DNA of 64,000 nt, taken from an uncultured Desulfovibrio sp. (lineage in GTDB: Bacteria > Desulfobacterota > Desulfovibrionia > Desulfovibrionales > Desulfovibrionaceae). A program made the translations under genes and the position numbers. Positions within the stretch are counted from its first letter, which is position 1. Every line of letters begins with the position of its first letter. This document shows positions 1 through 64,000 of the stretch, piece after piece. Under the pieces are notes generated by a model, which was given only the letters and a program-made list of their open reading frames with translations, searched no databases and had not been told where the DNA came from. The stretch is taken from the NCBI GenBank assembly GCA_913060505.1, contig CAJXRQ010000014.1:1-64000 (forward strand). The letters run 5' to 3'.

Positions 1-84
1 GGGCAGGGCCTGTTCGATCCTTCTCCGGCATGATCCAACAACTTGCGAAGCAGCCGCGCCCAGGCGGCGCGGCAGGAGCACTGC

Positions 85-411
85 ATGACGACTAAGCGCA
101 AAGGCATGGTGCCTAGGATGCCCAGGCTGTACGAGACCGAGGACACGCCCGCCGACGAGAAGCTGATCTGGGCGCACTTCTTCCTTGGCGACTCCCACTG
201 GTACGCTGCCGAGTTCGACGGCAGGGACACGTTCTTCGGTTACGCGGTCCTGAACGGCGACATGATGAACGCGGAGTGGGGATACTTCTCGCTGGCAGAG
301 CTGACCGAGCTCAGGTCGGGGCCGTTCGTTGTCTGCATCGAGGACGGCTGGCTGGTGCGTGAGTTCAGAGATGTAATGTCGGAACGGCACGGAGGGGGAT
401 GGAATGGCTGA
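85..411 (+). CDS. DUF2958-like small protein, copy 1
   Basis: A 108-residue protein with the block IWAHFFLGDSHWYAAEFDG, then FFGYAVLNGD and EWGYFSLAEL. This pattern (aromatic-rich target sequence, then a GYFSLxEL end) resembles DUF2958, a family of unknown function often carried on mobile elements. The ATG at 85 is chosen because AGGAG lies six bases upstream; the frame is open back to 43 without a ribosome site. It overlaps the next gene by 8 bp, and the two are clearly paralogues, so they are probably one transcript. No catalytic motif is visible. Family membership is by eye only. Confidence 0.6.
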   Translation: MTTKRKGMVPRMPRLYETEDTPADEKLIWAHFFLGDSHWYAAEFDGRDTFFGYAVLNGDMMNAEWGYFSLAELTELRSGPFVVCIEDGWLVREFRDVMSERHGGGWNG

Positions 412-718
412 GGGATGGAGGAAGCACGAAGCAAAGATGCAGAGGATCGGCGGGACCGATGGCGTCTCGTTCGAGGACAAGGAGATATGGCTGCACTTCT
501 TCCGACTAGAATCGGACTCCCACTGGATTGCGGCAGAGTCCAACGGCAGGGGCCTGTTCTTCGGCTGCGTCGTCCTGGACGGCGACTTTGAGAACGCGGA
601 GTGGGGCTATTTCACGATTGCCGGGATGGGGACAGCGCCGGGACTGATGGCCATGTGCCGGAAGGCTGTGAAGCGGTTCGCGAACGTTTTTATGGAAGTG
701 CAGAAGAAGGTATTATGA
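404..718 (+). CDS. DUF2958-like small protein, copy 2
   Basis: A 104-residue paralogue of the preceding gene: IWLHFFRLESDSHWIAAES, FFGCVVLDGD and AEWGYFTIAGM match it block for block, while the N- and C-terminal ends differ. The start is supported by GGAGGGGG at 391-398. Its first codons overlap the stop of copy 1, indicating translational coupling. Both genes are GC-rich, unlike the AT-rich genes that follow at 886-5099, so this part of the island may have a different origin. Function unknown. Confidence 0.6.
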   Translation: MAEGWRKHEAKMQRIGGTDGVSFEDKEIWLHFFRLESDSHWIAAESNGRGLFFGCVVLDGDFENAEWGYFTIAGMGTAPGLMAMCRKAVKRFANVFMEVQKKVL

Positions 719-885
719 TCGGGTTTGCGATTTCTTATGGTCAATATACGTTTCTGGACAAAGCTAATAAAAACTGTTTAATATTAAGTGTTGCGTAATA
801 TCTCGTAAATACAGAGCTTTTCATTACGCCCTGATTGCCTTACGCTTCACTATTATGAGTAATCAATTTAGTTGTAGGTGGATTT

Positions 886-1746
886 ATGAGTAAAATAAAA
901 AAGAGAATTTCAGTTCGCTTTTTTTCGATAGATGCAAGCGAATCTTTTTTTGATGATTTCATTTCAATTTACCAAGCCAACACATTGACTGGGAGCACCG
1001 TAAGAATTTTCAATGTGCGAGAGAAACAGCACCTGCTTAAGGTATATGATGAAACAGCTTTTAAAGGTCGTAAGTCCTTCTTCCTCTCTGTTGTGAGAGA
1101 ACGCAACACTTGGCAGGCGAGAGCTTTGTCAGATGGAACCTTTTCAGGTGTCACCTTGAATCAAGGGATTATTGGAGATCCATATTATTATTTGATCCTA
1201 CCAGATAGAAAAGCAATGTTGGGCTTCACGACTGGCCCAAGCGCAAGCGTTAGGAGTGTGGCAAACAATGTTTTGCAGCAGTTTAAAAAGGATAGAACTG
1301 AACGAATTCTGGTCGAGCCTATGTCCAAAGAGCGCGAATATGGGAAAATCAACGATTTGGTGGAATTCACTGAAGTCAGATTTAGCGTGAACCCGGCCTC
1401 GTTGAGTGCTAGCGGTGATGAATTGCCAAGTATCTTTAAAGGACTAAGCTCCTCTCCATTCATGGCAAGTAGTTCAAAGCTTGAACTTACTATCTCAGAT
1501 TTCGGTGAGGATGGATTTTCCCAAGAGAATTTATTCGATGCAGTTGACTACCTATCAGATAACGAATGTTGCACTACGTTAATCATCAAAGGCATTGATG
1601 AAGACGGCAAAAAGCAGCAACTCAACTTGAACAAGACGTATTTGAGCTACAGTGTTTTCGTCAAAATTCGCGATAAATTCGTAGACGAAAAACGAGCAAA
1701 AAAGATCATTATGACGGCCGCAGCGTCTATGGATGGCTTACAATAA
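886..1746 (+). CDS. Hypothetical protein beside the Hachiman genes
   Basis: A 286-residue soluble protein that I do not recognise. It opens with KKRISVRFFSID, has a mid-region ending in a proline-containing block (LVEPMSKEREYGKINDLVEF), and a C-terminal half rich in acidic residues. There is no signal peptide, membrane segment or obvious catalytic motif. It is AT-rich like hamA/hamB. It is convergent with hamB, and the two stop ends overlap by 9 bp (1738-1746). The alternating strand/helix pattern faintly recalls the DUF4747/DUF6731 type of island proteins, but this is not a firm match. It may be an accessory of the defence island or an unrelated cargo gene. Confidence 0.75.
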   Translation: MSKIKKRISVRFFSIDASESFFDDFISIYQANTLTGSTVRIFNVREKQHLLKVYDETAFKGRKSFFLSVVRERNTWQARALSDGTFSGVTLNQGIIGDPYYYLILPDRKAMLGFTTGPSASVRSVANNVLQQFKKDRTERILVEPMSKEREYGKINDLVEFTEVRFSVNPASLSASGDELPSIFKGLSSSPFMASSSKLELTISDFGEDGFSQENLFDAVDYLSDNECCTTLIIKGIDEDGKKQQLNLNKTYLSYSVFVKIRDKFVDEKRAKKIIMTAAASMDGLQ

Positions 1747-4215
1747 TATTCTTTCGATTTCTTTCTTGGTTATTGGGTGAAGATTAGACAAGTTCTCCCC
1801 ATGATATAACACACGGAGTGATTCTACATTTGAAATTACTACGTCAGCAGCCAAAATGTTATGAACTTCTAGGGCTGTCTCTCTAGAAAGACCCAAGTTT
1901 ACCAATTGGATAAACCGGTCCGCGCATCCTCCAGCCTCGATGAAGCCATGGAGCTTCACACTGTCAACAGGTGTATCTTGAGCCTGAGAAATGTTTGTGA
2001 AAATCATATTGTAACAGCGTAATGCCGAAGCCATCTTAAAACGGATGTCGGTGTTGACGGTAGCGATAACGTCCCTCACATTTCTATTGCAGCCACGATT
2101 TGGCCAACGCGCAATCTGTTCACTCACGATTGATCTGAGACTATCTCCTTGAATCCATTTTCGTGCAATTACACAAGCAAAACGAACAGAACTTTTTGTA
2201 GGGAGGAAGATGCCAAAGCGATTTAGCTCTTGGCAGATTTTTTCGATCTGATCATATAAATTTCCTGCCATAGGGTGAGGCAACGCCCACTCTGATAACT
2301 CCCCGCGAAGACGTAAAAAATTATAAAGAGTGTTTTGCTGGATGTAGCCGACCGTAGGATTTGCTTCCAAAGTGAAAGAGTCAACCTGCAACCTCTTGGA
2401 AGCCTCACTGACTTCGTTTACAAGCTCCTCTTTTGCTTGCTGAGAAAGTCTGATTTCATCAGCTGTTAGGGTTTGTGTGAGTGTTTCTGCTTCAAATTCT
2501 TTAAGCAATTTGTTCGCGATAGCATAGTAAGTGTATTGACCATCCTCAGTATGATCATATTCGCCACGCAGAGCTTCCCTTACCCCTTCAGGATTATCAT
2601 TCAACACCTGATAATATGTCGGGATTCTATCTGCTTCTTCATTCCGTTCATCGAAGTAGTCTTGGTACTTCCAGTTGCTTGAATCTACTAAAAAAATGTT
2701 ACCAGAAAAGTGCTCAAGCATTCGTCCAGCTCTACCTGTAATATTATCAAGCCTTACATCCTCAATACGTTCAGAGGGTTTATAAAGAATGATCTGTTTT
2801 GGATCTTGCAAGAACAAATTTTTAGCAGGGAGGTTGACGCCTTCTGCTAACGTACTGGTGCAGGCTATGAAGTCGATCTCCCCATCGCGTGCTAGGGATT
2901 CAACCATGCGTCGGATCACCCCCGGAAGCGGGCCGTAGTGGAAGGCTACCCCCTTCCTCAAATTCTCAGCCAAAGTAAAGTCTGGGTGCAGGGACGTTGA
3001 AACGTAATCAGCCGCTTCGTGCAGACGAGGACTATTCTTTGGCTCATGTATCAAATTTGAAATATCTCGTGCTATATTTTCACAGCTATCTGTCTTGTTT
3101 CTATAGATAATATTGCTCTCACCATTTCCCAGCCTAAAAGCAATGTTGGCCAACTTAGTTCCTGTAAAGTTCTTCGGCACTGAGACAACATGTCCACCAT
3201 CTCGGGCTGTAAAATTGATGTTTCTCCCCTGTAATCTAATGTTGATCAGAACTTTCGCAACAGGGGAAAGGCGTGTCGTTTGTTGAGTAAATTCTGCGTC
3301 CTCAAAGATAGAACTAAAGGCGTTAAGATACCGTGGAGAAGGCATGCTGATAACAACTTGTGGCATGCCGCCTTCAAGTAATTTTTGAAGAGTCATATGC
3401 AGTAGAACCCCTCGGCTCTTATCAGAAATGTTGTGTGCCTCATCGACGAACAAAAAGTTGAACGAAAGGATGTCCGATTGTAATGCTTCGAACAGCCTCT
3501 CTTGGGTCATTACAAAAATGGTTTTGGCACCATATGCACCTTCCTTCGGGAAAGTGCATATGTCGATGTCGCCAGCATTGCCTTTCCCATTGGCAATTTC
3601 ATAGACTTTGTTTGATACTTCAGAAATCAGAGCACGAGTTGGAACTATGATTGCGGCAAAAGCTTCAGTACGACTAGCAACCTCACCAACAATATATTGA
3701 AGGATTATGTGCGTTTTGCCAGTAGAAGTGGGGGCAGCAGTAATAACATCTTCACCATCTTCCAGATTCTCCCAAAGACTACGCTGGTAATCTGTAAGAG
3801 GGTGGTTAATGTCATCGACGCTGTTTAAAGACATGCGGAGGTCTTGCCTTACCTCATCAAAAGCACTTACTTTAAACTGGACATTGGGAAATTTGTTCTT
3901 GAGGAGAACAATGTTGGGAAAGTCGCCAGCCTCGTTGAAAACATGATCAGCGATAAAAACCAACTCATGTGTATCTTCTCCGTAGACATACAGCAGCATC
4001 GACAAAATCTCTGCGCCAGCCTTCCTGTCATCATCATTTTCCGACTGATAAAAGTACTGTAGAGAGGTCGCGAGATTCTTTACTATACCTTCATCTAAAG
4101 CAAATTCTTCTCCCGCCATTTTCTTTATGTAGCTGCTGAAGAGAGTGTCTAAAGCCGTTTTGTACCCTTCACTAAGTCTGATACTGTTTGATAATTCGGT
4201 ATAAAAATTACTCAT
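1738..4215 (-). CDS. hamB: HamB, Hachiman superfamily 2 helicase
   Basis: An 825-residue superfamily 2 helicase of the Ski2-like type. Visible motifs are Walker A APTSTGKT (161-168), DEAH (258-261), SMPSPR (motif III region, about 290), TSTLAEGVNLPA (motif V, 453-464) and TGRAGRM (motif VI, 493-499). The C-terminal 300 residues show no recognised domain. Its start overlaps the end of hamA by 4 bp. In Hachiman systems HamB is the helicase that monitors DNA and holds HamA inactive until it meets phage-associated DNA; that role is from the family, not from this sequence. Length and gene order fit. Low GC suggests recent transfer. Confidence 0.85.
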   Translation of the reverse strand: MSNFYTELSNSIRLSEGYKTALDTLFSSYIKKMAGEEFALDEGIVKNLATSLQYFYQSENDDDRKAGAEILSMLLYVYGEDTHELVFIADHVFNEAGDFPNIVLLKNKFPNVQFKVSAFDEVRQDLRMSLNSVDDINHPLTDYQRSLWENLEDGEDVITAAPTSTGKTHIILQYIVGEVASRTEAFAAIIVPTRALISEVSNKVYEIANGKGNAGDIDICTFPKEGAYGAKTIFVMTQERLFEALQSDILSFNFLFVDEAHNISDKSRGVLLHMTLQKLLEGGMPQVVISMPSPRYLNAFSSIFEDAEFTQQTTRLSPVAKVLINIRLQGRNINFTARDGGHVVSVPKNFTGTKLANIAFRLGNGESNIIYRNKTDSCENIARDISNLIHEPKNSPRLHEAADYVSTSLHPDFTLAENLRKGVAFHYGPLPGVIRRMVESLARDGEIDFIACTSTLAEGVNLPAKNLFLQDPKQIILYKPSERIEDVRLDNITGRAGRMLEHFSGNIFLVDSSNWKYQDYFDERNEEADRIPTYYQVLNDNPEGVREALRGEYDHTEDGQYTYYAIANKLLKEFEAETLTQTLTADEIRLSQQAKEELVNEVSEASKRLQVDSFTLEANPTVGYIQQNTLYNFLRLRGELSEWALPHPMAGNLYDQIEKICQELNRFGIFLPTKSSVRFACVIARKWIQGDSLRSIVSEQIARWPNRGCNRNVRDVIATVNTDIRFKMASALRCYNMIFTNISQAQDTPVDSVKLHGFIEAGGCADRFIQLVNLGLSRETALEVHNILAADVVISNVESLRVLYHGENLSNLHPITKKEIERILL

Positions 4216-5099
4216 TCTTCAATACCCATGTGCTCTTTAAATCCATCAACAACATCATCCAATGAAGAAAACGGGAGCATAAGCAAAGTGGTTTTTTTCC
4301 ACTGCCCACCTGCTGCTCGAAGTTTAGTATAAAAATCAGGAATATACCCGCTAGCCTTCTTCTTGTAGCTATCGAGATATGTTTTCTCATCTTCAAAACA
4401 CGTAGGTTCAGCAAAGCCGATAAAACAGGGCGAATATATCGACTCCTCTTGTACATTCCTGTTCGAGAACGGATTTAATAACAACAGCATATCTGCCTTC
4501 ACATCATCGTCTATGTCTGGGAAATTAATGAATGATTCAATCAAGTCAAATTCATTAGTATAGGTATCAAGAGCGTTTCCCATAGACTCCGTTGCTTTTG
4601 TGGCTGCTCCGGTAAATGATTGAAACATCTTCGACTCTCCGAGATAGAGTCGAAGCGCCCCATCTACATATTGAGCATGAACTGCGTCCGCTCCGTATAC
4701 AGGCATCCTGCGCGAAGTCTTCATCGACACTTTGCTCAAAATTTTGGGAGCCTCAAGATATACGTCAAGAAGCGTGAACAAGATCAACTCTCCAAGCTCG
4801 CCCTTCGCAGTGTGCTGGCTAAGCTTGCCTACCGCTCTCCTGAACAACACTTCTGCGGATTCTGGATTTTCAATATCCAATTTTTTTTCGATGTGTTCAT
4901 GAGAGTATACAAAGTTCGTTAAAAGACAGCTCTCGACCAATTCAAAAAATGTCGAAGTATCACATTGGCCTTCAGCGCAAGGAAGATAAATCATTCGAAC
5001 ATCAACCGGCTCATCACCAATTGTCCAATTCAAACCTACCTCTTGGAATACAGCGCGGATTTCATCCTGGTTATCGAGTTGAGTCTTGAGTGGTGGCAT
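4212..5099 (-). CDS. hamA: HamA, Hachiman nuclease (DUF1837)
   Basis: A 295-residue DUF1837 protein. The family signature is visible: GELGELILFTLL (100-111), KVSMKT, GADAVH (136-141) and LYLGESK (151-157). The last two give a D...E-x-K arrangement typical of PD-(D/E)xK nucleases, which is the proposed active site of HamA. It lies directly upstream of, and overlaps, the helicase gene hamB, which is the Hachiman order. In the family HamA degrades DNA after release from HamB, causing abortive protection. The start ATG at 5099 is preceded by AAGG. Together with hamB this is a complete two-gene system with no visible frameshift. Confidence 0.87.
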   Translation of the reverse strand: MPPLKTQLDNQDEIRAVFQEVGLNWTIGDEPVDVRMIYLPCAEGQCDTSTFFELVESCLLTNFVYSHEHIEKKLDIENPESAEVLFRRAVGKLSQHTAKGELGELILFTLLDVYLEAPKILSKVSMKTSRRMPVYGADAVHAQYVDGALRLYLGESKMFQSFTGAATKATESMGNALDTYTNEFDLIESFINFPDIDDDVKADMLLLLNPFSNRNVQEESIYSPCFIGFAEPTCFEDEKTYLDSYKKKASGYIPDFYTKLRAAGGQWKKTTLLMLPFSSLDDVVDGFKEHMGIEE

Positions 5100-5366
5100 T
5101 TTTCAACCTTATGCAGTGTATTTTAAAATTTAATTGTTTGGCTATATAGTACAAAGTAGATATAAAATCACTTTCTTTATTGGCTGCTGTGAGGAGTGTT
5201 GTTCGCGCATAGAACATGTAGTTCTTGCCCTTGTCCCAAACAATATAGCAACAAGCTGTAATGGCCTATGCGTCATCGCTGATAATGTTCTAAATTTCAG
5301 AACAAAAGCTCCTTGAACTGAGAGCTAGGAGGCACCAACTCGCCTTTTTACTGACCCAAAAGAAAA

Positions 5367-5392
5367 GACATTAATCTTAGCCGATTAATGTC
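5367..5392. terminator. Inverted repeat, possible terminator
   Basis: A 10-bp perfect inverted repeat GACATTAATC / GATTAATGTC with a 6-base loop. Read on the minus strand it is followed by TTTTCTTTT, so it could end leftward transcription entering the island. On the plus strand the T-run is weak (CTAGCTGTTTTT). Confidence 0.5.
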
Positions 5393-5489
5393 CTAGCTGT
5401 TTTTGTGGTTGAATCGATGCGACTCGAATTTGTGATTTTCGTCGTGGCGGAACGGGAGCCATGGCAGTTATCCCTTTTAAGCTATATGG

Positions 5490-5552
5490 GGTATACATCC
5501 CAACCACCCCAGTGCATCCCCTTGCACTCAAATGTATACCAGCCTGTATACC
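5490..5552. repeat. GTATACC repeat cluster next to tRNA-Thr
   Basis: GGTATACAT (5490-5498) and ATGTATACC (5532-5540) form a 9-bp inverted repeat, and a further TGTATACC follows at 5545-5552 as a direct repeat of the second arm. The cluster lies about 70 bp beyond the 3' end of the tRNA, inside the island. This is where a tyrosine recombinase or excisionase would bind, but no integrase gene is in the window. The spacer 5100-5622 otherwise contains only the two hairpins listed and no convincing gene. Confidence 0.5.
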
Positions 5553-5559
5553 AAGGCAC

Positions 5560-5612
5560 AAAAAAAGGATTCAACGCGGCTCATTTTACTGAGTTAAGCT
5601 GTTGAATCCTTT
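5560..5612 (-). terminator. Intrinsic terminator after tRNA-Thr
   Basis: A 12-bp perfect stem AAAGGATTCAAC / GTTGAATCCTTT (5601-5612 with 5564-5575), followed on the minus strand by a run of seven T. It lies 10 bp beyond the tRNA 3' end, so it is most likely the tRNA-Thr terminator. Confidence 0.75.
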
Positions 5613-5622
5613 AATAATCCTC

Positions 5623-5698
<76 letters not shown>

Positions 5699-5753
5699 GA
5701 GGACGATTTTTGTAAATGAAGCAAGGCGCATGGTCAAGTGGAAAGTTGAGGGA

Positions 5754-6638
5754 CTATTTGCTGATCCAAAGACTGGTATTTTCGCAGAGGCGCAGCAGCC
5801 GGATGCAAAGCGAACTGGGAAAAAACGCTTCCATGCGTGTCGGGTTGGTTCCGCGTTTGCCGAGCGCTATGGCGGCATAGTCTCCTTGGCAGGCTTCCTT
5901 GATAACGCTTCGGGCCACATTTTTGGAAGTGACCACCTTATATTCGATGCGCTCTTCGGGGATTCCGTTCTCCTGCAGCGCGTCGTGTGCCGGTTTGAAC
6001 ATTTCCTGAAGGCTGCCATTCAGGGGGACTTTGTCTTTTGCGACATGAAAGAGCGTTACCGCCTGTTCTTCCCGCTCCTTGAGCATGAAACCGACATGGT
6101 CGGCCATGCGCAGACTTGGAGCCGAACCGTCGAGACAAAGCAGCACGTTGTGTCGTTCGCCATCGGGAGGGCGCTTGCAAATCCAGATGGGGAAATCAAT
6201 GTCCCGCCAGAGGATTTCGTGTGACACACTGTCTTCAAACAGGGTTTCGAACCATGAGAAACCCTTGCGGCCAAGGGCTACGGCGTCATAGAGACCGGAG
6301 TGCGCCTCATCGATGATCTCTCGCACGATACCCTTGCGGGATTGGACTGTTTTCAGTTCCACGTTTTCCGGTGGGCATCCGGCTACGTCCAGAAGCCATT
6401 GACGAGCCTTTTTCAAGGTCGGCGCTTCTCTGTTTGCCTTGATCTGTCGGATTTCCTGCGCCACATCCGAGGTGGGTGTCATGTCCGGGGTGTCCATACT
6501 CCAATTGGGCGCGCGCGGTGTAACATAAAAAAGCGTCAGCCGTACGTCGTCCAGATTGGTGAAAAGCTCTTTGACGAAACGTAGCGCATAGGAACCGGTA
6601 TGCCCTTCTGCCAGAGTGACGAGAATGTGCTTTTCCAT
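5754..6638 (-). CDS. Tandem universal stress protein (two Usp domains)
   Basis: A 294-residue protein with two UspA folds in tandem. Domain 1 (about 1-155) opens with HILVTLAEG and ends with AVALGRKGFSWFETLFEDSVSHEIL. Domain 2 (about 160-294) opens with NVLLCLDGSAPSLRMADHV and ends with AIALGKRGTNPTRMEAFF. The GR/GKxG stretches correspond to the ATP-binding loop G2xG9x(S/T). Usp proteins are cytoplasmic stress-adaptation factors. The gene lies 16 bp downstream of the HDOD gene and is probably cotranscribed with it. The start ATG at 6638 is preceded by AGGAGG. Confidence 0.88.
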   Translation of the reverse strand: MEKHILVTLAEGHTGSYALRFVKELFTNLDDVRLTLFYVTPRAPNWSMDTPDMTPTSDVAQEIRQIKANREAPTLKKARQWLLDVAGCPPENVELKTVQSRKGIVREIIDEAHSGLYDAVALGRKGFSWFETLFEDSVSHEILWRDIDFPIWICKRPPDGERHNVLLCLDGSAPSLRMADHVGFMLKEREEQAVTLFHVAKDKVPLNGSLQEMFKPAHDALQENGIPEERIEYKVVTSKNVARSVIKEACQGDYAAIALGKRGTNPTRMEAFFPSSLCIRLLRLCENTSLWISK

Positions 6639-6654
6639 GACAGTCCTCCTGTTT

Positions 6655-7917
6655 TCAGCCCATGTCGGTCATTTGTCTGGAAGCCCATGTGGATGCCTTG
6701 AGGTATTGTGTTGCGGCTTCGGTAAAACATGCCTGATATTTGAGCAGCAGTTTGTTGGCATTTTCCCAGTCTGCCTTTTCCACCGCGTCAAGCATGTCGA
6801 GCGCATCGCCGAGATCGTTGCCCCGTTTGCCGCACAGGGCCTCGCGAATGTCCGTATCAAGAGGGATGTCCTTGAGGGTTGCATCCATGTCGTGTCCCAT
6901 CAGGGCATCCAGCCGGGAGAAAAGCCCCAACAGGAAGAATTGGTCAGCAGGGCGCTTCACGCCATGCAGTGTTGTTGCCATCTGCTCAAGGAAACGCGCG
7001 CGTTGCAGCGCCATATACGCAAGCTCTTCCCCTTTGGGGGTATTATCCATGTCCGTCATAGCCACCACCATGGCCCAACGGCGGATTTCCGTGATGCCCA
7101 GCAAGGAGACTGCCTGCTGAATGGATTTTATGCGATGGGCCAGGCCGAATGCCGCAGAGTTGATATAACGGAGCAGCCGATAACTGAGGCTGACGTCTGT
7201 AGCGATGACGTCCGCGAGCCGGTTCATGTCGATTTCCGTGCTGTTGAGTTCCCGAAGCAGGCCAATCTTGGCAATGGACGCCTTGTTCAGCGTTTGTTCC
7301 GTCAAGCTGAAGGGGCGGGTAAAGAATGCGCCCTGAAAAAAGGAAAAGCCTAACGCCCGTGTGCCCTGATAGTCCTCCCATGTTTCGACATCGGTAATGA
7401 GCAGTTGTCCTGTGAAGCCCTTCATCCGTTTTTTGAAGGCAATGACGTCGCTTGGGGAGTTGTTCTTCATGGACATGGCGAGAATGTCCACATGCTGAAT
7501 CAGTGATTCAAAGCTCTCGGGTTCCATGGATGAATCCAGTGCAACCCATGAGCCGTTTTTGCGAATGGCTGTGGCAACGGGACTTATGGCCGATGGGTCG
7601 GTAGCCGGAGCCGTGAGCAGCACAATGTGCGAGCCGTTCAGAAGATGGGCCTGACTGCAGGCCTGTAATACGTCGCAGCATAACGGGATTAACGCTTTGC
7701 TGGCGCGGCTGTCGGGAGGCATGATTTCCGAGCCTGCGCTGACGATCTTGTCCAGAGTGGACGCATTGGTTTCGAGTGGGGAAAACGATTCCGGGGCGCC
7801 CTGAAAGGCTAATGCATACGCCCAGATGTTTTTGTCGCGGTCAAAGATGGGTTGCCGGGCAATGAACAGTTCATCATTTTGGGGCACTGACGTCGGTTGT
7901 GTATCGCTCATTTCCAA
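6655..7917 (-). CDS. EAL-like/HDOD signalling protein
   Basis: A 420-residue protein of the YuxH type. The N-terminal part (about 15-200) begins FIARQPIFDRDKNIWAYALAF, the fold of an EAL domain. The EAL tripeptide itself is replaced by ALA, and later catalytic residues are not recognisable, so it is unlikely to hydrolyse c-di-GMP. The C-terminal HDOD domain (about 205-390) shows IGLLRELNS, VIATDVSLSYRLLRYINSAAFGL and IQQAVSLLGITEIRRW. Such proteins act in regulatory signalling, often linked to motility or stress. An alternative start lies at 7911 (MSDTQ). Confidence 0.85.
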   Translation of the reverse strand: MEMSDTQPTSVPQNDELFIARQPIFDRDKNIWAYALAFQGAPESFSPLETNASTLDKIVSAGSEIMPPDSRASKALIPLCCDVLQACSQAHLLNGSHIVLLTAPATDPSAISPVATAIRKNGSWVALDSSMEPESFESLIQHVDILAMSMKNNSPSDVIAFKKRMKGFTGQLLITDVETWEDYQGTRALGFSFFQGAFFTRPFSLTEQTLNKASIAKIGLLRELNSTEIDMNRLADVIATDVSLSYRLLRYINSAAFGLAHRIKSIQQAVSLLGITEIRRWAMVVAMTDMDNTPKGEELAYMALQRARFLEQMATTLHGVKRPADQFFLLGLFSRLDALMGHDMDATLKDIPLDTDIREALCGKRGNDLGDALDMLDAVEKADWENANKLLLKYQACFTEAATQYLKASTWASRQMTDMG

Positions 7918-8213
7918 TTCGCCTGTTTTCTAGGGTGGATAATCCATATTACCACTTATGCAATTCCTACAGAAATGGAAAAGGCTATTTCAATTATTTC
8001 TTGTAGGTTGATGCCGGAAAACCCTGGAGGGTGCTGTCTCAGCAGCCTTGCCGGTGGTTCTATAACTTGTTGTTCAACAAAGATTTTTGATGCGTTATTT
8101 TTTTTGAATGTGAATTTTTTTACACAGATGGAATTGTAAAAAATGCTATAAATCATACGTTTTTAATAGACTTTGGGGAAATGGCTTTTGCATGTGGCTC
8201 CATGCCAAGGCCT
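7918..8213. other. AT-rich intergenic leader of the HDOD gene
   Basis: No gene was found here. Read on the minus strand, 8005-8060 can form a compact three-stem element: GCTG/CAGC and CCCT/AGGG hairpins between two CCGG segments. It lies in the likely 5' leader of the EAL/HDOD gene. It does not match the c-di-GMP (GEMM) riboswitch consensus that I know. A 66-codon minus-strand ORF (7956-8156) has no ribosome site and overlaps this structure. Confidence 0.3.
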
Positions 8214-8756
8214 CTAATTGCCATAGCCTGCTGCGCGGAGAACCTCCGTGGTAAGATTTTCTGCGGTCGTGATGGGAGTTTCCTTATGGAAAATCGTTTC
8301 CAGTTTTTTATTCCTGTTAAGATAAACCAGTACGTAGTTCGGGTGCTCGGGGTCGACATGGTGGAGCTTGGCGATCGGATCCTGCAGCGGGAAGCAGGGC
8401 ATGGGAACGGAATATTTGTTGCGGAAGAAGTTGATCTCGAATTGCGAGTTGTTCACCCCAAGACCGAGCATTTTTATGCGGCTGGAGAATCCCTGCCCGT
8501 CCAGAAGTTCGAATACCTTGTTGACGCTGGGAATATCTTTGGCGCACTGCTCGCAGTATACATTGAAAAAATAGATGAGCAGGTAGGGGGCAGCCACGTC
8601 CGATAATTTGGGAGGCGTTTTGTTCGTTTCAAGATACACCCTGTAAACGGACGGCATTTCACCGCCGAGCACGATGTCCGGAAAAGGCTCCCCGCCGAAT
8701 GCGGGAGATGAGAGCAAGGCCACTACCAGAAGCGTGGCAAAAAGCAATCTGTTCAT
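8214..8756 (-). CDS. Secreted thioredoxin-fold (TlpA-like) protein
   Basis: A 180-residue protein with a signal peptide (NRLLFATLLVVALLSSPAFG) and a thioredoxin fold carrying the redox motif YCEQCAKD after IYFFNVY. The GVNNSQFEINFFRNKYSVPMPCFPL segment resembles the TlpA/AhpC family region, with the cis-Pro loop near HPNYVLVYL. It probably acts as a periplasmic thiol-disulfide reductant. The start at 8756 is chosen over an upstream ATG (8804) because GGGGAGAG precedes it and the signal peptide begins there. Its substrate is unknown; no cytochrome maturation genes are adjacent. Confidence 0.8.
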   Translation of the reverse strand: MNRLLFATLLVVALLSSPAFGGEPFPDIVLGGEMPSVYRVYLETNKTPPKLSDVAAPYLLIYFFNVYCEQCAKDIPSVNKVFELLDGQGFSSRIKMLGLGVNNSQFEINFFRNKYSVPMPCFPLQDPIAKLHHVDPEHPNYVLVYLNRNKKLETIFHKETPITTAENLTTEVLRAAGYGN

Positions 8757-8839
8757 GGAACTCTCCCCTCTATGCTGCATGGCACAAAGCAGGAGTTCGC
8801 GCAACCCGGTTGGAGAAAACCGTAGGGTAGTGGGGAAAA

Positions 8840-10057
8840 TTATGAAAAGAGGCGTGGCCTGAGCATGAGCACGTCGACCTCATCACCATTGTTCATGATC
8901 ACGCCTGGCGGTGCTGTGATGAAACCGCCTGTTTTCATCATGACCGGCATGGGGGCGAGTTTCGGATCATCCAGCGGAGTCGCAATGATTCTTGAATTGC
9001 GAAGGTCGAGAGCGCACGGGATGAGGCGAACAGGCCCCGGAGGAACCGTGTATCCTCTGGTAAGCATGGCAGGAACCGAACGGTCCGGTTCAGCAAACCC
9101 GCGCATGAGCCGAAGGGCCGGTAATACGAGTGTGCGGAAACAGGCCAATACAGCCGGAGGCGGTCCGGGAAGCCCGAAAAGAAGTGTGCTGTCTCGCTCC
9201 GCGAAAAAACAATGACGGCCCGGCCGCATGTCCACTCCTTTGAACAGAATGGAGAAACCGGCTTCCTCGGCGGCCTGTACGGCAAGATCCCGTTCGCTGC
9301 CGCCGGTACCTCCCGTGGTGATTACCAGCCGTGCTTCGGGTTTTTCCAGCGCACCCAGGATATCCATCATGGTGTCAGAAAGAACCTGATACACGCTGGC
9401 TCCAGCTCCGTGTTCCCGAAGCAGGGATCGGAGCAGTACCGGGTTGTCCGCAGGAAATCCTTCATCTTCGGCCATGACGTCTTCCGGGTCTGCCAGTTCG
9501 CTGCCGAGGGCAAGAATCAGACAGGATGGCCGTTCGTATACTTCGACTTCATGAATGCGTGAACGCACGGCGGCTGCCAGAACCGCGGGCGAGATCAGCC
9601 CTCCGGCTTCCAGAAGCAAAGCCCCTGCCTGCAGGTCGGCTCCGGGTGCCCGAATATATTCATTCGCTCGTGGTGGACTGGTGACCATGAGTTTGCCGCT
9701 ACGCATGGAAGCATCCTCGTTGGGAACGACACAATCCGCTCCCAGCGGAACCGGCGCACCCGTAAAGACCCGTGCTGCAAAACCTTTGGCAATGGAACCC
9801 GGGTCCACTGTTTCGGCATGGACCGTATGGCTGGGGGAAAATGATGTGGGTTTGAAGAATGATGCCTCGGCAGCCTGGGAAGAATCCATGGCAAAGCCGT
9901 CGCGGGCACATCGGGCGGATTCCGGCACGTCGGACTGAGCCGTGAGATCGGTTGCGGCTACAAGTCCATGGGTGATGGCTGGCGGCAAAGAGTTGATGCG
10001 GCCCGGCCGGGCATGTTCCGCTATGATGTCCAAGGCTTGGGCAAGAGATAAGCTCAT
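8840..10057 (-). CDS. moeA: MoeA, molybdopterin molybdenumtransferase
   Basis: A 405-residue MoeA protein, which inserts molybdenum into adenylylated molybdopterin. Visible are ARDGFAM in domain III, the linker GFAARVFTGAPVPLGADCVV, and the catalytic MoCF domain with ITTGGTGGSERD followed by GVDMRPGRHCFF and GLPGPPPAVLACF. The C-terminal domain IV follows. The start at 10057 has GGAG seven bases upstream and matches the family's N-terminus (SLSLAQALDII); the frame is open to 10186 without support. It is divergent from mobB, and mobA lies just beyond, forming a molybdenum-cofactor cluster. Formate dehydrogenases are the likely clients in a sulfate reducer. Confidence 0.92.
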   Translation of the reverse strand: MSLSLAQALDIIAEHARPGRINSLPPAITHGLVAATDLTAQSDVPESARCARDGFAMDSSQAAEASFFKPTSFSPSHTVHAETVDPGSIAKGFAARVFTGAPVPLGADCVVPNEDASMRSGKLMVTSPPRANEYIRAPGADLQAGALLLEAGGLISPAVLAAAVRSRIHEVEVYERPSCLILALGSELADPEDVMAEDEGFPADNPVLLRSLLREHGAGASVYQVLSDTMMDILGALEKPEARLVITTGGTGGSERDLAVQAAEEAGFSILFKGVDMRPGRHCFFAERDSTLLFGLPGPPPAVLACFRTLVLPALRLMRGFAEPDRSVPAMLTRGYTVPPGPVRLIPCALDLRNSRIIATPLDDPKLAPMPVMMKTGGFITAPPGVIMNNGDEVDVLMLRPRLFS

Positions 10058-10167
10058 GAGGATTCTCCATGTGCGCCGGGTGCGGGCGGGGTTTTGCCCG
10101 TTGGCCGATTGTGTCATCCGCGCTGCGGCTTGTAAAGTGTTGCAGCCGGTGGCATAGGGGGATGGAT

Positions 10168-10692
10168 ATGGGTAACCGCAAAACAAATGTGCCGCCAGTC
10201 CTGTGTGTCGTCGGCAAGAAACGGTCAGGCAAAACCCGGTTCATGGAACTGCTGGTCCCGGAGTTGAAGCGCCGCGGGCTTTGCGTGGGAACGGTCAAGC
10301 ATGATGCGCACGGGTTTGACATCGACCATGAGGGCAAGGATTCATGGCGCCATCGCCACTGTGGTGCGGACGCCGTCTGCATTGCTTCGCCCGGGCAGGT
10401 CGCGTTGGTGCGTGATGTTGCGCAGGAACCCATGCCCGAAGATCTGGCTGCTTCATTCCTTTCCCATGTGGATATCGTGCTGACCGAGGGATATTATCGT
10501 TCAGGGCATCCGAAAGTGGAGGTCCACTGGGGCGGGAGTCATGAGCAGCCGCTCTGCGCGGAGGCTTCTTCCGGGGAACGGAATATTCTGGCGCTGGTTA
10601 CGGACGATGCCGTTTCGGTTTCCGTGCCGCGCTTTGCCGCAAACGACGCGCCGGGTGTGGCCGACTTGATTTGCGGCCTGTTCGGGCTGTGA
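10168..10692 (+). CDS. mobB: MobB, molybdopterin-guanine dinucleotide accessory GTPase
   Basis: A 174-residue P-loop protein: LCVVGKKRSGKTRFMELLVPEL gives Walker A, then GTVKHDAHGFDIDHEGKDSWRHRHCGA, the MobB signature, and DIVLTEGYY. MobB binds GTP and assists MobA in making the dinucleotide cofactor. The ATG at 10168 is preferred to that at 10162 because AGGGGG (10156-10161) is six bases upstream of the former and adjacent to the latter. It converges with mobA, whose stop codon adjoins. Confidence 0.9.
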   Translation: MGNRKTNVPPVLCVVGKKRSGKTRFMELLVPELKRRGLCVGTVKHDAHGFDIDHEGKDSWRHRHCGADAVCIASPGQVALVRDVAQEPMPEDLAASFLSHVDIVLTEGYYRSGHPKVEVHWGGSHEQPLCAEASSGERNILALVTDDAVSVSVPRFAANDAPGVADLICGLFGL

Positions 10693-11346
10693 TCATTTTT
10701 TACGGGCGCGTTCCAATTCTTCCGGCGTGTTCACGCCCATGAAAGATTGTAATTCGGGATCGGCTTTACGCAGGTTTTGGGCGGGGACGGGTCTGAGATC
10801 AACGTGTCGGAAAAAATCCGTTATTTTCAAATTGCCGGAGCGGAGTTGCGCTTCAATGTGCGGCAGGCAGCGTTTTGAGTAGATGGCGCACAACGGTTCA
10901 TAATGGCCGTCTTCCTTGAGGGGAATGACGATGTCTGGTGCAGGCTCCCTGCCGGCCCCGGCTTCCTGTACGAGCAGTTTGACCATTTCCGGCTGCAGAA
11001 ACGGCGCATCACAGGCCGTGACAAACGCCCGGTCCGACCGGATGGCGTTCAATCCGGCGTGCAGCCCTGTCAGTGAACTGCGTATCTCAAAGCGGTCGGA
11101 AACGGCCCGTACGCCCGGCAGGGCAAATGTTTCTGTGTCGCGGCAGGCTATGACGATGTCGTCGAACAGCGGGATGCAGACAGCCAGCAGTCGATCAATG
11201 ATCCGTGTGCCGGCAACGCTCATAAAAGCCTTGTTCACATAGCCCAGCCGAGACCCCATGCCGCCAGCCAGAATGATGGCGGAAACCGTATTTTTTGTCT
11301 GTTTGTTCACCGTTTGGGATGTTTCACAGAACAGGGCAAAGATCAA
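10693..11346 (-). CDS. mobA: MobA, molybdenum cofactor guanylyltransferase
   Basis: A nucleotidyltransferase of up to 217 residues: SAIILAGGMGSRLGYVNKAF is the GTP-binding loop, TACDAPFLQPEM the metal-binding region, and YEPLCAIYSKRCLP the late family motif. It attaches GMP to molybdopterin. The usual MobA DK after the loop reads NK here. The listed start is a TTG at 11346 with no clear ribosome site; an internal GTG at codon 13 is an alternative. The 5' end overlaps the region upstream of the pilin operon on the other strand. Confidence 0.88.
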   Translation of the reverse strand: MIFALFCETSQTVNKQTKNTVSAIILAGGMGSRLGYVNKAFMSVAGTRIIDRLLAVCIPLFDDIVIACRDTETFALPGVRAVSDRFEIRSSLTGLHAGLNAIRSDRAFVTACDAPFLQPEMVKLLVQEAGAGREPAPDIVIPLKEDGHYEPLCAIYSKRCLPHIEAQLRSGNLKITDFFRHVDLRPVPAQNLRKADPELQSFMGVNTPEELERARKK

Positions 11347-11439
11347 GCCGTCAGGGCATTTCGGCTAGTTGCAGATGATTCGTATGGGGTTCACTTCGTG
11401 GGAGGAGTGGGGTATGGTGGTTTTTGGGAGATATCGTCC

Positions 11440-11982
11440 ATGCAGTGGAGAAATGCCGTGAATATCGGTGCAAAGGGCAGAATGGGGCTTCATGTGGGCC
11501 AAGACGGGTTTACCATCGTTGAACTGGTGGTGACGGTAGTGATCATTGGCATTCTGGCCGCCGTGGTTGGCACAAAAATGTTCGACATGAGTGCCGCCGA
11601 ACTGGCCACCAAGCGCATGGAAGTGCTTTCCCGCGTGCGCTATGCCCAGACTCGGGCCATGAAGCAGTCTTCCGTCTGGGGAGTGCGTTGCGATGCCACC
11701 GACTACTGGCTCTTCACCGGGACAAACCCCAACAGCGCCTCTGATCGCAAATCTTTTCCCGGCGCCAGCGGAGACAAGATTGCGCTGGCCGATCATAATA
11801 TGGCGCTGGACGCTTTTACCGTGTTTTTTGACCAATACGGGATTCCCTATTCCTCGTATTCAAGCGAAAGCGTGAATACGAAGGTGAGTCCGTCAACCTC
11901 TGTGAATTTTACACTCACGGTGCTGGGTAGCGGCGACAGCCATTCCTTTTCCATCGAACCCGAAACCGGATTCATCCAATGA
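11440..11982 (+). CDS. Type IV pilin-like / GspH-type minor pseudopilin
   Basis: A 180-residue prepilin-like protein. The prepilin peptidase site is GQDG-FTIVELVVTVVIIG with Glu at position 5 of the mature form, followed by a hydrophobic helix and RYAQTRAMKQSSVWGVRC, the GspH/FimT-like block. The start at 11440 has GGGAG nine bases upstream; the frame is open to 11314, but those codons overlap mobA. It is the first of four consecutive prepilin-like genes. It probably forms part of the tip or initiation complex of a type IV pilus or type II-like pseudopilus. Confidence 0.8.
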   Translation: MQWRNAVNIGAKGRMGLHVGQDGFTIVELVVTVVIIGILAAVVGTKMFDMSAAELATKRMEVLSRVRYAQTRAMKQSSVWGVRCDATDYWLFTGTNPNSASDRKSFPGASGDKIALADHNMALDAFTVFFDQYGIPYSSYSSESVNTKVSPSTSVNFTLTVLGSGDSHSFSIEPETGFIQ

Positions 11983-12419
11983 CCAGACAGCGCACAGCCG
12001 GCTTTACCCTTTTGGAGACCATCATCACCATCGTTTTGGTGGGCGTTCTCGCAGCCCTTGTGGTCATTCTGCTCGGCAGGCAGGTGACGCTTGCTCCCCG
12101 TCAGATCGACTGGAGCCGCAAAGAAGTGAGCGCACAGGCAGTCATGGAAAGTGTGGTTTCGGACTATGTGCAGTTGATCAATGACGACAGTTCCCGCGAT
12201 ACTGCGTTGGCCCAGTTGGTAACCAATAATAATTCCAACAAGTATGCTTCGTCCGGGGTCGTGACCATGCGTTATGTGTCCTTTCCCCGAACCGGAGGGA
12301 GCGAATCGTCGTCCGGCTCGCTGCTTGAGGTTTCTGTTCGGGAGTCGGGCGGGATTTCGTTGACCACAATACTTGCGCCCAGCAGAACGGATGCGGCCGA
12401 TACCGCTGTGAACTTCTAG
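11979..12419 (+). CDS. Prepilin-like minor pilin (second)
   Basis: A 146-residue protein with a short leader and the class III signal peptide site TAG-FTLLETIITIVLVGVLAAL; Glu5 is present. The rest is a small globular domain rich in Ser and Thr, without recognised motifs. It overlaps the preceding gene by 4 bp (ATGA), so it is translationally coupled. Position and size fit a PilV/GspI-like minor pilin. Confidence 0.78.
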   Translation: MTRQRTAGFTLLETIITIVLVGVLAALVVILLGRQVTLAPRQIDWSRKEVSAQAVMESVVSDYVQLINDDSSRDTALAQLVTNNNSNKYASSGVVTMRYVSFPRTGGSESSSGSLLEVSVRESGGISLTTILAPSRTDAADTAVNF

Positions 12420-12430
12420 GAGAATATGCC

Positions 12431-12952
12431 ATGCGCAATTCGGGGTTCACGCTTCTTGAGGTTTTGGTCTCTCTGGTCATTCTTTCCTTTGTGGGCTCGG
12501 TGGCCGGATATTATTATGTGGAAGGCATTCGCGGTTTCACTATTGCCAAAATTTCTTCGGATATCGTTCCGAAGACGAGTAACGCATTGGAACGGATCAA
12601 TATCGAACTGCGTGACTGCAAAGACCGTAGCGGCCTTGGCAATATTCTGGTCCAGAATGACCGAATCGTTTATGCCACGTCGGTGAATGCCCTGCCCAAC
12701 ACCAGAACACTTCGCTACTATTCCTCCAACGGCACCATGTATTTGGATCCGGGGGACGGGACAGGAGAGTATTTGCTCCTTAACGACTTGGGCAACTGCA
12801 CCATAAGCGCCGATACTGCGGATCTGGACGGCAGCAGCGGCGACGAAATAACGGCTTTGCATATTTCATTGGGTATGGATTTGGGCAATGGGAATGATAC
12901 GACGTATTCCTTGCGGGTCATGCCGCGGAATTTCGTGCATCTTGCCCCTTAA
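12431..12952 (+). CDS. Prepilin-like minor pilin (third, PilW/GspJ-like)
   Basis: A 173-residue protein starting NSG-FTLLEVLVSLVILSFVG, a canonical prepilin peptidase site with Glu5, followed by YYYVEGIRGF and NALERINIELRDC, the family pattern of GspJ/PilW. AGGAGA lies eight bases upstream of the ATG. It is in the same operon as its neighbours, with 11 bp to the previous gene and 15 bp to the next. Confidence 0.78.
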   Translation: MRNSGFTLLEVLVSLVILSFVGSVAGYYYVEGIRGFTIAKISSDIVPKTSNALERINIELRDCKDRSGLGNILVQNDRIVYATSVNALPNTRTLRYYSSNGTMYLDPGDGTGEYLLLNDLGNCTISADTADLDGSSGDEITALHISLGMDLGNGNDTTYSLRVMPRNFVHLAP

Positions 12953-12967
12953 CGAACGAGAGCGGAC

Positions 12968-15175
12968 ATGCGGAATCAGAAGAACGAGACAGAACGGATT
13001 TCCCTTGCCGCGCATGGCAGTTCCCGGCGCGGTGTAGCCATTATTTACATCATTCTCGGCGTAGTGGTTCTCGGACTGCTGGGCGCGGGGATCGTTTCCT
13101 TTGTAAGTACGTCGTCCGTGGGCACAGCCGAACCGGATTGCGCCAGACGTGCCCGGTATATTGCCGAATCCGGGATACGCTACGCCATGAGCGAATTGCG
13201 GGCCGCCGAAGATTCGGACGCTGCGGATCAGGTCATAGCGGACATGAACGCCACCACCTATACTTTGGATGACGGCAGTAGTTTTACTCTGACGTTTACG
13301 GACAATAGGCCGGACTTCGAGGTTCGTTCCGTGGGGACGGCCTGTACCAAATTTTCGCCCACCACGTCCACGGTGGAGTATTCCTTCAATGCCCCGACAT
13401 CCTCCAACGGAGAGGACGGGCCGATAACGTCGGATGAGGACAGCGATGAGTTTGAGACTGTTACCGGCAAAGGCAAGGAGGGCATTACCACCACCAAGGA
13501 TGATGAAGGCAAGACCACGGTAATTTTCGGCAACAACAAGTATGCCGCGTATGGGTGCCACTGGTATAAGGGAAACAAATTTGCCTGCAAGGATGGCGCA
13601 TGTGGTCTGGGAACGGGGCTGCGCACCTATTTTGTTCTTGATTTCGATAAAAATGCCGAAGGTGACGGTATTACCTTTACCATCAAAAGTGCTGCGACCA
13701 ACGCTTTGCGGAGTTGCGGCGGCGATTCTGCCATGGGGGAACTGCTGGGATATGCAGGCAAAGGTGTCGATGGTAAGGGCATCAGTCCTCCCAAAATCGG
13801 TTCCGAGTTCGATATTTATTACAATGGGTCCGGGAATATTTGCAATCCGGGCAGCCGTGATGATGATTCTAATCGTTACGACCACGTAGCCTTCGTGTAT
13901 TGGGGCGAAACCGGCGATTATTGCTGGCGCGGACCACACTATGATGACAACCGGCACGGCGTTGGAGTTGATACTTCCTGGGAGCCTCGAAATTGTTATG
14001 ACTGGAGTGATTCCGGCATCGGCAATGATGGTTATTTTTATCGATCCTACAATAATTGGCTCAAGGACGGATACAACGGGAGCCATGTGGCTGTTGCCCG
14101 GATCGAGTTGCATCGTTCCGAAACCTCCAACGCCGCAGGATACTACCTTTACAGCCTGCGGGGCTGGATTCGTCAGGCCAACGATACCATGGAAAGCGAT
14201 TACAAGGATGTGACCAAGGATTTCGACGTGGCCCCGGATTTTGTGGACGTGATCGCACTTGATTCCACGCGTCATAATCAGATGAACACCATCTATTGGG
14301 GATGGACCTCCGGCACAGGCGCGGCAACGCAGTTTGTGCAGATGGATGAATGGAAATTGGCATTCCGTCCAGAAACGGCAACAACTCCGGCTACATGGGA
14401 CAACAAAGTCCCATCGGATTATGTCGCCGGGTGGGCGCTTGACGAAGGTGCCGGGTACAGAATCCATGATGCCAATGCCATTTCTTCGGCGGATGGAACT
14501 GTCAATCCGCATAGTTTCGGCGCCGAGCAATTGTATTATGCGGAATGGGTTGCAGGGGTCACGGCTTCGGGTGGGCCCGGTCTGCGGACTGGGCGATTGA
14601 ACAGAAACCGGCGTCCCGGACACATCCTCATCCCCTATAAAAGTTCCATGGACCTGACTCCGCAAGGCTCGGTTTCCCTGTGGTTCAATCCCAACCAATT
14701 CAGGAACAGCGACAACCGCTACGGACTACTGCGCAAAGGAAACATCTATTCGGATTACGATGATCCGGATTACATGCTTCGCCTTGTGCGTTCCCGGGGC
14801 AACCGTTTTGTACTGGAAGGGGAAATTACCTTGCATGCGGGGGGATGGAAGTGGCCGATTTCCGTTGTCAGCACCACCGTGCTGCAAAATAGCGGCGATG
14901 ATCGGGATCACTGGCATCATGCTGCCCTGACCTGGGACAATTACACTCTGCGTTTGTACCTGGATGGAGCGCTTGAGGGCACATATTCGTCACCCGGCTC
15001 GACAGGTGTTCCGATAACCAGCAATAATCCATTGATTATTGGCGCCACGCGGGCCCGTGATAGCGAATGGGCCAACAATTTCTGCCTCGACGGTGTGATT
15101 GATCAGGTTTATCTTTTCGACCGAGAACTGACGGCAGCCGAGATCAAGACCATTTATCAGACCGGTACCATGTGA
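12968..15175 (+). CDS. Large PilX/GspK-like pilin with LamG-like C-terminal domain
   Basis: A 735-residue protein. The N-terminus (SRRGVAIIYIILGVVVLGLL) is a pilin-like helix lacking Glu5, as in PilX/GspK-type minor pilins, and is followed by ARRARYIAESGIRYAMSEL. A long Asp/Asn/Gly-rich middle with several Cys follows. Residues about 515-735 resemble a concanavalin-like LamG fold: GSVSLWFNP, HWHHAALTWDNYTLRLYLDGALEG, LIIGATRA and GVIDQVYLFDRELTAAEI. This suggests a pilus-tip protein displaying a carbohydrate- or surface-binding domain, an inference from architecture. It sits last of the four prepilin-like genes, where tip subunits of this kind are usually encoded. Confidence 0.78.
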   Translation: MRNQKNETERISLAAHGSSRRGVAIIYIILGVVVLGLLGAGIVSFVSTSSVGTAEPDCARRARYIAESGIRYAMSELRAAEDSDAADQVIADMNATTYTLDDGSSFTLTFTDNRPDFEVRSVGTACTKFSPTTSTVEYSFNAPTSSNGEDGPITSDEDSDEFETVTGKGKEGITTTKDDEGKTTVIFGNNKYAAYGCHWYKGNKFACKDGACGLGTGLRTYFVLDFDKNAEGDGITFTIKSAATNALRSCGGDSAMGELLGYAGKGVDGKGISPPKIGSEFDIYYNGSGNICNPGSRDDDSNRYDHVAFVYWGETGDYCWRGPHYDDNRHGVGVDTSWEPRNCYDWSDSGIGNDGYFYRSYNNWLKDGYNGSHVAVARIELHRSETSNAAGYYLYSLRGWIRQANDTMESDYKDVTKDFDVAPDFVDVIALDSTRHNQMNTIYWGWTSGTGAATQFVQMDEWKLAFRPETATTPATWDNKVPSDYVAGWALDEGAGYRIHDANAISSADGTVNPHSFGAEQLYYAEWVAGVTASGGPGLRTGRLNRNRRPGHILIPYKSSMDLTPQGSVSLWFNPNQFRNSDNRYGLLRKGNIYSDYDDPDYMLRLVRSRGNRFVLEGEITLHAGGWKWPISVVSTTVLQNSGDDRDHWHHAALTWDNYTLRLYLDGALEGTYSSPGSTGVPITSNNPLIIGATRARDSEWANNFCLDGVIDQVYLFDRELTAAEIKTIYQTGTM

Positions 15176-15183
15176 GGTGTGTC

Positions 15184-15507
15184 ATGAAGCGTATTGTTGC
15201 AGTCTCATTTACTCTCGTTCTGTTTTTTGCTGCGGTAGCCTCGGCTGATGAAATCCGTGATGACTATTCTTCTTACATAGATGGTGTGCGCTCGGGGAAA
15301 GCCAATGAAGAGCGCATGCCACCAGAGTTGCTGAAGAAATTGAAAAAGTTGGGACGTTCTACAACTTCAGGTTCGTCAGGCGAAGTTTCCGCATCGTCTT
15401 CTTCAAATGAAAATTCGGGTACAGTTGGTTCTACAGCAACCGGGAAGACCGTCGCTCCTCCCGGCGATGTAATCATCATCAACAAATCAGGAACGGAAGG
15501 GAAGTAA
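15184..15507 (+). CDS. Small secreted protein at the end of the pilin operon
   Basis: A 107-residue protein with a signal peptide (KRIVAVSFTLVLFFAAVASA) and a polar, Ser/Gly/Thr-rich low-complexity tail. The ATG at 15184 is chosen over 15172 because GAGGTG precedes it and the signal peptide starts there. It follows the large pilin by 8 bp. No family is recognised. Cotranscription suggests a role in pilus assembly or the periplasmic part of it. Confidence 0.65.
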   Translation: MKRIVAVSFTLVLFFAAVASADEIRDDYSSYIDGVRSGKANEERMPPELLKKLKKLGRSTTSGSSGEVSASSSSNENSGTVGSTATGKTVAPPGDVIIINKSGTEGK

Positions 15508-15606
15508 CCTGTCTTCCTGCCGGGCGTCAGCTATGTTCCAGACTTGTTACGCAAGGCGTCTGCGTGTACCCTGTTGCGCATTCTGTTTGAGATTCTGGAG
15601 AAATTT

Positions 15607-17718
15607 GTGACCAAAACCGATACGCTGCGCGCTTTTTTTGAACCGCACGCCGTTGCCGTGGTAGGGGCTTCCGCCACGGAAGGCAAGATCGGGCATACCG
15701 TGTTGTCCAACATGTTGGAGGCCGGGTATAAGGGCCGCCTCATTCCTGTAAACCCCAAAGGCGGCGAAATTCTTGGCCTTGAGGTTGTGCCGGATGTCGA
15801 ATCCCTGCCCGGCAGGCTGGACCTTGCCGTGATTTGCCTTCCCCGTGATGCCGTCATGTCGGCTTTGGAACAGCTTGCTGCACGGGGATGTGCTTCGGTA
15901 ATCGTCATCACTGCAGGATTCAAGGAAGTTGGTCGCGAGGGCTACCATCTGGAAGAACAGATGGCCGAACTATGCCACAAATCGGGAATGGCGTTGCTCG
16001 GGCCAAACTGTCTGGGCATGATCAACGCTCCGGCCGGCGTGAACGCTTCCTTTTCCTCCAGCATGCCGGAGTCCGGCAACATTGCTTTTTTTTCGCAGTC
16101 CGGCGCGTTGTGCGTAGCCATTTTGGATTGGGCACTGGGGGCGGGCATCGGTTTTTCCAAGTTTGTGAGTCTTGGAAACAAGGCCGTTCTGGATGAGGCT
16201 GACATGCTGCGTCATCTCAACAATGACGATCAGACCCGCGTCATTCTCGGTTATGTGGAGAATGTGGAACACGGGGACGAATTTTTGCGGCAGGCCCGTA
16301 TCGCCAGCCGCAACAAGCCGGTGATCATGATCAAGTCCGGCATCACCGCGGCCGGAGCCAAGGCCGCATCCTCCCACACCGGAGCCATTGCCGGATCGGA
16401 TCAGGCTTATGACACCGCATTTCGCAAATCCGGCATCATTCGTGTGGGTGACGTGGAAACACTTTTCAATCTTGCCCGCGCTTTTTCCGAACAGCCCCTG
16501 CCCAAAGGGCCGGGCGTCGGCATCATCACCAACTCCGGCGGTCCGGGCATTATTGCTGCGGACACTGTGGAGCGGTCCAGTCTGAGCATGGCTTCCTTGC
16601 AGCCCCACACCGTGCAGCGTTTGCAGCAGGTGTTGCCCAGCTATGCGGCCTTTTACAACCCTGTGGACATCATTGCGGATGCGGACGCGGACCGTTACCG
16701 GCGGACATTGGAAATAGTGGCCGAGGATCCCATGGTCCATTCACTTGTGGTTATGTTCACGCCCACAGGCTCGGCAGACATTGGACAAATTGCCGATGCA
16801 GTCATTCATGTGGCTGCCCGTTATGGCAAGCCCGTGTTTGCGGTTTTCATGGGCAACCGGCGGGTAGCTTCGGCCCGGGAACAGCTTCGCGAGGCAGGTA
16901 TTCCCTGTTACGCCTTCCCGGAACCGGCTATCACCAGTATTGCGGCCATGTATGAATATGGATTGTGGCGGCATCGTCCTGAATCCACGATACCTTCCGT
17001 CTCCAAGGATACGGGACCGGTGCGCCGTTTGATTGATGAGGCGTTGTCTCAGGGAGAAACGGAGATTGTGGAGTTTCGCGCTCGTGAAGTGCTGGATGCT
17101 TATGGGCTGCCCACGCCCCGAACCAAACTGGCCCGTTCCAGCGAGGAAGCCGTGGCCGCTGCCGAAGCCATCGGTTATCCCGTAGCCCTCAAGATTGCCT
17201 CGCCCCAGATTTCGCACAAGACCGATGTGGACGGGGTCCGGGTTAACCTGAATACGTCGGAAGACGTGGCAACAACGTTCAAGGATATCACGGCACGCGC
17301 CCAACGCATGCGCCCGGATGCCTATCTTGCAGGCTGTCTTGTGCAGGCTATGGCTCCGGCAGACAGCCGGGAAGTCATTGTCGGTTTTCATCGGGACGAG
17401 CAATTCGGCCCGTTGCTCATGTTCGGGCTTGGGGGGATTTACGTTGAAATCCTCAAAGATATTGCATTCCGCCTTGTGCCACTGACATCCGGCGACGCCC
17501 ATGACATCGTCCGCGAGATAAAATCCTACATGTTGCTCAAGGGATTACAGGGAGAACGGCCTGTGAATTTTGAAGCCCTTGAAGGAATTATTTTGTCCAT
17601 GTCCCAATTGGCCATGGATTTTCCCGAGATTCTCGAAGCGGAATTCAATCCTGTTCTGGTCAACAGTTCCCAAGCTATTATCGCAGACGTCCGTCTCACT
17701 CTCTCTGACGGGCGGTAA
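15607..17718 (+). CDS. ADP-forming acyl-CoA synthetase (acetate-CoA ligase family)
   Basis: A 703-residue fused protein. It has an N-terminal CoA-binding domain (FFEPHAVAVVGASATEGKIGH), a succinyl-CoA-ligase-like region with the phospho-histidine segment (SSHTGAIAGSDQAYDTAF), and a C-terminal ATP-grasp domain (PVALKIASPQISHKTDVDGV, FGLGGIYVEILKD). Such enzymes convert acyl-CoA, ADP and phosphate to the acid, CoA and ATP; they also include GNAT-less relatives of protein acetyltransferases. A GTG start at 15607 is preferred, with GGAG six bases upstream; the frame is open to 15544. The exact acyl substrate cannot be read from sequence. Confidence 0.88.
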   Translation: MTKTDTLRAFFEPHAVAVVGASATEGKIGHTVLSNMLEAGYKGRLIPVNPKGGEILGLEVVPDVESLPGRLDLAVICLPRDAVMSALEQLAARGCASVIVITAGFKEVGREGYHLEEQMAELCHKSGMALLGPNCLGMINAPAGVNASFSSSMPESGNIAFFSQSGALCVAILDWALGAGIGFSKFVSLGNKAVLDEADMLRHLNNDDQTRVILGYVENVEHGDEFLRQARIASRNKPVIMIKSGITAAGAKAASSHTGAIAGSDQAYDTAFRKSGIIRVGDVETLFNLARAFSEQPLPKGPGVGIITNSGGPGIIAADTVERSSLSMASLQPHTVQRLQQVLPSYAAFYNPVDIIADADADRYRRTLEIVAEDPMVHSLVVMFTPTGSADIGQIADAVIHVAARYGKPVFAVFMGNRRVASAREQLREAGIPCYAFPEPAITSIAAMYEYGLWRHRPESTIPSVSKDTGPVRRLIDEALSQGETEIVEFRAREVLDAYGLPTPRTKLARSSEEAVAAAEAIGYPVALKIASPQISHKTDVDGVRVNLNTSEDVATTFKDITARAQRMRPDAYLAGCLVQAMAPADSREVIVGFHRDEQFGPLLMFGLGGIYVEILKDIAFRLVPLTSGDAHDIVREIKSYMLLKGLQGERPVNFEALEGIILSMSQLAMDFPEILEAEFNPVLVNSSQAIIADVRLTLSDGR

Positions 17719-17824
17719 GCGCACGTATACTGCGTTGTTTCGTCAACGCCGAAGCCTCGCGTACGTTTTGTACGCGTCGTCTCCGCCGTTTGTCTCACGC
17801 CTTGTCTGCGCACGCTTCTCGCCC
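17718..17824. repeat. 107-bp REP-like repeat, copy 1
   Basis: This matches copy 2 (17874-17980) at an offset of exactly 156 bp with only a couple of differences. It contains the palindrome CGCGTAC-GTTTT-GTACGCG and begins and ends with related GCGCACG motifs. It lies immediately after the acyl-CoA synthetase stop codon, between convergent genes, as intergenic REP/BIME-type elements do. Confidence 0.8.
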
Positions 17825-17873
17825 GTCAGAGTGCAGGGCGATTAGGGGCGGGCGTTTTTGTCTTTGTGTGATC

Positions 17874-17980
17874 AGCGCACGTATACTGCGTTGTTTCGTC
17901 AACGCCGAAGCCTCGCGTACGTTTTGTACGCGTCGTCCCCGCCGTTTTTCTCACGCCTTGTCTGCGCACGCTTCTCGCCC
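17874..17980. repeat. 107-bp REP-like repeat, copy 2
   Basis: Second copy of the element at 17718-17824, carrying the same CGCGTAC/GTACGCG hairpin. The 49 bp between copies are unique sequence. The rest of the spacer up to 18132 holds a long perfect hairpin and no gene. Confidence 0.8.
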
Positions 17981-18084
17981 ATTGCAACGCTGTGGTATTA
18001 ATTCCAAGGTATTGGCCCTGACGTATCCTCCTTCTACCCATGAAGCGGCAAAAGCCGCTGAATCGATAAAAGTTTTGGGAGATT

Positions 18085-18117
18085 CTCAAGAACCTTTTTT
18101 CCAAAAAGGTTCTTGAG
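18085..18117. terminator. Perfect 15-bp hairpin, bidirectional terminator-like
   Basis: CTCAAGAACCTTTTT and AAAAAGGTTCTTGAG are perfect inverted repeats separated by only three bases. The T and A tracts are inside the stem rather than after it, so it is an unusual terminator or a REP-type element. It stands between the convergent acyl-CoA synthetase and tautomerase genes. Confidence 0.6.
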
Positions 18118-18132
18118 CCGCCGGAGGCCTCC

Positions 18133-18336
18133 TTACTTCTCCAAAACTCGACGCTCGGTAACGGATTTGCCGCCGATGCCCCAATTGTCGGTCTCAACTT
18201 CGTCGATAATCACAAATGTCGTGGCCGGGCTTTTTCCAAGCACGTCAGCCAAAAGATCGGTCACCCCCTGAATGAGTTGTTTCTTTTGCTCCGGGCTGGC
18301 TCCCTCACGCGTGATGCGAATGTTTACGAACGGCAT
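18133..18336 (-). CDS. 4-oxalocrotonate tautomerase family protein
   Basis: A 67-residue tautomerase. After removal of Met the protein begins PFVNIRITREGASPEQKKQL, giving the catalytic Pro1, and ends with VIIDEVETDNWGIGGKSV, matching the family's C-terminal block. The start at 18336 is decided by AAGGAG with a 5-base spacing and by the need for Pro at position 2; the in-frame GTG two codons upstream overlaps the ribosome site. The physiological substrate is unknown. Confidence 0.88.
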   Translation of the reverse strand: MPFVNIRITREGASPEQKKQLIQGVTDLLADVLGKSPATTFVIIDEVETDNWGIGGKSVTERRVLEK

Positions 18337-18600
18337 GGTCACTCCTTTTAATATAGTGCTTTGTCGTAACCTAGCCTGCCCTGTGAGTAAAATTCAAGTT
18401 GTCGGAAACGAAAACGGCAAAGATTTGTTGCGAACAAAAAAAACATATCGACTACCGCGATCCGGTTGCAATCAATCGCAATTCAGGGATAGAAAGGGGC
18501 GTTTCAGGAGGAGAGCCGCATAGGACCTCTTTGACAATACCGATTGCGGAAATTCGAGTTGCATGGTAACTCACCGCCTGAGTTTCACTTTTTTTTAAGA

Positions 18601-18641
18601 GATTTGCGCAAGCTCGGAATTGTTGTTCCGGTGCGCAAATC
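18601..18641 (+). promoter_or_regulatory. Long hairpin upstream of the tmc operon
   Basis: GATTTGCGCA pairs with TGCGCAAATC (10 bp), and inside it CGGAA pairs with TTCCG around a 6-base loop. No T-run follows on either strand, so it is not a normal terminator. It lies 120 bp before tmcD and could be an operator for a dimeric regulator or a 5' leader structure. The remainder of 18343-18761 contains no gene; a weak promoter-like TTGTCG...TAGTAG lies at 18716-18745. Confidence 0.45.
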
Positions 18642-18761
18642 CCTTTGGTTGTGGCGATTATTTCTACGGCGTCGATGTTGTTGTGACGACATCGCAAGCG
18701 TTTTTCGCTGCACGTTGTCGGCATGGTCGACGAATGTAGTAGACTGGTTGGGAGGAATATT

Positions 18762-20012
18762 ATGCAGAACACCAATGGCTGGAATTGGGAGCCGGGCCGC
18801 AGAAAGGAAACGTTTTCCGACTGTGAGCAGGGTTCCGAGTGGCTGGAAGAGTGGCACGTGAGCCCGGATGGCGAGAAGGTGGCATGTGTCGCCTGTACCG
18901 CGCCCGCCGAATTCACAATGTGTGTCAACGGAAAGCTCGGCGAAACCGTTTATGAAAAAGTCATTTGCCCCAAGTTTACCGAAGACGGCAAACTGGCCGC
19001 ATACGTGTCGCAGGACATGGAGTGGTTCGTGTACGTCGATGGACAAACATGGGAAGAGGGATACGGTTTTGCCTGGGATTTGAAGAGTGCGGAAGGCCAT
19101 GTGGCTACCGCCGTGCAGCAGGACATGAAGTACGGCATGGCCGTGGACGGCAAGCTCTGGGAAACCATGTATGAAAACGCCAACAACTTCACCCTTAGCC
19201 CGGATGGTTCCCGTACGGCTGCTGCCGTTCAGGTAGAGGCTCTGGCTCAGGCTGATATCTACAAGTTTCAGGAAGGCGTGTTCAAACTGGCCGTGGATGG
19301 CGAGCTGTTCGGTGATGCCGTCATGAACGTGTACAGCCCGACCTTCAGCCCGGATTCCAAAAGCGTTGCCTGCGAGGTTCGTACCTCCCTGTATGATTAC
19401 TCCATTGCCGTGGACGGCAAGAAGTGGGCAACATCCTACAACGCCGTATGGGCTCCGGCTTATAATCCGGTCTCCGGCGCTGTTGTGGCACCAGTCCGCG
19501 TAGGCGGCAAATGGGGCCTGGCCGAAAATGACAACATACTCTGGCAGCCCAAGTATTCCCAACTCTGGAAGCAGCGTTTCACCGCACAGGGCGACATCTG
19601 GGCCGTATGTGCGCCGTCATACGGCGAATTTACCCTCGTCAAGAACGACACTCCCTGGAACGTGACCGCCAACGTTGTGTACGACGTGGCCGTCAGCCCG
19701 GACGGACAGCGTGCCGCTGCCGTGTCCCGTGGCGACGACCGCCGCTACAAGGTGATGAGCGACAACAAGTTCTGGCCCGGCAGCTTTGAAATGATCTGGC
19801 GTCCGGTGTTCAGCTCGGATAGCTCCAACTGTGCCGCACGTGTGGACATGGGCGACAAGCAGACCATTATGGTCAACGGCAAGGCATTCGGCGAAGAGTT
19901 CGACGAATGTTTCGACCCCGCGTTCAGCCCGGATGGTTCCAAGGTGCTGGTCAAGGCCCGCAACGGCAAGGAATATCATCGCATCGTCGTCGATGTGAAT
20001 GAGTTCAAATAA
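18762..20012 (+). CDS. tmcD: TmcD, tryptophan-rich subunit of the Tmc complex
   Basis: A 416-residue soluble protein built of beta-propeller-like repeats: VSPDGEKVACVACT, TLSPDGSRTAAAV, TFSPDSKSVACEV, AVSPDGQRAAAVS and AFSPDGSKVLVKA recur, alternating with AVDGKxW segments. It is rich in Trp, as described for TmcD of Desulfovibrio vulgaris. The start at 18762 has GGGAGG six bases upstream. It is the first of four genes of the operon, 11 bp before tmcC. The Tmc complex links periplasmic cytochrome c3 and hydrogen oxidation to cytoplasmic electron acceptors; the role of the D subunit is not established. Confidence 0.85.
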   Translation: MQNTNGWNWEPGRRKETFSDCEQGSEWLEEWHVSPDGEKVACVACTAPAEFTMCVNGKLGETVYEKVICPKFTEDGKLAAYVSQDMEWFVYVDGQTWEEGYGFAWDLKSAEGHVATAVQQDMKYGMAVDGKLWETMYENANNFTLSPDGSRTAAAVQVEALAQADIYKFQEGVFKLAVDGELFGDAVMNVYSPTFSPDSKSVACEVRTSLYDYSIAVDGKKWATSYNAVWAPAYNPVSGAVVAPVRVGGKWGLAENDNILWQPKYSQLWKQRFTAQGDIWAVCAPSYGEFTLVKNDTPWNVTANVVYDVAVSPDGQRAAAVSRGDDRRYKVMSDNKFWPGSFEMIWRPVFSSDSSNCAARVDMGDKQTIMVNGKAFGEEFDECFDPAFSPDGSKVLVKARNGKEYHRIVVDVNEFK

Positions 20013-20023
20013 GGGGGAACGAA

Positions 20024-20686
20024 ATGTATCATAGCATTTACGACATCGTTACCGGCCCCCTGGCATGGCTCGGATGGGCCGTCTTTATTCTGGGAAGCCT
20101 GTACCGCATGGCCTCGCTGTACGGCGAAGCCAAGAAAAAGGACGCTTCTTCCATTGCCTATGTCAAGGCGTCCTACGGCTTTAATTCCATCATGCATTGG
20201 ATCACTCCGTTCGCCACGCTGGGCTGGAAGGAAAATCCGGCCATGACCGTGGCTACCTTCGTGTTCCATATCTGCCTTTTGGCCGTGCCCCTTTTCCTGG
20301 GCGCGCATATTGATCTTTGGAACCAGTGGTTCGGCGTTTCCTGGGTGGCTCTGCCCGATCATGTTGCGGATACCATGACCGTGCTGGTGATTCTGGCTGC
20401 GGCTTTCTTCGCCTACCGCCGCATCGCCGTCCGGGAAGTGGCCTTCGTGACCACCTGGAAGGACTGGATGACCCTGATCATCGCCGTGGCTCCGTTCCTG
20501 ACCGGTTTTCTGGCGTATCACCAGATTCTCAACTATCAGTTCATGATCGTTCTGCATGTTGTCACCGGCATCGCGTGGTTGATTTTCATTCCGTTCGGCA
20601 GGCTCAGCCATGCCATTCTCGGCTGGTACTCCCGTGTCTACATCGGGTCTGAGTTTCAGGGCGTTCGCCACTGCAAGGACTGGTAG
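20024..20686 (+). CDS. tmcC: TmcC, membrane cytochrome b-like subunit
   Basis: A 220-residue integral membrane protein with about five hydrophobic helices: PLAWLGWAVFILGSLY, VATFVFHICLLAVPLFLG, VADTMTVLVILAAAFFAY, DWMTLIIAVAPFLTGFLAY and FMIVLHVVTGIAWLIFIPF. Histidines in helices (IMHWITP, VFHIC, VLHVV, LSHAIL) could ligate haem b, as in NarI-type subunits. It carries electrons across the membrane between TmcA and TmcB. It lies between tmcD and tmcB, 24 bp before the latter. Confidence 0.88.
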   Translation: MYHSIYDIVTGPLAWLGWAVFILGSLYRMASLYGEAKKKDASSIAYVKASYGFNSIMHWITPFATLGWKENPAMTVATFVFHICLLAVPLFLGAHIDLWNQWFGVSWVALPDHVADTMTVLVILAAAFFAYRRIAVREVAFVTTWKDWMTLIIAVAPFLTGFLAYHQILNYQFMIVLHVVTGIAWLIFIPFGRLSHAILGWYSRVYIGSEFQGVRHCKDW

Positions 20687-20710
20687 CCCGATCACAAGGA
20701 GGATCAAGCA

Positions 20711-22051
20711 GTGTATAACAAGATATTCGACAGGAAGATTGACGACATCGGGCTTCAGACAGGTATTGACCGTCTGACTCCGGAAAAGATCGAAAAGGTC
20801 GTCAACGAAGTCATCGCCGGTGAAACCGGTGCCAAGCTCAAGGTATACCATGACACCTGCGTGCGGTGCGGACTGTGCGCCAAGGCTTGTCATTACTATG
20901 TCTCTCACGATAACGACCCCAGCTATTCCCCGGTGGGCAAGGTCAGCCAGACCATGAGCATCCTGCTGGACAAGAAGGGCAAGGTCGGCCCGGACTTCAT
21001 TTACCAGTGTGCGCAGATAGCCTACACCGAGTGCAACCTGTGCCGCCGTTGCGTGCATTATTGCCCGCTGGGTATCGACACTGGTTACATAATGTCCACC
21101 GTGCGCCGTATCTGTCACAAGCTGGGGGTCACTCCCCAGTATATTCAGGACACCTCGCACAGCCATTCCGCTACCATGAACCAGATGTGGGTCAAGGATG
21201 ACGAATGGACCGACTCCCTGCTGTGGCAGGAAGAGGAAGCTCGCGACGAGTTCCCGGATATGCGCATTCCGCTGGATAAGGACGGCTCGGACGTCTACTA
21301 TTCGGTCATCGGACCCGAACCGAAATTCCGTACGCACCTGATCTATCAGGCCGGAGCCATTCTGCACGAAGCTGGCGTAGATTGGACCATGCCGAGCCTT
21401 CCCGGCTGGGATAACTCGGATATGTCCATGTTCTCCGGCGACTTCGAAATGATGGGTCGTCTCAAACGCACCCATTTCGAAAGTGCGCAGAAGTTGCACG
21501 CCAAGAAGATCGTCATGGGCGAATGCGGCCATGCCTTCCGCTCTATATACGACCAGGGCAACCGTTGGCTGGGCTGGAAGGATTACCCGGTCGAGGTCGT
21601 CCATTCCATCGAGTTCTTCGCCCATCTGCTCAAGACCGGCAAGATCAAGATGGCTGAGAAGTTCCCCGGTCCCGTGACCATCCATGACCCGTGCAACGTC
21701 ATTCGAGGACGCGGCCTCATGGCGGAACTTCGTTACGTTGTAGGCGAGATTTGCGAATCCTACATCGAGATGACCCCCAACGCCGAGCATAACTACTGTT
21801 GCGCTGCTGGCGGTGGCGTCATCAACTGCGGTCCTCCGTTCAAGAACGTGCGCATGGAAGGCAACAAGGCCAAGGCGGACCAGCTTCGGGCCATGGCCGA
21901 GCAGGGCGTCAAGACCGTCATTGCCCCGTGCCACAACTGCCACGGCGGATTGGAAGATATTATCCATCATTATGAACTGGGCATGGAACTCAAGTTCCTT
22001 GGCGACATCATCTACGCCAACATGGTCAAGACCAAGGCCGTGGAAGAGTAG
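20711..22051 (+). CDS. tmcB: TmcB, iron-sulfur/CCG-domain subunit
   Basis: A 446-residue HdrD-like protein. Two [4Fe-4S] motifs are visible: CVRCGLCAKAC (Cys50, 53, 56, 60) and CNLCRRCVHYC (Cys108, 111, 114, 118). The first CCG-like region (about 210-290, with MGECGHAFRSIY) is degenerate. The second is complete, with HDPCNVIRGRG, CCAAGGG and APCHNCHGG. It is cytoplasmic and probably the electron-output site of the complex. The start is a GTG at 20711 with AGGAGG seven bases upstream. Confidence 0.9.
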   Translation: MYNKIFDRKIDDIGLQTGIDRLTPEKIEKVVNEVIAGETGAKLKVYHDTCVRCGLCAKACHYYVSHDNDPSYSPVGKVSQTMSILLDKKGKVGPDFIYQCAQIAYTECNLCRRCVHYCPLGIDTGYIMSTVRRICHKLGVTPQYIQDTSHSHSATMNQMWVKDDEWTDSLLWQEEEARDEFPDMRIPLDKDGSDVYYSVIGPEPKFRTHLIYQAGAILHEAGVDWTMPSLPGWDNSDMSMFSGDFEMMGRLKRTHFESAQKLHAKKIVMGECGHAFRSIYDQGNRWLGWKDYPVEVVHSIEFFAHLLKTGKIKMAEKFPGPVTIHDPCNVIRGRGLMAELRYVVGEICESYIEMTPNAEHNYCCAAGGGVINCGPPFKNVRMEGNKAKADQLRAMAEQGVKTVIAPCHNCHGGLEDIIHHYELGMELKFLGDIIYANMVKTKAVEE

Positions 22052-22063
22052 GGAGGAGAAACC

Positions 22064-22435
22064 ATGAAGAAATGCATCACCATCATGCTGGCGGTGGCCG
22101 CGGTTCTGGTCTTCATCCTTCCCGCGTTCAGCCAGGAAGATATCACGGAGATCAAGGATTCCGCTTTCGGTAAGTTGCAGCGTCCGGCTGTGCCGTTTAT
22201 GCATGACGAGCATAATGAAAAGGCCGGGCTGGATGGTTGCCTGCCCTGCCATCACGAGGGCAGGGAAAACGGCGAATTCGTTGAGGGAGACCCTGTTCCC
22301 TGTTCCGAATGCCATGAAGCGAAAACTACCGATGGTTCCATGAACCTCAAGGAAGCCTTCCACAGGCAGTGCATCACCTGTCACGAAGAGTCCAAGAAGG
22401 GCCCTGTGGCTTGTGGCGAATGCCATGTGAAATAG
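22064..22435 (+). CDS. tmcA: TmcA, type II tetrahaem cytochrome c3
   Basis: A 123-residue periplasmic cytochrome with a signal peptide (KKCITIMLAVAAVLVFILPAFS) and four haem-binding CxxCH motifs: CLPCH, CSECH, CITCH and CGECH. Additional histidines (MHDEH, CHHEG, EAFH) supply the distal ligands. Four haems in about 100 mature residues fits type II cytochrome c3. It accepts electrons from periplasmic hydrogenase via type I c3. It is last in this tmc operon and is followed by a strong terminator. Confidence 0.93.
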   Translation: MKKCITIMLAVAAVLVFILPAFSQEDITEIKDSAFGKLQRPAVPFMHDEHNEKAGLDGCLPCHHEGRENGEFVEGDPVPCSECHEAKTTDGSMNLKEAFHRQCITCHEESKKGPVACGECHVK

Positions 22436-22461
22436 CTTCGCTGCCAATACTGTCAATGCTT

Positions 22462-22494
22462 GGGTCGCCGGATTTGTCCGGCGACCCTTTTTTT
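22462..22494 (+). terminator. Intrinsic terminator of the tmc operon
   Basis: GGGTCGCCGGA and TCCGGCGACCC form an 11-bp perfect stem with a TTTG loop and are followed by seven T. Confidence 0.95.
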
Positions 22495-22580
22495 GTGGGC
22501 ACTTTTTTCCGGCGCGAGATTTGCAAATAAACCACTCGAAGGGAAAAACCGCCACAGAGCGGCAACATAAGGAGTGGACA

Positions 22581-23294
22581 ATGGCATTGAGTATCAATGG
22601 CCTTGGCATTCAATCGTACGGGATGCGCCTTCGTGAATTTAGGGATAGCGAAGACGGGACAGACCAGCAGCGCTCTGTTCTTGCAAAAAATGACACGGGT
22701 AAAACCCGGTCTTCTGTCCAAATTTCCCTGTCTGGAGCCGCCAGACAGCGTGTGCAAGAAGAGGAAGAGGCTAACGCCCGGCTGGCAAAACTTTCCCCCG
22801 AGGATCGTCAAGAAGTGAAAACTCTGGTGGGCGAATTGGAGTCCATGGTCAACACGTCGGGAGGCTTCCGACGCCTGAGCGAAACCCAATGGGAACGCGT
22901 CGATGAAATTCAGACCAGAATTTCAGAAATTAATGGGGAAGATCCTGCCGAAGGCTCTGCCAAATTGCAGGATCTGAAACAGGTCTACTCCCTTGAGGCT
23001 GAACTGGAGTCCCTATATTCGGGTGATGAACCAATGACCACCGAGCAGCGGGAACGCGCTGACGCCATCATGGAAAAATTGGGCACACTTTTTGGAGATC
23101 AGGAACCGTCTCGAATGGCGCCTGAGCAGGAAAAACAGGTTGACGATCTGGAAGACGAGCTGGATAAACTTATGGACAAGTTCGACAAATGGACGTTGAC
23201 CCCAGCGGATGAACAGCGTGTCAATGTCATATTTTCCCAGATGGAGTCCCTTTTCCAGGGAGCTGAACAGCACGTTCTTGCCAATAGTATCTGA
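22581..23294 (+). CDS. Hypothetical coiled-coil protein
   Basis: A 237-residue acidic protein. It begins ALSINGLGIQSYGMRLREF and then becomes strongly helical and charged (EEEEANARLAKLSPEDRQEVKTLV, EQEKQVDDLEDELDKLMDKF), with no signal peptide or membrane segment. Three repeats of a roughly 55-residue helical unit seem present, each with an E-L-(E/D)-x-L core (LVGELESM, LEAELESLY, LEDELDKLM). The start at 22581 has AAGGAG seven bases upstream. I do not recognise the family. The N-terminus and repeats recall flagellar-hook-length or secreted scaffold proteins, but this is only an impression. Confidence 0.75.
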   Translation: MALSINGLGIQSYGMRLREFRDSEDGTDQQRSVLAKNDTGKTRSSVQISLSGAARQRVQEEEEANARLAKLSPEDRQEVKTLVGELESMVNTSGGFRRLSETQWERVDEIQTRISEINGEDPAEGSAKLQDLKQVYSLEAELESLYSGDEPMTTEQRERADAIMEKLGTLFGDQEPSRMAPEQEKQVDDLEDELDKLMDKFDKWTLTPADEQRVNVIFSQMESLFQGAEQHVLANSI

Positions 23295-23436
23295 TCGGAA
23301 TTGGTTCAGGGAACATAGAAGACAGCTTTGATTGCTTTGTCTTCGTTTTGGATGATTTTCATTTGCCTGCCTGTGGAAAAAAACATCCGAAGAATATCCC
23401 TGCGCCTTGTTCTGGCGTATTTTTTCCCTTTTTACA

Positions 23437-23481
23437 CAAGTGCGATTTTTGTGGCCTTTTGTGTCACGAAAATCGCGCTTG
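23437..23481 (+). promoter_or_regulatory. Long imperfect hairpin upstream of the chemoreceptor
   Basis: CAAGtGCGATTTTtGTG pairs with CACgAAAATCGCgCTTG around an 11-base loop. It lies about 70 bp before the chemoreceptor gene and is followed by TTGCGTTGTTTT. It could be a weak terminator or a regulator-binding site. The remaining intergenic sequence 23295-23550 shows no gene. Confidence 0.4.
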
Positions 23482-23550
23482 CGTTGTTTTAACAATTAGA
23501 CAATACTCCGCCTTCTAGTAATGACTATCAATTAGCAGCGGAGTCAATAT

Positions 23551-25854
23551 ATGTTTTCAAGTTTGAAAAGCAAGTTAATATTCGTATTTACGATCATGAT
23601 ACTTCTATTTCTCACAATGAGCGGAACTGGGTATTATGAATCTTTGCGTGACGGCAACGTAGCACGCACGTTGGCGCTTCGCGGCGTCCCTCTCGTGTCC
23701 GCGGTGAAAGATGTGAGGGTCCATATCCTCAATCATCGGCGCTATGAAAAGGATCTTTTTCTGAATTTCGGAGATAAAGAGAAACAGGCAAATTACATTG
23801 AAAAGTTCAAGCGGGAGTCGCAGGAGTTTCGGGAAAGCCTGAAAGAGCTTCGTTCCCTTTTGGAAGAATCTCCCGACCTTGTCAAACATGCCCAGCTCGT
23901 GGGTGATCTTGAGCGGAACTACCAAACATACCATGATGGCGTCATGCATGTTTACTCCCAACTACAGTCCGATGCGTCTCTGACCCCGCGTCAGGCCAAC
24001 ATGTTGGTCATGCCGTTCAAAGAAAGTGTCTACGTTGTGGAAACTACGGCGGCCAAACTCGAAGAAGAAATTTGCAGTGCGGTTGACTGGCTTTCCAAGG
24101 ACATGGTTTCCACCGCGAGGACCGCAAGCATGTTCTTTCTGATCAGTGCTGTGGTCGGGGTGTGTGTGGCCGTAGGACTGGTCATCTACATTCTTTCTGC
24201 TGCCATCGGACCTTTGAATCGAATGACACAATATGCCTCTGCCTTGGAGCAGGGGGATTTCGACGTTGAACCGCCTGCAAATTGTCAGGGTGAGTTGCAA
24301 CTGCTCAAACAGGCCATTTGCGGCGTGGTCGATACGGTCAAGAGCAAAATTGCCGAGGCCTTGAAAAGTGCTCAGGAAGCCGAAGTCGCACGCCGCGAGG
24401 CCCGCACGCAGCAGGATGCCGCGTTGGAGGCCAAGGCCGAAGCCGAACAACAGACGGAAGTCCTTATCGGTGCTGCCGGCCATATTCGCGATTTGACTGG
24501 CATGTTGTCCGATGCCAGCGTCACTCTTGGTCGCGAGGTGGATATGGTGAGCCAGGGCGCCGGAGACCAGCAGAGAAGGACTCAGGAAAACGCTGCGGCA
24601 ATGGAACAGATGAACATCAGCATTCTTGAAGTTGCCCGCAACGCGTCCAACGCTGCGACAGAATCCGCCGATGCAAAGGAAAAAGCCGTGGATGGTGTGG
24701 ACATCGTCAAACGTGTGGCCCTTTCGGTTCGCGAGGTTGACGAACATTCTGATGCAGTCAACCGCAGTCTTGAGTTGCTGGAAGGACAGGCGTCGGATAT
24801 CGGCAGCATCATGGCTGTAATCACGGACATCGCGGACCAGACGAACCTGCTGGCTTTGAATGCGGCCATTGAGGCTGCCCGTGCCGGTGAGGCCGGCCGC
24901 GGATTTGCCGTTGTTGCAGACGAGGTTCGCAAGCTGGCCGAGAAAACCATGGTGGCCACCAAAGAGGTGGGGAACGCGGTTTCGGCTATTCAGGACGGAA
25001 CGCGGGAGAGCGCGGAAGGAATGGCCAAGGCCAGCGAAGTCGCCCATGCTTCCACCGCGCTTGCCCAAGAAGCCGGAGAGGCGTTGCAGGAGATTCTTTC
25101 CCTTGTGGAACGCAATGCCGACCAGATTCAGGCCATAGCCACTGCTGCTGAGGAACAATCCGCGGCCAGTGAAGAAATCAACCGTTCCGTGGAAGAAGTT
25201 TCTTCCATTTCCGAACAGATCCAGGAGGGCATGAGCCAGGCTGTCGTACCCCTTGGGCAGTTGAGCGATCTGAATGGCGATCTTGTTGAGATTGTGGAGA
25301 TAATGGCCCGAGGCGACATGGCTGCCCTGGAAAATCGCAACTGGCAGGAACGGTCAACACGGGCCGTTCGTCCTGTGGTATCAACGGTACGTCCTCCCGC
25401 TCACAGGAAAACTCCCAAGCCTTCTGCTGCGCGAAAGGATGACCGGCGTTCCCTTATGGTCTGGGACGAGTCCCTGTCCGTGAACGTGACCAAGATCGAC
25501 GAACAGCATAAAGAACTGGTGGACCTGATTAACGAATTGAACGACGCCATGCGTTCAGGTAAGGGCAAGCAAACCTTGCAGGATGTTTTCCGGCGTCTTC
25601 GGGAGTACACGGTCTATCATTTTTCCACGGAAGAGGAATTATTTGCCAAGTACAATTATCCCGGGAAATTGGCGCATGAAAAAGAGCATGAGCGTCTTGT
25701 GAATACTGTGGTGGAACTGGAAGGGAAGTTTGCCAAGGGACAGGTTGCCGTGACCAATGAAGTGATGGACTTCCTCAAAAAGTGGCTGTTGAACCACATC
25801 AACGGAACGGATAAGCGGTATTCCTCGTTTTTCAATAAAAACGGCGTGTACTAG
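23551..25854 (+). CDS. Methyl-accepting chemoreceptor with C-terminal bacteriohemerythrin (DcrH-like)
   Basis: A 767-residue chemoreceptor. Helix 1 (about 8-27) and helix 2 (about 191-215) bracket a periplasmic four-helix sensor, followed by HAMP, a coiled coil, and the signalling domain whose tip reads [20 protein letters not shown] (about 426-445). After a basic Pro-rich linker, residues about 635-765 form a bacteriohemerythrin. All seven di-iron ligands are recognisable: the His of EQHKEL, the His and Glu of YHFSTEEE, two His of HEKEH, and the His and Asp of [10 protein letters not shown]. It resembles DcrH of D. vulgaris, an oxygen/redox sensor in an anaerobe. A strong terminator follows. 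Confidence 0.92.
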
Positions 25855-25874
25855 TTTTTCTGCCATGTATGAAA

Positions 25875-25910
25875 AGCAGAGGCGGCCTTTGGCCGCCTCT
25901 GCTTTTTTTT
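25875..25910. terminator. Bidirectional terminator between chemoreceptor and trpA
   Basis: AGCAGAGGCGGCC and GGCCGCCTCTGCT form a 13-bp stem with a TTT loop. It is followed by a T-run on the plus strand and by TTTTC on the minus strand, so it can serve both convergent transcripts. Confidence 0.92.
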
Positions 25911-25914
25911 ATTG

Positions 25915-26685
25915 TCAGGATGTCCAGATACTCATGTAAGAGGTGGCGTCGCCGCCGCCTTCGATGTGGCTGATCAGGGCCGAACCGATGACGGCTGCAT
26001 CCATCAGGCCGGCAAAGGGGGCGACCTGATCCGGGTGTTTGAGACCAAAGCCCAGTGCAACCGGGATATCGAAGACCTCTTGCACTTCGGCCAGCTTTGC
26101 CTTGACCTTGGTGGGCAGGGAATCGCGTTGGCCCGTGGTCCCCAACACAGAGACCATGTATACGAAACCTCCTGCGTCCCTGGCATACATTTCGAGCCGT
26201 TCCCGCGGAGTATTCAGACCCACCAGCGGAATAAGTTCGACGTTGTGCGGCTTCAGGGCTGTTGTCAGAAATTCGGATTCATTAATAGGCATGTCCGCAA
26301 TAATCAACCCGGAAACGCCTCCTTCGGCACAGGCCGCCGCAAAACGCTCAGGACCATACTGAAGCACCGGGTTCAGGTAGCCCATGAGCAACAGGGCAGC
26401 GTTGTAACGACCTTTGCGTTCTTTCAGACCTTCGAGAATCCAATGCAGGTTGATGCCGTCTTCCAGCACCTTGAGACAGGCGGCCTCGACCACGGGGCCA
26501 TCCGCTACGGGGTCGGAAAAGGGCATGCCTATTTCAATGACCGATGCTCCTGCGGCGTCCAGCTTGTCCAGCTCCTCCCAGAACCGTTCCCGTGTGGGAT
26601 ATCCGGCGGGAAGATAGGGCACAAGGGCGACTTCTCCCTTGGCGTTGGCCTCGCGTATTTTCGTATTCAGCGGGGAAACACTCAT
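25915..26685 (-). CDS. trpA: TrpA, tryptophan synthase alpha subunit
   Basis: A 256-residue TIM-barrel enzyme that cleaves indole-3-glycerol phosphate to indole. Seen are ALVPYLPAGYP, VIEIGMPFSDPVADGPVV (catalytic Glu and Asp region), GLIIADMPINES, GFVYMVSVLGTTGQR and GFGLKHPDQV. The ATG at 26685 is chosen over an earlier in-frame codon because GGAG precedes it and it follows the trpB stop by one base. It is the last gene of the aromatic operon. Confidence 0.95.
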   Translation of the reverse strand: MSVSPLNTKIREANAKGEVALVPYLPAGYPTRERFWEELDKLDAAGASVIEIGMPFSDPVADGPVVEAACLKVLEDGINLHWILEGLKERKGRYNAALLLMGYLNPVLQYGPERFAAACAEGGVSGLIIADMPINESEFLTTALKPHNVELIPLVGLNTPRERLEMYARDAGGFVYMVSVLGTTGQRDSLPTKVKAKLAEVQEVFDIPVALGFGLKHPDQVAPFAGLMDAAVIGSALISHIEGGGDATSYMSIWTS

Positions 26686-26686
26686 T

Positions 26687-27859
26687 TTATTCTCCTTGTG
26701 CGAGCACACGCTCGACTATGTCCATATCCTTGTCGCCTCGGCCGGACAGGTTGACCATAACGTTCAGGCCTTGAAGTTCCTTTGCGTTCTCCAACACCCA
26801 GGCCACGGCATGTGAGCTTTCCAGCGCGGGGATGATTCCTTCACGACGGGAAAGGGTCTTGAATGCGTTGAGCGCCTGCGTGTCGTTGACGTTTCCGTAG
26901 TGTGCACGCCCCATTTTCTGGAGCGCGGAGTGCTCGGGGCCGACTCCCGGATAATCCAGCCCGGCCGCAACGGAATGCGAGGGCATGATCTGACCGTCCT
27001 CAGTCTGGAGCAGTTTGCTTTTGGCACCGTGTAAAACGCCGTCTGTGCCGAGGTTGAGTGGCGCGGAGTTGAAGCATCCGGGCTCACCGGTTCCTGCGGC
27101 TTCCACACCGACCAGTTTCACGGATTCATCCGGTACAAAGGCGTGGAATGCGCCAATTGCGTTGGAGCCACCACCGACACAGGCGCAAACGACATCCGGC
27201 AATGAACCGATGCGGTCCAGGAATTGTTGGCGGGCTTCGCGGCCTACCACGGCTTGCAGTTCGCGCACCAGCAATGGGAACGGATGCGGCCCGGCTGCTG
27301 TGCCAAAGCAGTAATGTGTGGTTTCCTGCGTGGAAATCCAGCACCGCAGGGCTTCATTGATCGCGTCCTTGAGAGTCCGAGTGCCGGATTCGACAGCCAC
27401 GACTTCCGCACCCAGCAGTTCCATGCGCCGTACGTTCAGAGCCTGACGTTCAACGTCCACGGCTCCCATGTAAACCTTGCACCCCATATCCATCATGGCG
27501 GCGGCCGTTGCAGTGGCCACACCGTTCATGCCTGCGCCGGTTTCCGTGAGCAGGGTTTTTTTGCCCATTTTCCTGGCCAGCAGAGCCTGCCCCAACGTGT
27601 TGTTGATCTTGTGCGCACCCGTGTGGTTCAGATCCTCGCGTTTGAGCCACAGATTCACGCCAATATCCTTTGAGAGGTTCGGGCAGAAAGTCAGAGCGGA
27701 AGGGCGTCCCACGCATTCCTTGAGCAACGTCGTAAATTCCTTTTGGAAATCCTCGGAAGCCATGATGGTGTCCATGGCCTGTTCCAGTTCCAGCAGTGGC
27801 GGCATAAGCAGCTCGGGGACGAACTGTCCGCCATAGTCACCAAAATAACCTTTCTTCAT
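26687..27859 (-). CDS. trpB: TrpB, tryptophan synthase beta subunit
   Basis: A 390-residue PLP enzyme that makes Trp from indole and serine. Lys84 in GAHKINN binds PLP, Glu106 in TETGAG is the catalytic acid, CVGGGSNAIG holds the phosphate, and NLSGRGDKDMD ends the protein. The substrate-carboxylate loop, normally GAGQHG, reads GAGMNG (108-113), a notable change. The start at 27859 is set by the family N-terminus (KKGYFGDYGGQFVPE) and a 4-bp overlap with trpF; upstream codons in frame lie inside trpF. Confidence 0.93.
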   Translation of the reverse strand: MKKGYFGDYGGQFVPELLMPPLLELEQAMDTIMASEDFQKEFTTLLKECVGRPSALTFCPNLSKDIGVNLWLKREDLNHTGAHKINNTLGQALLARKMGKKTLLTETGAGMNGVATATAAAMMDMGCKVYMGAVDVERQALNVRRMELLGAEVVAVESGTRTLKDAINEALRCWISTQETTHYCFGTAAGPHPFPLLVRELQAVVGREARQQFLDRIGSLPDVVCACVGGGSNAIGAFHAFVPDESVKLVGVEAAGTGEPGCFNSAPLNLGTDGVLHGAKSKLLQTEDGQIMPSHSVAAGLDYPGVGPEHSALQKMGRAHYGNVNDTQALNAFKTLSRREGIIPALESSHAVAWVLENAKELQGLNVMVNLSGRGDKDMDIVERVLAQGE

Positions 27860-28485
27860 GATGCCTTTCCTTTGTGGGCTGCAATGCGGCCCATGACCGC
27901 TTGCAATTTGGTTGCGTCCTTGATTCCGGGAGCGGATTCCACTCCGGAATTGATGTCCAGTACGGTTGGTTCCTGTTGCAGAATTGGTTCTACGTTGTTG
28001 GGGTCTAGTCCACCTGCAAGAAACCAATTTGTTTTTATTTCAACTTGTTGAAGGTTCGTGAAATCAATGGTTCGCCCATGTCCGCCGCCGCTGGAGCCAG
28101 CGTCGAAGAGCAGGAATGCACATGCCGGAGCAAAGCGGTCTATTTCCATTTGCAGTTCTGCTGGAGAGTCGTAGCGTTCAGGCCACAGTACCTTGATCAC
28201 CCGGTCGGCTCCTACCTCGCGGCAATCGTCCGGGGACTGGCCTCCATGAAGCTGGGCAAAATCAAGGTTGCACCGTTCCATGATGTCCCGGATTTCGTCC
28301 GGCGACTGTCGCACGAATACGCCGACCTTGGCCGCGTTGGGACAAGATGCCCTGGCAACGAAATCCCTGTCAGCGTTTCTCGGGCTGGATTCATGGAAAA
28401 TGAAGCCCATGAAATCAACACCAAGCTCACAGCACAAATGTACATCCTGTTCGCGGGTGAGTCCGCAAACCTTGACCTTGGTCAT
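27856..28485 (-). CDS. trpF: TrpF, phosphoribosylanthranilate isomerase
   Basis: A 209-residue TIM barrel. It opens TKVKVCGLTREQDV with the catalytic Cys, has GFIFHESSPRN, the DFAQLHG core, LLFDAGSSGGGHGRTIDF with the catalytic Asp, and FLAGGLDPNNV and DINSGVESAPGIKD as phosphate-binding ends. It overlaps trpB by 4 bp and trpC by 4 bp. Confidence 0.95.
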   Translation of the reverse strand: MTKVKVCGLTREQDVHLCCELGVDFMGFIFHESSPRNADRDFVARASCPNAAKVGVFVRQSPDEIRDIMERCNLDFAQLHGGQSPDDCREVGADRVIKVLWPERYDSPAELQMEIDRFAPACAFLLFDAGSSGGGHGRTIDFTNLQQVEIKTNWFLAGGLDPNNVEPILQQEPTVLDINSGVESAPGIKDATKLQAVMGRIAAHKGKAS

Positions 28486-29252
28486 TCCTTTGCTCCGGTC
28501 AGTTGGGCCAGCAATGTGGCCGGATCGTCGGCCAGCATCAGGCTGGTGCCGATGAGCACGGCATCAAAGCCAAGCTCGGCCATTTCCACTATCTGTGCAC
28601 GATTATCCACGCCGCTGGCGCTGATCCATAGCTCCCCATCCTGTTTGTCCATGAGGCGGCGTGAAATGTCCAGCGTGGTTGTCAGTGTATTCAGGTCGCG
28701 GTTGTTGACCTGAATGATTTTCGCTCCGGCTTCGCGCGCCGATTCAAGATCGGACTCGTCAAAGACTTCGGTCACGGGTTCCAGACCGGCCGCTTCGGCC
28801 AGTTGTACCATCTGGCGCAGTTCATGGCTGGAGCCGAACATGCGGGCGATAAGCAGTACCGCGGATGCCGGGCTGGATGCGGTCATGGCCACCTGAAGCG
28901 GGTCAATGATGAAGTCCTTGCGCAACAGGGGCAATCCACGGTCCGCGCACATGAACAGATAGTCGGGGTGTCCCTTGAAGTATTGGGATTCCGTAAGCAC
29001 ACTCATTGCCGCCGCGCCGTTTGTCGCATAGGTATCTGCATAATCCAGTGGATTGGCGTGTTCCCGCAAGACTCCTTTGGACGGTGATGCCGGTTTGAAT
29101 TCCGCAATAACGGCACCCGGTCCTTTGGCCCGGATGGCATTGGAGAAGCTCGGCCTGTTTCCCTCATAGACAGCCGGAATACGGCCTTCCATGAATTCGT
29201 CGTGCAGTGCCGCGATTTCTTCCTGTTTTGCGGCTCGGAACTTATCCAACAT
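28482..29252 (-). CDS. trpC: TrpC, indole-3-glycerol phosphate synthase
   Basis: A 256-residue TIM barrel: VIAEFKPASPSKGVL (substrate-binding Lys), AAAMSVLTESQYFKG, LPLLRKDFIID with the catalytic Lys, IIQVNNRDLNTL, and WISASGVDNR with FDAVLIGTSLM. It is a stand-alone enzyme rather than the fused TrpCF of enterobacteria. The start overlaps the trpD end by 11 bp, with AAGGGG eight bases upstream. Confidence 0.95.
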   Translation of the reverse strand: MLDKFRAAKQEEIAALHDEFMEGRIPAVYEGNRPSFSNAIRAKGPGAVIAEFKPASPSKGVLREHANPLDYADTYATNGAAAMSVLTESQYFKGHPDYLFMCADRGLPLLRKDFIIDPLQVAMTASSPASAVLLIARMFGSSHELRQMVQLAEAAGLEPVTEVFDESDLESAREAGAKIIQVNNRDLNTLTTTLDISRRLMDKQDGELWISASGVDNRAQIVEMAELGFDAVLIGTSLMLADDPATLLAQLTGAKE

Positions 29253-30252
29253 TGGGCAACCCCTTTGTCAGGCCCTGATTGACTGCATCACGGGCTTTGT
29301 CCGCGCATTCCCGCAGCGGTTCCTCTTCCAGCAGGTGCAGGCAGACGGCCAGGTTTACGGCCACCATGTCCATCATGGCCTGTGGGCCTTTGCCTGCGAG
29401 GATATTGCGCATGACGGCAACTCCCTCTTCCTTGTCCTTGACGCGAACATCTTCCGGCGAGTGGGTCGGGAAGCCGAGGCGGTCAGGGTTGACTGTTGTC
29501 TTTTCCATGATGCCGTCGTGCAACAGGTAACCTCGTGCCGGACCGAAGGTGGTCACTTCGTCGAAACCGCCTGCCCCGGCTATGACCATGGCCCGTTCAA
29601 TACCTGTCAACAGCAGGGCTTCACCCATGATCTGGAGTTTTGAAGGATCGCCAACTCCCAACAGCTGGTGCGTCGGGCGGGCCGGGTTGAGCAGCGGTCC
29701 CATGAAGTTGAACAGGGTGCGAATGCCCAGTGCCTGACGAACGGGCATGATGTGCTTGAAAGCCGGGTGGTAATGCGGTGCGAACAGGAACGCGAAGTTG
29801 GTTTCATCCAGTGAACGGGCGGCATATTCAGGATCTTGCATCAGGGGGATGCCCAATGCTTCGAGTACATCGGCGCTGCCGCAGGAAGAAGACACGGAAC
29901 GGTTGCCGTGTTTGGCTACCTTGTAGCCCATATCCGCAAGGAACAGGGCCACGGCCGTGGAGCAGTTGAAGCTCAGGGAACCGTCGCCGCCGGTACCGCA
30001 AGTGTCGATGACTGGTACGCCGACACTTCCGTCCGAATAGCCGGGGATGGCACGCGCATGGTCAAGACCTGCACGGACACCCGAGGCCAGATCCGTTGAA
30101 TCCTCTCCTTTGGCACGCAGCCCCATGAGGAATGCCCCGGCTGCAGCCGGGTCCATTTTGCCGTCCATGAGCATGCCGAACGCCGTATCAGCCTGCAAAT
30201 CCGTTAGCTCGTTGCCTAGTGCCAGTTGTTCCAATATTTCCGTAATAGTCAT
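29242..30252 (-). CDS. trpD: TrpD, anthranilate phosphoribosyltransferase
   Basis: A 336-residue enzyme with the PRPP-binding DTCGTGGDGSLSFNCST, KHGNRSVSSSCGSADVLEALG, FAPHYHPAFKHIMPVRQALGIRTLFNFMGPLLNP and the acidic FDEVTTFGP. It is a separate gene, not fused to trpG. The start at 30252 is preceded by GGAG, and the family N-terminus (TITEILEQLALGNEL) begins there; the open frame to 30351 belongs to trpG. Confidence 0.95.
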   Translation of the reverse strand: MTITEILEQLALGNELTDLQADTAFGMLMDGKMDPAAAGAFLMGLRAKGEDSTDLASGVRAGLDHARAIPGYSDGSVGVPVIDTCGTGGDGSLSFNCSTAVALFLADMGYKVAKHGNRSVSSSCGSADVLEALGIPLMQDPEYAARSLDETNFAFLFAPHYHPAFKHIMPVRQALGIRTLFNFMGPLLNPARPTHQLLGVGDPSKLQIMGEALLLTGIERAMVIAGAGGFDEVTTFGPARGYLLHDGIMEKTTVNPDRLGFPTHSPEDVRVKDKEEGVAVMRNILAGKGPQAMMDMVAVNLAVCLHLLEEEPLRECADKARDAVNQGLTKGLPNVG

Positions 30253-30263
30253 GACTCTCTCCT

Positions 30264-30836
30264 TTATGCGGATATTTTCAAGAAGTTGTCGAGCAGTTGC
30301 GGCCCCTTGGGGGTCAGAATCGACTCGGGGTGGAACTGGACGCCATGCCATGGCCTGTCCCTGTAGCGCAGGCCCATGACTTCATCACGATCGGCAGTCG
30401 CCGTGATTTCCAGTTTCTCCGGGGCTTCCCCGGCCCGTACGGTCAGGGAATGATAGCGGCAAACTTCCATGCCGTCAGGGATACCCGCGAACAGACCTTC
30501 ACCGTTATGGAAGACCTTGGAGGTCTTGCCGTGCATGATTCTGTAGTTGCGGTCCACGGTGGCTCCGGCAAACGCACCGAGGCATTGGTGGCCGAGGCAC
30601 ACGCCGAGAACCGGCACTACGGGCGGCAACTGGGCCAGAAACTCCAGGCAGTACCCGGCGTTGTACGGGGTGCTGGGGCCGGGAGAGATGCAAACCCGTT
30701 CCAGTTTGCCGTTGCCTGCCAGTTCCAGCAGTTCGGGCCTGTCGTTGCGGATAACCACAGGATCCGCGCCCAGCTGCTGAAATGCCTGCACCAGATTGAA
30801 GGTGAACGAGTCGTAATTATCTATGAGTAAAAACAT
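30264..30836 (-). CDS. trpG: TrpG, anthranilate synthase glutaminase subunit
   Basis: A 190-residue class I glutamine amidotransferase: LLIDNYDSFTFNL, ISPGPSTPYNAG, the nucleophile in VLGVCLGHQCLG, and the catalytic HPES in WHGVQFHPESILT. It supplies ammonia to TrpE for anthranilate synthesis. It overlaps the trpE end by 20 bp and has GGGAG upstream of the ATG. Confidence 0.95.
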   Translation of the reverse strand: MFLLIDNYDSFTFNLVQAFQQLGADPVVIRNDRPELLELAGNGKLERVCISPGPSTPYNAGYCLEFLAQLPPVVPVLGVCLGHQCLGAFAGATVDRNYRIMHGKTSKVFHNGEGLFAGIPDGMEVCRYHSLTVRAGEAPEKLEITATADRDEVMGLRYRDRPWHGVQFHPESILTPKGPQLLDNFLKISA

Positions 30837-32256
30837 CGCCAGCTCCCTTGCCGGTTATGACTTCGAGAAGCACCCGAGCCTTGTTGTTGCATTCCTGCCA
30901 TTCCTTTTCCGGGTCCGAGTCGTAAACAATTCCTGCACCGGCCTGCCAGTTGCATTCGCCATTGCGGATCCACATGCTGCGGATAGTGATGCCTGTGTCC
31001 AGACTCACGGTTTCCTTACCCAGCCCCATCCAGCCGATGCAGCCGCCGTATGGTCCGCGCTCCTGCCGTTCCAGGTCGGCGATGATTTCCATGGCCCGAA
31101 CCTTGGGCGCACCGGACAGTGTTCCCGCCGGGAAAGTGGACTGCAACACGTCGATGGCGTCCATATCTTCCTTGAGGTCTCCTTCTACATAGGAAGTCAG
31201 GTGCATGACGTGTGAGAAACGCTCTACGTTCATAAACTTGCGCACTTCCACGGTACCGGGCTTGGCGATGCGGCCAAGGTCATTACGCCCGAGGTCTACG
31301 AGCATGACGTGTTCGGCGCGTTCCTTGGGATCGGCCAGCAGTTCCTTTTCCAGTTCAAGGTCTTCCTTTTCGCTGTGCCCTCTGGGGCGTGTACCTGCAA
31401 TAGGTCGAACTTCAAGCGCCCCTTTGTCGCAGCGGACCATCATTTCCGGGGAGGAACCGAGTAATATCGTTCCGGACTGCACAGACTTGGGGAAGCGCAT
31501 GAAGAACATGAATGGTGAGGGATTTGCCTGCCGGAGCCTGCGGTAGATGCGGAACGGATCATCGGGAACCGGTACCGAGAAGCGGGTGGACAGCACGACC
31601 TGAATGCATTCGCCTTCGGCAATGAGTTCCTTGGCCTTTTCCACCGCAGCCATATATTGTTTCTTGCCCGGGTGCATGGTGGGAGTACCCGCTTCGGGCG
31701 CAGCCAGATCCATGCCCCATTCCGTGGCGGCCGGACGTGGCGTGGCTTCCTTGTCCAGGCTCAAATAACAACAGGAATGGCGCAGGTGGTCGAAGAGCAC
31801 CATCTGGCCGGGCAGGACCATGCAGGCCTCAGCTTTTTCCGGGGGGAGAACCTGTGCCAGTTTCGGTTCAAACATGCCGCCTGTCCCATATCCGAAGTAA
31901 CCATATAAACCTCGGGTCAGGCCGGGCAGGCCGTCGCGACCTCCGTTTGCTTCCTGCTCCACATCAACGAGACGGGAAACGCGGCGCAAGCCTTCAAGAT
32001 AATCCATACCTTTCAAAGCCTTGAGGCCCTGTAGCCGGTTGTCGTTGATGTCCATGGCCAATTTGCCGCCCACCGGATGCAGGGTCAGGCGGAAATCCCA
32101 GGCAATGAGGCTATAGCGGCCAAGTCTGCCGTCCACTTCTGCGGATTCAAGAAGAATGCCCGGTCGGTCTCCGACCAGCCCGAGGTACAGGCTGATGGGC
32201 GTCTGTACGTCTGCCGGGAGCCATTTCCCGTATTGTTTCAATTGAATGGGGTCCAT
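30817..32256 (-). CDS. trpE: TrpE, anthranilate synthase component I
   Basis: A 479-residue chorismate-using enzyme. The Trp feedback site LLES is present (35-38), so the enzyme is probably inhibited by Trp. Catalytic blocks include SSPEMMVRCDKGALEVRPIAGTRPRG, EHVMLVDLGRNDLGRI, SHVMHLTSYVEG, and TFPAGTLSGAPKVRAMEII with GAGIVYDSDPEKEW. The start is preceded by GGAGGAACA. A terminator with a T9 tail lies only 21 bp upstream of the ATG, as expected for an attenuated gene. Confidence 0.95.
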   Translation of the reverse strand: MDPIQLKQYGKWLPADVQTPISLYLGLVGDRPGILLESAEVDGRLGRYSLIAWDFRLTLHPVGGKLAMDINDNRLQGLKALKGMDYLEGLRRVSRLVDVEQEANGGRDGLPGLTRGLYGYFGYGTGGMFEPKLAQVLPPEKAEACMVLPGQMVLFDHLRHSCCYLSLDKEATPRPAATEWGMDLAAPEAGTPTMHPGKKQYMAAVEKAKELIAEGECIQVVLSTRFSVPVPDDPFRIYRRLRQANPSPFMFFMRFPKSVQSGTILLGSSPEMMVRCDKGALEVRPIAGTRPRGHSEKEDLELEKELLADPKERAEHVMLVDLGRNDLGRIAKPGTVEVRKFMNVERFSHVMHLTSYVEGDLKEDMDAIDVLQSTFPAGTLSGAPKVRAMEIIADLERQERGPYGGCIGWMGLGKETVSLDTGITIRSMWIRNGECNWQAGAGIVYDSDPEKEWQECNNKARVLLEVITGKGAGDVFTHR

Positions 32257-32277
32257 TGTTCCTCCGTTGTCTGTTGT

Positions 32278-32312
32278 AAAAAAAAAGGCCGCCTCCCGGA
32301 GGAGAGCGGCCT
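32278..32312 (-). terminator. Intrinsic terminator between tyrA and trpE (attenuator stem 3:4)
   Basis: On the minus strand AGGCCGC pairs with GCGGCCT, with CTCC/GGAG extending the stem, followed by nine T. It stands 43 bp after tyrA and just before the trpE ribosome site. Full termination here would silence six downstream genes, so conditional read-through is implied. Confidence 0.9.
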
Positions 32313-32378
32313 GGCTTTCGTTTTATCTGCCGTGCTTCAGGCGCAATCCTCCATTCATGTTTCGTTGCGCCACCACCA
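32286..32378 (-). promoter_or_regulatory. Candidate Trp attenuator using the 3' end of tyrA as leader peptide
   Basis: The last codons of tyrA are TGG TGG TGG CGC AAC GAA ACA TGA, so the protein ends WWWRNET. Segment 1 GGCGCAA (32365-32371) starts at the third Trp codon and pairs perfectly with segment 2 TTGCGCC (32340-32346), with the tyrA stop codon in the loop. GGAGGA in segment 2 (32347-32352) can instead pair with TCCTCC (32298-32303) in the left arm of the terminator. This is the arrangement of the E. coli trp attenuator, but with an enzyme gene in place of a leader peptide. The pairing is read from sequence; the mechanism is inferred. Confidence 0.72.
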
Positions 32379-33119
32379 CTGTGCCAAAGATGCCAGAAGA
32401 TCCATCTCGCCACCGGCGGCAAGGCTGAACAGGGTCATGAACTGGCGAGCGGTTTCCTGCAGGTAGGGGTTTGCGTCCGCAATGGTTTCAAAAAGTTCAC
32501 TGTCCTTGGTGAACATTTTGCGGGCCGCTTCCAGCCTGCGGTTGAATGAGGGAGTTACAAAGTTTTCAATGCCGGGGAACCGTCCGGCAGCTGCGAGATA
32601 AGCCGCCGTGGTCGTAAAGTTGAGCCCCTGAATGAAGGCCATGGCCTTGTCGTGTTCGGCAGCCGTGGTCGTGAACGGCTCGAAGCTTGCCTGCCGGAAT
32701 AGCTTTGCGATCCGTTCGGCCTGTTTTGCGTGTTTTTCCCTGCCGGGCATTACCGCGACCCTGGGCGTGAAGCCTTCGGGAATGGCCGGGCCGAATAGCG
32801 GATGAGTACCGACGACGGGGCCGTTATGGGCCTTGAGCATGACTCGCAGGGGCAGCTCCTTGACAGAACCCACGTCTGCAAGCACAGCGGTGTCGTTCAT
32901 GTGCGGCATGATGCTTTCCAGCACTGACTTCATGGCTGTTACCGGAACACAGAGCAATACGAGTTCGCTCCGGCTCAGGGCGTTGCGTATGGCCGTATCC
33001 TCAAACGGACGGTCAAGTTCGGCCACAGTGCAGCCCAACTCCCGAAATCGTTTCGAGAACAGGCCGCCCATTTGGCCTTTTGCGCCCACAATGGCCATAT
33101 GCTGGAATTCTGGTTCCAT
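32355..33119 (-). CDS. tyrA: TyrA, prephenate dehydrogenase
   Basis: A 254-residue NAD(P)-dependent enzyme: HMAIVGAKGQMGGLFSKRF is the dinucleotide fold, LVLLCVPVTAMKSVL and LADVGSVKELPLR follow, then VVGTHPLFGP with the catalytic His, and TAAEHDKAMAFIQGLNF. It makes hydroxyphenylpyruvate for Tyr. The start at 33119 has GGAAGG in the end of aroA. The protein contains no Trp except three in a row at its C-terminus (AQWWWRNET), which fits the attenuator described at 32286-32378. Confidence 0.9.
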   Translation of the reverse strand: MEPEFQHMAIVGAKGQMGGLFSKRFRELGCTVAELDRPFEDTAIRNALSRSELVLLCVPVTAMKSVLESIMPHMNDTAVLADVGSVKELPLRVMLKAHNGPVVGTHPLFGPAIPEGFTPRVAVMPGREKHAKQAERIAKLFRQASFEPFTTTAAEHDKAMAFIQGLNFTTTAAYLAAAGRFPGIENFVTPSFNRRLEAARKMFTKDSELFETIADANPYLQETARQFMTLFSLAAGGEMDLLASLAQWWWRNET

Positions 33120-33120
33120 C

Positions 33121-34485
33121 CTATTGGCCTTCCAGTACCTTTTCCCACTCATCAAAGAATTGGGGGAATGATTTGCCTACGCAGGCGGGGTTGTCGAGGT
33201 CCGGGTTGATGCCGGAAAGTTCAAACAGGGACATGCTCATGGCTATACGATGGTCCCCGTAGGTTTCAAAATCAATAGCCGTGCCGGATTCAAGCGGCGC
33301 GGGCGTGATTTTCATACCATCTTCGAATTGTTCCACAGAACAGCCCGTCTTGGCAATCTGTTCCGCGCAGGCCAGCAGCCTGTCACATTCCTTGATGCGC
33401 AGGTGCGCGACGTTGCGGATGGTCGTGGGGCTGACTGCATGCGCTGCCACAACGGCAATCGTGGGGACCAGATCCGGGCATTTGCCCATGTCCACGTTGA
33501 TGCCCCTGAGCTTGCGCGGGTAGATGGTGATGCCCTTGTCCGGGGTCACATTCAGGCCCGCCCCCATTTGCGCCAGAATGTCGATGATGGCACTATCGCC
33601 CTGAAGGGAATCCGGGCGGATGCCCTGAACCTTGACCGGGTGCTTGCCGATGGCTCCTGCGGCGAGGAAGTAGGAAGAGTTGCTCCAGTCGCCCTCCACA
33701 CGGTAGTTGGCAGCCTCATACCCGGACGGCTCCACATGGAAGCGCAGGGCGCCGGGGTCCACCTGCCGGATTGAGCGCCACGGAACTTCCATCCAACGGC
33801 CTTCCTGAAGGATTTCCACGGCAAACTTGGCCTTGAAGTCCTCCATGATCTGGAGGGTGAGAGCCACATACGGCCAGGAAACGGCCTTTTTGCCGGAAAC
33901 CGTGATCAGTATTGGTTTTTCGGAAAGGGGAGCGCCAAGCAGCAGGCCGGAAAGGTACTGGCTGGATTCCTCAAGGGTGATATCCACGACTTTCTTGCGG
34001 TAGCCCTTGGTTTCCATGATGAACGGCAAGTGTCCTTCCTGCCCTTGGAAATCAAATTGTACGCCGAGGTGGGAGAGGGCTTCCACCAGTTCCTTCATGG
34101 GACGTTCGTGCATGCGCGGTGCGCCGTGTACATGAAATGTGCCTTTTCCTGCCGCGGCAACGGCGGTCATGATGCGGCAGGTGGTGCCGGATTCATGCAT
34201 GAAGAGTTCATGCGGTTCATCGTTGCGGTTGCGGCCGTCATGATTGCCGCCGCGGGGACCATCTTCCATGCCTTGTACCTGGATGGCTCCATCTTCGGTC
34301 TCCGAGAAGCTCGCCCCGCAGGCGATCAGGCAGTTTTTCGTACGCATGATGTCATCCGAATCCAGAAGGCCGGAAATGACGGATTGTCCCTTGGCCAGCG
34401 CTCCGGCTATCAGTGTCCGATGGGACAAGGACTTGGATGCCGGTGCCTGAACCGTGATGATGCCGTTGGGATTGCTGGGTGTCAT
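33121..34485 (-). CDS. aroA: AroA, 5-enolpyruvylshikimate-3-phosphate synthase
   Basis: A 454-residue enzyme that joins shikimate-3-phosphate and PEP. Visible are APASKSLSHRTLIAGALAKG (PEP/S3P binding), MHESGTTCRIMTAVAA (corresponding to GNAGT, here ESGTT), the loop MHERPMKELVEALSHLG, LRIKECDRLLACAEQ, and ETYGDHRIAMSMSL. The Asp-rich insertion near residue 80 (RGGNHDGRNRNDEP) is unusual. It ends one base before the tyrA start. Confidence 0.92.
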   Translation of the reverse strand: MTPSNPNGIITVQAPASKSLSHRTLIAGALAKGQSVISGLLDSDDIMRTKNCLIACGASFSETEDGAIQVQGMEDGPRGGNHDGRNRNDEPHELFMHESGTTCRIMTAVAAAGKGTFHVHGAPRMHERPMKELVEALSHLGVQFDFQGQEGHLPFIMETKGYRKKVVDITLEESSQYLSGLLLGAPLSEKPILITVSGKKAVSWPYVALTLQIMEDFKAKFAVEILQEGRWMEVPWRSIRQVDPGALRFHVEPSGYEAANYRVEGDWSNSSYFLAAGAIGKHPVKVQGIRPDSLQGDSAIIDILAQMGAGLNVTPDKGITIYPRKLRGINVDMGKCPDLVPTIAVVAAHAVSPTTIRNVAHLRIKECDRLLACAEQIAKTGCSVEQFEDGMKITPAPLESGTAIDFETYGDHRIAMSMSLFELSGINPDLDNPACVGKSFPQFFDEWEKVLEGQ

Positions 34486-34489
34486 ACTT

Positions 34490-35587
34490 TTATTCTCCGC
34501 CGTCCGTACGCGCGGAAGGGTAGGTTCCCAAAACGCGCAGGGTATGGCACTGCTCTCGCAGCATGTTCAAAATTGATTCGTGCTCGGCTTTGGACAAGTC
34601 GCATTCCAGGTCCGTAAAGAAGACATACTTCCACTTTTCGCCGCGCACCGGCCGGGATTCCAGCTTGGTCATGTTGATGCCGTTTCCAGCCAGTGTGTTC
34701 AGGATTTTTGCCAGCGCACCGGGGCTGTCCGGCGTGGTGAACAGGATTGACGTCTTGTCTCGCTCGTCTTCCCGGCAGGGAGACGGAGCGATGACCAGAA
34801 AACGTGTCCAGTTGTCCGGATGATCCTCGATTCGTTCGGCAAGAATGTTCAAACCATGCATTTCGGCCAGTTTGGAATTGCCCACGATGGCGATGGTTCC
34901 ATCCTGGGTTGCGGCCTCTGCGGCCGCCGCCGTGGACGTTGTGGTGTTGCGCGGGAGTTCGGGCAGCTTGGCGTCCAGCCATTCCCGGCATTGTTCCAGC
35001 GGTTGCGGGTGGGAAAGAACGCTTTTCACACTGTGCATATCGTCGGCAAGACTCATGAGGCAGTGGCTGATGCGGCTGTATATTTCGCCCTGAATGAAAA
35101 CAGGATATTTCATGAACAGGTCCGCGACCTGGCCTACGGTTCCTTCCAGGGAATTTTCCAGCGGAATAACACCCAGTTCGGCACCTTCATCGGCCACGGC
35201 CCGGAAGATTTCCTCAAAAGTTGCCTTGGGGGTCAGGTACTGGGAGTGTCCCATGTGGCGTAGCGCCGCAAAATAGGAAAATGTTCCTTCAGGTCCGAGA
35301 TACACCGTGCGTTCCGGGCGTTGCAGCCTGCGGGAGGAAGACATGATCTCCCTGTAGATGGCGCGCAGATGTTTTTCCGGCAGCGGTCCCGGATTGCCAT
35401 CGGCTATCTTGTTCATGACTTCCCGCTCCCGGAAAGGCATGTAAATGGGCTCGTTGTTGTCCGCTTTGTGGCGGCCTACTTCAAGGCTGACCTGGGCGCG
35501 GGCGTTGAGCAGATCGACAAGCTTCTTGTCCAGCTTGTCGATGCGCGACCGCATATTGTTGAGAGGTTTATCGGTCTTGTCCGCCAT
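34490..35587 (-). CDS. pheA: PheA, chorismate mutase/prephenate dehydratase
   Basis: A 365-residue bifunctional P-protein. Residues about 10-95 are an AroQ chorismate mutase (NNMRSRIDKLDKKLVDLL, VGRHK), about 100-275 a prephenate dehydratase (YLGPEGTFSYFAA, VIPLENSLEGTVGQVADLF, NTTTSTAAAAEAA), and about 290-365 an ACT domain with PGALAKILNTLAG and ESRPVRGEKWKYVFF, the Phe-binding regulatory site. The start at 35587 follows AAGGAAGG; the open frame beyond lies in aroB'. Feedback inhibition by Phe is expected from the ACT motifs. Confidence 0.95.
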   Translation of the reverse strand: MADKTDKPLNNMRSRIDKLDKKLVDLLNARAQVSLEVGRHKADNNEPIYMPFREREVMNKIADGNPGPLPEKHLRAIYREIMSSSRRLQRPERTVYLGPEGTFSYFAALRHMGHSQYLTPKATFEEIFRAVADEGAELGVIPLENSLEGTVGQVADLFMKYPVFIQGEIYSRISHCLMSLADDMHSVKSVLSHPQPLEQCREWLDAKLPELPRNTTTSTAAAAEAATQDGTIAIVGNSKLAEMHGLNILAERIEDHPDNWTRFLVIAPSPCREDERDKTSILFTTPDSPGALAKILNTLAGNGINMTKLESRPVRGEKWKYVFFTDLECDLSKAEHESILNMLREQCHTLRVLGTYPSARTDGGE

Positions 35588-35591
35588 GAGC

Positions 35592-36575
35592 CTAGCCTTC
35601 CTTGATTTCCTCGGTAATGCGCATGCCGAAATGGCGCCCGGCCTGATCCGTTCTGACCAGCAGTTTGTCGCCAGCTTTGACCTTGACCACGCTGACGGGT
35701 TCACCCTCCGGCGAAACAACCCGGATGGTTTCGGCGTTTTGCAGAAAAACCTGTCCTTCCCGGACGCCGTCCTTGGTTTTAATTTCCGCCTTGATGAGCA
35801 GCATGGGCCGGACTTCCACCTTGCAACGGCCCACCGTGGCCAGTGATGACGAACCGTCATGGCCTACGACCAACACTTCTGTGCCGGAAGTCAGTTCTTC
35901 AAGGTAACTGGTCTTGTCGCCGGGCATGGCGCAATAGGCGTGCACGGCTCCGGCGTTGATACGGAACGGGCGTGCTGCCACATAGGGGTTGGATTCGGTT
36001 TCCGCATGAACCAGAAAAGTGAAGGCGGAAGAGTTGCCCACCAGCATGCCTTGTCCTTTGCGCAACATGCTTGTGGTATCCACGCACACGCGGTGTCCAA
36101 GACCTGCAGGCCGGATTTCCGTTACAACGGCGGTTTCGAGTTCCATGGTCCCCTGCGAAAGTTTGAGTTCCTTGACGATCTGTTTCAGGTCGGAAGCCGC
36201 TTCCGGCAGCACCACGATGGTATCGGCGCCACGTTCCAGCACACCGGCTGCCAGTATGGCCCGTTCCAGCGATTCGGCCTCAAGGGCCAGCGTGTCCACT
36301 TGAGCGAGGATGTTTTCCACCGGAATGATTTCCCATCCCTTTTCCAGAACAATGGACTCGCCTTTCTGGATACGTTGTACGGCCACTTCCTCATCGGATT
36401 TTTCATTCACCGGCTGGCTGGGCATCTGGTCCGGGGTGATGACTTCGACACGGCCAAGGCTTTTGACGCCCTTGACGTGTTCGGGTTCCACCATAACGGC
36501 GTCTACGCCGGATTCCAGAGCCAGTGTGACCAGTGTTTTGTCGTAGGGAATGGCCTTGAAAATAATGCGTTTCAT
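35592..36575 (-). CDS. aroB': AroB', 3-dehydroquinate synthase II
   Basis: A 327-residue archaeal-type 3-dehydroquinate synthase, unrelated to the classical AroB. Seen are SGVDAVMVEPEHVKGVKSLGRV, LETAVVTEIRPAGLGHRVCVDTTSM, GMLVGNSSAFTFLVHAE, RPFRINAGAVHAYC, and LLIKAEI. It turns the AroA' product into 3-dehydroquinate. The aroA'/aroB' pair replaces the DAHP synthase/AroB route and is characteristic of Desulfovibrio among bacteria. It lies 18 bp after aroA'. Confidence 0.93.
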   Translation of the reverse strand: MKRIIFKAIPYDKTLVTLALESGVDAVMVEPEHVKGVKSLGRVEVITPDQMPSQPVNEKSDEEVAVQRIQKGESIVLEKGWEIIPVENILAQVDTLALEAESLERAILAAGVLERGADTIVVLPEAASDLKQIVKELKLSQGTMELETAVVTEIRPAGLGHRVCVDTTSMLRKGQGMLVGNSSAFTFLVHAETESNPYVAARPFRINAGAVHAYCAMPGDKTSYLEELTSGTEVLVVGHDGSSSLATVGRCKVEVRPMLLIKAEIKTKDGVREGQVFLQNAETIRVVSPEGEPVSVVKVKAGDKLLVRTDQAGRHFGMRITEEIKEG

Positions 36576-36593
36576 GTCTGGTTCGGTCCTTTG

Positions 36594-37391
36594 TTATTCG
36601 CCGGCGTGGGCGAGAGCTTCGTCAACTTCAATATCCTGATGCACAACCATGTTCAGCGCTTCCACCAGGCGGGTGGGATCCTTGTGCTGGAACACGTTGC
36701 GTCCAACGGAAAGTCCTGCGCCACCAGCCTGAATCGAGTCATGAACCATAGTCAGGAAATCCCGGGTGCTGTCAAGTTTGGGGCCGCCGGCGATAACGAC
36801 AGGAATGCAGCATGCGTCAGTGACATGGGAAAAGGTTTCAGGGTCGCCCGTGTAACAGACTTTGACGACGTCTGCCCCCAGTTCCGTGCCGACGCGGGCG
36901 CAGTGAGCAACGACTTCAGGATCGTACTCGTTTTCAATCTTCGGTCCGCGTGCGTAGACCATGGCGAGAAGGGGAATACCCCAGTTTGCGGCGTCAGAGG
37001 CCATTTTCCCGAAGTCGTTGAGCATGGTGGCTTCCGCTTTGTCTCCAAGATTGCAGTGGATGCTGATGGCGTCCGCGCCAAGGCGGATGGCGTCTTCTAC
37101 GGAGCCGACAAGGGTTTTTGCATTGGGTAGCGGAGAAAGGCAGGTGGAAGCGGAAAGATGAACGATGAGGCCGATGTCTTTGCCTTCGGCACGATGGCCG
37201 CAGCGAACCAGGCCTTTGTGCTCGATTACGGCATTGGCACCGCCTTCCACCACTCGTCCCACGGCCTGTTTCATGTCCACGATACCGTCGATGGGACCGA
37301 CCGTGACACCATGATCCATGGGGACGATGATTGTTCTTCCCGTATTGCGGTTGAAGATGCGCTCCAACCTGATGGCTTTCCCGATATGCAT
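36594..37391 (-). CDS. aroA': AroA', 2-amino-3,7-dideoxy-D-threo-hept-6-ulosonate synthase
   Basis: A 265-residue class I aldolase of the FbaB/DhnA family: [55 protein letters not shown] with the Schiff-base Lys, PVVIAGGPK, and [16 protein letters not shown]. It makes the first intermediate of the alternative aromatic route. It is the first enzyme gene of the 12-gene operon, preceded by AAGGAG and by the leader-peptide attenuator. Confidence 0.92.
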
Positions 37392-37448
37392 GTTCTCTCT
37401 CCTTGAGTATTCCCTCGAACCCGGGGGACTCAGCCTCGGCAGCCGGAT

Positions 37449-37486
37449 AAAACAAAAGGGCCGCCGGCTTGATGCCCGCGGCCCTT
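37449..37486 (-). terminator. Intrinsic terminator in the aromatic operon leader
   Basis: AAGGGCCGC (37478-37486) pairs with GCGGCCCTT (37456-37464), then TTTTGTTTT follows. It lies between the leader peptide and aroA', 58 bp before the aroA' start, and must be read through for the operon to be expressed. Confidence 0.92.
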
Positions 37487-37610
37487 GGAAGTTCTTTTTC
37501 GTGTACCTGTCTTTCGGCTACAACGCATCCCTTCCGTGCCCGCGGGCATCGGTAAACCAGTACCAAAAATACAGGTAGGAAAAGAGGTTGTTGCTGAAAA
37601 GTTTGTCCAT
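37471..37610 (-). promoter_or_regulatory. Aromatic amino acid attenuator (antiterminator)
   Basis: GATGCCCGCGG inside the leader-peptide gene (37540-37550), just after the aromatic codon run, is perfectly complementary over 11 bp to CCGCGGGCATC (37471-37481), which is part of the terminator's left arm. A second 7-bp pairing joins TACCTGT within the codon run (37571-37577) to ACAGGTA after the leader stop (37504-37510). A ribosome held at the aromatic codons would leave the 11-bp antiterminator free to form; one reaching the stop codon would cover it. Possible -10 TATAAT at 37666-37671 (minus strand). Confidence 0.85.
37518..37610 (-). CDS. Aromatic leader peptide (Phe/Tyr/Trp)
   Basis: A 30-codon ORF starting ATG at 37610 and ending TAG at 37518. 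Nine of its residues are aromatic, and seven of eight at positions 12-19 are: YLYFWYWF, containing Phe, Tyr and Trp codons together. The next codons (DARG) form the antiterminator segment. The ribosome site is weak. It sits at the head of the aro-phe-tyr-trp operon, so it is best explained as an attenuator leader peptide sensing all three aromatic aminoacyl-tRNAs. Confidence 0.85.
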   Translation of the reverse strand: MDKLFSNNLFSYLYFWYWFTDARGHGRDAL

Positions 37611-37843
37611 GCCCAAAGGGGTAATGCTGTTCAGTGTGATATGTCAAGCGGTATTTTATTTTATTATTATATTTCATTTTTTGTAAAATCATCTTTCTGT
37701 AGTTTGATTCTATATCTTTAAAATTACAAAACTGTATAATAGGCCTTTCGAGCTGCTTGTATTGTGACAAAAATGAAAATAATGTTTTTGACTGAGAAGA
37801 AGGGGTTTTTTATAAAATCAATAATTACGGAATATTATCATTA

Positions 37844-37859
37844 TTGGCACAAAGGTTGC
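37844..37859 (+). promoter_or_regulatory. Sigma-54 promoter of the ammonium transporter
   Basis: TTGGCAC-AAAGG-TTGC matches the -24/-12 consensus TGGCAC-N5-TTGC exactly in the core. It is 44 bp before the transporter start codon. Nitrogen control by a sigma-54 activator is expected for amt-PII operons. Confidence 0.88.
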
Positions 37860-37902
37860 CTTACGAGGACAGTTCACAACGCATTTCCACAAGGAGGAAA
37901 AC

Positions 37903-39267
37903 ATGCTTTTCGGACTGTCTGAAACCGGTTCACGCTACAGGAAAGTGGTGCTGCCGCTTATGGTGCTGGCGCTTTGGGCACTTCCTGCCGTGGCCATGGC
38001 TGGGGACGAGGTAACATTTCTCACTCAGGACAACGCCAACATTCTCTGGACGTTGATCGCGGCCATTCTGGTCATGTTCATGCAGGCCGGATTCGGTTGC
38101 GTGGAAGCCGGCTTTACCCGTGCAAAAAGCGCGGGCAACATCATGATGAAGAACTTTCTGGATTTCGCAGCCGGTTCCATCATTTTTTTCCTGTTCGGCT
38201 TTGCCCTGATGTTCGGAACGGATGTGGGCGGTTTCATCGGTTCTTCAGGATTTTCTCTGGGAGGCGTAGCCGATGCCGATTTGCCATGGACCTACACTTT
38301 CTGGTTCTTCCAGAGTGTTTTTGCCGCCACTTCCGCAACCATCGTTTCCGGAGGCATGGCCGAGCGCACCAAATTTTCCAACTATGTGCTCGTGTCACTG
38401 GTCGTCACCGGCTTCATGTATCCCATTTCCGGTCACTGGGCATGGGGTAGCCTGTGGTTGGGTGATTCCGGTGCCGGTTGGCTCGAAGGTCTCGGTTTCT
38501 GCGATTTCGCCGGTTCCAGTGTTGTTCACTCCCTTGGTGGCTGGCTGGCTCTTGCCGGTGCCCTGGTTCTCGGTCCCCGTGTAGGCAAGTACACCGAGGA
38601 TGGAAAAGCCAAGGCAATCCCGGGCCACAACATTCCGTTGGCCAGTCTGGGCGTGTTTATCCTCTGGTTCGGTTGGTTCGGTTTCAACCCCGGTTCCACC
38701 ACCACTGCTGACAACACCATCGGCCTCATTGCCATGAATACTTCACTGGCCGCGGCTGCCGGTACTGTCGGCGCCATGAGCTTCTCCTGGTTGCGCTACG
38801 GCAAGCCCGACATCTCCATGACCCTGAACGGCGCCCTTGCCGGTCTGGTCGGTATCACGGCTCCTTGCGCCACGGTTACCCCCGGGCCTTCGATCATTAT
38901 TGGTCTGGTTGCCGGTGTGCTGGTTGTCGCTTCCATTGAATTTATCGACAAGGTTCTCAAGATCGACGACCCGGTGGGCGCTTCTTCGGTTCACGGCGTG
39001 TGCGGCGCCTGGGGAACCATCGCCTGCGGCCTGTTCAACGTTGGTGACGGCCTGTTCATGGGCGGTGGCTCCAGCTTGCTCGGCGTACAGTTGCTCGGTG
39101 TCGGAGCCTTCTTTGTCTGGGGATTCGGCGGCGGATTCGTGATGTTCAAGGTAATCAAAGCTATCTTCGGACTGCGAGTGGACAAGGAAGAAGAGCTCAA
39201 GGGACTGGACGTTGCCGAGCACGGCTCGGAAGCCTACAACGGTTTCCAGCTCTTCACTACCGAGTAA
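37903..39267 (+). CDS. amtB: Amt/AmtB ammonium transporter
   Basis: A 454-residue membrane protein with a signal-like start (VVLPLMVLALWALPAVAMAG) and about eleven helices. The family signature is present: FMQAGFGCVEAGFTRAKSAGNIMMKN, the twin channel histidines in SSVVHSLGGW and SSVHGVCGAWG, and FILWFGWFGFNPGS. It conducts ammonium/ammonia into the cell. It has AAGGAGG before the ATG, a sigma-54 promoter upstream, and a PII gene 33 bp downstream that probably gates it. Confidence 0.95.
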   Translation: MLFGLSETGSRYRKVVLPLMVLALWALPAVAMAGDEVTFLTQDNANILWTLIAAILVMFMQAGFGCVEAGFTRAKSAGNIMMKNFLDFAAGSIIFFLFGFALMFGTDVGGFIGSSGFSLGGVADADLPWTYTFWFFQSVFAATSATIVSGGMAERTKFSNYVLVSLVVTGFMYPISGHWAWGSLWLGDSGAGWLEGLGFCDFAGSSVVHSLGGWLALAGALVLGPRVGKYTEDGKAKAIPGHNIPLASLGVFILWFGWFGFNPGSTTTADNTIGLIAMNTSLAAAAGTVGAMSFSWLRYGKPDISMTLNGALAGLVGITAPCATVTPGPSIIIGLVAGVLVVASIEFIDKVLKIDDPVGASSVHGVCGAWGTIACGLFNVGDGLFMGGGSSLLGVQLLGVGAFFVWGFGGGFVMFKVIKAIFGLRVDKEEELKGLDVAEHGSEAYNGFQLFTTE

Positions 39268-39300
39268 ACAACGTACAACCGTACAAGGAGAGAATACGCC

Positions 39301-39633
39301 ATGAAGCTCGTAATAGCATACATCAGGCCGGAGAAGCTCAACGACGTGAAGCAGTCGCTTTACGCCAAGGAGATATACTCCCTGTCCGTGACCAATGTGC
39401 TTGGCTCCGGACGCCAGAAGGGATTTACTGAAACCTACCGCGGTGTCGAAATCGAGGTGAACCTGCTCAAAAAGGTCAGGCTCGAAATCGCGGTCAACGA
39501 CAACTTCCTCGAACCTTGTCTGGAGTGCATCAAGAGTGCAGGCAAGACCGGCAAGGAAGGGGACGGCGTGATCTTTGTCCTCGAACTGGCAAAGGCCATG
39601 CGTATCAGGACAGGAGAAGACGGCATCCTTTAG
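39301..39633 (+). CDS. PII nitrogen regulator (GlnK-like)
   Basis: A 110-residue PII protein: the T-loop region VLGSGRQKGFTETYRGVEIEV, LLKKVRLEIAV, and the B-loop TGKEGDGVIFVLELAKAMRIRTGE. Tyr46 is present, but position 51, the uridylylated Tyr of enteric PII, is Ile. It therefore cannot be modified there and probably responds directly to ATP/ADP and 2-oxoglutarate. Linked to amtB, it likely plugs the transporter pore. Confidence 0.93.
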   Translation: MKLVIAYIRPEKLNDVKQSLYAKEIYSLSVTNVLGSGRQKGFTETYRGVEIEVNLLKKVRLEIAVNDNFLEPCLECIKSAGKTGKEGDGVIFVLELAKAMRIRTGEDGIL

Positions 39634-39659
39634 GGAAGTGCGATCATATAATGACCTCC

Positions 39660-39690
39660 ACCGCCGGGGCGGCACAGTCGCCCCGGCGGT
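39660..39690 (+). terminator. GC-rich hairpin after the PII gene
   Basis: ACCGCCGGGGCG and CGCCCCGGCGGT form a 12-bp stem with a 7-base loop. No T-run follows, so termination may be partial and the EAL gene 33 bp on may receive read-through. Confidence 0.6.
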
Positions 39691-39723
39691 CCTGCTTCCA
39701 ACACCTCAGCCCGGAGAATTGTC

Positions 39724-40965
39724 ATGCAGCCCCATACTCCCCTCGACGAACTCATACGCCAGGACAGGCTGCATACGGTTTTTCAGCCCATTGTTTCACT
39801 CAAACGCAAATCCGTGTTCGCCTATGAGGCTCTCACCCGGTGCACAGACCCGCAAAGCGGAAAAAGCATTTCACCGCAAACGCTCTTTGCCATGGCCCAG
39901 GATGCCCATGCCCGTCTGAATCTTGACCGGGCCTGTCGCAACAAAGCCTTGCAGTCCTTTGCCTGCCTGTGCGGGAGCGACCGTTCAATCATGCTTTCCC
40001 TGAACATGGACGTATCCTGCCTCACCAGTTGCACACGCGGTTCCCGCAGTCTGCTCAAGGCGGTCAAGCGTTTGGGGATTTCCCCCAGCAGCGTGATCAT
40101 TGAGATCATTGAGTCCCGTGCTGCGGACATGGACGTGTTGCTGGATTTCGTAAATTTTTACCGCAACAAGAATTTCCTTATCGCTCTGGACGATGTGGGG
40201 GCCGGATATTCCAATCTGGATCGTATCCCCCTGCTCAAACCGGACGTGTTGAAAATGGACCGTTCGCTGGTCGCTGGCATTGATCACCATTTCCATAAGC
40301 TTGAAGTGATGAAGAGTTTTGTGCAGATGGCGGGACGCATCGGTGCGCTGGTGGTGGCCGAGGGCGTGGAAACGCAGGATGAAGCGTTGTGTCTGCTGGA
40401 AAACGGGGTGGACGTGTTTCAGGGATTCCATTTTGCCCGTCCCGGCGATCCGTCCCGGGATTTTTCGGGAATCGAAGAGCGGGTGGAAGGTCTGGCCGTA
40501 CAATTCAAGGAAAGAGCGACGCGCCGGATCAATGAGGACAAGTACCGGTTGTCGCAGTATGACGCGCTCATGCTTACGCTGGGAATGGAGTTGGCTTCCG
40601 GTCAGGATGGGTTGGATCATGACCTGATCCGCTATCTCGACGCACATCCGAGCATTGAATGTCTCTATGTACTGGACATGCGCGGCATCCAGATTTCAAG
40701 CACCATTTGCAACCCCCTCAAGCTCAGGAAAAGCAAACGTCTTTTGTATGAGCCTGCGGAGCAGGGAACCGACCATTCCCTCAAGGAATATTATCTTCCC
40801 TTGCGCGCGGGATTGGAGAAATTCACCACCATGCCGTATATATCATTAGCATCTGGTAATCGATGCATTACCATTTCCCATGTTTTCCACCATCGTGGGC
40901 TGAGCAAGGATCTGATTCTATGCGCGGATATTTCCCACGGGGAACCAACGGACGAGCTTACCTGA
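39724..40965 (+). CDS. EAL-domain c-di-GMP phosphodiesterase with C-terminal sensor-like region
   Basis: A 413-residue protein. The EAL domain (about 10-245) keeps its key residues: EAL (35-37), IEIIESRA, ALDDVGAGYSNLDRI, LKMDRSLV and VVAEGVET. Hydrolysis of c-di-GMP is therefore likely. The C-terminal 150 residues (LGMELASGQDGLDHDLIRYL, IECLYVLDMRGIQISSTICN) resemble a PDC/Cache-like fold without membrane segments, here cytoplasmic. It follows the PII gene by 90 bp and overlaps the end of the convergent MarR-like gene by 8 bp. Confidence 0.88.
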   Translation: MQPHTPLDELIRQDRLHTVFQPIVSLKRKSVFAYEALTRCTDPQSGKSISPQTLFAMAQDAHARLNLDRACRNKALQSFACLCGSDRSIMLSLNMDVSCLTSCTRGSRSLLKAVKRLGISPSSVIIEIIESRAADMDVLLDFVNFYRNKNFLIALDDVGAGYSNLDRIPLLKPDVLKMDRSLVAGIDHHFHKLEVMKSFVQMAGRIGALVVAEGVETQDEALCLLENGVDVFQGFHFARPGDPSRDFSGIEERVEGLAVQFKERATRRINEDKYRLSQYDALMLTLGMELASGQDGLDHDLIRYLDAHPSIECLYVLDMRGIQISSTICNPLKLRKSKRLLYEPAEQGTDHSLKEYYLPLRAGLEKFTTMPYISLASGNRCITISHVFHHRGLSKDLILCADISHGEPTDELT

Positions 40966-41401
40966 AGTAGGAATCCATCCATTTTTCCATTTCGCGGCAG
41001 GTTTCGCAGAAGGTGGCGAATGCTTCCTCATCCAGTGAAGCTATGTAGGCAAGAAAATGCTTGTCGCGTTCGATGTGAAAACCCAAGTGGTTTTCCTGTG
41101 CCCGCAAGCCTTGCTCGGAAAGACGGACATGGTCCGGTTCGCCATCCCGGATGATAAGGCCGTACTCGCAGAGTTGATCGGCCAAGGTTTTGGCTTCTTC
41201 TGTGGTCTTATCAAGGGCTTTGCCTATCTCGGCAACCGGGGCTCCCGCTTCGGCGTCGATTGCGGCTATGGCGTGGATTTCGTCCGGGGCCAGAGGACGG
41301 CCTACGCCGAAATCAAATGACATGGTGCTGACACTGGCATTTTTTCTCATTGCGCTGGTCAGGGCTGAAAACGCGGCTTGCATTGCTTCCATTGATTGCA
41401 T
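40958..41401 (-). CDS. MarR-like winged-helix regulator
   Basis: A 147-residue protein related to the MarR regulator at 42547: shared blocks are FDFGVG, EIHAI, the HIERDKHFLAYIASLDEEAF region and KWMDSYFR at the end. The winged-helix core (PVAEIGKALDKTTEEAKTLADQLCEYGLI) is present but shorter in its wing. The start is uncertain: 41401 or 41392, since the open frame begins at a TTG (41437) that overlaps a TTGACA promoter-like site. It is downstream of the methyltransferase and in the same direction. Confidence 0.7.
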   Translation of the reverse strand: MQSMEAMQAAFSALTSAMRKNASVSTMSFDFGVGRPLAPDEIHAIAAIDAEAGAPVAEIGKALDKTTEEAKTLADQLCEYGLIIRDGEPDHVRLSEQGLRAQENHLGFHIERDKHFLAYIASLDEEAFATFCETCREMEKWMDSYFR

Positions 41402-41484
41402 GGGCAAGACGGTAGGGCCGGGTTCATGTCTTGTCAATGCCGGATTGAACGAGGCAGGGCGGCAGGCCCTACCTCGTTTCGTGT

Positions 41485-42498
41485 TTAATGTTTGCGGGCG
41501 ACCAGCAGGAGTGTTCCCTTGTCGAATCCGGTGAAAGTATGTTCGAATTTTGTGAACCCTGCCTTGCGCAATGCCGATTCCAGCAGGCTGCGCGAGAGGT
41601 GGTGCGTTTCATATCCTGCAAGGCGTGTGATGAATTCCGTGGTGTTTCTGTAGAGTGAGGAGGCGTTGCTTTCCTGCGTGAAGTGATGGGAGACAAAGCA
41701 GCCTCCATGTTTCAATGCGTTGTGAAAGTTTTCGAATGTTTCTTCCAGATTTTGTACGCATGCGTAAAGAAGGTGTGAGGTAAAGATGAGATCAAAGGCC
41801 TTTTTCGGCATCTTTTCGGTGCGGATATCCAACGGCTTGCAGGTCATTCTGTCTTCAAATCCGTTTGCCTTGCATCGTTGTGTAGCAACCTCCATAACGT
41901 GAGGCAGGTCGAACAGTGTGCTGTGCAATTGTGGATTGCGGTGTAGCAATTCCATGGAATAGTGACCGTGATTGCCGCCCACATCCGCCATGGTTTGCAT
42001 GGAAGAAAATTCGGGCAGCTCGGCGATGAAGTCCACAGCCATTTGCAATTGCCCGTTCAGTGCGTTTTGGAGCGTGCCGTCCATTGTTTCCGGCATGCTC
42101 CAACTGGCATCTGTTTCTTCCCGCCTCATATCTTCTCCCGCCATGAGTCTGCTCATGGATTCTCTGATCATCGTGTAGAACTGTTCATTGAGTTCAAGAG
42201 CCTTACCCTGATACAGGGGAGAAGTGTTGACCAGATATTCGCTGGTCATCGCCGTGTTTGCGTATTTTCCATTTTCTTTTGTCAGGAGTCCTCGCTCTGC
42301 CAGTATGTCGAGAAGAGCTTCCATGGGATTTTCGGCCTGACCTGTTTTCTGTGCCAGCGAGCTTACATCGAGTGGAAACTTTTCAAGATGGTCGAAAATG
42401 TTCATGCGCACAGCGTAAAGAATTGCCTGAGCGTTCACTGATTCGCAGAGAATGTTTTCTACCGGGGAGAATGATGTCGTTGGTTTGGGGAAGGGCAT
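41485..42498 (-). CDS. SAM-dependent O-methyltransferase
   Basis: A 337-residue enzyme of the O-methyltransferase family 2 type. It has an N-terminal dimerisation winged-helix (ILYAVRMNIFDHLEKFPLDVSSLAQKTG, LLDILAERGLL) and a Rossmann domain with SAM motif I MADVGGNHGHYSMELL, then FDLPHVMEVA and FDLIFTSHLLYACV. The substrate is unknown; relatives methylate small aromatic or antibiotic-like hydroxyls. It lies between two MarR-type regulators, with a shared operator just upstream. Confidence 0.85.
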   Translation of the reverse strand: MPFPKPTTSFSPVENILCESVNAQAILYAVRMNIFDHLEKFPLDVSSLAQKTGQAENPMEALLDILAERGLLTKENGKYANTAMTSEYLVNTSPLYQGKALELNEQFYTMIRESMSRLMAGEDMRREETDASWSMPETMDGTLQNALNGQLQMAVDFIAELPEFSSMQTMADVGGNHGHYSMELLHRNPQLHSTLFDLPHVMEVATQRCKANGFEDRMTCKPLDIRTEKMPKKAFDLIFTSHLLYACVQNLEETFENFHNALKHGGCFVSHHFTQESNASSLYRNTTEFITRLAGYETHHLSRSLLESALRKAGFTKFEHTFTGFDKGTLLLVARKH

Positions 42499-42513
42499 GG
42501 CTTTGCTCCTTTT

Positions 42514-42532
42514 GTGTTTAGTCGCTAAACGC
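42514..42532. promoter_or_regulatory. Candidate MarR operator upstream of the methyltransferase
   Basis: GTGTTTAGTCGCTAAACGC is a near-perfect dyad (GTTTAG/CTAAAC). It recurs in modified form at 43013-43031, upstream of the marR gene. It lies 16 bp before the methyltransferase start codon. Confidence 0.7.
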
Positions 42533-42546
42533 TTTGCTTAAAAAAA

Positions 42547-43005
42547 TTATCGCAGGTACGTGTCCATCCATTTGTCCATGGTCTTCAGTAGTCGCTGAAT
42601 CACCCGGAATTCGTTGTCCGGGAGGTTTGCCAGATGATTGATCAGATCTTTGTCGTGTCGCATATGGAAATTTATATGTTCTTTCTGAGCCTGTCTGCCC
42701 AATTCCGTTGGCCCAACAAGGCTTTTGGAAAGATTGTCCGGGGCAGTCCTTTTGTAGACCAGACCTTTCTTCTCCAGTTTGGTAATGACTTGAGAAACGG
42801 CCCCCTTGGTTATGCCTGCTCTGCGCGCCAGATCCGTTATACTTATTTCGCCGTGGATACAGATGGTGGAAACCGTGTGTATCTCGGCGGAATGGAGCTC
42901 AATACCGACTCCAAAATCATGGGGAAGCTTTTCAACCCGTAGGTATTTGTCCAGTATTTGCCCAAGGAGATGGAACTCCTCTTTCATTTCTTCAATGCTT
43001 CGCAT
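42547..43005 (-). CDS. MarR family transcriptional regulator
   Basis: A 152-residue MarR protein: HTVSTICIHGEISITDLARRAGITKGAVSQVITKLEKKGLVYKRTA is the winged helix-turn-helix, and the termini (FHLLGQILDKYL, DKWMDTYLR) form the dimer interface. It is upstream of the methyltransferase on the same strand. The 19-bp dyad at 43013-43031 covers its promoter, suggesting autorepression. Effector unknown. Confidence 0.9.
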   Translation of the reverse strand: MRSIEEMKEEFHLLGQILDKYLRVEKLPHDFGVGIELHSAEIHTVSTICIHGEISITDLARRAGITKGAVSQVITKLEKKGLVYKRTAPDNLSKSLVGPTELGRQAQKEHINFHMRHDKDLINHLANLPDNEFRVIQRLLKTMDKWMDTYLR

Positions 43006-43012
43006 GGAAATT

Positions 43013-43040
43013 GTGTATAGCTGCTAAACACATTTGTCAA
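43013..43040 (-). promoter_or_regulatory. marR promoter with overlapping operator
   Basis: Minus-strand TTGACA (43035-43040) is followed by the operator GTGTTTAGCAGCTATACAC (43013-43031), which includes a TATACA-like -10. The operator matches that at 42514-42532 at 15 of 19 positions. It ends 7 bp before the marR start codon. Confidence 0.65.
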
Positions 43041-43069
43041 CAAAAAGGACGGCAAAAAAGCCGTCCTTT
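43041..43069 (-). terminator. Intrinsic terminator of the binding-protein operon
   Basis: Minus-strand AAAGGACGGC / GCCGTCCTTT, a 10-bp stem, followed by TTTTTG. It ends the leftward transcript of the substrate-binding protein just before the marR promoter. Confidence 0.85.
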
Positions 43070-43081
43070 CATGTGTTCAAG

Positions 43082-44050
43082 CTAGAAGCTCAGTGCGGTT
43101 TTCCATTGGGTGAATATAGCCGGATATTCGATGACGCTGCCATCGATATAGCGAGGCAGGGTGAATACAGCCGCATTTTTCAATGCTGCAATGGAACCAA
43201 GTTCCGGCGTTGTGGCAATTTCCTTGCTGATAGCGGCTTGGACGGCCCATGCATCTCCGGTTATGACAATGGCGTCCGGTTGAGCCTTGAGCAGTCCTTT
43301 GATGTTGCGGATGCGGTACATGCCGCGGGAAACAGCGCCGCTGGGCGGGCGGAATGCTGTTCCGGCGTTGGTGCATCCGAGCGGGGCGAGTAGATACTGA
43401 TCGGCATAACCGCCGGGCGCTTCCACGCTCAGGAATGTTTTGCCAGTACCCTTGCTGTATACCCCATTAAGGATGACGACCTTTTTGCCGAACCCTGCTT
43501 TCGGCAGCCCTTTTTCCACGTTTTGGTAGGCTTTTTGATAGGAATCAATCAGCTTTTCGCCCTTTTCTTCAATGTTCAGCAGTGCGGCGAGTTGACGAAT
43601 TGCAGGAACGACCCCTTTGCTGAAGTCCACATATTCAATGGTGGCGTCGGTGTCCTTGATCAACGGAACCACATTCATGGGGTTTGCCTTGGTATACAGG
43701 CAGAAGTTTGCCGATTTTTCAATAATTACACGCTTGACGTCTTTTTTGGTAATCAGGTCCGGCAGGGTGGAGGGGCGCTTTTTCACGATACAATTTGGGC
43801 AGCCCACGATTTGGGATGCGGTTTTGAGCGTCTTGGCCATGGGCCACATGGAGCCGCGCACGGACATGTATTCCGGCAGCACCCCCATATTGTATGCCAA
43901 GTCTACCAGCCGATCCCCGACCATAATGGCTTTTATCGTTTGCGGTTTGGGCTTTGGGCCGGCCTGGCATACGGCTGCAAAGCCCATGACCAGGATCAGT
44001 GTCAGGCTTAACAGGGCCATGGTCGCAGGAATTTTTTTATGACTGCGCAT
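43082..44050 (-). CDS. ABC-type metal/chelate substrate-binding protein
   Basis: A 322-residue secreted protein with a signal peptide (KKIPATMALLSLTLILVMGFAAVCQA). The mature part fits the helical-backbone binding-protein fold: RLVDLAYNMGVLPEYMSVRG, VEYVDFSKGVVPAIRQLAALLNIEEKGEKLI, KGLLKAQPDAIVITG. It has a CPNC motif (VGCPNC). No permease or ATPase is adjacent, so it serves a distant transporter or acts alone. Ligand not evident; iron or another metal is likely. The start at 44050 has AGGAG nine bases upstream; the open frame to 44083 overlaps the next gene. Confidence 0.78.
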   Translation of the reverse strand: MRSHKKIPATMALLSLTLILVMGFAAVCQAGPKPKPQTIKAIMVGDRLVDLAYNMGVLPEYMSVRGSMWPMAKTLKTASQIVGCPNCIVKKRPSTLPDLITKKDVKRVIIEKSANFCLYTKANPMNVVPLIKDTDATIEYVDFSKGVVPAIRQLAALLNIEEKGEKLIDSYQKAYQNVEKGLPKAGFGKKVVILNGVYSKGTGKTFLSVEAPGGYADQYLLAPLGCTNAGTAFRPPSGAVSRGMYRIRNIKGLLKAQPDAIVITGDAWAVQAAISKEIATTPELGSIAALKNAAVFTLPRYIDGSVIEYPAIFTQWKTALSF

Positions 44051-44073
44051 TTTTTTTTCTCCTGTATATCCGG

Positions 44074-45108
44074 TTAAAAGCATGCGCCGATTTTGAAAAC
44101 AACACGCATGTCTTCGCCAATGGCGTATTTATCAGTGTCCGGGTCGGCATTCAGATCGCGATAAACCACAATGGGAGTGGCCAGGCAGACATTGTAGCCC
44201 TTGCCGAATTTGAAGTGGACACCCGGAGTCAGGTACATGGTATGTCCGCCCGTATTGTCCATTTCGATGCCGGCATTGTGATTCTTGTCCGCGTAGACGC
44301 CGTTGAGTTCCAACTCCAGGTCGATAAGGTCATTCAACGCATATCCGTAGCCCAGGTTGTATTTGAAGTTATCGCCCTTGCGTAGCTCATGATCGCCCTC
44401 GGAGGGCAGGGTCAGCATGCAATGGGCATCAAGACGTGAGCGGCCGAACATGTAGGTAGCTCCGATTTCGAACTTGGGATCCCACGAACCGGTTCCCAGT
44501 TGGAAGCCCGGCCCCATGTATTCGTACTGCTTGTTGAAGGGCGTTTCGTTTTTCAGATCGGAATCGCCTGTTGGCAGCTTTATCCCTGCGCCGATTGATA
44601 AGGAAAACGGATCGCCTTTGCGTTGGGTCAGCAACCCGTAGCGGCCCATGAGCACGATGTCGCCCAGGCCTTCGTTATAGTCGGTGCGCGTGGTTTCAGC
44701 AGGTTTTCCTACGGCCGCCCTGCGTTTGACTCCCTTGAAGTGAAAGGGAATCATGGCACGAACGTCGAAATTGTCGAACAGGCCGTATCGAATGCCCAAC
44801 TTCATGGTGTGTTGCCAACGGCTATATTTACCGTTGTATTTCCCTGTTTTGGACGTACTGCCATTATACAGATCGCCCTTGTCGAAATAGATGTACTTGA
44901 GGCTGGTGGCGAGTTTTCCCTTGGGGAAGACTGTCCCTGTGGACATGTTGACCGGACCGACTGGCTTGGGGCCCTTTTTATTGGGTAAGGCTTTTGCGGC
45001 TACGCCGGACTGTGCTCCCTGTCCCATTATGGGGCCATCGGCAAGGGCAGGGATTGCCAGTAAGGCACAAAGCAGCAGTGAAACCACCAACAATGGAACG
45101 TGGCGCAT
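44074..45108 (-). CDS. Outer-membrane beta-barrel protein (transporter-like)
   Basis: A 344-residue protein with a signal peptide (PLLVVSLLLCALLAIPALA) and alternating amphipathic strands ending in an aromatic C-terminal residue (VVFKIGACF), typical of outer-membrane barrels. Segments LGIRYGLFDNFDVRAMIPF and SLSIGAGIKLPTGD recall the phenol-degradation-outer-membrane (MetA-like) family. It is cotranscribed with the substrate-binding protein gene downstream. It may admit the ligand through the outer membrane, an inference from context. Confidence 0.72.
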   Translation of the reverse strand: MRHVPLLVVSLLLCALLAIPALADGPIMGQGAQSGVAAKALPNKKGPKPVGPVNMSTGTVFPKGKLATSLKYIYFDKGDLYNGSTSKTGKYNGKYSRWQHTMKLGIRYGLFDNFDVRAMIPFHFKGVKRRAAVGKPAETTRTDYNEGLGDIVLMGRYGLLTQRKGDPFSLSIGAGIKLPTGDSDLKNETPFNKQYEYMGPGFQLGTGSWDPKFEIGATYMFGRSRLDAHCMLTLPSEGDHELRKGDNFKYNLGYGYALNDLIDLELELNGVYADKNHNAGIEMDNTGGHTMYLTPGVHFKFGKGYNVCLATPIVVYRDLNADPDTDKYAIGEDMRVVFKIGACF

Positions 45109-45411
45109 GGGTGAAGACTCCTTCTCTTTGTGAGTGGTGCAGGCTCTGTTAATTGTGTATTAGACGATATTGAAAATCAAAACAGTTGGCAACTCGCGCG
45201 AATGAGTTGCATTGTTTTCAGAGTCTTATGGTTTATTTGCGCACATAACGTGCGGGAATTGTTGTGGGTGAGTAGCGACAGGATGGGATTGGAATACAGG
45301 TGTCTTGCCAATAAGAGGCATATTGCATTTGATTAGCGTTACACCAGATGTGTTGTGGGTTTGTTTTTGTACTGTATTCCTAATGCGGAATACTTATTGC
45401 GTGTTAAATAC
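45109..45411. other. Intergenic region between the barrel gene and metK
   Basis: No gene found. It holds the hairpin GCAACTC-GCGCGAAT-GAGTTGC (about 45188-45209) and AT-rich sequence likely to contain the promoter of the leftward barrel gene. Confidence 0.4.
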
Positions 45412-45444
45412 AAAAAGGGCGGCACCCGTTGAGGTGTCGCCCTT
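45412..45444 (-). terminator. Intrinsic terminator of panC-panD-metK
   Basis: Minus-strand AAGGGCGACACC and GGGTGCCGCCCTT pair with one A-C mismatch, followed by TTTTTG. Confidence 0.88.
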
Positions 45445-45468
45445 GTACTGTGTTTTTTACGCTTCGAG

Positions 45469-46641
45469 CTAGATTTTGCAGGCCGTACGCAGATCATCCA
45501 CCGCATCGGTCTGTTCCCACTGGAATTCGGGAAGCTCGCGGCCAAAGTGGCCGTAGTTGGTGGACTTGCGGTAGATGGGTTTTTTGAGTTGCAGGCGCTC
45601 GATAATGAAGTAGGGGCGCAGGTCGAACACTTCGGTTACGGCCTTGGTCAACACCTCGTCCGAAACCTGGCCTGTGCCGCGGGAACTCACAACAACAGAT
45701 ACGGGCTCGGCAACACCGATGGCGTAGGCAATCTGTACTTCGCATTCATCGGCAAGTCCGGAGGCCACAACATTTTTGGCTACGTAGCGTGCCATATATG
45801 CGCCGGAGCGGTCCACCTTGGAGGGGTCCTTGCCCGAGAATGCTCCACCGCCGTGTGCACCGGCACCACCGTAGGTGTCGTTGATGATCTTGCGTCCGGT
45901 CAGGCCGCAGTCGCCAACAGGGCCGCCCACGACAAAACGTCCCGTGGGGTTGATGTAGGCTTTGAGGTTCTCGTCGACCAGCTCATCGGGCAGTCCTTTC
46001 CTGATGACTTCTTCCATGATGGCGTCTTCAAGATCGCCCTGGCTGACGCTTTCCGCATGCTGTGTGGACACGACCACGTTGTCGATGCGCACAGGCTTGC
46101 CGTCCACGAACTCCACGCAAACCTGCGTTTTGCCGTCCGGGCGCAGGAAGTCGAGAATGCCTTCCTTGCGGACCTGAGTCAGGCGGCTGGAAAGCTTGTG
46201 TGCATAGTAGATGGGAGTGGGCATCAGGGTCGGAGTTTCCCTGGTGGCAAAGCCGAACATCATGCCCTGGTCCCCGGCGCCCTGTTCCTCTGGTTTGGTG
46301 CGGTCAACGCCCTGGGCGATGTCTGCGGACTGCTTGTCCACCGCCGAGATTACTGCGCAGGTTTCCCAGTCGAATCCCATGGTGTCCGAGCTGTTGTAGC
46401 CGATATCCTTGATGGTCTGGCGTACGATGTCCGGGAAATGGGCGTAGGCATTGGTTGAAATCTCACCGGCAATGAAGGCCATGCCTGTGGTGACGAGTGT
46501 TTCGCAGGCGACGCGGCACTCAGGGTCCTGGGCCATGATGGCGTCAAGAATGGCGTCGGAAATCTGGTCTGCGACCTTGTCCGGGTGGCCTTCCGTAACG
46601 GATTCCGAGGTGAAAAGGTATTTGCCCTTGGGAAAAAGCAT
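45469..46641 (-). CDS. metK: MetK, S-adenosylmethionine synthase
   Basis: A 390-residue enzyme that makes SAM from Met and ATP. Visible are [57 protein letters not shown] (here [11 protein letters not shown]), [47 protein letters not shown] and [12 protein letters not shown]. It is the last gene after panC-panD. No SAM riboswitch is seen in the 42-bp gap upstream. Confidence 0.96.
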
Positions 46642-46683
46642 TGTGAATTCTCCTGTTCCTGATGGGTTTAACCGGACCGTAGC

Positions 46684-47070
46684 CTAGATGCCCAGGCTTT
46701 CGGCGTAGTCGATGACGGTTTCGACCTTGTTGTCCTTGTCCGCAATGACCACTTTGGGTCGCAGGGAAGCCGTGTCCTCATCATCGTCGATCCATGCATA
46801 GGTGGCGATGATGACGCGTTGGCCCACTTCCCCCTTGTGGGCGGCAGCGCCGTTAAGGCATATTTCGCCTTCGGTTCCCGGAATGGCGTAGGTCGTCAGC
46901 CGTTCGCCGTTATCTATGTTGTATACGTCCACCTGTTCAAAGGGCTGGATACCGACTTCGTTCATGAGCCGGGTGTCGATGGAAAGGCTTCCATGGTATT
47001 CCAGCTTGGCACAGGTGATGGTCGCGCCATGAATTTTGGCGCTCAAGAAGCATTTCTTGACCACTGTCAA
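46684..47070 (-). CDS. panD: PanD, aspartate 1-decarboxylase
   Basis: A 128-residue pyruvoyl enzyme that makes beta-alanine. The self-cleavage site is YHG-SLSID, where Ser becomes the pyruvoyl group; NGAAAHKGEVGQRVIIATYAWID follows as in the family. The start is a TTG at 47070 overlapping the panC stop by 4 bp, or a GTG at 47064 two codons on, with AAGG upstream of both. It acts with panC in pantothenate synthesis. Confidence 0.93.
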   Translation of the reverse strand: MTVVKKCFLSAKIHGATITCAKLEYHGSLSIDTRLMNEVGIQPFEQVDVYNIDNGERLTTYAIPGTEGEICLNGAAAHKGEVGQRVIIATYAWIDDDEDTASLRPKVVIADKDNKVETVIDYAESLGI

Positions 47071-47918
47071 TCTACCTTGATGAGAATGTTATCTATGAGC
47101 CGGGCCTTGCCCAGACGGACGGCCACGGCAATCAGCGCCGGATTGGTAACGGCCGTGACTGGCCGAATGTTGTCCGGGTCAACCATTTCTATATACTCCG
47201 CTTCTCCCATGGGTATGTCCCGTTCAAGACTCTGGCGGATGGATTTTTTTATGGCCTCGGCATTTGTTTCGCCCTGTTGAGCCTGTTCGCGTGCCGCCAG
47301 TAGTGCCTTGCGGATAAAGGGGGCGTGGGCACGTTCTTCCTGCGTGAGGTACGCATTGCGGGAACTCAGGGCCAAACCGTCCTGCTCGCGGACGATGGGG
47401 TGCCCCTGAATCTCCACCGGGATGTTCAGGTCACGTACCATGCGTTTGAGGATAGCCTGTTGTTGCCAGTCCTTTTGCCCGAAAACGGCTACATGGGGCT
47501 GGACAAGCATGAACAGCTTCATGACCACGGTGCATACGCCACGAAAATGTATGGGGCGGGAGGCTCCACAGAGATTTTGTGCCAACTCGGGGACTTCGAC
47601 CCATGTGGCGTGGTCAGGAGCATACATGGCGTCGGGTTTGGGGGCGAACAACAGATCCGCGCCATGGTCCCAGGCCAGCTGGCTGTCACGCTCAAGGTCG
47701 TGCGGGTAGGCGTCCAGGTCTTCATTCGGCCCGAACTGCGTTGGGTTGACGAACAGGGTGACCACCAGTTTGTCGCACTGTGAACGCGCATGGTCCATGA
47801 GTGCGAGGTGACCGTCGTGGAAATAGCCCATTGTGGGCACAAGGCCGATTTTCAGGCCCTTTGCTTTCCAGTCGGCACATTGCCGCTGGAGTTCTTCTGT
47901 ATATTCGATTCGTTTCAT
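47067..47918 (-). CDS. panC: PanC, pantothenate synthetase
   Basis: A 283-residue ligase joining pantoate and beta-alanine: GLVPTMGYFHDGHLALMDHAR with the ATP-binding HxGH-like site, SLFVNPTQFGPNEDLDAYP (here TLFVNPTQF), MKLFMLVQPHVAVFGQKDWQQ, and the KMSKS-like LALSSRNAYLTQEER. It starts the three-gene operon panC-panD-metK. Confidence 0.96.
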   Translation of the reverse strand: MKRIEYTEELQRQCADWKAKGLKIGLVPTMGYFHDGHLALMDHARSQCDKLVVTLFVNPTQFGPNEDLDAYPHDLERDSQLAWDHGADLLFAPKPDAMYAPDHATWVEVPELAQNLCGASRPIHFRGVCTVVMKLFMLVQPHVAVFGQKDWQQQAILKRMVRDLNIPVEIQGHPIVREQDGLALSSRNAYLTQEERAHAPFIRKALLAAREQAQQGETNAEAIKKSIRQSLERDIPMGEAEYIEMVDPDNIRPVTAVTNPALIAVAVRLGKARLIDNILIKVD

Positions 47919-48074
47919 AATTCTTCCTGAGTAACGCCGCGTATAAAACTCTTGCTATGATATTTCGAACCGGATGTCTATATCTTAATGTCTTGATATA
48001 GAGATGGTGATGTTGCCGGCAAAGTACGAAAGTTTTGTTTGTGCAAAGAGGGGCGTATATGTAAACTCCCGGAT

Positions 48075-50501
48075 ATGAGGACGAAACAAGACGCTTTCGT
48101 GGATGGATGCATGACCCTGACACGCCAGCAGCTCATTGACAGTGAGCATGCTCTCAAGGACACGTTGTCCGGGTTCCTTTCCTTTACTTCCTACAGCCTG
48201 TTCTTTCCCCGTACGGACGAAGATCCGCGCGAAGCCGGTTCCCGCGCCGAGCCGGAATATCGGCGCAAGGATCATGAACTGCTTTTGCCGTTGGTGCTCC
48301 GCGGGGAATTGCTGGGATATTTTGTTGCGCGCGGTGTCAAGCTGGCCGCTCCCAAGGTCGGACCACACTATGTGATGGCGTTGGCTTCGGCTGCATTGGA
48401 ACGTATCGCTTTGGAACGCCGTGTCATTACCGACCCGCTGACGTCTCTTTTCAACCGGGATTTCTTTCTCAGTGAACTGACCCGTTCCATTGAACAGGTG
48501 CAGGATTGCCTGCACACGGGAACATGTTCGGCCAAGCCGTTGGAGATGCCTTCGTTTTCCGGCACGTTCGGCGTTATCTTTGCGGATCTGGATCGTTTTC
48601 GTCCGATTTGTGAAAAATACGGGTACCTTGTGGGTGACGACATGGTGGCCGAAGTGGGGCGGCTGTTGAACCTCGTCTGTCCGCATCATGTGAGCGCCTC
48701 CCGATTCGGCAACGACAAGTTCGCCATACTTTTGCCGGACGCGAAACCCAAGGCATGTTTCCAGTTGGCCGAAGTTATTCGCGAAGGTATCGGAAGATTA
48801 TCGTTTACCGACGATATTACCGGTGACATTATTCATATTTCCGCCAGCGTCGGGTATGCCAACTATCCTCAGGCGTTGGATGGTCCCCAGTTCAGGAAAA
48901 CAGCGGCTGAACAGGCCCGTTTGCTGCTCCGCCGCGCACGTCGCGCAGTTTCCACGGCCAAGGATTTGGGCCGCAACCGGATTTTCGCCTATGCGGATAT
49001 TCTGGAAAAGGGCGGCAGGCTTTTGGAAATGTTGCCCATGGGCCGCATGGCAGTGAGCCTTGGCGAGAACGTTGGCGCACGGGTGGGCCAGCGTTTTTTG
49101 GTCAGTTCACCCCGTTCCCGGCAGCTTGCCACAGCTTCCATTACCGAGGACGAACCACTTTCCGGCCGCTATCCCACGTTGTACAAAGGTGAAGCCGTAC
49201 TCATTGAAGTGCAGGAAGAAATGGCTTTCGCCGAGCTGCTCTATGCCGGTGATCCCGCGTTTCCCGTTGGTGCAGGGGACCGCCTGCGGCTTGTTGCAGA
49301 ACACGAGAGTATTTTCGAACCACGAACAGAATCGGACGACATGACAAGAAAGGAAGCCTCCACAGGGCTTTACGTATATAGAGATTTTATTTCCCAATTC
49401 GAAGTCGCTCGCCAGTCCCAATCTCGATTCGGGCTTGTCCTGGTGCGGTTGCAGGATGAGCCGGGCGAACAGCCCGGAACCTATCAGGACTTCATGGATT
49501 CCATGGCCCGGAGTATCCGGGAGCAGGGAGCTGCGGTTTTTGGCGGGACTTCTCTGGCCGGGCGGTATGGGCTTGGCGGCGTGATTTTTTATGTTCCCGG
49601 TGCGGACGATGCGCAATTGCGTGAAGACATTGCCGAGTTGGAACGCAGAGCCTCCGAGCATTTGGAGATCAATGTGGCCATGGGCGGGGCCGTGTTCCCG
49701 TTCCTCAACTTCCAGCGTACCGACATGCTGGAAAATTGCCGCAAGGCACTCGACCATGCTTCGCTTCTGCCTGAGCCGTGCGTGGCTGTTTTTGATTCCG
49801 TATCCATGAACCTTGCCGCGGACCGTCTGTTTACGGACGGCGATATCTACGGCGCTGTGGAAGAATACAAGTTGGCGCTTCTGGCAGACGAACGGAATAT
49901 TCTGGCCCGTAACTCCCTGGGTATCTGTTATGCGCAGCTTGGCCGTCTTGCCGAGGCCCGGCAGGAATTTGCCGCCGTGCTTGAAAGCGATCCCACGGAC
50001 ACCATGGCCTTGTACAATCTTGGTTGGGCGTACCATCGCCTCGGGAGGCTGGACAAAGCCCGTGTGGCCTATGAAGAATGCCTTGAGCAGGATAGCGAAC
50101 ACGTGTTCAGCATGATTCGTCTCGGCAACCTCGCCGAGCGGGACAAGGATTACGATGCAGCCTTGAGCTGGTATTCCGGTGCGCAGGATCTGCCGGGCGG
50201 TGAACGGCTGGTGCTGCGCTCCATGGCCCGGGTTTATTGCGCCAAGGGCGATCACGAACAGTGCCGCGAATATTTGCACCTTGCATTGAATGCCAATCAC
50301 AATGACGATCAGGCCATGCATATGCTGGCAGGCTTGTATCTGGAAACCGGCGAGGATCCGCAGATAGCCGAGGTTCTGGCCCGGCAGAGTGCTGCTCTGA
50401 ACCCGGGACGGGACGAATATTGGGAAACGCTTGTTCGCGCTTTGCTCGAACAGGGCAAGGAAGAAGAAGCCCGGAAAGTCCGAGGCAGGGCTTCCGGCTA
50501 G
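48075..50501 (+). CDS. Degenerate GGDEF-TPR signalling protein
   Basis: A protein of about 808 residues. After an N-terminal GAF-like region it has a diguanylate-cyclase fold (DPLTSLFNRDFFLSEL, GVIFADLDRFRPICEKYGYLVGDD), but the active site GGDEF reads GNDKF (about residue 210), so it is probably inactive or a c-di-GMP/GTP sensor. A second GGDEF-like half follows (GGVIFYVPG). The C-terminal 230 residues are TPR repeats (AVEEYKLALLADERNILARN, ALYNLGWAYHRLGRLDKARVAYEECLEQD). The start is unsure: an ATG at 48075, with others at 48111; the frame opens at 48039. Confidence 0.82.
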   Translation: MRTKQDAFVDGCMTLTRQQLIDSEHALKDTLSGFLSFTSYSLFFPRTDEDPREAGSRAEPEYRRKDHELLLPLVLRGELLGYFVARGVKLAAPKVGPHYVMALASAALERIALERRVITDPLTSLFNRDFFLSELTRSIEQVQDCLHTGTCSAKPLEMPSFSGTFGVIFADLDRFRPICEKYGYLVGDDMVAEVGRLLNLVCPHHVSASRFGNDKFAILLPDAKPKACFQLAEVIREGIGRLSFTDDITGDIIHISASVGYANYPQALDGPQFRKTAAEQARLLLRRARRAVSTAKDLGRNRIFAYADILEKGGRLLEMLPMGRMAVSLGENVGARVGQRFLVSSPRSRQLATASITEDEPLSGRYPTLYKGEAVLIEVQEEMAFAELLYAGDPAFPVGAGDRLRLVAEHESIFEPRTESDDMTRKEASTGLYVYRDFISQFEVARQSQSRFGLVLVRLQDEPGEQPGTYQDFMDSMARSIREQGAAVFGGTSLAGRYGLGGVIFYVPGADDAQLREDIAELERRASEHLEINVAMGGAVFPFLNFQRTDMLENCRKALDHASLLPEPCVAVFDSVSMNLAADRLFTDGDIYGAVEEYKLALLADERNILARNSLGICYAQLGRLAEARQEFAAVLESDPTDTMALYNLGWAYHRLGRLDKARVAYEECLEQDSEHVFSMIRLGNLAERDKDYDAALSWYSGAQDLPGGERLVLRSMARVYCAKGDHEQCREYLHLALNANHNDDQAMHMLAGLYLETGEDPQIAEVLARQSAALNPGRDEYWETLVRALLEQGKEEEARKVRGRASG

Positions 50502-50598
50502 AACCTGTCTGCATTTTTACTGTTTAAAATTTCACTTTATCGTGCGTTATCAGATTTTTTGATGTTCTATGCCGTTGACGATACCTTCCCCTCTATGT

Positions 50599-50650
50599 AT
50601 TTGTCTGCTTCAATCGAAAATGAAAACTAGATTCATTTTCATAGACAAAT
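50599..50650 (+). promoter_or_regulatory. Nested inverted repeat upstream of the DUF4198 gene
   Basis: GAAAATGAA (50616-50624) and TTCATTTTC (50632-50640) form a 9-bp perfect dyad resembling a Fur-type operator. An outer pair, ATTTGTCT (50599-50606) and AGACAAAT (50643-50650), encloses it asymmetrically. The element ends two bases before the ribosome site, so an mRNA structure is also possible. Confidence 0.55.
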
Positions 50651-50661
50651 GTGGAGGATCA

Positions 50662-51387
50662 ATGATGAAGCGTATTGTATTGTTTGCTGTTGTTTTGTGC
50701 GTTCTGATGGCGTCCGTTGCGGCGCAGGCACATGATATGTGGCTTGAAAAACGGGGCGATCGCGTCTGGCTGCTGTATGGTCATCCGGGCGCAACGGATC
50801 CGTATCCCACTTCCCGCATTACCGCCATGACCGGCATCACCCCCAACCAGTGGAAAGTTGAGCTTGAGCCTGTGTACCACAAGGGCATGGCCTTTGCGCA
50901 CCTCAATGACGAATTCTCGATGGTTACCATCGATTTCGACAACAAGTACTGGTATCATACCGAGGAAGACGGTTGGCGCAACTTCATGGCTCCACAGGAA
51001 GTTTGCGGAAAGATTCTGGACGAGGGCCTTTCCTACAAGTTGTCCAAGGAGATTGTTGCCTGGCAACCGTTTATGGCCAAGCCCATTGGCATGCGCACAG
51101 AGATTGTGCCCCTGAAGGATCCGACCAAGATGAAGGAAGGGGACAGTTTGCCGGTTATGCTCTATTTCGAGGGCAAACCCATGCCTGTTGAAGGTGCCCG
51201 CGTTTCCAAGACGTCCGATTCACATATCGAGCATCCCGAAATGATGAACCTGAAAGGTTCCAAGCCTGTTATGGTCAAAGTTGGGCCTCCTGGCCGCCAG
51301 TTGATTATCGGCAAATATGAGAAGCGTCTGAGTGACACCAAGCGTGTCTGGTTTGCCTTCTCCATGAGCTTTACCACCAAAAAGTAA
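50662..51387 (+). CDS. DUF4198 periplasmic protein (NikK-like)
   Basis: A 241-residue secreted protein with a signal peptide (KRIVLFAVVLCVLMASVAAQA) followed by AHDMWLEKRGDRVWLLYGHPGATDPY, the DUF4198 opening, in which the first His after the signal peptide may bind metal. In Desulfovibrio such proteins (NikK) accompany cobalt/nickel transporters. Here only a small second protein follows. The ATG at 50662 or 50665 is set by GGAGG. Confidence 0.78.
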   Translation: MMKRIVLFAVVLCVLMASVAAQAHDMWLEKRGDRVWLLYGHPGATDPYPTSRITAMTGITPNQWKVELEPVYHKGMAFAHLNDEFSMVTIDFDNKYWYHTEEDGWRNFMAPQEVCGKILDEGLSYKLSKEIVAWQPFMAKPIGMRTEIVPLKDPTKMKEGDSLPVMLYFEGKPMPVEGARVSKTSDSHIEHPEMMNLKGSKPVMVKVGPPGRQLIIGKYEKRLSDTKRVWFAFSMSFTTKK

Positions 51388-51451
51388 GTAAATCTATTAT
51401 CGTGCCGGGGACGTTTGGCGTTCCCGGTTTTTTTTGAAAGGAGATATTGCC

Positions 51452-51781
51452 ATGAAAAAATCAGGAATTGCCTTGGCGGTTTCGTTCGCCCTGCTTGTAT
51501 GCCTGTTCTGCGTTTCAATCGCCTTTGCCCATTCCGCCCTGTGCACATGCGCGGACAACGGAGACGGAACCGTGACCTGCGAAGGCGGTTTTTCGGACGG
51601 CTCCTCGGCTGCCGGGGTAAAGGTCTTCGTGCGTGACGGCTCCGGCAAGGCGCTGGTGAGAGGCAAAATGGACGAGGACAGCGAGTTCTCATTCAAAAAG
51701 CCGGAGGATTACTACACCGTGACCATGGACGCCGGTCCCGGGCATCAGGTGGAAATCAACGGAAACGATATCGTGGAGTAG
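51452..51781 (+). CDS. Small secreted NikL-like protein
   Basis: A 109-residue protein with a signal peptide (GIALAVSFALLVCLFCVSIAFA) and a mature start HSALCTCADNGDGTVTCEGGFSDGS, then an Ig/carboxypeptidase-regulatory-like beta domain (VKVFVRDGSGKALVRGKMDEDSEFSF). His directly after the signal cleavage and the Cys residues suggest metal binding. It pairs with the DUF4198 protein upstream, resembling the NikK/NikL accessory pair of nickel importers. The start at 51452 has AGGAG upstream. Confidence 0.68.
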   Translation: MKKSGIALAVSFALLVCLFCVSIAFAHSALCTCADNGDGTVTCEGGFSDGSSAAGVKVFVRDGSGKALVRGKMDEDSEFSFKKPEDYYTVTMDAGPGHQVEINGNDIVE

Positions 51782-51799
51782 CACCGCTCTGCGGCGCGA

Positions 51800-53446
51800 T
51801 TATCCTGCCGGGGCAAAGGCCTGACTGACAATGGCTTTTGCCTCGGCTTGTATTTTTTCGAGATGTTGCCTGCCCTTGAAGCTCTCCGCATAGATTTTGT
51901 AAATGGCTTCGGTGCCGGAAGGACGCGCCGCAAACCAGCCGTTTTCGGTGGTTACCTTGAGACCTCCGATAGGGGCGTTGTTGCCCGGCGCGTTGGTCAA
52001 TATGTCCTTGATGGGATTTCCGGCGAGTTGGTCTGCCGTGATCATGGCTGGAGTGAGTGAGGCGAATGCCGCTTTTTGCTCGGGGGTAGCCGGGGCATCC
52101 ATTCGTTCATAGACAGGAGAACCGTGCCGCTCTTCGAGTGCCGCGTAAAGCTCCCCGGGATCGCGGCCTGTTTGGGCCGTAATTTCTGCAGCCAGCAGGT
52201 CCATGATGATGCCGTCCTTGTCCGTGGTCCAGACAGAACCGTCCTTGCGCACGAAGCTCGCTCCGGCAGATTCCTCGCCGCCGAAAGCGCATGTCCCCTC
52301 GGAAAGTCCCTGAACAAACCATTTGAAGCCGACCGGCACTTCATGCACCTTTCGTCCGAGACCCTCGGCCACCCTGTCGATCATTGAGCTGGACACCAGG
52401 GTTTTGCCGATAGCCGTGTTTTTGTCCCAGCCCGAGCGGCTGCGGTACAGATAGTCCACGGCTACGGACAAATAGTGGTTGGGGTTGAGCAAACCCGAGC
52501 TGCGGGTCACGATGCCGTGGCGGTCGTAGTCCGGGTCGTTGCCAAAAGCGATGTCGAAATCGTCCTTGAGCCGGATCAGGGAAGCCATGGCATAGGGCGA
52601 TGAGCAATCCATGCGGATTTTTCCGTCCTTGTCCACGCTCATGAAGGAAAAAGCCGGATCAACCCGGTCATTGGTCACGGTAAGGTTCAGACGGTATATT
52701 TCGGCAATGGGCGCCCAGAAATCGATTCCTGCGCCACCCAGCGGGTCCACGCCGATTTTCAGCCCATGGGCTGAAATGGCCGGCATGTCCAGTACGTTTT
52801 TCAAGTCATAAACATAGGGCAGCACGAAATCATGCTCTTTTACGCAGTCGGCCATGAGCGCACGGGGGTAGGGTATGCGTTTTATGGAGTCGAGCCCCAA
52901 AGCCAGCAATTGGTTGGCCCGATCCTGAATAGCCTTCGTGGTCTTGGCGTCAGCCGGTCCTCCGTGGGGAGGATTGTACTTGAAGCCGCCGTCCCGTGGC
53001 GGGTTGTGCGATGGCGTAATGACAACGCCGTCCGCCTGTGAAGCATTGTTCCTGTTCCATGTCAGGATGGCATGGGAAACCACCGGGGTGGGAGTATAGC
53101 CCATTCCTTCCTGTATGCGGGTTTCCACGCCATTGGCTGCCAGCACCTCAAGCGCCGTGCTCAGGGCCGGTTCGGAAAGGGCGTGGGTGTCCTTGCCCAT
53201 GAACAGGGGACCGTCGATGCCCCGACTTGCGCGATATTCACATATGGCCTGTGTCGTGGCCACGATATGGGCTTCATTGAAGCTGCCGTCAAGGGAACAG
53301 CCCCGGTGTCCGGATGTTCCGAAGCTGACCTGCTGTGCCGGATCCTCCGCATCGGGCGCATTCAGGTAGTAGGCGGAAACGAGCCGGGGAATATCGGTAA
53401 GCAGCGATTGCGGAGCCGGTTTTCCGGCCAGTTCGTGCAGGGCCAT
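51800..53446 (-). CDS. pgm: Phosphoglucomutase (alpha-D-glucose-specific)
   Basis: A 548-residue hexose phosphomutase: [10 protein letters not shown], the phosphoserine loop [27 protein letters not shown], the metal loop [29 protein letters not shown] and the phosphate-binding [15 protein letters not shown]. It interconverts glucose-1- and glucose-6-phosphate. The start at 53446 follows GGAGG at six bases; the open frame to 53632 belongs to the peptidase gene. Confidence 0.95.
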
Positions 53447-53556
53447 GTGGTGCCTCCGGAAAAAGTGTGATGCGGAATCTGTGTCGTACCGGGCAGAGTA
53501 TGGCGTAAACCGCTGGTCACGACAAGGGAACGTGGATGATAATAAGCCACTTTCGG

Positions 53557-54792
53557 TTATTTCATGGAATTCAGGCGCTGGATACGTTGCAGTACGGGCG
53601 GATGTCCGTATCCCAGCCATACCGTCAACCAATGGGGGGTCAGATTGGAAAGGCTGTCCGTGGACAGGCGCTTCAAGGCCCGAACAAGCGCGGCCGGATT
53701 CCCTGTGGTTTTCGCGGAAAAGGCGTCCGCCTGGAATTCATGGCGACGGCTCATGGCACTGGTCGCAAGCGAAAGGCAAAAGGATAGTGGCGTGTAGAGT
53801 AAAACGAGAAAAACGAGCCCTGCATAGAGGCTCACGTGTTGCATGTTGAAGGCGTCGAACAGGGCCGGGTTGTTCAGGAAAAGGCTCATGAAATAGAAGA
53901 TGATTCCTGTCTGGAGCACAGAAACCAGCAGTCGTTTTTTGATGTGCCCGAGGCGTGCGTGCCCCATTTCATGAGCCAGCACAGCCACGATTTCATCCGT
54001 ACTGTGCCGCTCCATGAGCGTGTCGAACAGGGCAATGCGCTTGGTGTGCCCGAATCCGGTAAAGAAAGCATTGGCCTTGGTGGAACGTTTTGATCCGTCC
54101 ATGACAAAGATTCCGCTCAACGCATAATTCTGTCCATGGGTGTATTCTTCGATGGCCTCGCGCAGTTCGCCGGATTCCAGCGGCGTGAATTTATTGAAGA
54201 GTGGCAAGAGCCATTGGGGAGCGATGTAGGAGAGGAGCAGTGAAAAAGCCACGGCAAAACCCCAGCACCACAGCCATGCGTAGGAGCCTGTGGCTTGCAG
54301 GAACCAGAGAACGACCGCCAGCAGGACTCCGCCGATTACCGCGCCGAGTATTAGCCCCTTGATTTTATCGGCAACAAAGGTTCCTACTGTTGTCTTGTTG
54401 AAGCCAAAACGTTTTTCCAGAATAAATATATGATATATATCCGAAGGCAGACCGACAATGGAGGATAGGAGTACCAGTGCGCCGCAGTAGAGAAGGCCTG
54501 TGGCGATCGGTCCCAATCCTGCGGAGCGGACCAGAATGTCAAGCCCGTTGAAGCCGTTCAGGGCGATGAACGCCAGAAGCAGGATCAGGGAAATTGTGTC
54601 GGCGATGTTCTGGAAGCGCATGTTGGCTCGGGCATATTCCTGGGAACGGGCATATTGCGCCGCGTCCGTTACATCCGCGAATTCAGGCGGAAGCTCTGGC
54701 GAAAGAGCCTCGGTATTGAGTCGGCGGGCTATCAGGTTTAACAGGTATACACCGATGAGGGATGCGATAATTATAGCGAGGAAGAGGTTCAT
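53557..54792 (-). CDS. Ste24-like M48 metallopeptidase
   Basis: A 411-residue membrane protease. Four to six hydrophobic helices precede and follow the zinc motif [15 protein letters not shown]; the third zinc ligand is in [31 protein letters not shown] is the conserved active-site segment. It resembles CAAX-prenyl-protease-type M48 enzymes that handle membrane protein quality. It is upstream of pgm in the same direction, 110 bp apart, and divergent from the Mut7-C gene. Confidence 0.93.
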
Positions 54793-54797
54793 GGCAT

Positions 54798-55568
54798 ATG
54801 TCCGGTGATGATGGTTGTGCCCGTCTGTTGTTTTGCGGCGAACTGGCCGGGCTGCTCAGATGTGGGCATGCTGACGGATGCATACGCTATCCGCTGACCC
54901 GCCGTGCGTCAATCAAGGACGTTGTGGAAGCGCTGGGTGTTCCGCATACCGAGATTTACGGGATTCTTGCGGATGATACGCCGTGCGGTTTCGATATGTT
55001 GCTGCAACCTGGACAGGAGGCATCGTTGCTTCCTGCGGATATGGCACAACCCTGGCCTGTTGACGTGACCCGTTCCACGCTTTTGCGTCCAGTCCCCTTG
55101 TCCGTATTGCGTTTTGTGGTGGATGAAAACGTGGCCCGATTGGCCATGCTTTTGCGTGCTATGGGTTTTGATGCGGCCTATGATCGCAATTGGGACGATG
55201 CGTATATTGCCAATTTGGCCGCAGAGGAAGATCGTTTTGTTCTTTCGGCAGATCGGGCGCTGCTCAAACGGTCAGGTATCGTTTGGGGGCGTCTGGTGCG
55301 TAGTCGAAATCCGGATGGTCAGCTGGCCGAGGTTGCAAGGCTTTTGGACATCAAACGTGCCCCGGCAATGTTTCGGCGTTGCCTACGGTGCAATGTGGCG
55401 ACGGAATCAGTTGAAAAAAATGAAATTATAGATTTTTTGGAGCCGAAAACAATACGCTATCACAATACGTTTCGCCGTTGTCCGAAGTGTGGGCGCGTGT
55501 ATTGGCCGGGTTCGCATCAGCAATATTTTTCGCGCCGAATTGAGGCGTTGGGAATTACATCACGGTGA
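54798..55568 (+). CDS. Mut7-C RNase domain protein with ubiquitin-like N-terminus
   Basis: A 256-residue protein. Residues about 10-85 match the Mut7-C ubiquitin-like domain (RYPLTRRASIKDVVEALGVPHTEI), and about 105-250 the Mut7-C PIN-type domain: FVVDENVARLAMLLRAMGFDAAYD, FVLSADRALLKRSG, then a zinc ribbon (CLRCN...CPKCGRVYWPGSH). The acidic residues DE, D and D fit a PIN nuclease. Predicted RNase; target unknown. Confidence 0.88.
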   Translation: MSGDDGCARLLFCGELAGLLRCGHADGCIRYPLTRRASIKDVVEALGVPHTEIYGILADDTPCGFDMLLQPGQEASLLPADMAQPWPVDVTRSTLLRPVPLSVLRFVVDENVARLAMLLRAMGFDAAYDRNWDDAYIANLAAEEDRFVLSADRALLKRSGIVWGRLVRSRNPDGQLAEVARLLDIKRAPAMFRRCLRCNVATESVEKNEIIDFLEPKTIRYHNTFRRCPKCGRVYWPGSHQQYFSRRIEALGITSR

Positions 55569-55667
55569 AAATCTTGTGATCCGAAACCCTTGTGGTTTGC
55601 ATTCTTGATAAAAGAAGAATACTTGGGTACGTTATAAATAGTTCTCTGCGAATAGGGGTGGGAATTA

Positions 55668-56516
55668 ATGAGTGTGAATGCCAAATCCATTCGGGAAGAC
55701 ATAGCGCGGGCACGCGCCTATGCTGCCAAAAATGATTATCTCAAAACGCTTGCATGTCTTGCGCGCGCGGTGAACGGCGTTACCGGCAGCAAGGTCTTTG
55801 GCCGTGAGAAATTTGAGGTCCAGGCTCTTTTGGAAGAGGCCATCAAGGATCTCAACGGCATGAAGATGATTCGTAAGCTGTTTCCCAACGGCCTTTCATA
55901 TGTGCGGGGGAAGGAAAAGGTTTTCTACCAAACGCTCAGGCGGTTGCACGACAAACTCAAGGAAGCTATCGAAAAATCGAGAATAGCCCGGCAGCGCAAA
56001 CGGTTGAGCGTTCTGGACGACAATCTTATCAAGGCACAGGATCTCATCCGCAACGGCGATGCTATTGAAGCCCGCAAGATATTCCGCAAGGCGTCGGAGT
56101 ATTACACGGACATTGACGGTCTTGATTCCGATATCGGAACGCGGTTGCTTATGGGCGGTATGCCGGGCGAGGCCGTGGAATATCTCAAGCGCGGCCTGGA
56201 TCGCAATGGCGGTGACCAGCGTGCGCACAGCGGACTGATTGCCGCATTTGAGGCTTTGGGCGAGATGGATAAGGCTGCGGACGCGGTCAAGGAAGCGATG
56301 CGTCGGCTGGGCGGATCCGAAAGCCTGATGCTCAAGTTGGCCAAGATCAGTTTTGCCAGACGGGACTGGGTCGAGGCGCATCGGCAGGCAAGCGGTGTGC
56401 TGGAGCGCAACCCTCTCAATGCGGACGCCAAAAAAATCGCCAAGCGCGTGGAACCGAAGATTTTCAGTGCCACCGATAAAAAATCCAAGGGCGGCCCGAT
56501 CAAGCTTGATTTGTAG
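55668..56516 (+). CDS. TPR-repeat protein
   Basis: A 282-residue cytoplasmic protein with helical repeats: LIKAQDLIRNGDAIEARKIFRKASEYY, LMGGMPGEAVEYLKRGLD, GLIAAFEALGEMDKAADAVKEAMRRLG, AKISFARRDWVEAHRQASGVLERNPL. The N-terminal 100 residues are helical without TPR character. No catalytic motif. It has its own strong terminator. Probably a scaffold; partner unknown. Confidence 0.82.
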   Translation: MSVNAKSIREDIARARAYAAKNDYLKTLACLARAVNGVTGSKVFGREKFEVQALLEEAIKDLNGMKMIRKLFPNGLSYVRGKEKVFYQTLRRLHDKLKEAIEKSRIARQRKRLSVLDDNLIKAQDLIRNGDAIEARKIFRKASEYYTDIDGLDSDIGTRLLMGGMPGEAVEYLKRGLDRNGGDQRAHSGLIAAFEALGEMDKAADAVKEAMRRLGGSESLMLKLAKISFARRDWVEAHRQASGVLERNPLNADAKKIAKRVEPKIFSATDKKSKGGPIKLDL

Positions 56517-56538
56517 TTTTTTTAGCCCGAAATATAGA

Positions 56539-56574
56539 AAGGCCCGCGTTCCTTACGGTTCGCGGGCCTTTTTT
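56539..56574 (+). terminator. Intrinsic terminator after the TPR gene
   Basis: AAGGCCCGCG and CGCGGGCCTT form a 10-bp stem with a 12-base loop, then TTTT. Confidence 0.92.
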
Positions 56575-56745
56575 CCGACCGGGTCGCAACACCACCAGAC
56601 AATGTGCCGGGACCATCCCGGCATTTAGTTTCTTCCCATGACAGGAAGCCGGTCAGAAATATCAATTCTTGTGTCAATGATCTTTGGCTGTCCGGGAGCT
56701 GTTCCCCCGTGCCGTGAATATCTTTTTGTCCATTCCAACTAAGAT

Positions 56746-56794
56746 GTCCAATATCTTTTTACATCATGATCAATATGTATTATGTATTGATCAT
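56746..56794 (+). promoter_or_regulatory. Operator region of LysR paralogue 1
   Basis: A 10-bp perfect inverted repeat ATGATCAATA / TATTGATCAT (56766-56794) overlaps the start codon. Upstream lies the shared motif GTCCAATATCTTTTTA (56746-56761), and AATATCTTTTT occurs twice, 33 bp apart (56717 and 56750). Confidence 0.55.
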
Positions 56795-57692
56795 GGAGCT
56801 GAGACATTTACGATATTTTATTGCCGTGGCCGAGGAACTGCACTTCGGAAGAGCGGCCAAACGGCTGCATATTGCGCAACCTCCCCTGAGCCAGCAGATA
56901 CGTCAGCTGGAAGAGGAAATGGAAGTCCAGCTGTTTGCGCGCACCAGCCGAAGCGTGAAGCTGACTCCCGAGGGGGAGCTCTTCCTGGTGGAAACGCGGC
57001 GATTGCTGGCAGGCCTTGAACGGGCTGTGGACAAGGCTCGTGATATGGCATTGGGCAAGCAGGGCAGTCTTGCTGTAGGCTTTATGGGGCCGGCAGCCCT
57101 GAGTCTGCTGCCGGAAGCGTTGCGCGTATTCCGGCGCGATAACCCGGATGTCCGTCTGGATTTGAATACGGCGGCGAGTCGCGATCAATTGAGCATGCTG
57201 CGAACAGGGCGAATGGATGTGGCCTTTGTGCATGCCCGGGAGAGCGATGTAGAGGAATTCCCTTCCCGGCTTTTTCTGCGGGAGTCATATGTGCTGGCCG
57301 TCCCGGCGGGGCACAGACTGGCCAACTACGCAACTGTCAGCATTGACGAGTTGCAGGGGGAACCCATGATCTTCTATCCACGCCATTTGATGCCGCATTT
57401 GTTCGATAACTTTATTGGCTGTTTCAACCGTGCCGGGTTCAGTCCCAACATCGTGCAGGAATCCAACTCGGAACAAAGTACAATCGCGTTGGTCTCTGCC
57501 GGGTTGGGCTGTTCGATGGTGCCGGAATCTTCTCGGCAGGGGCACGGACAGGGCGTGAATTATATCCCGGTACGCGAACCTCTGCCGCCGTGGGAAATCA
57601 CCATGGTCTGGAATCCGGAAAACGAAGGGCCGTTGCTGGATCGTTTTTTTGAGGTTGTAGAGCGATTTCGTCGCACCGATTCAAGACAGTAA
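56793..57692 (+). CDS. LysR family regulator, paralogue 1
   Basis: A 299-residue LysR regulator of the CatM/BenM subtype. ELRHLRYFIAVAEELHFGRAAKRLHIAQPPLSQQIRQLE is the winged-helix DNA-binding domain, followed by a linker helix and a periplasmic-binding-like effector domain (about 90-295). It shares its first 60 residues almost exactly with two neighbours at 58110 and 59789. The start at 56793 is chosen by alignment with them. Target and effector unknown. Confidence 0.9.
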   Translation: MELRHLRYFIAVAEELHFGRAAKRLHIAQPPLSQQIRQLEEEMEVQLFARTSRSVKLTPEGELFLVETRRLLAGLERAVDKARDMALGKQGSLAVGFMGPAALSLLPEALRVFRRDNPDVRLDLNTAASRDQLSMLRTGRMDVAFVHARESDVEEFPSRLFLRESYVLAVPAGHRLANYATVSIDELQGEPMIFYPRHLMPHLFDNFIGCFNRAGFSPNIVQESNSEQSTIALVSAGLGCSMVPESSRQGHGQGVNYIPVREPLPPWEITMVWNPENEGPLLDRFFEVVERFRRTDSRQ

Positions 57693-57720
57693 TAATGGTC
57701 ACGGGCAGTGGTTGTTCCGG

Positions 57721-57996
57721 TTAGTTGTTGCGAGCCGCACAATTTGTAATGGCTTGTGGTTTTGCCCCATTTCTTGAAATGGATATTCCCTGCCTATTCT
57801 GGGTCAGACCTTCGTGCGGCACATCAACACAGGCCATGCGTAGAAAAGGCAACGCACAGAGAAATAGCAGGGGCAATGCCAGAATAATGCGTCCGTATAT
57901 CGAAGGTGACGATTGATTGTATCCGGAGTGGTCTGCTCTGGCATTGTCCGATATTTCCCGGCGGATTTTCCGTTCCATATTGTATAGGTCGTTCAT
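57721..57996 (-). CDS. Small single-pass membrane protein (copy A)
   Basis: A 91-residue protein: an N-terminal charged helix (NDLYNMERKIRREISDNA), a transmembrane segment (IYGRIILALPLLFLCALPFL) and a short polar tail. AAGGGG precedes the ATG at 57996; the frame is open to 58041. The N-terminal half resembles the small protein at 59114 (IYELEHDMCREIRESA), so both likely belong to one unnamed family. It is divergent from LysR paralogue 2, so it is its probable target. Confidence 0.65.
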   Translation of the reverse strand: MNDLYNMERKIRREISDNARADHSGYNQSSPSIYGRIILALPLLFLCALPFLRMACVDVPHEGLTQNRQGISISRNGAKPQAITNCAARNN

Positions 57997-58063
57997 GGTT
58001 ACCCCTTGGCGTTGTGCGTTTGCTTTTGTTTTTGCCGCCAAGTATGACCTGAATAAACGATAT

Positions 58064-58081
58064 GTCTAATACCTCTTTTTT
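58064..58081 (+). promoter_or_regulatory. Shared motif between small membrane gene and LysR 2
   Basis: GTCTAATACCTCTTTTTT lies in the 113-bp divergent intergenic region. It matches motifs upstream of the other two LysR genes and near the second small membrane gene (see 56746, 59357, 59746). Confidence 0.5.
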
Positions 58082-58109
58082 GATATATTGATACGGAGAA
58101 AATATCATT

Positions 58110-59012
58110 ATGGAGCTGAGACAGCTGCGATATTTCCTTGCTGTGGCCGAGGAACTGCACTTCGGAAGGGCTGCCTTGCGGTTGCACATGGCACAACCTC
58201 CGTTGAGCAAGCAGATCAAGAATCTGGAAGAAGAGCTGGATGTTGTGCTTTTTGACCGGACCAACCGGAAAGTTCGACTGACCCCGGAGGGGCGAAAGCT
58301 TGTTGATGTGGCCCGGACAACGCTGAAGACGCTGACTTGCGGCCTTGAACAGGTGCAGCGCATGTCTCGTGGCGAGATCGGCCGATTGACAATAGGTTTT
58401 ATCAATACGGCAACGCAGACCTCATTTCCTCACGCCGTTGCGGAATTCCGCCGCCGATATCCGGGAATAGCGCTCGACCTTCGTGAAATGAATTCCCATA
58501 TTCAGCGGGATGCCGTGCGCGATGAGCAGCTGGATGCAGGGCTGGCCCTGATGTGTTCCCATGTCGACATGTCGGGTTTTGAATTCATGATTTTCATGCG
58601 GGACAACTACCTGTTGGCAGTCCATGAGGATCATCCGCTTGCCAACCGGGAAATGGCATGTGACCTCGATTTGCACGGGGAATCGCTGATTATGTTCCCG
58701 CGTGTCTATGATCCCGTTTCCTATGACAAAACCATGAGCCGATTCCGTGAACATGGGGTGGAACCCAACGTGGTGCAGGAGGCCGGGACTATCCAGACGA
58801 AATTGTCGCTGGTGGCGACCGGCATGGGAGTCGGGTTTGTTCCCAGCCGCACAGAGCGGGGCTTGCCGCAGGGAGTCCGGCTTGTTCCCTATGACCATGG
58901 AACCGTTTCGGGTATCACGAATCTCAAGCTCATTTGGCGTGCCGGGCATGTTTCTTCGGCCTTGCAATGCTTTATCGACGTGATGCGCAAATATGCCGAA
59001 ACAGACTGTTAG
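58110..59012 (+). CDS. LysR family regulator, paralogue 2
   Basis: A 300-residue LysR regulator, ELRQLRYFLAVAEELHFGRAALRLHMAQPPLSKQIKNLE at the N-terminus, and an effector domain ending in a conserved GMGVGFVPS block. It is a close relative of the genes at 56793 and 59789. It is transcribed away from the small membrane protein gene at 57721 and is followed by a strong bidirectional terminator. Confidence 0.9.
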   Translation: MELRQLRYFLAVAEELHFGRAALRLHMAQPPLSKQIKNLEEELDVVLFDRTNRKVRLTPEGRKLVDVARTTLKTLTCGLEQVQRMSRGEIGRLTIGFINTATQTSFPHAVAEFRRRYPGIALDLREMNSHIQRDAVRDEQLDAGLALMCSHVDMSGFEFMIFMRDNYLLAVHEDHPLANREMACDLDLHGESLIMFPRVYDPVSYDKTMSRFREHGVEPNVVQEAGTIQTKLSLVATGMGVGFVPSRTERGLPQGVRLVPYDHGTVSGITNLKLIWRAGHVSSALQCFIDVMRKYAETDC

Positions 59013-59034
59013 TATTTTATATGCACAATAAATG

Positions 59035-59066
59035 AAAAGGCCCGGGTCGAATGACCCGGGCCTTTT
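59035..59066. terminator. Bidirectional terminator
   Basis: AAAAGGCCCGGGTC and GACCCGGGCCTTTT form a 14-bp perfect stem with a GAAT loop, serving LysR 2 and the convergent small gene at 59114. Confidence 0.93.
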
Positions 59067-59113
59067 CGCGCATGTTTGGAACGAATCCGTTGGAAATTTG
59101 TGTTTATTCTTAC

Positions 59114-59284
59114 TTAGAGGCAGATGGGAATGAGCATTGCGAGTGCAGCCAAGCCAAGGGCCGCCCGAACAATTCCCCGAAGCTGAGAATCGTGCTTCGA
59201 TTCACCCATGCTCTCAAATCCTGCGGATTCGCGGATTTCCCTGCACATGTCGTGTTCGAGTTCGTAAATGCTGCTATATACCAT
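59114..59284 (-). CDS. Small single-pass membrane protein (copy B)
   Basis: A 56-residue protein with an N-terminal charged helix (YSSIYELEHDMCREIRESA) and a C-terminal transmembrane segment (GIVRAALGLAALAMLIPICL). The start at 59284 has AAGGAGG upstream; the open frame to 59335 lacks one. It is similar in layout to copy A at 57721. It is divergent from LysR paralogue 3 but separated by about 500 bp. Confidence 0.68.
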   Translation of the reverse strand: MVYSSIYELEHDMCREIRESAGFESMGESKHDSQLRGIVRAALGLAALAMLIPICL

Positions 59285-59788
59285 GGTGGCCTCCTTCGTT
59301 TCGGGAGTCTGTTGTGACCCGTTGCTTGACTCCACTATGGCCCTGTCAATATTTTAGTCCAATACTGTTTTTGTTGTATTCTGATATGAAAACTGTATCA
59401 CCCGCTCACTTTTTCATCACTTTTTCTGATTTTGTTATTCAGAAAAATAAAAATGTAGTGCTTTTATTGCATGCTGGCACATTTTGGATGTACCCTTGCT
59501 TTGCCTGAGTGTTTCGCAATTGCCCCGTCTTACAAGGAGAATTACGGAGCGCCTGACGGCAAGCATGTTTTTTGTCGGAAATGTTTGCTGGGTGATGATT
59601 ATCTTAGAGCCGCAAGTGTTTTTCGGCAAATTGCCCCTCGACATCACTCCGGTTGTGGTGCATGACTTCGTCCTGAAACAGGTGTCTTTTATCGGGATCT
59701 GAATCGGCTTTGGAAGCTTGTCGGGCACGGCGGGCAATAACGTATAATCAATACCTTTTTACGCAGCTTGTAAGACGAAATTGATATC
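59285..59788. other. Long divergent spacer before LysR paralogue 3
   Basis: No convincing gene. It contains two copies of the shared LysR-region motif, GTCCAATACTGTTTTT (59357-59372) and AATCAATACCTTTTTAC (59746-59762), near the two ends. A plus-strand stretch at 59565-59702 reads FFVGNVCWVMIILEPQVFFG and may be the remnant of a gene, but it lacks a good start. Confidence 0.4.
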
Positions 59789-60709
59789 ATGGAACTGAGA
59801 CAGCTAAGATATTTTATTGCCGTGGCTGAAGAAATGCATTTTGGTCGGGCTGCGGAGCGGTTACACATGGCCCAGCCTCCCCTGAGCCAGCAGATCAAGA
59901 AGCTTGAGGAAGATCTTGGTGTGCGCCTGTTGGACCGAAACCGGCGCAGGGTGGAGCTGACGCGCGAGGGCATCCAGTTCTTGAGTGTGGCCCGAAATAC
60001 TTTGGAAGTGCTGGATTCCGGTGCCGATCAGGTGCGCATGATGGCCCGCGGGGAAATCGGCAGGCTGCGGATAGGGTTTATCAGTTCGGCGGCACAATCC
60101 CATTTCCCGGACGCCATGGCCCAGTTCCGCAAGGAGCACCCCGGCATTGTGTTGAGCATTCGTGACGTCCATTCACCGGATGTAATCGACGCCGTGCGTG
60201 ACGGTATCCTTGATGCGGGTATCATTCAATCCCGGGCTGAGGAAGGGTATAACTCATTGGAATGGATGACCTTTCTTCTTGAGCCATATGTGCTGGCCGT
60301 ACGCGAGGATCATCCTTTGGCGCATAGTGGTCAGGTCGGTCCGAGAGACTTGCATCGGCAACCGTTGATCATGTTGCCGCGCGAGCATTATCCCACTACA
60401 TGGGAAACGTTGACCCACCTGTTTGAAACCGGCGGCATCAGACCCCGCATCGTTCAGGAAGTGGATCCGCATTTGACCCGGCTGGCCCTGGTTGCTGCCG
60501 GTATGGGAGTGAGCTTTGTCCCGGCGCGCATGGCGCGAGTCTGTCCCCGCAGTGTGCGGCTGATCCCCTTGAACTGGAAGGAACACAGGCTCATGAGCGA
60601 ATTGCGCCTTATCTGGCGCAAAAACGACATGGCCGCAGGGCTTGAAATGTTCATCAAGGTCATGCAGCGGTTCTGCCATAAGGGAGGAAGCTGCGCCATA
60701 GATAACTGA
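59789..60709 (+). CDS. LysR family regulator, paralogue 3
   Basis: A 306-residue LysR regulator, ELRQLRYFIAVAEEMHFGRAAERLHMAQPPLSQQIKKLE at the N-terminus, nearly the same as its two neighbours; the effector domain ends GMGVSFVPARMAR. It lies 36 bp before the stop of the convergent disulfide reductase gene. Effector unknown; CatM/BenM relatives bind small aromatic or dicarboxylic acids. Confidence 0.9.
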   Translation: MELRQLRYFIAVAEEMHFGRAAERLHMAQPPLSQQIKKLEEDLGVRLLDRNRRRVELTREGIQFLSVARNTLEVLDSGADQVRMMARGEIGRLRIGFISSAAQSHFPDAMAQFRKEHPGIVLSIRDVHSPDVIDAVRDGILDAGIIQSRAEEGYNSLEWMTFLLEPYVLAVREDHPLAHSGQVGPRDLHRQPLIMLPREHYPTTWETLTHLFETGGIRPRIVQEVDPHLTRLALVAAGMGVSFVPARMARVCPRSVRLIPLNWKEHRLMSELRLIWRKNDMAAGLEMFIKVMQRFCHKGGSCAIDN

Positions 60710-60745
60710 GTCCTGTTACGGCTCGCCCCTCCCTTATGGATAGCT

Positions 60746-62407
60746 TCATTTTTTCCAGTAGGGGTGGCTCATGTCCTCAAACGCGGACATGGCGGCCACT
60801 GATCCTTCCCCAATGGCCGTGACTATCTGTTGTACGCCGCCAACGATATCTCCGGCCGCGTAAATTCGCGGAATATTGGTCCGCATGTCCGCGTCCACTC
60901 TGACAAATCCCTTGTCGTTCAATGTCAGACCGATCATTTGCGCAAGCTCGGTGTTTACGTCCTGTCCTATGGCGACAAAAAGCCCGTCCACAGGCAGATC
61001 CATAACAGAATCGTCCTTGACGTTGCGGAGAGACAGGCCGCTTACATGCCTGTCGTCGCCCTTGATCTCTTCCACCACGGTATTCCAGAGCACATGAATG
61101 CCTTCCTGCTCCACCGAATCCTTGAGATGTTTTTGAGCCCGGAATTCATCTCGCCGATGGATGACGGTCACATCCACCCCCAGATTCTTCAGGTGCAGGG
61201 CGTCGGTCAGGGCCGTGTTGCCGCCGCCCACAATGGCGACCTTTTTGTTTTTGAACAGGTAGCCGTCGCAGGTTGCGCAGTAGTTGACACCTTTGCCGAA
61301 ATATTGCTGCTCTCCCGGCGCACCAAGGCTGCGATATGATGCACCTGTGGCCAGAATCAGTCCGTCCGCAACATAGGCCCCACGATTGGTGAAGACCTCG
61401 ATGTTTTTGCCGATTTTTATCTCCGAGACTTCTTCACCTTCCATAATCGTGACGTATTCACGGGCGTGCTCACTCATGATGTCCATAAGTTGCTTGCCCG
61501 GGACCGTCGTGAAGCCGGGATAGTTTTCCACCACAGGGGTCAGAGTCACCTGTCCGCCGACAACGGCTTTTTCCAACACGATGGTGCGCAGTCCGGCGCG
61601 TTCGGCATAAATACCGGCGGTAAGGCCTGCCGGTCCGGCACCAATGACCACAAGGTCTACGGCAACAGTTGCATCCTGTCCCGAGCCGGGGTGTATTCCC
61701 TGCTCCTGAGCCAGCTCTTCGGCCAGCTGCGTGGCGTCCTGCATGGTGAGCAGTTCCACCACAAAGCGTTCTTCCGGTACGTAGCCGAGAATTTCATGGG
61801 TCTCGTTGATCACCGTATGCGGCACGGAACCTACATTGAATTGCATGGAGAGTTCCTGATTCTCTCCTGTTTCCACACAATGGGCCGAGACCCTGTCCGG
61901 CAGTTCTATCGCGCATTTGACGGCGTTGACGACTTGGCCCGGACAATAGGGACAGGACGGGTTTACGAATACGAGTACATCCCGTTTTTCGTCCAATTCC
62001 TGCAACACTTGGCGGGATTGTGGTGAAAGGCCGGATTGTCCCATTCCCGCCAGCACGATGGAAGTGACGAATGAACGGCCTTCCTCTCCCATGGGGGCAC
62101 CTCGGAAGCGTATGTTGTAACGGTCCGGTGCGATGAGAATCGTAGGAGACAGATCGATCCCGGCCGTCTTGGCCTCGTCCGAATTCATGTCCAGAAAACG
62201 GGCAGTCACCTTTTCGGAGAGCTTTCCGAGATCGCCCACGAATTTATGGGTGTATTCATTGAAGGGCGTATCGTCGTCCTTGGCTGTGAAGACATGGATT
62301 TCTACAGTATTCGGGAGTTTTTCGAAATGTTCAGTCAGTTGTTGGCGAGATTCCTCGGGGATGAACCATTCGCCATCGGCGGGCTTGGCGTCATAGGGCG
62401 TGGTCAT
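60746..62407 (-). CDS. AhpF-like fusion of a protein disulfide oxidoreductase and thioredoxin reductase
   Basis: A 553-residue flavoprotein. Residues about 1-235 are a tandem thioredoxin-fold domain with redox site NPSCPYCPGQ. Residues about 250-553 are a thioredoxin-reductase-like FAD/NAD domain: VVIGAGPAGLTAGIYAERAG, the active-site CATCDGYLFKNK, VAIVGGGNTALTDALHL and the FAD-closing IYAAGDIVGG. This is the layout of AhpF or of the fused PDO-TrxR type. No ahpC lies beside it, so it may reduce another peroxiredoxin or a general disulfide. A GNAT gene and katG are near, suggesting oxidative stress defence. Confidence 0.9.
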   Translation of the reverse strand: MTTPYDAKPADGEWFIPEESRQQLTEHFEKLPNTVEIHVFTAKDDDTPFNEYTHKFVGDLGKLSEKVTARFLDMNSDEAKTAGIDLSPTILIAPDRYNIRFRGAPMGEEGRSFVTSIVLAGMGQSGLSPQSRQVLQELDEKRDVLVFVNPSCPYCPGQVVNAVKCAIELPDRVSAHCVETGENQELSMQFNVGSVPHTVINETHEILGYVPEERFVVELLTMQDATQLAEELAQEQGIHPGSGQDATVAVDLVVIGAGPAGLTAGIYAERAGLRTIVLEKAVVGGQVTLTPVVENYPGFTTVPGKQLMDIMSEHAREYVTIMEGEEVSEIKIGKNIEVFTNRGAYVADGLILATGASYRSLGAPGEQQYFGKGVNYCATCDGYLFKNKKVAIVGGGNTALTDALHLKNLGVDVTVIHRRDEFRAQKHLKDSVEQEGIHVLWNTVVEEIKGDDRHVSGLSLRNVKDDSVMDLPVDGLFVAIGQDVNTELAQMIGLTLNDKGFVRVDADMRTNIPRIYAAGDIVGGVQQIVTAIGEGSVAAMSAFEDMSHPYWKK

Positions 62408-62526
62408 GAGTACTCCTTGGAGGGTTGGGTTCGCCTGCGTCAGGGCAGGGGAAAAGAGCCTATTACCATAGGAGTATTATGCACGGCCTCGGACGTGCGT
62501 CAAGCAACAGAAAAATTGTCTTGATG

Positions 62527-62997
62527 TCAGTTGGTTAATTTCGGGGTCTTTAGTGTCATGGGCCTGAAACGTATGCTGTCCCGTTCCTGCTCGGGGCCGC
62601 TGGGTATGAAACCGAAATGTTCATACGTCCCGACGGCATTGGGAGATGAGTTGACCGTTAACACCGGGGTGTCGGGGCACAGGAGCAGTGCCTCGTTCAG
62701 CAATTGTTTGCCGATCCCCTGCCCCTGTTCATTCGGGTCCACAAAGAATAAGCAGATATGCTTTTCGTCCCGCACCTCGATCATGCCCACGGGCTCGTAG
62801 TCCCGTTCTGCAACAAGGACAATGTTGCCGTTTTCGCAGCGTGCGGCCATGGCTTCTGCGTCAGCATGTTTGCGGAATTCCGCAATGCCGTCCCCGGAGA
62901 AACCCGGTGCCACAGCCTGCAAAAAGGATCGGAGTACCAGTTCGCATATGGCGTCCTCTTCGCCAGCGAACATCGTTCTCACTCGTATGTCGCTCAT
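62527..62997 (-). CDS. GNAT family N-acetyltransferase
   Basis: A 156-residue acetyltransferase. The acetyl-CoA loop is FFVDPNEQGQGIGKQLLNEAL, then VLTVNSSPNAVGTYEHFGFIPSG closes the fold. The substrate is unknown. The start at 62997 (SDIRVRTMF) is preferred to an ATG four codons upstream; neither has a strong ribosome site. Confidence 0.82.
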   Translation of the reverse strand: MSDIRVRTMFAGEEDAICELVLRSFLQAVAPGFSGDGIAEFRKHADAEAMAARCENGNIVLVAERDYEPVGMIEVRDEKHICLFFVDPNEQGQGIGKQLLNEALLLCPDTPVLTVNSSPNAVGTYEHFGFIPSGPEQERDSIRFRPMTLKTPKLTN

Positions 62998-63100
62998 GAT
63001 ATGTGCCAACCTGTTTTTTAGCTTTTCTTGCCCATATCACAGGAGAACCTTGAAGGTGAAGAGGGAGCGGGACAGGTTTTTCAGTTTTTTTATACTAATG

Positions 63101-63139
63101 AAAGCACGGCATCCCAAGGAGTAAGGTCTGCCGTGCTTT
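63101..63139. terminator. Hairpin after katG
   Basis: AAAGCACGGCA and TGCCGTGCTTT form an 11-bp stem with a 17-base loop between convergent-side sequences. T-runs are weak. Confidence 0.6.
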
Positions 63140-63157
63140 CCGTTGGTTTGGTAACTG

Positions 63158-64000
<843 letters not shown>

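Follow-up and report, generated by a model that had tools for sequence, protein, structure and literature searches.

A probable trp attenuator within an aromatic supraoperon of Desulfovibrio, with the 3′ end of tyrA as its leader-peptide coding region

The window analyzed here is the whole stretch of 64,000 nucleotides taken from an uncultured Desulfovibrio sp. (assembly GCA_913060505.1, contig CAJXRQ010000014.1). Its minus strand carries a supraoperon encoding ADH synthase, 3-dehydroquinate synthase II, chorismate mutase/prephenate dehydratase, EPSP synthase and TyrA, followed by trpE and further trp genes (Table 1). The genes behind trpE are presumably trpG, D, C, F and B, identities that we assigned from the ORF translations. 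TyrA matches the NCBIfam prephenate dehydrogenase models below their cut-offs, and the best NCBIfam match of TrpE is TIGR00564 (trpE_most), with 445 bits against a cut-off of 518. TrpR was found in none of 81 genomes of the order, whereas E. coli, the control, was positive.

Table 1. Coordinates of the genes and of the observed and predicted regulatory features in the window.
Feature	Coordinates	Strand	Basis or remark
Entrance leader ORF, MDKLFSNNLFSYLYFWYWFTDARGHGRDAL	37518..37610	minus	ORF before first gene (37391)
Entrance terminator hairpin (37486-37456) and T-rich tail	37447..37486	minus	predicted fold
Upstream block as a whole	33121..37391	minus	ORFs and profile searches
ADH synthase	36594-37391	minus	
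3-Dehydroquinate synthase II	35592-36575	minus	
Chorismate mutase/prephenate dehydratase	within 34490-35860	minus	
EPSP synthase	33121-34485	minus	
tyrA (prephenate dehydrogenase)	32355..33119	minus	enzyme gene, 3′ end as putative leader ORF; PF02153 above cut-off
Three tandem Trp codons (putative control codons)	32370..32378	minus	sequence; codon table over relatives
Rest of tyrA tail, CGC AAC GAA ACA TGA	32355..32369	minus	sequence
1:2 hairpin proposed earlier, GGCGCAA/TTGCGCC	32340..32371	minus	present, not conserved
Segment 2 (antiterminator left arm), GGAGGAUUGCGCCUG	32338..32352	minus	pairing tests, predicted fold
Segment 3 (antiterminator right arm, overlaps terminator left arm), CAGGCCGCUCUCCUCC	32298..32313	minus	pairing tests, predicted fold
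Terminator hairpin (segments 3:4)	32286..32312	minus	-20.1 kcal/mol
T9 tail of terminator	32278..32286	minus	sequence
trpE Shine-Dalgarno sequence, GGAGG	32265-32261	minus	
trpE, first gene of the putatively controlled block	30817..32256	minus	PF00425, PF04715; start ATG at 32256
trp genes downstream of trpE, presumably in the order G, D, C, F, B	26687..30836	minus	ORF list

The tyrA gene ends in TGG TGG TGG followed by four further sense codons and the stop (32378-32355), and the intergenic region behind it contains a strong terminator hairpin that ends 21 nt ahead of the trpE start codon. This distance leaves hardly any room for a promoter, so that the terminator must be passed to reach trpE. 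Segment 2, which begins 16 nt after the Trp run, can pair with segment 3 through GGAGGA (32352-32347) and TCCTCC (32303-32298), and additionally through GC/GC and GCCUG/CAGGC, giving 13 pairs in the predicted duplex; 12 of the 13 appear in the predicted fold of a 62-nt piece. Since the 2:3 helix and the 3:4 terminator share segment 3, they are mutually exclusive. The 2:3 pairing in the window is better than that of 200/200 dinucleotide shuffles. An earlier sequence-only reading of this DNA had described much of this layout. Translation of the 254-residue ORF bears out that TyrA ends in three Trp residues, with Trp codons only in this tail; the terminator with its T9 tract before trpE was confirmed; and the proposed GGAGGA/TCCTCC pairing exists, as part of a longer helix than had been recognized.

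The exact 24-nt tail of tyrA occurs once in the 3.16-Mb assembly. The word TGGTGGTGG occurs 103 times, counting the two strands together, and was discarded as a family-wide search word in its own right, being too common to be informative. A scan of the window against Rfam returned only a tRNA at gathering score and matched no attenuator family; the six matches up to an E-value of 10 in positions 32200-32480 do not include the Trp leader. A consensus terminator scan gave 19 sites against 14.5 expected, with the terminator before trpE represented only by a short sub-hairpin, and was therefore left out of the evidence.

The same reading had also proposed a 1:2 hairpin. The complementarity of GGCGCAA (32371-32365) and TTGCGCC (32346-32340) is present, and it is at chance level, with 12 of 100 shuffles equally good in the window and only 4 of 87 relatives reaching 5% or better (median z 0.26). 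Run on E. coli trpL, the same script detects a strong 1:2 pairing (z -3.35, 1 of 200 shuffles as good). Local folding between the Trp codons and the terminator is likewise not above that of shuffles (median z 0.09). We thus rejected the 1:2 pairing as a conserved element. To our knowledge, a 1:2 pause or anti-antiterminator hairpin is not a defining feature of all amino-acid attenuators.

TyrA was matched in 176 of 199 genomes of the window's family and in 139 of 150 genomes of an order sample. To examine its 3′ region, 134 sequences were collected, 110 from the window's family (out of the 176 genomes) and 24 from five other families, made up of the closest matches and a hand-picked spread over genera; in this sample, tyrA of one genome (G215) was not readable in the assumed frame. 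Regions were scored by a script that looked for a Trp run, a segment 2 that could be measured and, within 110 nt, a strong hairpin with a T tract, and that skipped those with fewer than two tandem Trp codons or with the stop more than 75 nt away. It passed 89 regions, from which two rows of genus g9 (L103 and L110) were dropped as spurious, since their segment 2 followed after 1-2 nt and their stop only after 54 nt. The remaining 87 of the 134 regions show the tyrA-tail architecture and represent 25 genera in six families (66/110 regions in the window's family and 21/24 in the other five).

The run comprises three or four Trp codons in 86 of these 87 regions and two, the minimum for detection, in one. 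The distance from the last Trp codon to the start of segment 2 has a median of 16 nt (quartiles 15-17, range 7-23, n = 87), and that from the last Trp codon to the stop varies from 9 to 39 nt (n = 87). Over genus means, the former distance spreads by about 3 nt, and distances to the stop spread by 8 to 10 nt. Segment 2 lies within the tyrA coding sequence itself in many genera. The terminator follows the Trp codons at a median of 59 nt in the relatives. This geometry fits a sensor that would be tied to the Trp codons, not to the end of the gene.

The pairing of segments 2 and 3 reaches the 5% level or better (at least 95 of 100 shuffles beaten) in 77/87 regions, dinucleotide shuffles having been used for 64 of the regions. 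When the segments of 25 genus representatives were swapped among genera, none of 50,000 permutations paired as well as the segments' own combinations, nor did any of 20,000 permutations with 13 genus representatives. The compensatory change that the sequence-only reading had asked for in the paired segments was thus found for 2:3. The loss of the three Trp codons with retention of the terminator, which it had named as evidence to the contrary, was seen once and in a weak form, in f3g54, where two Trp codons precede a terminator. A genus's own segment 3 is its best partner in just 12 of the 25 genera, and in g20, f4g55, g36 and g3, 8 to 13 foreign segments pair better than the own one. The stop in g20 is only 9 nt after the Trp codons, so that a terminating ribosome would hardly get to segment 2.

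TrpE was sought in 20 genomes, mostly ones without an attenuator behind tyrA. It was matched in 17 of them and not in the other 3; four of the matches lie behind tyrA, 12 lie elsewhere, and one (G240) is a distant homologue without tandem Trp codons. All 12 relocated trpE genes are directly preceded by a short ORF with two or three tandem Trp codons and then a terminator, as exemplified by MNVFSNTISNSFKGWWWRIQLRGGDVRA in g40 and MLNAFSLTFSAYRWWWRVVDVKGGVRPA in g6. These dedicated trp leaders, which occur in genera g40, g42, g6, g12, g26, g5 and f4g47, share with the tyrA tail the tandem Trp codons, the spacing of segment 2 and the terminator before trpE, and differ in that they are ORFs of their own. 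Segment 2 begins 14-17 nt behind the Trp codons in 11 of the 12, the script giving 5 nt for G005; in two genomes, G073 and G092, the 2:3 pairing is no better than 14 and 20 of 100 shuffles, respectively. A dedicated leader of g6, WWWRVVDVKGGVRPA, resembles the tyrA tail of g38, WWWRSHTERGGVRPS. As a separate observation, one region (L165, genome G053) has two successive leader-like ORFs with two or three tandem Trp codons, at about -635 and -226 upstream of trpE, as if the attenuator had been duplicated.

The three Trp residues are also part of an enzyme. TyrA ends in three Trp in 24 of 25 genera with the attenuator and in 10 of 20 without it (p 0.0009 by genus, kinship ignored), and has no Trp ahead of the tail in 25 of the 31 representatives that carry the attenuator versus 6 of the 21 that lack it (p 0.0004 by row, kinship ignored). 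A Trp-free body would let ribosomes reach the tail under Trp shortage. The tree provides two pairs of well supported independent contrasts, too few to allow for kinship, and on these the associations are not significant. One Trp residue of the tail is kept nearly everywhere, and this, together with the triplet in half of the attenuator-less genera, indicates that part of the tail is constrained by the protein. The proposal that the tail is regulatory therefore has to be narrowed, as the tail is not solely regulatory. Tandem Trp codons in TyrA where no terminator follows would suit an alternative explanation, in which the hairpin merely stops part of the transcripts without any regulation, keeping aro and trp mRNA in a constant proportion, and the Trp triplet is a structural motif of TyrA. 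We consider this very unlikely, since it gives no role to the conserved sequence that is complementary to the terminator arm and keeps its distance from the Trp codons, and dedicated leaders with tandem Trp codons occur where trpE sits elsewhere.

A second alternative is that the leader is a separate short peptide started within tyrA, rather than the enzyme itself. An in-frame ATG at 32411-32409, the eleventh codon before the Trp triplet in the window, would yield MDLLASLAQWWWRNET. In the other rows of the codon table this codon is CTG, TTG, CTC, ATT, GTC, ATC, GTG or ATG, some of which could act as weak starts, and no conserved internal start codon was found near the tyrA tail of the relatives in that table. 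As the start codon is not kept, a hidden separate leader was judged highly improbable, even more so than a plain partial terminator. Least probable of the alternatives is control by Rho or by translational coupling of tyrA and trpE in place of alternative RNA folds. In 13 sampled genera the two genes lie side by side, or almost, with no terminator between them, and coupling may exist there; against this alternative stand strong intrinsic terminators with T tracts, together with competing helices, in 87 regions. Genera such as g25, g41, g31, g37 and g43 seem to have lost the attenuator: tyrA runs almost up to trpE or overlaps it, no terminator is present, and there are often two Trp codons for three.

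We consider it very probable that the leader peptide of a trp attenuator inside the operon, ribosome-mediated and acting in cis, is encoded by the 3′ end of tyrA, and that this attenuator is nested within one for all aromatic amino acids. The use of the tyrA end as leader of a trp attenuator had been the central claim of the sequence-only reading, and it held up, with the 2:3 and 3:4 helices as alternatives and compensatory change across six families. From these features we infer the following response to Trp. A ribosome trailing RNA polymerase through tyrA would meet the three Trp codons just ahead of the stop. With ample charged tRNA-Trp it would run to the stop, where the terminating ribosome would cover part of segment 2; segment 3 would then be free to form the 3:4 terminator, and transcription would end before trpE. 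With Trp in short supply, the ribosome would stall on the Trp codons, its footprint ending just upstream of segment 2, which could then pair with segment 3 and let the polymerase enter trpEGDCFB. Judging from known ribosome footprints, segment 2 would stay free while a ribosome is stalled on the last Trp codon and would be covered once the ribosome has advanced. The upstream genes, which are needed also for Phe and Tyr, would be untouched by this switch and would lie behind the separate Phe/Tyr/Trp-rich attenuator at the entrance.

The entrance leader ORF precedes the first gene, and the left arm of its terminator can form 11 bp with GAUGCCCGCGG of the leader. All 30 of the genomes chosen for comparison carry a Phe/Tyr/Trp-rich ORF at this entrance, in which 6-9 out of ten residues are aromatic; shuffles reach six in ten in 1 of 600. 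Phe, Tyr and Trp are all present in 29 of the 30 leaders, and a terminator lies within 200 nt in 28. Leaders of the ilvGMEDA type are multivalent, with codons for several end products. The entrance leader resembles them in this respect; they differ in serving branched-chain, not aromatic, amino acids, and do not imply a second, internal attenuator. A table for D. vulgaris lists one attenuator, ahead of aroA′, taken from a prediction database (PMC1173090). It concerns the same supraoperon and corresponds to the entrance attenuator here; that table names neither an attenuator between tyrA and the trp genes nor a leader peptide (PMC1173090).

Expression data from D. hydrothermalis, for which an RNA-seq paper lists the same gene order (PMC4162548), bear on the position of the two control points. 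At 10 versus 0.1 MPa, trpE, trpG and trpD are down by about 2.6-2.7 log2 (PMC4162548, Table 1); the five upstream genes all fall short of significance, which is not to say that they are unchanged, and trpC and trpF are likewise below significance (PMC4162548). At 26 versus 0.1 MPa, the whole cluster from the aldolase to trpF is down by 2.5-3.9 (PMC4162548). The experiment was designed around pressure; its tabulated values would fit two control points, one at the entrance and the other at the tyrA-trpE junction.

Of the features of ribosome-mediated amino-acid attenuators of the E. coli trp type, the element has tandem Trp codons in a translated ORF, an intrinsic terminator before trpE and a mutually exclusive 2:3 antiterminator. 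Judged by all sequence tests except that of the 1:2 hairpin, it appears to be a real cis-acting trp attenuator, which would work like that of E. coli. It shares with E. coli trpL the tandem Trp codons, the 2:3 and 3:4 helices and the position before trpE, and the spacing is similar, the same script placing segment 2 at 14 nt and the terminator at 54 nt in trpL (medians 16 and 59 here). The 2:3 pairing is stronger here (median z -2.8, compared with -1.07 in trpL). Unlike in E. coli, the putative leader sits within an operon and forms the end of an enzyme of 254 residues, and the 1:2 pause hairpin seen there has no conserved counterpart. The tyrA-trpE junction has no short leader peptide of its own in a 5′ leader, a form that was seen only in genomes with a relocated trpE. 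Lacking both a dedicated leader and the 1:2 hairpin, the element falls outside the narrow E. coli design.

Textbook amino-acid attenuators have throw-away leader peptides. The papers of Vitreschak 2004 and Merino 2008 reportedly deal with trp attenuators. Among the open-access PMC papers listed by our searches, none was seen to describe a tyrA-tail trp attenuator. The ampC attenuator lies inside the end of the frd operon and thus also overlaps the end of an upstream gene, but is not an amino-acid-specific sensor with control codons. In Chlamydia YtgCR, a WWW motif inside a real protein gene likewise senses Trp for trp genes; as described there, stalling lowers the YtgR repressor and so acts in trans, whereas the tyrA tail would act in cis on the next gene (PMC7755916).

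In a TyrA tree calculated without the tail, one group (starred) unites g6, g12, g26, g40 and g42, all with dedicated leaders, and the two tyrA-tail genera g21 and g38. The tyrA-tail form is taken as the older one, being present in all six families, although the tree is unrooted and gives no proof. We tentatively suggest, rating it a little below an even chance, that an enzyme gene has served throughout an order as the leader of its neighbor's attenuator, that this is the older state, and that, when the trp genes departed (at least in the g6/g12/g26/g40/g42 clade, g5 and f4g47), the tail was rebuilt as a dedicated leader or became the source of one. Together with the entrance leader, the arrangement would form a two-step cis circuit that responds to all aromatic amino acids and then to Trp alone, without TrpR. 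If this is true, leader peptides can be born from the tails of enzymes. With sensor codons in a working enzyme, protein evolution and regulation would share the same few codons, and a single transcript could be divided, with no repressor involved, into one part for all aromatic amino acids and one for Trp only. Intact, relocated and lost versions all occur in the order, making the origin and loss of leader peptides directly testable. Attenuators of this class would escape searches that are limited to short ORFs in intergenic leaders.

A further conserved element was observed between the attenuator and trpE in L005-L008 and L010-L016. It is an ORF of 25 codons, the fifth of which is an in-frame TGA, of the pattern M-x-x-T-[TGA]-K-x-x-E-N-R-K-K-I/V-K-G-W-x-V-I-P-R-P-Y-H, and is found in 23 of 36 genomes of the genus of these regions and not in the window. 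The TGA is present in 23/23, a Shine-Dalgarno sequence stands in front, and a hairpin spans codons 16-23. Among the 11 examined, the codons after the TGA vary mostly in the third position, with the residues kept. The mini-ORF has no match in Pfam or NCBIfam. It looks like a case of recoded UGA (selenocysteine, Trp or read-through). A selB match above cut-off is present in 34 of the 36 genomes of this genus; for a selenocysteine reading, the hairpin lies rather far away, about 33 nt behind the TGA. Remnants of the mini-ORF (ATG AGG GAC ACA TGA AAG ...) occur in L009, L017 and L018, where TGA AAG is still kept.
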